64,000 nt of DNA, taken from contig OU744449.1 of the NCBI GenBank assembly GCA_916610825.1, positions 1,810,001 through 1,874,000 on the forward strand. The letters run 5' to 3'. This DNA comes from Haliclystus octoradiatus. Taxonomy: Eukaryota > Cnidaria > Staurozoa > Stauromedusae > Haliclystidae. Positions 1 through 64,000 of this stretch are shown here, one piece after another. Both the position numbers and the translations under genes were made by a program. Below the pieces are notes generated by a model. That model ran no database searches. It saw only the letters and a list, made by a program, of their open reading frames with translations, and was not told where the DNA came from. Numbering within the stretch: position 1 is the stretch's first letter; each line of letters opens with the position of its first letter.

Positions 1-177
1 CAAGTGTGGATTTATGAGCTGATTAACAATAATATGTTCCATGTTATATAAAAATCCATGTGATAGCGTGTATTCATATATGATAACCACTTGAGTGAAA
101 AAGGCTTCGTAATAATAAAAACGGATATGATAGCCTTCAATAATTATAACAAAGTTAACACATACATGCATTATAGA

Positions 178-934
178 CAGGGATGTTAGTAACAAAAGTA
201 AAATTACAAAAGTATTACAAAAGTAACGACGTTACTGGTAATAGTAATTTTTTAATAACTTCTACTTGGCCCTAGTTACTTTTCTGTAAAAGTAACTTCT
301 ACTTGTAACTAGTTACATTTAGGATTGAATGTAAAGTAACGATTATTCGCTACTTTTTCACAAAATTTTCGCTTTCTTTCGTTACTTTTTTTGCAAAAGA
401 TAGCTGAAAATTGGCAGCTTCTCGATCGCTTTTGTGTTTCAATTAGTCAAAATCTTTTGTTCTTATTGTTACCATCCAAGAACAATAAAAACACAGACAA
501 AAAGTTCCCTACAACTGCAGGAAATCCTGTTATGAATTTGGATGTCAAGGAAATTACATTCAGGGAAGTGACATTCTGTTTGACAATCTGTTTTTCCGAG
601 TTTATAATATTCAAGTGATTCAACGAGCGCTTCACGGTTTCATGTCTTATACGTCTGTTCGATCAATTAATTGTCATAGCAACCAAGCCTGGAATAGAAC
701 TAATGGCGCGTAACTTGAGATTATCTTTCGCTGTGAATATTCGTCGGGTATCTGTTTTCGTATTTATATTGTCAACAAGAGCATTTGATTAATTAACAGA
801 TGAAAATACAGAAATATTATTTGAATACTTCATATATGTCTCATTGCTTCTGTTGGATGTGTTTTGACTTATTCATAAAAAGTAACGGAAAAAGTAACTG
901 TAACCAATTACTTTCGAATCAAAAGTAATCCCTG
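178..934 (+). mobile_element. Non-autonomous hAT-like element, old copy
   Basis: It begins CAGGGATGTTAGTAAC and ends AAAAGTAATCCCTG, and it aligns by eye along its length with the better preserved element at 29038-29826. Shared segments include the run of GTAAC/GTTAC motifs, the CTTCTCGATCGC segment and the GATTCAACGAGCG segment. The flanking 8-mers agree only partly, as expected for an old insertion. No transposase frame is present. Confidence 0.7.
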
Positions 935-1008
935 CATAGCTACGTTGCATAAAACCGTGAGCAACTGTACCGTGAGCAGCTATTTGCGCTGACCAAACGT
1001 ACCGCGGG

Positions 1009-1091
1009 CTATGAGAACGATGGGCTGCTAAGTAACATCTAATTTTCATTTTCATTTTCGAATGTTGCTAGCAGCCCATCGTTCTCATAGC
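1009..1091. repeat. Inverted repeat around ATGAGAACGATGGGCTGC
   Basis: The segment ATGAGAACGATGGGCTGC at about 1011-1028 recurs inverted as GCAGCCCATCGTTCTCAT near 1071-1088, with about 42 bases between the arms. The same phrase with small changes recurs at about 1585, 1651 and 2296, so it is part of a local repeat family. Confidence 0.6.
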
Positions 1092-1587
1092 GTGCGGCAT
1101 AATATGCACGCCGCTCAAGAGCAGCGGTATACTTCATAGACGTAGTCACGCAAGACGGCCTTACGCGTGGATGTGTGGTCAATCGGTCATATAGCCGAGG
1201 CATACTAAATAGTTATTATAGTTTATCAGTATGTTTTTAAATAATATAAATTGTGACATAATGCCTATACTACGTCTTCTATATGCACATTGCCTTGACA
1301 CTATTTTACATCGGGAGCACTGCTGTAGATATTATTCTTTAAAGTATTGTGAACCATTCATTCAAAGCGATTGAGTATAAATTATTAAACTATTCTACTG
1401 ACTACGACTGGGTTTGTCTTTGGCACACTTGACCCACAGCTGGCAATATATTCTGTCCTTGAAAGACGTATGTATTTGTCAAGTGATCGAAGCATATCCT
1501 TAATATTGTCACAAATTGTCACGGAGGGTAATAGACGAAGCTCGACGGACGCAGCCACACAGTCCGCAGCTTGCGTGACCGCAGGCT

Positions 1588-1711
1588 ATGAGAGCAATGG
1601 GCTGTGAAGTGGTAAAACCGATTTTGATTTTGAAATGAAAACAGAAGTCTTATGAGAACAATGGGCTGTGAAGTGGTAAAACCGATTTTGATTTTGAAAT
1701 GAAAACAGAAG
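1588..1711 (+). repeat. 58-bp direct duplication
   Basis: The block containing CAATGGGCTGTGAAGTGG, then AAAACCGATTTTGATTTTG, then AAATGAAAACAGAAGT occurs twice head to tail. It directly precedes the T-rich tract. Confidence 0.75.
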
Positions 1712-1734
1712 TTGTGTTTGGTTTTCAATGTCTG

Positions 1735-2215
1735 TTTTTTTATTTTATTTTTTTTATTTTTTTTTGTTTTTTATTTTTTTTTATTTTTTATTTTTTATTT
1801 TTTTATTTTTTTTTTTATTTATTTTTTTTTATTTATTTATTTTTTTTTTATTTATTTTTTTTTATTTATTTTTTTTATTTTTTTTTTTTATTTATTTATT
1901 TATTTATTTATTTTTTTTTTTTTATGTTTTTTTATTTTTATTTTTTTTTAATTTAATTTAATTTATTTTCTTTTATTTTATTTCATTTTTTTTTTTTTAT
2001 TTTTTTTTTTTTTATTTTTTATTTTTTATTTTTTTTTTTATTTTTTTTTTTTTATTTTTTTATTTTATTTTTTTTTATTTTTTATTTTTTTTTATTTTTT
2101 TATTTTATTTTTTATTTTTTATTTTTTTTATTTAATTTAATTTTATTTAATTTTATTCAATTTTTTTTTATTTTTATTTATTTTTTTTATTTTTTTATTA
2201 TTTATTTATTTTTTT
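1735..2215. repeat. T/A-only low-complexity tract
   Basis: Nearly 500 bases consist of T runs broken by single A residues, with almost no C or G. Apparent open frames in this tract encode only Phe/Leu/Tyr/Ile and are artefacts of composition. Confidence 0.9.
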
Positions 2216-5179
2216 CATTATTTCATTGTATTTTCATTTTTATTCCACAATTTTTTGTATTTTAATTCTGTTTCTATCGTTTTTTGTTGAAATATGCTAT
2301 GAGAACAATGGGCCACCATAGAGAACAAAAGAATCAAAGACCATGAAGCTCAGATGCAGCATTTTTTCAAAATTATAAGAAGGCTTTGACCGTGAATCAT
2401 GAAATATAGATTGGAGTTTTGGAGTGTTTACAATAAAATTTAATTAAGACAAAAAATAGGAAATTGTTTAGCATATTTTTATGAACATTTCAAGTTGCGC
2501 GGAGAAGCCTGCCGTTTTAGTTCTGTGGCGCTATAGGTCTAATAGCACTGTTGGTAAAGCGATTGATTAAAATAACAACTGAACAAGTTAACAATGAGAT
2601 ATATGGAAGAGATTGAAAGATCGATCAACTTCTAGGAATAACAAAAATACATAACGATTTTCCATTGTTCAACTTTGAGGATCACGCAACACGATAATGC
2701 GAATGCTTATTCCGTACAATAACCAAAAAACAAAAGCAATCTTTGTCTTACAGAAAAATAAAAGAGATTCTCTGATAAAAATTTAGCCAACAAAAAACTG
2801 AAATTATATCAAAAATATAGACCGAATAAGCTCTATCTGTCAAAATTATAAACATAGCACATTTTTACGGCATCACCGGAACAACGAACATTAAAATAGC
2901 CAGTAAAAATACTAAATCACTGGCTCAACTCTGAGTGTGATTATAGCAGCAATCGATCCTCACTTGTTTGTTTCCTTGAATCTATTATAACAGAAAATTA
3001 TTTTACTTACCATATTCTCCTTGTATAAGACACGCCTGTTTGTATAGGCTTAGAAATGAATTTCATTTGATCTCCTGAGCAGAAATACAGTATATGCTCA
3101 TGATCGTCACACTATGAAATTGAATTGCACGATCTTTATGCAAAAACAAAAGACGAAACGTCCTTAGTGAGCAAGGTAAAAGTGTAACAAAGTATAACAA
3201 GATAAAACCAAATAGGAATAAAATAAAATGTATACGCGTACATGCAGATACAAGTTGTTTTGATCGAATTGTTCTCAAACTTCATATTTATGAATTCAAA
3301 TAAGCAACCATTCTAACTTTGAATAAAATATTCCACAATTTGTATAAACTTTTTTAGCGTGATAAGAAGATACAATTTCTTTAAGTGATTATCTCCCTAT
3401 GAACTACAACAAACATCGTTGTTATTCGTATTCTTGTAAAATTATGATATTTGTACAAATACATATTTTCCTGAATAATCTCAACTACTAATCCAAATCT
3501 TACTAAATTGTCACCTTTGTAAGTTTGTATTGATAATGAAATTGATGCCATCAATCTTACTGGTTTAGACCTATACGACGTTTTATCAGAGTATCAACAC
3601 AACCAATACCAAGTTCGAAAACGCAATAAATGAAATCGACCTTATAAATTCGATCTTTTGACTTCAGGAAAAGGAATTTCGATTTTGGTCATTCATTATT
3701 TCATGCGTAATACAGTTTATAAAATTGTAGCCTTGTTTTTGTACAAAGCAATTGGAGAACAGTCTCAACATACAAGCCAGCTATATTTTTTACGCACTTG
3801 ATGCGCTTTTAGAAAAACTTGAACTGAGGCAAAAACAATCAAAGCGGTGGCTATCCTGATTTCATGATGGATTTCTTCTTGTTTTCTCTCTGAAGGTCTG
3901 GATTATACAACGCGCTCTCGGGTTGACAGTTGCCGTACTTTTGTTTACAGTCATGTGGTAGTTGGCTCCCAGTTGGTGCACCCATCTAACTAGACACGGC
4001 TAATGAGGCTCCAATAGGCGTACATGACCTCCTCATCTCCCCGAAACATTTTCTCTGTCTCCCTTGCAAGTAAAATTGTTGATGCTTCCTGATTTTGCTC
4101 ACGTCCCCTCGAGGATATAGTTATCAGAAACATGACACGTTTAATTTACATTCATAAATTCTAATAGATAATCATTTTTTATTTTATTTTTCAAGTAAAA
4201 ACTTTTGATGGATTAGTTTTTAATGTTTTAATATAATTTAATGAAACTTAATTCAAACACAACTCGTGTTTGAAGAAATGTTGCTTCTTTTTCCAATTAC
4301 CATTTCTCAATTACTATCGATATTATTTCTTTTCATTTTCAAATCGAATACATTTCAAACAACAAAATATCTAAAATATATATTTGTATATAATCTGATA
4401 CATTCACAATTAAATTCTAATCTTTAACTTTCTTAATTTGAATAAAATTGATACAATTATCAGATTATATTGATATCTGATATCTGATATTGCACAACAA
4501 CTGATTTCATTATCAGCCCAAACGTTATGATTTGTTTTCGAATTACCAATTTCTAACTAATTAAAATGTGTCATCATTAAAATAGTCTGGAATATTATTA
4601 GCAACTTTCTTTCTTGTTTCCTGACTGGATTGCCTATAATTGAAATAAAATGGGAATAATTGAAAGTTCTGCATATCTATCATTTTTGGTTTCAGTAGAA
4701 ACCTTTCGTTTTGGAACTTTCTCCAGGGGCTGGAAATGAGAAGTAAATCAAAAACCTGTTGGAGATTGATCGTCAGTTAATTATTTCTTAGTATATATGT
4801 ATTTTTTTGAAAGAGAACAAATTTATGCGAAAATTTTTGAAACATCCACCAATAGGTCAGTCTGAAAACCAAACAATTCGCTTGGAAAGACGCAACGCAT
4901 ATAATTGTGTTTTTGATGTATTAAAATACATTGAAATTCATTCATGTTATGACTAAATGTTACAAATTTGACATGTTAATCGTTGATTAAATCAGTTATT
5001 GATTTCAGGCTCGATGAATATCTGCATAATGACCTCGGCAAATCCCAATCATTATGAGCTGATTGTCACATTGCCTTTGAATAATAACTGTTAATTGTTG
5101 TTGGATTAATCATTTGCATGTTTTGGGTGGTTAGTTAGTTAGTTGGAGAATGTTTTGTAGTGTTTGTGAGTTTAATAAC

Positions 5180-5285
5180 CGAATGCCTTTCCTGATGCCA
5201 ACCAATAGTGCTTCTGCCAGTGATTAAACCCTAGACCACGCAGGCCCAGGTCTAATGCCATAATGACCAACCTAAGGCCCAATTG
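5180..5285 (-). mobile_element. tRNA-derived SINE family B, fragment
   Basis: Read on the minus strand it carries GGTCTAGGGTTTAATC (B-box-like) followed by a tail matching the copy at 37644-37760, including the TTGG(C/T)ATCAGGAAAGGCATTCGG segment. It is degenerate and truncated. Confidence 0.5.
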
Positions 5286-5578
5286 ATGTGGAGAGTTTTA
5301 AGTCAGCATTGAATTATTCCGATTAGGAAAATGAAGATTACAAATTAGTACTGGCTCATTATATATATAGGCAAACCATATGTAGGACAAGGATACAGTT
5401 TACTAAGAAATATAGGGTTGTAAAAATATGGCAATGTTATATCCCATTGCTGTGACACTAGTTTGTACTATCATAGCATGTGATAGAATTTACACGCATT
5501 TGCATCTCTGGAAATATTATCGCAGATATTACACAATGAAATTTTGAATACATCTGTAGGGTAGACACACAATTACAT

Positions 5579-5768
5579 TCATGCTTTGGAGTCGGCTTCA
5601 GTTAAAAATAGAACAGAACCCATTAAGAACACTGTCGAACCAACAAATAAGTTATCTTTGACCATGTAGTTGAACACAGTAGGATGGTCGATAATGGACA
5701 CCAACTGCCTCTGTGACAAAATTGTTGGAGGGTTGTTCAGGAGTTTTGATAAGCATATCTGGATATCT
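5579..5768 (-). CDS. NFX1: Putative NFX1 terminal exon with a hydrophobic tail
   Basis: Splicing from the 6052 donor to the TTCCAG acceptor just upstream of 5768 keeps the frame open for 62 further residues to TGA at 5579-5581. The result is not like the short acidic end of vertebrate NFX1: it finishes with a 16-residue hydrophobic run (about 1237-1252) and the polar end TEADSKA, like a tail anchor. A second acceptor 8 nt earlier (TGTGCAG) would give a stop after about a dozen residues. The exon rests on open frame and phase only. Confidence 0.45.
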
Positions 5769-8700
5769 CTGGAATGCTGCACACAATCGTATATGTAGGC
5801 ACAAAAGTCAGAACCAGGTCAGAACATTTCCGACTGCATTTCTCAAATTTTCGTCTCGTACATGACTTAATACCAGAATCGTATATATGTTACAACGTAG
5901 TTTTGTCAGACAACAATATCTGATACTGTAGTTATAGATGTCACAATCAATAATCCAAAATATGTAAACATTTGTTAAGGGGATTTTGAACAGGCCTGTT
6001 CTAGAATCATGAAATCAGTGAGATGCGAAGAAGACGTTAGGAGAAACTTACTTGAATGTCATTGCACTGTTGTCTAATAATAAAATAGGGCGTGGCGGTA
6101 AAGGAGGCATCGATTCACTCTCAACGAGTGTAGACAAACGAACTGATGGATAGATTGAATCCCTGTTGATGAAAAATTAAAAGAAAGTCATTGCTCAATG
6201 TATCTTGACAATGCGACTTCCGGCAGAGAATGGGGCTTTCCGTACATGTTGGCTGAGCATGCCTAAAAATTGAATATCCAAGATTTTATACACGAGTGCA
6301 AGCCTATAGAGCTTTCTCACAGGTTCTCAAAGAGTCCTCAAGAATCATTAAATAAAAAGATTAATAACCGCTGTGGTGTATTTTGAAAAGACCGCGAACC
6401 CAGGATGTGTTGTTATACCATATCAGCATAAAAAAGTAATGTAGACGGTGTCGCCCTACCGAAGGCAACCGTACCACTCCTCTATTTCTAGATGAGTGGC
6501 TTTTTTCGCGGAGAGCAATGGTTTTTAAACACTCTTTGATGATCTCAGCCGCGACACTGCAGATCAATTTCAACAGATTTCACGGCAGATAGGTCTTGAT
6601 TGTCAATGCGCAACGATGCACTGCAGCTACTTACAATGCAATTCCCTCTGGACCATTCCATCCGCCATCCTCAGATGGTACTCATTTGATGTTTCAGATA
6701 AAGTCAAGGCTGAGTTGACCTTAGGAGGATTTGAACCACGGTCGATCAGATATGATCCGATCTGAAGTTTGGTTGCTCTGCCATCTGAGCCAATCCTCCT
6801 CAGCATCTAATCCTAATCCTAATATCAGCATGGCCAATGTATAAAAGCTTTACACACAGGAAAAATGTAATTCTTGCAAGAATATTATAAGAATATCTAA
6901 GTACAATTAACTTGTTTCAAGCCAAAAATAAATTATTGCAATTCAAAATCGCTTAAAAGTTGGACATGTTAATATAACATAATGTAACAAATGTAATAAA
7001 ACGACCCATTTTTGAGCAAAACAAGTAATTTGTTGGCTTGAAACAAGTTTAACTGACATCAGAATAAGCCAAATATTCTTGCAATAATTCAATGTTTCAG
7101 GTGAATGAAGTCATTGCAATTGAATCAAAGTCTAAACACAATTATACTTCCAAATATAGACGGTTTTGTAATTTGTTTCACGCGGTGTTCTAAAAGTCAG
7201 TTGGAGTTTGATAAAATGAGAAAGACGATAATACTTACTTGGTAGCAGTAACAGTAGTACTTCGCATTGGCTCTGGATCCTGACTATGAGTTGAACAATC
7301 ATAGAATTTGGCAATTTCATGAATGACGCGGCGTTGAATAGATGACATTGCTTTGAATGAATGAGTGCGCTGACTAACACCAGACTATGAAAAAATTATA
7401 ATGTCTTGTGAGTATTGTAAAATTTTTCAGAAACTTTCTACTAAGAAACTCAAGGAACAAGCAAAGCAAGATGTAATTTATGTGAAAAATATGGATTCAC
7501 ATAGATTATGTTAACTAATTAATTATCCATCTATCCCCTGTCGGAAAATGTAAACACACATTCAATCATGGGATTAACTTCAGTAGAACAATTATAGAGG
7601 AATAGGTTTGAATACTTGTATATTTGCTAATTCCTCCCAACATGAAAAAAAAATGTGCAAAGTTGGCATTGTTGACCGGTAATTGTTTGGTATACGGTTG
7701 AGTATGACAATTACAAAGCATGGTAGAATGGTGAATAATCAAATAATGAGAAAAAATAAATAAATTTTGTAAAAACAGGATAATATTGTTGGTTAAATTG
7801 ATGATTCAAATAAAATCATATTTCTTGTACCTTAGGCTAGGGTTATATGGACGCACCGAACTCAATTGATTCATTCATTCGAATTGAATCTCATGATAGC
7901 GCGCTTCGTATAACATCATTCGGTTCATCAACATTCCTCAAAAAACATTAAGTGCGTCAAGCTAACTCCGCACGTCAAGCCTTGACGTGCGGAGCTCTTC
8001 TTCGTGAATTAAATTCATCGCGGCGTTATACGAGCGAGCTATCATCGCACCGAACTAAATACATTCCACTCACGGTGCCGCGACTGAGCTCCTATATCTA
8101 CCTTATATGGCAATAAACCGGGGGAAGTGCAAATCATAAATCATTTTAAAGGATGTTTCCATGGCAATGCGATGGAAAGAACATCGCTTTTGGGAAGTTG
8201 TTATGGTGACTTGTTTATATGATTGAAAGATGGCTGACAGGGAAGCTGATGTTTTCCAAAATCACGATTTAAAACATTTAAAAACGCTTTCTTCTAGTCA
8301 ATCACAATGCATCAGCACTAGAATTGGGGTCGCTTTTATCATAATACGTTATTTTAATGGAAATTCGCATTTCATTTGCTCCGAGTACTATGCCTTGCTA
8401 GAACAAAAACTGTCTCCCGTAAAAATGCTTGCAAACCTTTGAGATTACTACTTCATACAAGTTTTAAACTATTGATAGGCAAAATAGAACGAAAAAATCG
8501 CCGAAAGTAAATAATAATGAAAACAAAACACTCTGGTTTCAAACCATGCGGTATAATTCCAAGAAAACTACTTCCTATCACGTGACATTTTGGCCAGTTT
8601 TTAAAGATCTTCGACATTTGGTTCGTCTGTATAACCCCAAATGCGAATTTAATGCTATTCTGTGCCGCACCTAATTCGAATTGAGTTCGGTGCGTCCATA

Positions 8701-11700
8701 TAACCTTAGCCTTACGAGAGTGTCCGATAATAGGATTAGCCCTCCGGAAACTTAAATCATAATGCTATTACATCATAAAATGTATTCACTTCTGAATTTG
8801 CTATGCCCCTCCGTGATCTAGGATCCCAGGATTCCCACTTCTTTGTCTTGCCCTGGCCTGCACTAATAATTGTATAACAAAGAAATACAAATTGTGATCA
8901 GTTTGAACTTACTCTTTTCACTGACAAGATAATATCCTCTATAGATGATTCAATCGATTTGATCAAAGGCAAATTTTCCCTGTAAGATTAAAATTACATT
9001 CAATAGAAAATTTATGTACACGTCATATTTTATACATGTAAAAGAAAGTTGCTTCAAATGCATGTCGCAAATAACTCTCCAAATTCTCCATGAAAATGTT
9101 TGAACAGTAGTATCAATGGAATCATCGTGTTTTGACCTTTGTTTTTATTTGGTTTGTTGTTTCATTTTCGTTTTGTACTCTTTGTATCGAAACAAAACGT
9201 ATCTTTTGATTTTAGGGTCTTTGCAGATCTACACTTGCTATTGATCGTGGGTTTCTATTAATCGCGAGGGATCTCCCCATCGATCTCTTTAATCCAATTC
9301 GGCCCAGCAACACGGGTAACTCATTGCTAGTATAGCATACGATGAAACCTGTATGTAGCAGGCAAAGGTGAGATGTAGAGAAATTGCCCACTACTTTGAG
9401 TAAATTCTCACTTAGTTTAAGTAAATTCTTACTCAGTTTAAGAATAATTCTTACTTAAATTCTTACTTAGTTTATGTAAATTATTACTTAGTTCAAGCAC
9501 ATTCTCACTTAGTTTTTATGATTAGTAGGGTCTGCGTAATATCGTAAGAAAGCTTGCGCTTGACTGAATCAGGGGAGTGGCTAAACGTGAGAAATCAATT
9601 ATTTGTTCACCAGCCAATTACATTCTGGTTCTAGTTTTGCAGAACTTGCTAGCGATTGGCTGATGAACAATAGACGAACAACAGAACAATATTACGCAGA
9701 CCCTACTAATAATAAAAAAGATTTGGGTCTGCGCGCAGGCGATTTCTCACTTAGTTTGAGTAAGTTCTTACTTAGTTCAAGTCGATTCTCACTTGATTCA
9801 AGTAAATTCTTACCTGGTTTAAGTACATTCTAATATAGTTTAGGTAAATTCTTACTTAGTTTGAGCAAATTCTTACTTGGTTAAAGTAAATTCTCACCTA
9901 GTAAGTTCTTACTTGATTTAAGTAAATTATTACTTCGTTCCAGTAAATTCTTACTATAGTTCTTTTTGGTTTAAGTGAATTCTTACTTGGTTTGATCTTT
10001 AAGAAATTGTGAATAAGCAGGAGGACTTGGTTTGCTTGAGTCACCTTCAGTTTTGCCAAATGCCATAGCTAATCGTCTACAAACAGGAATAAGAAATTGA
10101 GCTTGAAACAGTATACGGAACCAACTTTCTATGTAATTGATATCAAACAATATTGCCTATTCCTGATATTGAAATAAATGTCATAGTAAGAAAACGAATC
10201 ACTGGGGGGGGGGCATATCATTCAGACTAGAATAGAATACCACCAAACACAGTTCAGTGTTCAATGGCCTATAACAGTTTTCGATAATAATTAAAATGCA
10301 TTGTGGAAAAATAGGAATAAAATATCCTCGCAATACAAAGAACAGATCATACAACAATTTATTTGAAGATCACTTTCAAACGTGGATAAGCCCTGAACTA
10401 GGAAAAGATGAGAAAACAAGGAAATAAGAGTCAGAACTTCTAAATAAATATTTTTCAATTATTTCAAAATATTTTTCAAACATTTCAATACTAACCTGTT
10501 GCGCTCTTGAGTTAAACATTCTTCATCACATGGTAAACTGAAAAAGGGTATGGAAATACATTTTTGAGAAGAAAAATGTGATATGCACGGAGGTTGTCAC
10601 CATCTCTACAATTCGTTAGCGGGACTTCAGGCGCGATGCCTGACGAGCTACGACATCAGAAGGTCTCTGATGAGTTCCTTGGCAGGAACGAAACACGTGT
10701 CAGACCAGCCTCATCAAAAATGCGATAGTACTTTATAAACCATTTTTTAACCGTTTTTGACAGAGTAATCAAATTTCAGATCTGATCGTATCTGATCGAC
10801 TGTGGTTCAAATCCCCCGAAGGTCAACTCAGCCTTAATTTTACCTAAAAAAATCAACTGAGTACCATCATTGAATGATGGGGGTGGAATGGTCCAGGGGA
10901 AATTGCATTGTGAGTAGTTAGCGACGCATTGAGAATCGAGGGCTATCAGTTGAAATTGGTCTGCAGTGTTGTGGCTGAGATCAGTAAACAGCATTTAAAA
11001 ACATTGCTCTCAGGGAAAAGAACCATTCCCCTAGAAATAGGAGAGTGGTACGGCCTCACAGGAAGTGTGATACCGTCTCAATTATTTTACATATGATATG
11101 CAATGAAACTCAAAAGGTTAAAATAGCTTAACGTGTCAGCTTGTGTTTCCTGAAGTATTTCTCTTATCTCATTACGCATTTCTCTGCGTGTGTTAATTTA
11201 AAACTAATAATGACAAGCATTTCATAATTGTTTCAAGAAAAATTAATTGCAGTAACTCACTTTTTCATTTGTTTATCAGTCGAAAATAATGATGTGATGT
11301 CCACTGATTGACCAGATTGAAGGTCACGTAATTTATTACCAATTGTAGCTGACATTATCCTGAAGAAGCATCAACAACACAAAATAAACATATCAACATT
11401 ATGGGAACAACAGAATATAGGCTTTCATCACAAAGTTCATTATTATTTATTGACGCTTTTCTACAGCATTGTATGTAAATAATCTGTTTATGAGCTGACA
11501 GATTTGTTCCACAGATGTTGTTACTGCAGCACACTTACTTCTGATAACCACTTCCTGAATGTCCTTGTAGGCATGCAACTTGTTCATTACGACGTCCACA
11601 ATCACATGTAATGGTGATCTAAATCAAAGAGATATCACCATAAAAATTTACTACCACTGTGGAAAATTAACGAGTACATGAATGTGAAGTTGCTAACTTT

Positions 11701-14700
11701 TTCATTTACTCTTTAAAAGCAGTTCACGAACAGATCAAAAAGTTTTCATGAATGTTTTGACTATTTCATGCTTACAAATTAGTCTACAAACTGTTCAAGC
11801 ACCTAAGGAAATGTATATCGACTTTTTAGTAAGTTCAGAAACTCGTCAAATTTTGCAGTAGAAGCAGTCTTTGATCTGCACAAAATAGTTCTTCCTCTAG
11901 AAACAGAAGAGCGATACCAGTGCATATGGTAAGACGGTAGTCTAAATTACTTCACTTTCTACCCCAGTGTCATTACATTACATTTTACATTACGATCTCA
12001 TCACAGTGGCAATAGATAACACCAGGAAAGAATTTGACATAGCACTTGTCATAATGTATCTGTTAAGATCAAGTTGTTGTAGTTTACCTGAGTAATGAAT
12101 AACTACAATCTTTACAAAGAGTGTAGGGCCTAAGATTTTACAAAAATCGCGGTTGCAGTTGAGAATAGTCCATCTCGCACGACGCATATGTCCAGCGCAT
12201 AGTAATAAAGGGTTACCACATATTTGCCATGTTTGTATTCATATTTACTAAAAATGTTGGGAGACACGAGTGAAGCGCTAAGAAATCACGAGCTCCGAGC
12301 GAGTGATTTTTAGCGCTTCACTCGTGTCTCCCAACATTTTCGAGTTTAGTAAATACGAATACAAACATTTGCAAGCATGTGGTAACCCTTTCCTAAAATA
12401 AAACAAATGTCGGAATCTCATTCAACGGCGAATTTTCAATTCATGAATTCACAATTTAAAATTCAATTTTAATTCATAAACCAAGCATGAAGAGAATCCC
12501 ACAACAAGATAGATTTTCTCGAATAAAGAAAGACATATATAGGAACGTCTGTAATATAAGTGGTACAATAGTTCTTAGCAATAGCAAATTAGTGCAGTAA
12601 TTGTTATTTAAATTTTAGGTTTACCTTGAAACAGTGTAGCCTATAATTGTCTTTCATTCTGTGTTTTTATTTTGCATGTTACACGACAAATAACTTATTT
12701 ACCACGCTTTTCAATAAATAAAAACATCTTGAGCTAAATGTCGTTTTGTAAATCGTAGCCATTATTGAGATATTTATTGGATTGTTATCAAAAAGTTATA
12801 AATTCTGTATTTTATCACAGATAAAACTTTTTGAAGCTTGCGATTTTTCCCGGTTTTCGGAGCCATGTTTTACCCTAGGATTTCATGCACGCTCTTTCGA
12901 CCAATCAGATCGCAGAAAACCTTCGGATATTTTAGAATGCAACTTGGTATGCAAAACTTCTTTGGAAGTGGTTTTTACAGTGAAAAGTTGGTTATATTAT
13001 GTTCTCATAGATACTTACAAGGCTTTCACATGGTGTATTAGACGGACAATCCAATCCCACATGACATTTATTACCACACGGATGGTCACAAGTTGAACGT
13101 GGAATTTCACATGGATAAGGACACGTTTCATTATCATCAAGACAAGAACCCTGTGAAAATAAATTAAAACACATTAACAAGAATGTATCACAAAAAACAT
13201 AAAATGTGAATAATTTGACATGATATGGGTACATCGTCCCTGAAACAGCAACTCCCTGAAAGTCAAACCCTTGATAGTTAACTTCAGTCTAAAAGAAAGA
13301 GTGACACCTGATTTTCCCGCAGTGTCTATACTGTTTCAAGGAAGCCACGGATAAGCCATAATACCAACAAAAACAAATGGCAAAGCAGTTTGAAGGGATT
13401 TGAAAAAACTTGAACAAAATGGCTTCCAAACAAAGATGCTCTAAGGGAAGAAATGTGGACAATATTTGGTGGCTATCAAACATAATAAATCTCAGATGAA
13501 ATACATGTTATAGCAACATTAGAAAAATTTTCTCATAGGAAGTATGAATGGCACATGTACAGAGTGGGATATGACATGTATTCTGTATTCAACAATATCT
13601 ATCTTGTTTTGGAATTCCCTTTGCTTGGCTTATGAATCGAAATTGAATTTTACATTTTGAAATTATGAGTTGAAAATTCGCCCTTGAATAAGATTCTGAC
13701 CTATGCTTTATTCAGAAAGGGTTACCACACGCTTTCAAGTGCTTGTATTCATATTTACTAAACTCCAAACAGTCTCGCTCGGAGCTCGTTAAATTTTTAG
13801 CGTTCCATTTGTGTCTCAAAACTTTTTCTCATTTAGTAAATATGAATGCGAAGATGGCAAGTGTCTGGTAACCCTTTAGTAACGGGTTTCAAAGTTGACA
13901 AATACTCACACTCAAATTAAAAAAGAAACTATTCAGTTTGAGTAGATGTTAGCTCTTTCAAAGGTCAAGTTAAGATGAGTATCTACCTTATGACATGTTC
14001 TTAAACATTTATGTTTTCCACAATTCATCTCTCTGTTACAAGGTTGGCCACATGAGACATGTTCAACATGACAAGGAATACTGTGACGAATCTAAGAAAA
14101 ATTAACCAAGAGTCAACATACAGAAACAGGAGAAATTGTTGTTGTTTTGGCTATCTCAAGAAGCTATTCAGCAAATGATTTACATCACGGCTCATGGTCA
14201 TTCCAGTTAGCTTGGTGATTTGTCTATGAATCTGTGAAACCCATGGAAACAATAGAATCCATGAAACGTACAGTGCCGTGTTTTAGTGAAAACGATACCG
14301 GTAAAAAATCAAGGAAAGCTTATAAATATGTAACAATATACAAATATATATAGCAGAAAAAACAAGAATTGATTTTCCCAATAACCATTATGATGAATAA
14401 AATAGATTACCTAATGTTGATCAATGACTGACACAGCATAATGAGATATAAAAATGTAACAGACGGAATACAATTTTTCAAATCCTCATTTTGAAACTTC
14501 AAAGATGAAGTGAGGAGAAAATAATCTGTATCTGAAAATGGGTTTGTAATCGAAACTGAATGACTCCTTGATAGTGTTAATAGTACGAAAACAACTCACC
14601 TCGTGTCCACCCATGCATAATTTATCTCCAAGAACAGCACAAGGAGGACAATATTCATCCATGTGGCAATTATGTTGAACTAAAATTGATAACAAAAATG

Positions 14701-17700
14701 ATATCATATCATATGTACTGACAGCTCAGTCGCAGATACAATATGCAGGAGGATGGGGTTCAATTCCAAGTTAATGCACACATGTTAATTTTTATAATTT
14801 GATTAGTGTATAATAACAAAGTGATGAAATATTTCTATATACAAAATCCCCTATTTGTTTGTGCATGTAGATTTGGGCATTATGTTTTGTGGATAAAAGT
14901 TTTAGTGATCTAATCATTCTACATACAATATGGACAAATGAATATAACATGATTATGTAGTATGTAGCAGTATGATTATTGCATATCACTTCAGACGTTT
15001 TGATAAAGTAAGATCAGCATTAAAGATAATTAAAATGTGATCTTCTTAGATCAGAAGGTGTTACCAACTACCCAGTTTGCTACACTGAGATACATCTGTT
15101 TTACAATATTATGAGGTTTAAATTAGTTAAATTGCTAGTAATATTTCATGAGTTCACGATTTGAAATTGCCCCAAGTTCATGAGCTGTTCATGAACTTTC
15201 AGGCAAATTCACATTTATGAACCAGTTAATGAAAAGATTCATAAAGTGTTCATGAACTCTTCATGATTGTTCATGAACTGTTCATGAACCCCCAAAAAAT
15301 GTTCATGAACTGTTCATTAAGATCATGGATTTTTTAAGCGGTGGAAATGATACCATCCCTGTTACAGACAGCAATGATCTTGTTTACGAAGCAATTTACA
15401 AATAAAAAATATGGATAATATTAAATGTAATAATTCAATGATCATACCATAATAGATACCATATTATTAGTATATTATCATATTAAATATATTAAGACTT
15501 AAACTTTTAAATGAAAAGCTTGCTTTATAATTTATTTTTTTAAATTTATAGAACAACATTTTATGATTGGAAACGAGATAGAATCATAAAACATTGCTCA
15601 GTTGTTAGCTTTCCAAAATTATTATAATATTATTCAAACACTAACTATTAGAATATCATCAATAAACCATTAATTATCAACTTACTAGGATGAGTACATG
15701 TGTGTGGACGTGTGCAAGGATAAGGACATTCTGGTGGGGAAGCGCCACATTGAATAGGGGGTAAATCCATTGTTGCACCACAATAACAAGATACTTCTTC
15801 AAATCCTTAAAAAAAAAAAAAAAATCACACATTAATATAAAAATAATTATCTTCGGTAGCGCAAGATTTGTGGCCTTTAGCAAACTAATTGTTCTTCAGC
15901 TAGAAACTTTTGGTATCCTACTATATGGTATTGTCTGATGTATTAAGGAGCTCTGAATGGCGGACATAGAAGCCCTTGCAGACAACAATATTCAAAATAG
16001 AATGAAAATAGAATGAAATTATGGGTATGGACTAAAAATAGACTGAAAAGGACACAATTGAGGGTTATAACGGCGAATAAAGAATGTTAAATCTCCCCCA
16101 AAAGACTGAACAATTTTTTGAACTGCTTTTCGCAGGGATAGGTTTATCATAAAGACCATCTTTCCTATGTTCCGTACAACTCTCTTGCACTAACCAACTT
16201 CCCAACATTGTTGACAGTATCCTTTATGACATAGTTCTTCGCATTTGTGATGACCACATTGTAAATTCTTTCCACAAACAAGCATACATGTATGGGTACC
16301 ATCCTTTTAAAAACAATATAAAAAGGATAAATAATACTTAATCTATTATGACAGATAACGTAAACAAGATCTTGTGCTGCTTAGCTCAGATTACTCAATT
16401 TTCAAAATACTAAATAGTATATTATTAAGACAATTGGTCATTAAACATTTTTATGTGCATTATGGGTTATCTAAACACTTGAGTTGCTGTGAGACATTCA
16501 AAAGGCTTCATAAAAATTAGTTGTTGTGATGGCCTCACGATTTTCTAATGCCAGTTCCCCGTGCATCATTATTAAACTCTCATGTTTATATAACCTATAT
16601 TGACCAAGAAAGTGTTTGATATTGTCTTAATATACCATGTAGTATTTTTAAAATTGAATGATTTGAGCTAAGCAGCAGCAGAAAACAAGATCTTGTTGTT
16701 TTACGGTATATATTTGTTTTGAATGTGTGATACAGAAAGTAGTTAGATTGATCCACATGAAGACTTGAGGATTAGCAACAATCAATGTGAAAAAAGATCA
16801 TGAGTTATCACCATTACATGTTCACGAAGGGTAAAGATCAGCTGGACCCTATCGATATTGAAAATACCAGGGGAATAGCAAATGTGTTTTTACATCAAGT
16901 CGAGCCATCGTCATTCATTTCAAGACGCTGGTGCGCATAAGTGGAACGATCTACCGTCTGCAATGAAGGAAGTCCAAAGCAGGCCTACTTTCAAACGTCT
17001 CCTTGAGAAGCACTTACGTTCTTACTATACTTTACACTTACCACTCTTTCCTGTTATTTATGCCTGTTTTTTTACTTAATGTCTGTTTTGCTGTCAACTT
17101 AGCTATGTATCAGTCCTTTGAAAAAAAGTTTGTATAACTTAAAGGTTCTGAATAAATGATGATGATGATGATGATGATTATCATCATCATCATCATTTAT
17201 TAGGACCTGATAAGTTCACATAGAACTTGTTTCACAGAATTGATTTGTGAACTTTGTGAATGTGAAATTAACCCAGTGTTTTTGAACTTTTAAAAACTGT
17301 TTTTTTTTTGTGAATAGTTAATCAAAGTTCATGAAGTGAGTGTTCATGAACATTTACTCCAATTCCTGAACTCATTAATTTTTCAACAGGTGGATCCCAA
17401 CTTTTGTCTTGCATGTAGAATAATAAAAAGAAAGGATATTATACCAAATTTGGAGAAGCAATCTGCTTGTTTTTAACTACTTTCCATCTACCATCCAACG
17501 ATCAGATTCACAGCAGATAAGAATTAGACTAATACAATATACACGTACATTGCTATATGCCATCTATTAAATATTGATAAAAACAAAGTAACATTGAGAT
17601 ATGGAAATGATTGTCGTACCGTGCAGCATTTAATATTGCATCGATGTCGTCCACAGGATTTTTTGTGATTACATCGGCGTTCACATTCAAATAGTTTATC

Positions 17701-20700
17701 TGGAAATAACAAGAAACAAAGTACATTATAGGATTTCTATGATTAAGAACCATAACTTGATTTGCGTTTTTAACTAATATAGTGGTATTACCTGATGGCA
17801 AGTCTTTACATGGTACTTCCTGGAAATACAAATAAACAATAATAGCTAAATATGGGCAGGATATTTCTTGCATAATGAACATTTGAGATTATCAGACAAT
17901 TAAACAAATATGGTTAAACACTCGTCTGTATCCTTACAAGTAATTGAGAATGTATCACCATACCGAAAGGCACCCTTATCACTCCTCAATTTCAAGAGGA
18001 GCGGCTCATTGCTCTGAGAGCAATGATGTTAATACTTTTTATTGATCCAAGCTGCGGCATTGCTGATCAATTTCAACATATTTCACGGCGGATGGGCCTT
18101 GATTGTCAATGCGCAACAATGCCACTCACAATGCAATTCCCTGTGGACCACTTCATCTGCCATCTTTAGATGGTTCTCGTTTAATGTTTTAGATAAAGTC
18201 AAGACTGAATTGACCTTCGGGAGATTTGATCTGATCAGATCTGAAGTGCAGTTGCCCTGCCATCTGAGCAAAACCTCACATCCTGCAATCCTAGATTTAA
18301 AAAGCTAAAGAGAATTCAGGCGAAAATGAACATTCTGTACCCAGTGTTCACAGGCAAGACATTGACAATCCATCAGAGAATAGTTGAGAATGTTTTAGGA
18401 TACCTAAAGTTAAATCTTTCCTCAGACACTGAACATTGTAATAAATATTATGAATTAGCAATGAGTCACCAGCGTTGCTGAGTTAATTTAAATAACATAA
18501 GTAAACAATGAAAAAATGTTACAACCAAGTCTTTGTGTACTTGGAATTCGACAATCGGTAAATTTGAGAATGAAAGTGAAAAAAGCCACAAAATTAATAC
18601 AGTAATGAAGCATTACATTTTTCTTTGTTATGAAAAACAGAAAGTGAAATACAAAATTGTCAGAAACACAACTGGACTGGGAGACAGGAAGTCTCATGAT
18701 GTATGACACAAATATCTCACTTGAAAATCGATTAGGAAAGCAGCGGAAACTGGACAACATACTTACACATACCACACATACTTGCGCAGACTTCCGCGTT
18801 TACAGGTATATATTGGTTTGATGAGAAATAGTTTGGACTGGTTACTTTGGATATCGTTTTTTTCACCCCTGCACTACCATCTCTTACCTTTGTTGAGCTA
18901 ACACATTGACATGCAACATTTGTTACAAGAATGCAACCACCACAAGGGCCTTTATGACATATCTTAGCACATTGATGTGGTTTACCTGTTAATCAATAGA
19001 CAGAGCTTATTTATATTGGAGACTACATTTGATTTAGTCAAAGTTAAACAAAAAGTATATATTGACTGCAGCAGTTAGGAAGTGTCCTGGCTACCAGACC
19101 CTGTAGGGGTGCAATGATGCCAACATTGAAGGCAAGGAATGATTAATTTCATTTGTGTTTGTAAGCGCTAGCTACCTTATGATGTTTCCAATCGTCGATC
19201 ACAGCTTTTGATCAACTTAACTCTGCTCTTTCGTGATTGATTTATCAACTTTTCGCGTTATCAAGCTATTTTGGTTCCTATAAGTCCGATTGAAGTTCAC
19301 AGTACACAGCAAAGACTTAATTCATCGTATATGGAGGCTATACAATGCGGAACATTCGTGAAAATTGCCTAATTTAAAAGAAAAGGGTAGCAAAAGTTGA
19401 CAAAGTTGGCGAGTCTGTAAGTTGACTTATCTCACCCAACCGTGTTACTGGTCACCTGGTGTTTTGAGTGGTGACAGGATCACCAGCTGGTCTACTGCAA
19501 GTCTTAATTAAATAGCTCCCACCATCCAAGCACTGAACCCCAAAAACGCACCGATATACTGTGTTTCTAATTGACACTCGTATTTAACTTTAATCATTTT
19601 CTAAGATCTAAGAATGCACATTTATCATAAGACTTCTTCTATCATGTTCTCAATCATGTCTTTTTGCTATTAGATATTGAAAATTACAGCTAACCTTCAT
19701 CTAACATCTACATGCCCAACACCCCTAGTGGCCATTTGAATGATATAGAAAAACATTATTATATTGAGTCAACTCTGTAAACTACTTGTCTGTAGTTGTC
19801 CATTATCTAGATGTTAAGCCCCAGGCAAACCAAGGCAACAAACGCTTCTGAAGTTGTGTCTTCTCCATGGCTTCTTTTAAGATCATATAAGGCTCTTTGA
19901 GTTTTCTAGAAAAGTCTTGAGAAAGTCGCTCTTGAAAAAACTGCTTCAAAACACGAAAAATACATAACACACATCTGCTGCTTGAAAGTTGCCATTGTTT
20001 TGCCCAGGGCCTTATAGGAAGTATTTACAGCAGGTTTCAGTGAACTGAAGTTTGTGATAACTCACTCATAAGAGTGATGTAATCCCTTAATAACAGGACA
20101 TCGCCTATAATAAATTTTTGAAAGTTCCCTAGGGGTGTCATTATAGACAGTTTCTACTGTATTACCTTTGGGACCGCATTGTAAATCTTTTCCGCATATC
20201 ATGCTACAGCTGGGAATAGGATCAAGACATGATAAACGTTCTTCGGCATTCGATAAATTTTTAATGAGACTTTTACCACAATGACAATATAAATGTTCAC
20301 CAGGAAGAAACTGACAAGAGTCACACGAACCAGGATGACACAGCTTGTTGCATTTGTGATTACCACATTTTAAAGATCTAACAAAACATAAAAGAGAGCA
20401 TTTCAAAATTATAACAATGCTTGATACGTGGCTTTCTAACATTATGCAAATTATAGGACTTAGATTTTGCAATAGTAATCTGAATGTTCACAAAATTTTC
20501 AATCAGAAACGGATCCGGATATGTTTAATCCACCAAAAAAAAAATACAATGAGAATCGGAATTCAATCTGAGATAATCTGGATCCGAATAATAGTATAAT
20601 CTTCTACTGATGATGATCATAAAGATAAACAATGAAATAGTTATAAAATGTTCATAAAAGATAGATCAAATAACTCAGCAAATGTTAATATCAAGGATGT

Positions 20701-23700
20701 TAAAGTTAAAATCGGATCCAATCCTTGAAAATTCCGATCTGATTCAATCCGGAAAAAATTCAGATCAGATTCGCAAGACCTCTAATGCAAATATTTCATA
20801 ATAATTTTTGAATTCAGGCAATACAGACAATTAAAGAGATTAACATGCGAACCATCATCTTGATCTGTTCTACACCCTCACAGATTTTTCAGAGATATAT
20901 ACGCTTGTCAGGTTGAGATTTAGTGGTGAGCAGACAAAGCAGATGCTCTAGGCCCAAAGAAGAAACATGCCTTTTCAAAATTGAATTTAATTAGTTTATA
21001 AAAATGCCATGGATGATGGACTAAAGCTTTATAAAAGGCATTAAAACAGCAAAGGCATTTTGAGAGAGTCGTTTTTTAGGTCTTCAAAGATCGATCCTTC
21101 CCTGGATGTTACAGACACAACTCAGTGAATCTTGTTGGACGGAAAATCACACGTCGGACCCTGGCGTAGACGCACGCTAGCCTAACGCAAAGTCTTCCAC
21201 AGTACACCCTAAACATAAATATGATTACGCTAATTTACTGACCGATCACAAATAGTACCACATGAATAATGGTTTCTTTCTTCACCCCTTCCAAGTCCTG
21301 TAACATATGAAATCATACAAATTCAAACGAAAAAAGGAATTTGGCAAATTTATATAAAGTGGAGGAAATTTTGAAACAAATTTGTTTACCTGAAGTGCAC
21401 AAAACATCCTGATTGTGTTTACCACAATGGCATTCTGAAAAGGTAAAGAAAATAGTGTGGTAGTAAAACCTTGACATTAAAAAATAAATAACTATTTTGG
21501 TATGAATCAATAATTAATGTTTACAAACGATTGGCACATGAAAAACATGAAATAATTATTCAAAATTCTGAAACCTGTGCTGGCAGCAAATATATTTTTC
21601 CAAATGTGCCTGAGATAGGTAGTTTCAAATGTCAAAATTTTATCAAGCTCTGGACTAAGCAATATGGAAAAATTGTTTGTTCAAGTTGATCTATCCTTGT
21701 TCCTTAACAAACCTGGTCCTGGACTGTAGGATTGTTTCAAAGGTTGTTTTGACTGTATGCTTTTAAAAATGAAGCATGAACTAGACACAATGTCATACTG
21801 TTTATATAACTATTGATAGGTAGTACAAATGAAGCAGGGTACGACAAAAGTGGAAATCCTGGGATATTAGATCCTAGAAGGCTTGAGCAAATTCAGAAGA
21901 AAATGGAAAATTTTCAGATTTCTTGGTCAAACCTCAATTAAAAATTCAGAAGAAATATACATTATTGTTCGACGTTCAGGAAGGTGAAACCTTTTGTAAG
22001 ACACTGCCTTGGGGGATGTCTAGACATAGGGGACCTAGCAGGGGACATTTTCCAAGTAGGCCTATAAATGGGGCCTAAAGGCTTGTCGATATGGAACATT
22101 TTTTGTAAACTACAGTTTTGAAAAATACCTAGGGAGCCCAAAATCTTTCTGGGCCCATATGTTTTCAAGAAATCAATAGGGACCAACATTTCTCTCGTTG
22201 GACCAGGTTTTATTGAATAGCCTACAGCTTGAGAAATTTGATGCCATATTTGACATATGTTTATCGGCAACCGCCTCAATAAACATGAGCCTCAATGAGA
22301 AACAATCGAAACCTTTTTTACGTTAGCCATTAAATTATCATGATTCTAAAACTTCAACTATTATTTTGTATGAATGTACAATGAACAAATAATACATACA
22401 ACCATATCACATAAAAACATATTGATGAAATACCTTGGTTAATAATAACATTGCATTCTTCACAAGCGCCTAAGTAGGTTGAAAATAAATTGATTATGCT
22501 ATTGTTTGCATGTTTTTCAAATGATAAGACCTACTCTTGTTGTGATAAAACATGTCGAGTTCATGAAAGTTAAATGGCCTGTTTTGCAATATTATTTTTT
22601 CAGATTATATGTTCATAAAAATTGGGCTATCTAAGATTAATGAACTGTTTTCACATGGCCACACGGGTACACATGTCTTTGCATTGTTACATCCAGGGAT
22701 CGACAATATAAGTAGGAATCCTGGTACAATGAAACCTGTATATAACAGCCAGCTACTAGAGGTAGACAAATTGACCATTATAGACAGGTGTCCTTTATAT
22801 ACAGGTTTGATTCAATAGAAAATACTATTTTAGACATTGCAAGGGTGACCACTATAGACAGGTGGCCGCTGTATAGAGGTGACCGTTATAACAGGTTCGA
22901 CTGTATCCTACATTCTGGAAGGCTAGAGCAGATTCAGAAGAATATTAAGGTTAGAATTTAAAATAATTTATGAATTGTTAAAAAGACATCTGTTATTTAA
23001 CTTAACCCAGCAACGCGTGTGACTTGTTTCTGTCTTTTCTTAATCAATTCTAAATAATTAATTACAGTATAAAGTAGCCTTTTTATCAATTTCAGCCCCT
23101 GCGAAAAATTTTGAGTTCATGAAATTCAAATGGCCAAATTTTCATGAACTTTTTCATGAACTGTTAAGGAATAATCATACAAATTGGACCATAAACATTG
23201 ATGGATTGTTTACAAATGGGAAGTGTTCAATGTTGGGATAGGACTAGTAATGAAAGCAAAGATATCAATGGGTTATTTACCATCTTACCATCGTGACATT
23301 TTTCATCGCATTTATGTGCGAGACATTTCCGTATTTTATCACAGATTCTACCACAAAGTTGAGCAGCAGTATTTCCACATCTAACACTGAATCTGTATGT
23401 GTGCAATTGAAAAGTTAATAGTGTCAACATTCATCAGAATTACATAACAAAACAACAATAACAGGAATTTACTTTGTGCCATCCGCCCAAGAGCAGTTAA
23501 CTTTGCAAAGTTTTAACTCAAAATATGGAAGTAGAATAAGTTGTGGAAGATAAGAAAAATAAGAAAAATTATAGGATAGCAAAGGGGGGAGAAGTATTTC
23601 TTAAATAAGCTACAATCGTGTTTCACAGGTTTCAAATCTATTGTTCCACTTTTCACAATTCACTACTTGAAAAGCTATGGTCCTATGGAATATAATCTTG

Positions 23701-26700
23701 GAAGTGCAAGACTATTTCATGGTATTTAAACTGGAACTTCACAAGTAATTATTTATTTTCAAACCATAAAACTTAACCACTAGGTTACCCTCATGGATCA
23801 CAACAGTTATACTGACTTCACGTCTCACAACACTTTCCATTTCATGTCTCACAAAAGTACCCTTTGGGCCTCTAAAACATAACCATCTCAATATGCCTCA
23901 CCTTTTCTTACCACAGCAGCATGACCGCTTAATCATCACTGGGCAGCTCGGGCAAGGTCCTGGATGACATAGCCTACAAATCAGAAATAAAATTACGGAA
24001 TCAGATAGCCTTTGTCTTATGTTTTGTGTTCTGATCTGATAGATTTGTGACTAGGTGATTGGGTGCAGTTCCTAGTAGTCTATCATAAACTAAAAATTAA
24101 CAATATTGGATCAGAATAGAATATACTAGAATAATAGAAATGCAATTGGAATAGTTTTCAAAAGCTAACTATTCAAATACTATTCGAATACCAAAATTAT
24201 CAAGAACTGGATATTCAACAAAAATAAACAAAACCCTTTACAAAATAAACAAACAAACGAAGACTCAAATTGTTTACGCAGAAGGTGAACAAGAATAGCA
24301 CATTTTCTACTAAAAAGCACAAGATACTTTTGGATAATGAATCAAGTTAATTGAACTTAGAGCTGCTCCAATCATGAGCATGAAAATACTTCTGATGTGT
24401 CTATTGCAGCATTTTCAAACAATGTAGCTGACCAATCAGACTGCAGGAATATGTTTAATTATCACATTTTATAATAACCAATAACATTGATGAAAAGGCT
24501 ATAAACTCAAGCGGTTTGTTGATAGATAAGAAACTCAAGAAAATTTAACAAAATCAAGGCAATTCTTGAATAACATAAATTTTGTTTATCTAATAAGTTT
24601 TATATATCTTCGATTTTAAATATGTATTCATGTTATTGCAAAGCACTATTGAGCACTAATAGTTTGGAAAAAGTGCTATAGAAATACATAGAAAAATAAG
24701 TTAATAAATACCACTCAATAATATTATAAATACGATGTGTCATTGAACTTACTCAGTGCATGGATGCTCACAGTTGATTGATGAATGAGGTCGTCCACAA
24801 ACTTCTCCACAACCTAGTTGGTAAACATGACTATTGTCAGTTCTACTAGGAGCCTATACTATCCACTGTTAATAACAGTTCACAATTTCATGAACGTGAT
24901 GGAATACTTTTTTTATTTTTTATTTATGTTTTCAAACTTTTATGAAGTGTTCATGCACTTATGGGCAATATTACGTTCAGGGACAGGTTCATGAACCCAC
25001 AAGAAAATGTTCATGAACTGTGCAAGGGAAACCCGTCAAAACATAATCTAATTTACTATGATTGTACATTTTAAATCATGAATATAATCTAATTCACTAT
25101 GATTGTACATTTTGAATCATGAACTGTTCATGGAGTTCCTTGGCTTATTGGATAAATCCTCATTAATTCAAGTTTAAATACATACATATATACACATCAC
25201 AATGAATAGAGGCTACAAGTTTGAAAGATAAATTTGTTTTGAATTCAAGGTTTTTCTGTAAATTAAATTGCCTGAATATGCCTTTACATTAGCCAGACTA
25301 CTGCAATTATATTAAAAACATAGTGACAGCTTACTATGTGGTGTAATCAAACTTCTAGGATTCCAAGACGGATTTTCAACTTTACCTAGAAGCATAATAT
25401 AATAACACTTTAAGAAAGCAAATTAAAATAATATTAGATTGCAGTTTTAGTCTCTAAATCATTATCTATTGATCATAGCTTACACCTTGGAGCGCGCGCT
25501 GAGGTAAGTGTGCGCTGAGGTAAAGCCTATATGTATACAGCTACACGTACAGAGAATGCAGGTCATACCAGCAATTTGCAAGTTGTAGGGTATCCTGGAG
25601 GTTCTGAAGTGCAAATTATGAATATTATATTGTTTATACATTGGTAAATTATGAACTGTTCATTCAAGTCAATGTATCAACTGTTCATGAATAAATTCAT
25701 AATGTAAATATTTTATGCCCCCTAGAGTTTCCATTTTCAAAAGGGAGATTAGATCAAATGACAAAGCAGAAGAACTTCAGATCTGTTTGACTGTCAGTCA
25801 AATTTCACATAGGTCAGCTTAGTCTTGAATTTGATTAATCATAAAAAAATGAGTACTATTTTTGATGGCGGATGGCATGGTCCAAAGATAATTGCATAAC
25901 AAAAAATATGTGCAACACCTGAGGACAGTAACGGAAATTTAGAATCATTTTCCTGAACGATTCCTCAGGATTTAAAACAATACCCCTGCGAAGAAATCTG
26001 TAGAGTTCGTGAAATTTGTGAACAGTTCATAAACACTTTATACCGGTAAACAATTTATAAAAAACTCATCAATGTTAAATACGGACTGTTTCCCAAGAAC
26101 TGTTCATGAACTCCTTACAAACAGTTCAGGGTTTGAATTCCTGAACAATATATGGTAGATTTTTCATGAACTGTTGCTAAATTGTTTTCATAAGGGTACC
26201 AGGGCTTATTTGGCAAGGCAATACCATCATTAATATTATACTTATTAGTGTAGCCTACAGTATTTCCCATTAAATATCTTCAATGAACACATTATAGTTA
26301 TTTATGCATTGATTGTTGTCTGACAAAAGGTTTAGGCTGCCAGAATCTTGAACAATATTGTAGGCCTGCATTTTCTTCTGAATTTTTTGTTGAGGTTTGG
26401 CCTATAAATCAGAATATTAGCCTATCAATTTTCTTCTGAATTTGCTCTAGCCTTTCGGATCTAGGATCTCAAGACCCCCATTTTTGTTGAACCCTGGTAA
26501 TTATAATAGGCCTATATATATATATATCCTCACCACAGAAACAATCATATTTGTCAGGTTTTTCATTCGTAACTGTTTGACAAGCAGGACATCTCCAGCC
26601 AGGTTGTTTTTTCTTCTGAGCTGTTTCAGATTTAGACCATGTACGTATACAACGCAAATGAAATAAATGAAAACATGTTTTACAATTCCATGTGCTATGA

Positions 26701-28112
26701 GCATAACCAACTTTTTCACAACATACCATACATTCGTAATCACCTGTGTTCAATTGTTCGATTAATGACATAGCCTGTTCTGAATCCATTTTAAGTGTTA
26801 TCACAGGTCTTACATATGGTTTTCTATCTTCAACACGTTGTTTTATACGTTTGTCTTCTTGTTGCGTAGGTTTTCTTAATACAGGTTTCTTAGTATTTGA
26901 TTGTTGTTTGATATTAACGGATGTTTCTTTGTTTTTCTTGTCTTTTATAGGTACATCTTGAGCAAGTATTTCTGATGAAACGAAAAACATTGTGCCATTG
27001 TTAATAAATGGTTTATCATTATGCATCGTTGCACTATCAGCAGTTTTTGTCTTGTCAACATCTTTTTCTTTCATGTTATAATTTTTCGGATAAAAGGATC
27101 TAGCGTTTGCGTTAAATTTAATTTTCGATAATTCTTTCTTTTCTTCCACATTTCCAGAACTTGAAGATTTGGGATTATTTGTATCAGACTTATTTTTCCT
27201 TAATTTGGATACGTCTCCTGATTGTGTCGACTTTGCTTGCTCATTTTTAAAGTTTTTTTTTGATTTTGCAGGATAATTATCCTTCCTATTTTGTATCTCA
27301 GTGGATGCAACTTCTTTATTTTCCCACCATTCACGATGAGGTGAATCATCATTGAATCTTTTGTTCAATGAATAATTTTGGTCATTATCATATTTGTTAT
27401 CATTTGACGACCTCCAGTTTCTATTGGTTGAACGAGATCCCATGCTTTCACGGTTTTGAAAATTACTGGAACTTCCCCTCCCCCTATCATCATAACCCTG
27501 ATTCCTATTTCTGCGATGTGCAAATGTCTTTTGATTTTCTTTGGTGATATTACATCTGACCTCCGTGCTATTTTCTTGGTTCTCTTCATTCTTATTCAAA
27601 ATTTTTCTCACGTGAGGTCTACCTCTTCCTGTTCTAATCGGTCTGTTTCCATCAAACCTTCTATGAGATTTCTCGTCGTCTTTTGAATCATCATTAGAAA
27701 GATTGTCCTTATATTGGGTGTTTCTATTCAGATTTGAATGATTATGTTGGACATCTTGATCAGATGATTCTGAAGTATTATGTGAATGCAACTTTCTAAG
27801 CCTCTTGGGGCGTTCTGGTTCAAAACTCTGTTTAGGTTTATCATACTTTTTTCTAATATTTGCCTTCCGTTCTTTATTTACGTCAACACTTTTTGAATCT
27901 GAAACTACATTAGAAAACGGTTCGCTTTTATTGGAAGGAGGTTCTTTCTTGTTGTCTAATTGTGGCTTGTTATCTTTGTGTTTCGGTTTACTAGGCCTGA
28001 ATCTCACAGGTTTTCGTTTGACCTGTTCATTTGAATTCAAATTCTTGCTTTCATCTTGCTTATCTTTCCTGCTACTTGAGTCTCCGGATGCTTCTTGGCC
28101 AGACGACATCAA
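5579..28112 (-). CDS. NFX1: NF-X1-type zinc finger protein (NFX1), complete, 25 exons
   Basis: Homologue of the nuclear zinc-finger regulator NFX1. Exons read from the minus strand: 26534-28112, 25335-25385, 24753-24813, 23902-23973, 23289-23380, 22434-22469, 21390-21434, 21243-21297, 20166-20377, 18888-18985, 17792-17819, 17620-17699, 16195-16303, 15686-15805, 14600-14679, 13987-14091, 13019-13150, 11539-11618, 11261-11359, 10496-10537, 9987-10076, 8913-8979, 7239-7384, 6052-6162, 5579-5768. All have GT-AG borders. They sum to 3780 nt in one frame (1259 residues; human NFX1 is about 1120). A basic, low-complexity N-terminus carries a PAM2-like motif near residues 331-342. A RING/PHD-like C4HC3 finger lies near 461-511, followed by about eight NF-X1 fingers such as CGNHKCNKLCHPGSC. 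The R3H domain has R1129 and H1133. Known family members bind DNA or RNA and poly(A)-binding protein. All exons except the last are confident. Confidence 0.93.
6436..6800 (-). mobile_element. tRNA-derived SINE family A, near full length
   Basis: On the minus strand it reads GGAGGATTGGCTCAGATGGC (A box), then ATCGACCGTGGTTCAAATCC (B box), a conserved body of about 250 bases and the end CGGTAGGGCGACACCGTC. Other copies are at 10761, 17951, 25758, 35662, 62552 and 62962. It lies in the NFX1 intron between exons 23 and 24 and is in gene-sense orientation. Confidence 0.8.
6871..7087. mobile_element. Palindromic MITE in an NFX1 intron
   Basis: The left arm TTCTTGCAAGAATATT...TTAACTTGTTTCAAGCC is matched inverted by GGCTTGAAACAAGTTTAA...AAATATTCTTGCAA. 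The arms are about 50 bases with gaps, around an AT-rich centre. Family not identified. Confidence 0.6.
7239..7384 (-). CDS. NFX1: NFX1 R3H-domain exon
   Basis: The exon encodes residues 1112-1160. The RRVIHEIAKFY segment gives the R-x3-H signature of the R3H single-stranded nucleic acid binding fold, and it aligns with the R3H segment of animal NFX1. Acceptor TTTCATAG and donor GTAAGT are both good. Confidence 0.88.
7835..8711. mobile_element. PIF/Harbinger-like non-autonomous element, 877 bp
   Basis: The termini are GGCTAGGGTTATATGGACG and the inverted CGTCCATATAACCTTAGCC. The terminal inverted repeats are about 31 bp with one mismatch and continue into CACCGAACTCAA. TTA flanks both ends (7832-7834 and 8712-8714), fitting the 3-bp TTA/TAA target duplications of PIF/Harbinger transposons. 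A perfect internal hairpin CTCCGCACGTCAA/TTGACGTGCGGAG lies near 7964-7992. A 70-codon frame at 8230-8442 shows no transposase motif. Confidence 0.75.
8785..8856 (-). mobile_element. Fragment of the CAGGGTCCGAC hAT-type MITE
   Basis: CTTCTGAATTTGCT, then GATCTAGGATCCCAGGATTC and the end TTGCCCTGG match the minus-strand end of the family defined by the intact copy at 50714-50890. Confidence 0.6.
9385..9990. repeat. Minisatellite of donor-like 20-24 bp units, overlapping an NFX1 5' splice site
   Basis: Imperfect units of the form AGTTTAAGTAAATTCTTACTT run through 9385-9515 and 9740-9990, interrupted by a palindromic element. On the gene strand each unit reads like CAAGTAAGAATTTACTT, a strong 5' splice site. 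The true donor of NFX1 exon 21 (exon end at 9987) is the last unit of the array. Confidence 0.75.
9521..9710. mobile_element. Palindromic MITE inserted in the minisatellite
   Basis: The terminal inverted repeats begin ATTAGTAGGGTCTGCGTAAT and end ATTACGCAGACCCTACTAAT, 20-22 bp and perfect. It separates the two blocks of minisatellite, so it arrived after the array had formed. Confidence 0.7.
10662..10706 (+). ncRNA. Type I hammerhead ribozyme core
   Basis: Stem I 5' strand GGTCT (10662-10666) is followed by the invariant CTGATGA (10667-10673). Stem II is G-TTCCT / AGGAA-C (10674-10689) with a TGGC loop, then the invariant GAAA (10690-10693). Stem III is the loopless palindrome ACACGTGT (10693-10700), and C10701 sits at the cleavage position of GTC. 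Stem I 3' strand AGACC (10702-10706) pairs perfectly with GGTCT. Every conserved hammerhead position is present. A very short stem III is typical of hammerheads in Penelope-like elements, satellites and retrozymes. It is on the plus strand, antisense to NFX1, in the intron between exons 19 and 20. The flanks (about 10575-10760) are probably the remains of the carrier retroelement. Confidence 0.85.
10761..11080 (+). mobile_element. SINE family A, 5'-truncated copy
   Basis: It starts inside the A-box region (CAGAGTAATC) and keeps the B box GTGGTTCAAATCC, the GGTCAACTCAGCC segment and the 3' end TGTGATACCGTCTC. It lies about 55 bases downstream of the hammerhead motif. Confidence 0.75.
12207..12391. 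mobile_element. Foldback element, near-perfect 185-bp palindrome
   Basis: AAAGGGTTACCACAT at the left end is mirrored by ATGTGGTAACCCTTT at the right. The central arms GAGACACGAGTGAAGCGCTA / TAGCGCTTCACTCGTGTCTC are perfect. The whole unit folds into one long hairpin. Related copies are at 13716-13877 and 37389-37449. Confidence 0.8.
13716..13877. mobile_element. Foldback element, second copy
   Basis: It has the same AAAGGGTTACCACA / GGTAACCCTTT ends as the 12207 copy but diverged arms. Flanking sequence at about 13610-13715 is an inverted relative of 12392-12500 (TTGAAAATTCGCC / GGCGAATTTTCAA), so the mobile unit is larger than the palindrome. Confidence 0.7.
15142..15325. repeat. TTCATGAAC-rich interspersed repeat
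   Basis: Many copies of the palindromic word TTCATGAA, often as GTTCATGAACTGTTCATGAA, occur within 180 bases. Similar clusters are at about 17310-17390, 23095-23165, 24885-25140, 25990-26180, 37011-37108, 38760-38935 and 41325-41420. Confidence 0.6.
16800..17180 (+). pseudogene. 3' end of a dead LINE (non-LTR retrotransposon)
   Basis: A frame ending at 17079 encodes a segment like the C-terminus of LINE reverse transcriptase polyproteins: AGAHKWNDLP followed by FKRLLEKHL, resembling the common G-x-K-x-W-N-x-L-P block. After the stop come about 80 bases and a tail TGAATAAATGATGATGATG, the usual microsatellite-type LINE 3' end. The rest of the element is missing. It lies in the NFX1 intron between exons 12 and 13. 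Confidence 0.65.
17951..18277 (-). mobile_element. SINE family A copy
   Basis: The minus-strand reading contains the CTCAGATGGCAGGGCAAC head and the GAAATTGATCAGCAATG body, and it ends in the CGGTATGGTGATACA segment. The B-box region is partly deleted. Confidence 0.7.
18986..20165. other. NFX1: NFX1 intron between exons 9 and 10, no other feature seen
   Basis: About 1.2 kb without a recognised exon, repeat or RNA motif. Confidence 0.5.
21835..22010 (+). mobile_element. CAGGGTCCGAC-family hAT-type MITE, diverged
   Basis: It starts CAGGGTACGACAAAAGTGG, contains two AAATTCAGAAGAAAAT-type segments and ends near CCTTTTGTAAGACACTGCC. The layout matches the intact copy at 50714-50890. Confidence 0.6.
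22694..22955 (+). mobile_element. hAT-type MITE split by a pogo-like MITE
   Basis: The left part CAGGGATCGACAATATAAG...GGAATCCTGG and the right part TCCTACATTCTGGAAGGC are adjacent pieces of the CAGGGTCCGAC family. They are separated by the element at 22727-22903, which is flanked by TA on both sides. Confidence 0.65.
22727..22903 (+). mobile_element. Pogo/Tigger-like MITE, 177 bp
   Basis: The terminal inverted repeats are CAATGAAACCTGTATATAAC and the inverse of GTTATAACAGGTTCGACTG, with a TA dinucleotide at each border (22725-22726, 22904-22905). Other copies are at about 39560-39716, 46973-47145 and 63475-63655. Confidence 0.7.
24885..25140. repeat. TTCATGAAC-rich interspersed repeat
   Basis: Same word composition as the 15142 cluster, including GTTCATGAACCCACAAGAAA followed by ATGTTCATGAACTG. 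A 48-base direct duplication (ATAATCTAATT(T/C)ACTATG blocks) adjoins it at about 25042-25125. Confidence 0.5.
25758..25990 (+). mobile_element. SINE family A, degenerate copy
   Basis: It retains GACAAAGCAGAAGAACTTCAGATCTG, the AAAATGAGTAC segment and GATGGCGGATGGCATGGTCC in the family order. The B box is decayed. Confidence 0.5.
26314..26497 (-). mobile_element. CAGGGTCCGAC-family MITE next to NFX1 exon 1
   Basis: The ends GTCTGACAAAAGG and TTTTTGTTGAACCCTGG, with internal TTTTCTTCTGAATTT twice, identify the family. It sits less than 40 bases beyond the exon 1 donor inside NFX1 intron 1. Confidence 0.6.
26534..28112 (-). CDS. NFX1: NFX1 exon 1: N-terminal region, PAM2-like motif and RING
   Basis: This large first coding exon starts at ATG 28112 and ends in phase 1 at a GTGAGG donor. 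Residues 1-440 are rich in K, R, N, S and D, as in known NFX1 N-termini. At residues 331-342 the string FNANARSFYP fits the PAM2 pattern (L/F-N-x-x-A-x-x-F-x-P) used to bind the MLLE domain of poly(A)-binding protein. From residue 461 a RING/PHD-like finger starts with CMVC and ends with WRCPAC. The donor falls inside the CFCG motif that opens the zinc-finger array. Confidence 0.9.
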
Positions 28113-30020
28113 TTTTAACAGTACAACAAATATGTAAACAAATGAAATCTAATAAAAAATAACTCAATTTGAATCTTTATGTCTGATGAATGAATGATGA
28201 TTTATCTCTAGATATTGATTCCAATTAGGTATATACTATCGCAATTGTAAGTCACGTATTCCAGTGGTACAACAATGTTCGACCTTTCCGATAAAAGTAG
28301 GCCTATCAATTGAAAATTCCTAGAATGCAATAACTTTTGCAAATGCAATATAGATAGACTCAAATTTCAAATTGATGGTGCAACTTTTTTTTAGACATTT
28401 TGAAATAGTCTCAATCAAATCTCCATCAAAAACTTACGGAAGAGGCTCCCTCAAAATGGTACTGTTTTTGCGAGAAAACGTTACAAGGAATTCGTCATAT
28501 ACATATACTCTGGCAAATGGCAAACGCGTTACTATAATATTGGATTTTATTTATTTCGTGATACGTTTTACATACCGAGATGACCCAAAGTTATCAATGC
28601 ATATAAGAATCATAGATCCAGTGATATTGAGGACTAATTTATTATTCTGTGTATGACTTATTCTTATCTCCAAGACAGAATAAAAAAGACGAATCGGAAT
28701 TTCATCCTCAGAATATACAAAGGACACAAAATTTTACTTATAGGCCTATGACATCATTTTCATTCCTCAGATCAATTCAAGGTAGTAAGTTAATAATCTT
28801 AATAAAATAAATTCGGTAATTTCTAAAACTTTGACAGACACAGAAATAGACAAATATTGAAATAATTGATTTACAAACAGACAATATTATCAGTATAAGA
28901 AGATATAAATGACAAGTCGCAATCTGTTGTTGGGGCCTTTGGGGTGTACAGTTCATGGTTTATTCCCATTTTTAACATTTTGATGTGCAATCTATCACAC
29001 CTGGAGTGTTTTGGTGTGCATAGAGGTTGGTGAATGCCAGGGATGTTAGTAACGATTACAAAAGTAACAACTTTACTTGTAATCGTTACTTTTCAGGAAC
29101 TTCTACTTGTAACTAGTTACATTTAGGATTAAAAATAAAGTAACGATTAGTCGTTACTTCTTCACTACATTTTCGCTTTTCTTCCGTTACTTTTTTCACA
29201 ATGGGGTGCTGAAAGTTAGCAGCTTCTCGATCGCCATTGTGTTTTGCTTAATCAAAATCTTTTGTTCCTATTGTTATCATCCAAGAACAGTATAACACAA
29301 ACAAATGTTTTCTGCAACTGCAGGAAGTCTTGTCATTAATTTGGATGTCAAAAAATTACATTCGGGGATGTAAACCATTCTGTTTGCCAATCCTGTTTTT
29401 CTGAGTTTATAATATTCAAGTGATTCAACGAGCGTTTGTTCGATCAGTTAATTGTCATAACAACCAAGCATGAAATAGAACTAAAGGCGCGTAACTTGAG
29501 ATTCTCTCTGTTATGATAATTAGAGGGATCGAATAACTAGACCGCTCATGCAAACTTGCTAAAGGAATCGCTGTGAATTATTCGTTGGCTGTTTGTTTTG
29601 GTATTTATTGTTGTCGAAAGGAGCATTTGATTTGATTAATTAACAAATTAATATACATAATATTATTTCAATATTTCATATATATCTTCTGTTGGATATT
29701 TTTAGATTTATTAAGAAAAAGTTACTATAACTAGTCAAGTAACGTCTGAAAGTAACTAGTTACTTTCTCGTCCAAGTAACGGTAACTGTAACTAACTACT
29801 TTTCAAAAGTAACTTTAACATCCCTGGTGAATGCCAGATTGGTAAGAATGCATTGTGCGCGGCCAAGATCGTATTTAACCTTACGCAATCTAGGATTCCA
29901 GGATTCTTGCTTTGGTCGGACTCTGGACGTCATATTGTATAATTTTTTGTTTCTTCAATTTTTCTCATTATTTTACAATCTGTTTATTACCTGATGATAA
30001 TTTAGGTCACAATTGTTATT
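28113..30020. promoter_or_regulatory. Divergent intergenic region between NFX1 and DHX8
   Basis: The start codons of NFX1 (28112, minus) and DHX8 (30021, plus) face away from each other across 1.9 kb, so both promoters must lie here unless 5' untranslated exons exist. No TATA box or CpG-rich stretch stands out. A hAT element fills 29038-29826 and a hAT-MITE end fragment lies at about 29885-29926, leaving under 200 bases between the element and the DHX8 ATG. Confidence 0.5.
29038..29826 (+). mobile_element. Non-autonomous hAT element with perfect 8-bp target duplication
   Basis: It begins CAGGGATGTTAGTAACG and ends TTTAACATCCCTG, giving 11-bp perfect terminal inverted repeats. The octamer GTGAATGC occurs immediately before (29030-29037) and after (29827-29834), the hallmark of hAT insertion. 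The interior has GTAAC/GTTAC-rich ends and no transposase frame. Length is 789 bp. The copy at 178-934 is a relative. Confidence 0.9.
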
Positions 30021-54986
<24,966 letters not shown>

Positions 54987-55239
54987 ACACAAGTATAGAA
55001 ATATTGTTGATTTGTTGCATTGCCTTTCTGAGACAGTTGCGTGATGGCTCTATACGGACAGTCATATGTGATTATATGAACACTCGTGACAACGTCCAAT
55101 CTAAAGTAATTAGCAAATACATTGCTAATAGAAGATCAAATTAGTTAAAAGATGGAATGTTAATACTGTATATTACAGCATCCTTAGAAAATATGTATTG
55201 GTTCTCCAAAATTGATCAAAAGTTTCTTCGTAAAACATT

Positions 55240-55475
55240 TCAGAGTGAAAGATAGTTATTGTTGAAACATGTTAGGTATTATTCCTTATACCATCTTCAG
55301 TTCAAAAGAAATAACCAATCGCAAATTATTAATAGGCTAAGGATCTCAAAACAATATATAATCTGTAAATTAATATTTTATTCCCTTTGAACTGACGATG
55401 GTATAATTAATAATACTGAAATTTTTCAACAATCAATATTTGTAGTTTTTTGTCGCTATCTTTCACTCTGAAATG
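55240..55475. repeat. DHX8: Imperfect palindrome in the DHX8 3' region
   Basis: ACATTTCAGAGTGAAAGATAG at the left is mirrored by CTATCTTTCACTCTGAAATG at the right. Further inner matches are TTGTTGAAA/TTTCAACAA and CAGTTCAAA/TTTGAACTG. It precedes the AATAAA at 55484, so it probably lies in the mature 3' untranslated region. Confidence 0.7.
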
Positions 55476-55483
55476 TTCTCCAA

Positions 55484-55489
55484 AATAAA
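55484..55489 (+). promoter_or_regulatory. DHX8: Candidate poly(A) signal of DHX8
   Basis: AATAAA about 500 bases after the DHX8 stop; an overlapping AATAAA follows directly. Confidence 0.45.
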
Positions 55490-55857
55490 ATAAAAAAGAC
55501 ACACAACAACAAATTTTTATAAAAAATACTTCTTTCTTTATATAAAAACATCATCTATAATATATACAGGCTGGCTTATTATATAAGATTTAGTTTGATA
55601 ATGTAATTGTTATCTGTGCAATTTATTAATACGTTTTTGTTATTATGTAATGTCTGATGTTAAGTTTGTATTAATATATTTAAAGCCAGCATTAACATAA
55701 TCTTGAAAATATGACCCTTTACTTTTACGGACTTTATTTTTTTAAACTCCTACTAATTCTCGAGATAATTTTTATCATCGTCGATATGTGAACCAACAAA
55801 TGTAGAATAAATTCAACCTATCTATAATACTTATATTGCTGTCTTTAAAATCTATTA

Positions 55858-55863
55858 TTTATT
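55858..55863 (-). promoter_or_regulatory. Candidate poly(A) signal of the receptor kinase
   Basis: TTTATT on the plus strand (AATAAA on the gene strand) lies about 235 bases after the kinase stop codon. Confidence 0.4.
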
Positions 55864-56098
55864 ATTCCTGAAAGTCAATGAACTATAGTAAGGCTTCTTC
55901 GAGTGTATTTCACGGGTATTTTGTTTTTACGGATTTCACGGGTATTTTGTTTTTACGGAATTTCAATCTGCATAAGAAATCTAAATCTATCCGTATTCTC
56001 GACTGGGACTCTCGATAATCCGTTCGGAAACCACTATTTCCATTAATCTTAAAGATGACAATCCATCAATCCGATTGACTTTTAGAATTCTGTTCATG

Positions 56099-59000
56099 CT
56101 ATAAATCTGTTGTAACTTGTAATTGAGGTTGTTGTTTTTGAGGCTGAAGTGGTGGAGGTTGTTTCTGTTGATTACTTTCACTTTCGGTGTTATTTGATTG
56201 GCCAGTTAATGAAACATCGAAGTTTTCATATAGGTGATCTTGATAGAAGTTCATGTTGATGTAATCCTTAAATTAAAATAGAAGTAAATTATTATTAATT
56301 CGAAGATTTATTTCAACATTTGAAAATGTCATTCGCGACAATCCTCCTATATTGCGGGTATCTCCTTCAAATATCTACAGTAGTTATATATTTAAAATGA
56401 GTTATCTTTAATTTTTGTTATTCTTTTGAACTGGATTCATATTGTGACATTGCAACTTCCCAATAGAAATTAATAAAGTTTGACTTATGACCTCAAATTT
56501 TGCAATTTGTAGTTCCAATTACTAGAAGATAGGAGAAAGTTTCTGGTATTTACTGCTTATGTTAACTGTTCTCATCTGATAAATTTGTTTAACTTGTTCA
56601 CTGTCAAAATGTAAATTTGGTAAACAATTTGGTCTACTGTTTACCAAGTTTACATTTTGACAGTGAGTCTGCGAGCAGGCTAAGTCCAGTGATTCGGACT
56701 TAGAGCCTATGCCTACAAGGTCTTTGATTCGATCCTAAGCAGGATTCGGTGACACAAAAAATTTCTGGCAAAGAATCGCACTCATTGTTATACAGTACTA
56801 CCGTCCGACAATCCTAGTGAAAAAGTCTACTGGATGACAATAGAATTCCTGCGCGGTAACTATTCAATGCGATGTTATCACTTACTCTTGTATCATGCGC
56901 CATTTCATAAAGTTTATCTGCAAGATCATTAAAAGAAGTTCGCCGTTGGGGTGCAACGTTCCAACATTCCAGTAAAATGCGATATCTGTAATTTAAATCA
57001 ACAAATTATTATCGTCACCATTTATTCAGAAAACATGATTTATTAGAGGGAAAAACAATAATAAATCCATATTCTCAAATTGAATAAAATCTAACCCTGA
57101 CTAAATGACTATATATAGTTGATATTATTTCATTATATGGATTATTTCAGTTCTATACAGATTTTCAACAGGATTTTCACTCGTTTTCTAAATTCATAAT
57201 GAAGTTACATCTTTAATGAGACTTCCTTCTGAGTACATGGTACATTATTTTAGTTACAGGCACCAACGGCCAACGTATTGAGATAAATTTGCTATGGTTG
57301 GACTTATACGTAATGCCATTATTGAGATGAGAATACGATATGAATGCGGTAGACTTCATAACATAAATCAAAAACTCAACTACATTTAACTTAAACTTTT
57401 GAAAGTGTTCCATGACTCACATTTCATCTGAGCAGTGTTTTGGCTTTTCCATTCGATAACCATCTTGTAAGAAACTAACAACTTCATAGGAATTCATTCC
57501 AGGATATGGCGAAGCACCAAGGGTAACAATTTCCCATAAAACAACACCAAAAGACCACCTAAATAAACAACCACAAACGTTTAACTGATATCGAAATGAG
57601 TAGAACTTTACAATATATTCAAAATGATTTATACAAAACATTACATGTATCTGTGGTCTATAATTATGTCGAAAGTTGTGGTTCTTATCTGAAATTACGA
57701 TTATATCCAAAAAAAGTCAAGAAACAGCACGGAAAAGTAATCCACGATTTCTGGAGAATTTATTAATTTGTGAATTAATCGGATACATCGGACACATGCT
57801 ACATATTACAGACAACATTGTCGCTGTCTCATTTTATTAACATTCGGTTTGGTATTGCAACTTGAAATGTAATCAAGCCATCTTTCAAACATTTGTTACA
57901 TTTCATCTCAGATTTTGGCTAGGAGAACATCAAAATTGGAAACATAAAAATCATATCACTTACACATCACTTTTTGTTGTTGAAATACCATCAATTAATG
58001 ATTCAATTGCCATCCATTTGATTGGAAATCTACCACCCTAGACAACAAAAGCAGTTAGTTCAGCAACTACAGAAAACAACTTGGACAACCATACACTCAA
58101 TGCATTTTATTTCTAAATATAAAAACCTCAACTACGAATTTCAATTTTACAACCACTGTTTGGGTTTGGTTCAAGCAAAGTGACATCTTAAATTTTGAAT
58201 TTAAAAATCGGGTACGGTATGGCCAGGTTAATACACCATTCTGCACATGTGCCGATCATATTACTGAGAACGCCTTCAGATCGACTACATGAAAAATATG
58301 GTTTTGGACTAATAATTTCACGCATGAATTCACACCTCATGGAGTCGTTCGGGATGGTTTAGAAGGCGTTGGGAATGCATGAACACGATCTAATTATTGA
58401 AGGCGTTCTTATTCCGTTTCATATGCCGTTTTGAAATACAGCATGTGCTGTGGCTATCAGTTTCATTATTGAGCAGAACATGGGATGGAGACTGTTGTCT
58501 AGTTAGTTAATAGATTTCTATTTGAAGCGGTTGTATATTTCATGGTCAAATTGGGGCCCGAATGCCCTTTCTGAGGCCAACTAATAGTGCCCCTACCAGG
58601 GATTGAACCGTATTATTATGTTTTGTGCATGAAGTGTGCAACGCAACAACGGATAAATGAGATAATACTCATAACAATTATAACTACCTGTGATTTTTTC
58701 ATGTAATGATCTTCGACATAAACATCTCTTGCAAATCCAAAATCACTAACTTTACAAACTAAACGATCATCAACTAACACATTTCTTGCTGCCAAATCAC
58801 GATGAATTACCTATCAGATCAAAAATGAAGGAATGGTTAGCAATAATGTAAATCAAAGTCATCACCATGATTATTCAGTCATAGCCATATAAAATTTTCA
58901 ACTTAATTAAGGAAATTTAAGGGAAAAAAAATTAAGAAATTGAGAAAAACTTGGGCGGTGCAAAAGAGGTATCTGTTTTGAAGACCTGTTTGCGAGTAAT

Positions 59001-59126
59001 TTATACTACCTACAATACCGTATATACTTTCACAGAGCTCTAGAGATAGTTATGCATGTAATGGCTTATAGTATAGTAGTAGCAATACATACATACATAC
59101 ATACATACATACATACATACATACAT

Positions 59127-59165
<39 letters not shown>

Positions 59166-59231
59166 CATACATACATACATACATACATACATACATACAT
59201 ACATACATACATACATACATACATACATACA

Positions 59232-59265
<34 letters not shown>

Positions 59266-62200
59266 CATATATACATATATACATATATACATACATACAT
59301 ACATATATACATATATACATACATACATACATACATACAAAGAGTTTCTTAGTTAGCTTAGTATTAGCATCCTAGCTTACCTTTAGAGACGAGAGATGAC
59401 TCATACCACGCGCTATGTGACATGCAAACGTTAGAAGCATTTTTGATGTAAGATTTGGTACAGATCCACCATAGCTTGCTCTATAATATCGTTCAGAAAT
59501 TCCTCTGCTACTTCTTAAAAATCCTTGTAGATCACCGTTAGCACAATATTCAACAATAACCATTAAAGGTTCTTCAATAGAACAACAACCTTTTAAACCA
59601 ACAACATTTGCATGTAATGCTATAAGCTTTAGCACATCTAATTCAGCTTGTAAATCTTTTTTGGCAATATCATTTGTTATGTCTGAAAATGAAAATAAAC
59701 TTTCAATCAGTAATAGAAAGATCCTATTTTTAAAAGTTGTAGGCTATATAGTAAGTTCAATAACATTTTTTTAAAGAAAACACCAACACAAAACCAGGTT
59801 CTGAAAATTTTAAAATAGGTGGTCAACAAACGGTAGTTTGAACTTTTGCCTTCGTTACAGCAATGCAAGATACAACATACGGATATGTTTGCATCTGATC
59901 TGATAAAAGTTCATTAATATACATATTTCTACATAAGGTACATCAACTATTACATGGGCAGACCACAAGTGGCCATTCTATATATGTGTTGTAGCTGTCA
60001 TAGCTCGGTTACAACAGAGTGATTGGTGAACAGTTTATGATTAATTAATAGTGTTATCACAAACTCAATGCAATTCAGATAAACAATAGGAATTGATAGA
60101 CGGGAATTACTTTCCGTAGAATTCCGTAGCGGCTTATAATTTCTGATGCATCCATCTGCTCCCCTTAGGTACTTCTTGTGTGCGTGCGTGTATGTTTTAT
60201 TTTAATTCATAGGCCAACATGAGCACTGATCAATACTGCTCGTTTGTCCGTTATCAGGTTGTAAAAAGTCAATTTCTTAGTAATAATGCATAATATGTAT
60301 TGTATATTAATAATGTATAATATTATATAATAAAATAATAATACTCAATAAGATCTATTATTATACAGTAGGTCTTACCTCGCACCATTTTAATGGCCAC
60401 TTTCACCGGTCCTGTTGCACCACCCAACCCGTGAGCTTCACCGCGCATGACCATACCGAATGCACCTGAGCCCAATACAGTACTAACCCGCAGTTGATTA
60501 CGCGGAAATTCCCATTGGTCTGATTGTTGAAATAATAAAGGTTCCAATTCCATACGATATGCGCTTCCAGTATCAGGCATCATTGATGGACGTCGACTTC
60601 CGTGAGACTGTAGAAAAATTATGAACTTACTTGTTAATGTGGATAATTATATATTTTGTTATTGCTGAGCGTATATTATTACTAGCAAAGAGTGTAGGGT
60701 GGTATAGGGTCAATACTGAGACTAACCCTCTGTAATATTGGAATCAGATTATTAATACCAATATCAATCACACAATGTTAAAACTCTTAATAATGCGAAC
60801 ATGTAAAATATAAGTCCGAACGTTTAAGAAATCAGAAATCTAAACAATGAACTCGGCTATATAATATTATTTATGTGTCATACTATTCTTCTTGTTAGCA
60901 TACATAACTCTGCCACACGGCCGTAAACGAGAAAACAGTAATGTTCTCTCCTATTCCCCACGAAATGTTCTAAAAGAATACCTATAATTTTAATCCGAGA
61001 GGTTGACAAATACGCTCTATTTTGGAATGTCAACCAGTTTCAAATGACAAAGAAATCTACATACCGAGCCATTTTCCATGCTAACGGGTCTGCTATGTGG
61101 TGGTGATGCTGTCTGACTAGTATTAGTCGTCTTCTGTAATCGACGAACCAGTAGACAAACAATAATTATAGCTATGAACAATGCCACAAGAGCACCAGCT
61201 ACAATACCAATCAATGCAGTCAAACCAAGATTATCGAGAAGGCCACCACCTGGTGAATTAGTAGCCTGTCGAACTTGACCTATATGAAAAACAAGGAATA
61301 CAAATTACTTTCAAACTGACTGTTTTTAAGATATTATTGTGACTAGATTATGTTTAAAAACAGAGTCAAAAGACCCCGGAAAATTTATCAAAAATTTTTA
61401 TTTAGAATCTAGAAAATTAATTAGATAATACGAACGCAAATATTTGCTTCAGGGGAAGGGTTAAATTATGCTCGAAGTGAAATATGCTTTTTAAGTTTTG
61501 GAAATGTGATTACGATTTCTTCTAAACCTATCTACGATATATTTAGTATTTATTAAGTATATGCCAACTTCAACGTGTCTGTTTTTTTAATTTAAATTAA
61601 GTCTATCATCCCTGAATTTGAAAGAATTGCTAAAATTAATAAAATAATGCATAACATAACTGTTAAAAATGAGTAAATGAAACCTTTTTTTTTTATCTTA
61701 TTTTTTATTATGTGGCTTTTATATACCGATTTCACTGTAGCAGTTTTGAGTGACGAATGTAAGTACTAAGTAGGGATCTACCCAGATCCCTATATATGTC
61801 ATTACGCACGTGTATGCATTAGGCATTTGTTGGAAGAGTCTATTTGCCATAACTCTAAGGGCGACTTTGGTACTTGTTTGGTTCGTTGCTTTCGAGTAGC
61901 AACGCATGCGTATTATGAACGAATGACAACTTAACCAACACTTTGAAACATAATAATGAAATAATGTTGGGTGTAAGTCATTGGAATTAAATTGCTGAAT
62001 ATTTTATAGGCCTCATTTATAGATATTCTTAGTATTACGGACTCGATGTTTGAGTCAACCTTAGATCATGAGAGGGGCATACCTGCGGACTAATAAGCGG
62101 ACATACCTGCTCTTTTTGTCCATGCCGTTACTGTCGCACTAGTTGGACTATCACCAACAGCATTTGTAGCAAACATACGAAATTCATATCTTGTATTGGC

Positions 62201-64000
62201 ATCTAAATCCATAATTGTGTATGATTTAACTGTGGCTGGTGTTATCTGAATTGACTTCCACATTTCACGACCAGTTCCATTACGATATTGTAATGTTAAT
62301 GATATTAACTCTGTACCCCCTGTTTCAGCAACGTTCCATGATACAATGGCTTTGTTGCCTGAAGTGCGGATATCAAGAATAATTGGCTTCTGGGCATATG
62401 CTGCAATAAAAAATTATCCAACATTTCATTAATTGCTAGTTTTCTATAACGAAGTTCATCTAGCTGTAATATAAATTCAATCATAAATTAGATCTCTAAA
62501 TCAAGATTTATATAAGAAGCATTTTGATATGTACCTCATTTTAACATTTAAGGAGGAGGGTTAGCTCAGATGGCAGAGCAACTGAATTTCAGATCGGATC
62601 ATATCTGATCGACTGTGGTTCAAATCCCCCCGAAGGTCAGCTCAGCTTTGACTTTATCTAAAACATCAAATGAGTACTATCTGAGGATGGCGGATGGAAT
62701 GGTCCAGAGGGAATTGCATTGGGAGTAGTTGCGGAGCATCGCTGCGCATTGACAATTGAGACCTATCTGCCATGAAATCTGTTGAAATTGATCAGTGTCG
62801 TGGCTGAGGTCAGTATAAGAGCGTTGAAAATCATTGTTCTCAGCGAAAAGAGTCACTCCCCTAGAAATAGAGGGTTGGTAAGGGTATCTTCGGTATGGCG
62901 ACACAGTCTGCATTAATATTTATTTTAACATCAACGATTTAATGACATAATGATCTAATTAGGAGGATTAGCTCAGATGGCAGAGCAATCGAACATCATA
63001 TCAGATAAGATCTGATCGACTGTGGTACAAATCCCTTGAAGGGCAGGGCAGCCTTACCCTTACTCAAACATCAAATGGGGGGCACTCCCAGGATTGTCTG
63101 ATAGCGTAAAGGTAAACTTACCATATCCAGTCACGCTTAGATTTCTCGATGTGACTCCTTCAGAATTTTTGGCATAACATGTATACATCCTAAAGTCATT
63201 TTTATTAACATTTCTGAGAACAAGTGAGCTGATTTGTTGACCATCTGAAGAATTTACAGTAGGAAGAGCTTCATATTTATTACTAAATTTATCTCCTGAT
63301 GGTAAAGATATTTCATCGCCAAGAGCAGAAACAAAACGCCATTCAAAAGTAGCCAACGGATATCCTTTTGCAATACAATCAACTTGACCACTCTTTTCGA
63401 CATTGATGTGAACAGGATTCGATGCAAGTATTGTTGGAGGTACTAAAACGACAATGAAATGCAACTATAATATACAGTCAGACCTGTGATAACGGTCACA
63501 TCTATCATACAACGGTCATACAGTAGCCACCTGCCTATAGTGGTCGCTCTTAGTATGTCATTAATATTATTTTTTATTGAAAGAACCCTGTGAATAAAGG
63601 TCATCTGCACGTAAATGTTAATTTATGTTATCTACCTCTGATAGCTGGCTGTTATATAAGTCAACAAGTCAACAACAGCAATATAATTAGTATTATTGTT
63701 GTTATAATTATCCTCCTTATAGAAATAAATAAATCACTAACTAACCTTTAACGATGATTCTCGCGTATTGAAAATCTCTACCAGCCAAATTTTCAGAATT
63801 ACATTTATATATCCCGTCAGCTCTCCCATCAATATTGTTTAAACGTAAACGTCTCGTTCGCACATCATCCGCAATAAGACTTAAATCAAATGAATCATTT
63901 CTCATCCATGTGACGTTAAATTTTGACGAACCAACGCTTCTACATGTTAAAGTAACGTCATCTCCAATAGAAACAATTTGCTTTTTCGGAGTTATGTAAG
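56099..64000 (-). CDS. Receptor tyrosine kinase with Ig and FN3 domains, 5' end outside the window
   Basis: Exons on the minus strand: 63746-64000 (partial), 63122-63442, 62107-62400, 61065-61279, 60379-60607, 59381-59682, 58688-58810, 57964-58037, 57421-57558, 56886-56985, 56099-56266. They keep one frame for 738 visible residues. Order: Ig (1-85), Ig (85-191), FN3 (192-289), membrane helix about 309-332, kinase from about 400. Seen: GSGAFG 407-412, VAIK lysine 434, helix C Glu 451, HRDLAARN 541-548, DFG 561-563, KWMAIESL, and WSFGVVLWE. All catalytic residues are intact. The tail carries YINM (685-688) and YENF (696-699), predicted docking sites for PI3K p85/Grb2 and Grb2 SH2 domains. The FLRSSR, GYRMEKP and KWMAIESL phrases and the Ig plus FN3 layout resemble Tie-class receptors; VEGFR/FGFR and RET are also near. 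Assignment to a subfamily is tentative. Confidence 0.92.
58555..58612 (-). mobile_element. SINE family B tail fragment
   Basis: CCCGAATGCCCTTTCTGAGG, then CCAGGGATTGAACC is the inverse of the family B tail and B box. It lies in an intron of the kinase gene. Confidence 0.5.
59087..59337. repeat. (CATA)n microsatellite with CA and TATA interruptions
   Basis: CATA repeats run about 250 bases with a (CA)n block at 59143-59167 and ATATATAC variants near the right end. Translations of this region are repetitive artefacts. It begins about 44 bases into the kinase intron after the donor at 59380. Confidence 0.95.
62552..62918 (+). mobile_element. SINE family A, near full length
   Basis: GGAGGAGGGTTAGCTCAGAT (A box), GACTGTGGTTCAAATCC (B box) and the complete body to ATGGCGACACAGTCTGCA. 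It is antisense to the kinase gene, in the intron between the second Ig exon and the FN3 exon. Confidence 0.82.
62962..63085 (+). mobile_element. SINE family A, truncated, adjacent copy
   Basis: GGAGGATTAGCTCAGATGGC, CGACTGTGGTACAAATCC and CTCAAACATCAAATG; the body is then lost. It is only about 45 bases from the preceding copy in the same orientation, and about 35 bases from the Ig-exon donor. Confidence 0.7.
63475..63655 (-). mobile_element. Pogo-like MITE copy
   Basis: CAGTCAGACCTGTGATAACG preceded by TA, with internal GGTCATACAGTAGCCACC and an inverted right end ATAGCTGGCTGTTATATAAG. Confidence 0.6.

Follow-up and report, generated by a model that had tools for sequence, protein, structure and literature searches.

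The locus and the hammerhead

The window, i.e., the whole 64-kb stretch of DNA analysed here, holds a complete type I hammerhead ribozyme on its plus strand, embedded in a short repeat copy. The gene around this copy is NFX1, as judged from predicted exons and domain matches on the minus strand, and the element sits antisense in an intron of it. The features are as follows.

7238-7384, minus strand (that of NFX1): R3H exon (E 2.2e-13)
10496-10537, minus strand: predicted 42-bp NFX1 exon, with AG before and GT after it
10572-10578, plus strand: possible left flanking repeat AAAAATG (weak), 7 bp common with 10716-10722, partly inside the element
10576-10717, plus strand: putative 5'-truncated retrozyme copy of 142 bp, unit positions 57 to 16 of 183 (0.78 unit), with 97.2% identity to the 183-nt unit from L014
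10654-10659, plus strand: CATCAG, which could pair with the core's CTGATG (10667-10672) in a masking hairpin, in predicted folds only
10662-10706, plus strand: complete type I hammerhead
10662-10666 and 10702-10706, plus strand: stem I, GGTCT with AGACC
10667-10673, plus strand: hammerhead core CTGATGA
10674-10689, plus strand: stem II, GTTCCT/AGGAAC, 6 bp, with TGGC loop
10690-10692, plus strand: GAA of the hammerhead
10693-10700, plus strand: ACACGTGT, the stem III region
10701, plus strand: scissile C before A10702, cleavage site predicted from the known motif
10702-10717, plus strand: tail AGACCAGCCTCATCAA, the family's common 3' end by the 3' alignment ends of copies, taken as the reverse-transcription start zone
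10716-10722, plus strand: possible right flanking repeat AAAAATG (weak), 7 bp common with 10572-10578
16202-16258, minus strand: NF-X1 zinc finger (domain match)
18933-18977, minus strand: NF-X1 zinc finger (domain match below cut-off)
20311-20367, minus strand: NF-X1 zinc finger (domain match)

The frame of the 42-bp exon reads LPCDEECLTQERN, which we take to be NFX1-like, and the element lies on the opposite strand between this exon and the Cys-rich frames above 12.9 kb. Because the copy is antisense to NFX1, transcripts of the gene would not carry the ribozyme in its active sense. Only 38 bp (window 10538-10575) separate the insertion from the predicted exon, so the NFX1 branch point should lie either in these 38 bp or inside the element. 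Elsewhere in the window, a 692-aa open frame (44432-46510, plus strand) without a significant Pfam match adjoins a DEAD/DEAH helicase-like frame (47260-48012).

A degenerate hammerhead pattern matched once in the 64 kb and not at all in 100 dinucleotide shuffles. The original prediction, which had described the hammerhead nucleotides as complete and in order, their chance assembly as very unlikely, and their location as an NFX1 intron in antisense, is confirmed on all three points, the first by the motif parts together with the pattern and shuffle test, the second by the pattern counts, and the last by the predicted exons and the minus-strand NF-X1 and R3H matches. Recognition by a covariance model, which had been proposed as a check, fell short of the curated threshold, so that the first of the original refuting conditions, no hit above threshold, does hold at that score: Rfam RF00163 (Hammerhead_1) aligned over its positions 1-45 with 25.2 bits and an E value of 5e-4 for 351 bp, against a curated gathering score of 34 bits, and the Rfam scan of the whole window at gathering score was empty because 25.2 bits falls below it. 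Rfam listings of SPRY4-IT1_2, snoZ103 and SNORD43 were taken as chance.

Two details of the earlier structural description need correction. Stem II is perfectly paired as claimed, with six base pairs and not five; a loopless 4-bp stem III is impossible in a monomer, since in one RNA ACACGTGT gives 2 bp and a palindromic tetraloop, and an 8-bp helix can form only between two molecules. Such a short palindromic stem III suggests, on structural grounds, a ribozyme that would work as a dimer; axolotl motifs with weak stem III cleave much better as dimers (PMC7229834). Stem I was checked for an extension that would allow tertiary contacts between loop 1 and loop 2, and only 5 bp are evident.

A dispersed family of short non-coding units

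A 21-base probe covering ribozyme and tail (GAAACACGTGTCAGACCAGCC) occurs, with at most one mismatch, at 127 forward and 116 reverse places, i.e., 243 places in the 262-Mb genome, and its reversed control at none under the same tolerance. A genome search with window 10575-10760 gave at least 73 matches (40 of 527 candidates scored), and three further queries gave at least 85, 82 and 70, largely overlapping (40 candidates scored each). The unit is non-coding and 183 nt (subfamily A) or 186 nt (subfamily B) long; many copies are 94-99% identical to one another's unit. Their length runs from under one to about 3.7 units (multi-unit copies: L014, L027, L079 and L080), plus one array. The exact 21-mer was absent from IMG/VR, a collection that may not include records of the source genome. 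A search of the whole genome with RF00163 gave at least eight matches at E up to 10 (73 of 24130 candidates scored), none above the cut-off, and at this E value matched 11 of 14 control genomes as well; L049, L050, L052 and L055 among the eight match the retrozyme unit, and L051, L053, L054 and L056 do not.

The expectation that related copies would be found in the genome has thus come true, and with it the assignment to a ribozyme-carrying retroelement, which the dispersed ribozyme-bearing family bears out; that the element is uncatalogued also stands, as far as we have searched for a published account. The single copy that had been described is single within the window, and the genome has hundreds. 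The idea of an isolated remnant does not hold, as the feature belongs instead to a dispersed family with many near-identical members and is one of its 5'-truncated insertions. With one ribozyme and less than one unit, the window copy should not release a unit by itself.

The ends were studied in 63 loci (L009-L050, L052, L078-L097), of which the array L045 was set apart, leaving 62; the window copy is L048 in this set. In L094 and L095, on different chromosomes, the ribozyme is missing from just after CTGATGA to near the tail. L032 and L083, on different contigs, have similar flanks, both with a AAATAGGTA repeat, as if both had landed at one site within another repeat family, or had been copied together.

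We took 85 ribozyme units from the copies (3 of the 62 loci gave none), and 60 of them, the window copy included, keep the core and enough stem pairs by our own rule. Comparing copies by mismatch rate revealed no clear conservation of the ribozyme above the rest of the unit (3.2% versus 3.8%; 3.0% versus 3.3% without CpG). A paired change in stem II from T-A to C-G, read by eye in 8 of the 85 units at six loci, may be one event. The folds are no more stable than those of shuffles (z -0.65 and -0.94). When the ribozyme was enforced in circular folds, 27 of 31 units (two units listed twice) were foldable, at a cost of 4 to 34 kcal/mol above the free fold (27 circles, RNAfold). In the free circular fold most core bases are paired in all 27, with upstream partners in 23 and downstream partners in 4, and CATCAG is the masking partner in the one structure printed; please note that RNAfold ignores the tertiary contacts of the ribozyme and that core masking is a lead only.

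Ends of the copies and their flanks

Taking the first base after the cleavage site as unit position 1, we find that the alignments of 59 of the 62 copies stop on their 3' side within unit 8-34; these ends centre on AGACCAGCCTCATCAA or AGACCAGCCGCTTTATCAA, some 15 nt after the cleavage site. The three exceptions are L091, which ends at 183, i.e., the cleavage site itself, and L094 and L095, which lack most of the ribozyme and, by eye, keep a TTTATCAA-like 3' end. The 5' starts are scattered from unit 1 to 174.

Repeats of at least 10 bp flank 30 of 58 copies (one of them, L025, a simple AAT repeat) versus 0.48% of cross-paired flanks in a test confined to the flanks, and repeats of at least 12 bp flank 19 of 58 versus 0.09%; L045, L091, L094 and L095 had been left out beforehand, and L027 failed the anchor. 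The duplications are mostly 9-15 bp long. The other 28 copies, the window copy among them, have no flank repeat of 10 bp; the repeat of the window copy shrinks to 6 bp in this stricter test and is not above chance. A first version of the test (33 of 62 copies with at least 10 bp versus 3.1%) had counted the element's own overlapping ends (L009, L033, L038 and L039) and was replaced, and an automatic typing of 3' ends, which mislabelled copies including that of the window, was not used. In several copies, additional bases separate the left repeat from the element.

A common 3' end, scattered 5' ends, flank duplications and extra bases are the marks of target-primed reverse transcription, and from this pattern we consider it very probable that the retrozyme is inserted by target priming. 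At the 3' junction, 27 of 50 copies have a flank that matches the unit for 3 nt or more beyond CATC, versus 4.7% of control windows (L045, L091, L094 and L095 omitted; 9 of the 59 rows failed the anchor, and the anchors of L035 and L037 look misplaced). Such continuation may mean that target and template paired over a few bases, or that the start varies slightly in position.

Template: circle or linear multimer

Since the inserted sequence runs through the ribozyme site and some 15 nt beyond it, the template cannot have been a linear unit released by cleavage and would have been circular or multimeric. The positions at which copies start help to weigh the two. In the 38 copies of the window-query set, 15 start at unit 1-24 (7.2 expected, p 0.003) and 8 at unit 10-16 (2.1 expected, p 0.001) under an exponential length model, the position windows having been chosen post hoc and the p values being guides only. 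The element part of this query is only 142 nt long and hence does not favour whole units. Among all 60 copies (window copy and L052 omitted), a set that includes copies from full-unit queries and in which the conversion of subfamily B to A positions is rough, 26 start at 1-24 (11.0 expected) and 15 at 10-16 (3.2 expected). By eye, L014 makes about two whole laps and L079 about three. This excess of whole laps favours a circle as template, since on a circle the enzyme would meet its own start. As far as we have searched, neither this excess nor the position of the shared 3' end with respect to the cleavage site has been described before.

The same element could also have been copied from a linear multimeric read-through transcript, with the ribozyme mattering little for insertion, a possibility to be taken seriously even if we find it the less probable one. 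Three of the 60 copies (L039, L046 and L086; 0.4 expected, p 0.008, again a guide) start exactly at position 1, which would fit a longer linear RNA because the cut end is there, as in run-off on a cut dimer. Furthermore, for an Anolis Penelope-like element, mutating the ribozyme left insertion in vitro unchanged, and the substrate was mainly unprocessed RNA (PMC11167929). On a linear multimer, however, stops should not pile up at the start site, yet they do so at unit 10-16 in both sets; circular RNA is moreover known for related elements in coral, mussel and axolotl (PMC7229834). Circular and linear templates may both be used, and with the start positions as our guide we lean slightly toward the circle as the main one.

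Penelope-like elements and the helper enzyme

A non-coding unit would have to borrow its reverse transcriptase. The genome has 16 GIY-YIG matches, and L057 carries a 674-aa frame with RVT_1 (E 1.4e-10) and GIY-YIG (E 1.1e-4) matches, whose 3' UTR has at least 41 matches in the genome (40 of 228 candidates scored). This 3' UTR contains CCTGAAGATGCAATTAAGCTATTGCGAAACGT, by eye a minimal hammerhead-like motif; with E values up to 5 allowed, Rfam found no hammerhead in L057, and a stem-pair script also rejects CCTGAAGATGCAATTAAGCTATTGCGAAACGT, so that the ribozyme-like motif of the local Penelope-like element would be degenerate or minimal at best. Of 20 Penelope-like 3' UTR copies, read by eye, 11 stop close to TTTATCTTGAA, 8 do so around TTTTACTGAA, and the remaining one stops earlier; these two end sites resemble the situation in the Anolis element, which has two start sites and an optional tail (PMC11167929). 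Such 3' UTR copies often stand head-to-head, a few hundred bases apart (G000:C11:7817463-7818309, C7:24545773-24546370, C5:336449-337806 and others). At L016, a reverse-oriented Penelope-like 3' end lies a few hundred bases downstream of the retrozyme, after a stretch that by eye resembles part of the unit.

The retrozyme itself was rejected as a piece of a Penelope-like element: the unit, compared with 24 Penelope-like loci, gave no convincing similarity (best 12 nt, E 0.7), and it is 183/186 nt long and not a frame with reverse transcriptase and GIY-YIG. In starting internally, some 15 nt after the cleavage site of its hammerhead, the retrozyme works like Penelope-like elements, with no membership implied. 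CTTTATC lies near the 3' ends of both subfamily B and the local Penelope-like element; being short and absent from subfamily A, it is a weak lead.

With Penelope-like elements present in the genome, and a start downstream of a ribozyme or ribozyme-like motif in these as in the retrozyme, a Penelope-like helper is, by a small margin of belief, the one we would name. A LINE or another target-priming element in this role is a somewhat improbable but real competitor: retrozyme and Penelope-like loci have no long sequence in common, and the continuation of the flank past CATC in about half of the copies would suit it, the Anolis enzyme by contrast starting at a site without homology to its target (PMC11167929). 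Against a LINE-type helper are the presence in this genome of Penelope-like elements with reverse transcriptase and GIY-YIG, and the two end sites of the local element, which lie downstream of a ribozyme-like motif as in Anolis.

Interpretation of the element

We conclude that the feature is in all likelihood a non-LTR retrozyme of the kind found in animals, i.e., one copy of a retroelement that is dispersed through the genome, non-autonomous and without coding capacity. That the repeats are instead satellite-like DNA, multiplied at the DNA level without any role for the hammerhead, is very improbable. The array at L045 (G000:C7:7647800-7655300, array at about 2537-5023; 2.5 kb of 177- and 144-bp repeats) does look DNA-amplified, because its 144-bp repeats lack the 5' strand of stem I, and it seems to be a single insertion grown in this way; yet by eye even L045 ends at the common tail with a 12-bp flank match, and the dispersed copies have the common 3' end, scattered 5' ends and flank duplications. 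A host function of the hammerhead as an intron ribozyme acting on NFX1, which its distance of 38 bp from the predicted exon might suggest, is hardly credible given its antisense orientation and the near-identical copies at many other places.

For the retrozyme, the following route would account for the copies. A copy of more than one unit would be transcribed, its hammerheads would cut the RNA into units and a host ligase would close these into circles; a borrowed reverse transcriptase would start at the CATCA tail on a nicked target, read across the closed junction and often stop on return to its start, and the cDNA would be fixed with a target duplication. The window copy would then represent a stop after 0.78 lap. 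Taken as a whole, this would mean that the junctions preserve the traces of reverse transcription on RNA circles made by the ribozyme, with a start fixed some 15 nt beyond the ligated site, stops by preference after whole laps and a few stops exactly at the ribozyme cut. The circle would then be the template for target priming, and a Penelope-like enzyme would start on it internally. This is a tentative reading that we hold with rather less than even confidence.

Comparison with known systems

The closest known relatives are the metazoan non-LTR retrozymes of Cervera & de la Pena 2020 (PMC7229834). Like them, the family has a type I hammerhead with complete core (Rfam score below gathering), a non-coding unit within about 150-450 bp (183/186 nt; 170-400 nt there) in tandem and single copies, many genomic copies (243 places), target duplications longer than 4 bp without 3' end variation of the LTR kind, no LTR features, and coexisting Penelope-like elements. 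Unlike them, it occurs mostly as dispersed copies that range from less than one unit to a few and share their 3' end, and in its predicted circles the core of the ribozyme is masked; in most of the animal retrozyme circles described in that paper the ribozyme stays free. Of stem I only the 5 bp noted above are evident, and an extension with loop contacts was not recognised. Amphibian satellite 2 and the axolotl retrozymes, as described in PMC7229834, also have a stem III of about two pairs with a palindromic tetraloop, suggesting dimer action; their unit is 330-350 nt long, not 183/186 nt.

The minimal hammerheads of Penelope-like elements, as described in PMC7229834 and PMC7761336, agree in type I layout and in a reverse-transcription start downstream of the ribozyme, and differ in sitting in protein-coding elements; the local Penelope-like motif is of other sequence and has no long similarity to the retrozyme unit. 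According to these two sources, plant LTR retrozymes are likewise non-coding, ribozyme-processed retroelements, with the differences that they have type III hammerheads, LTRs, 4-bp duplications and units of 600-800 nt.

The kind of element is thus already known in animals, and what the present copies add is in their ends, which record the route back into DNA. A 2020 review (PMC7761336) states that animal retrozyme repeats are without a conserved motif that would reveal the helper retrotransposon. The 3' ends, duplications and lap lengths in this genome are such a helper signature, one that can be searched for in coral, mussel and axolotl genomes, and they would make two questions testable from genome sequence alone: whether an RNA circle is the template, and whether a Penelope-like enzyme is the helper.
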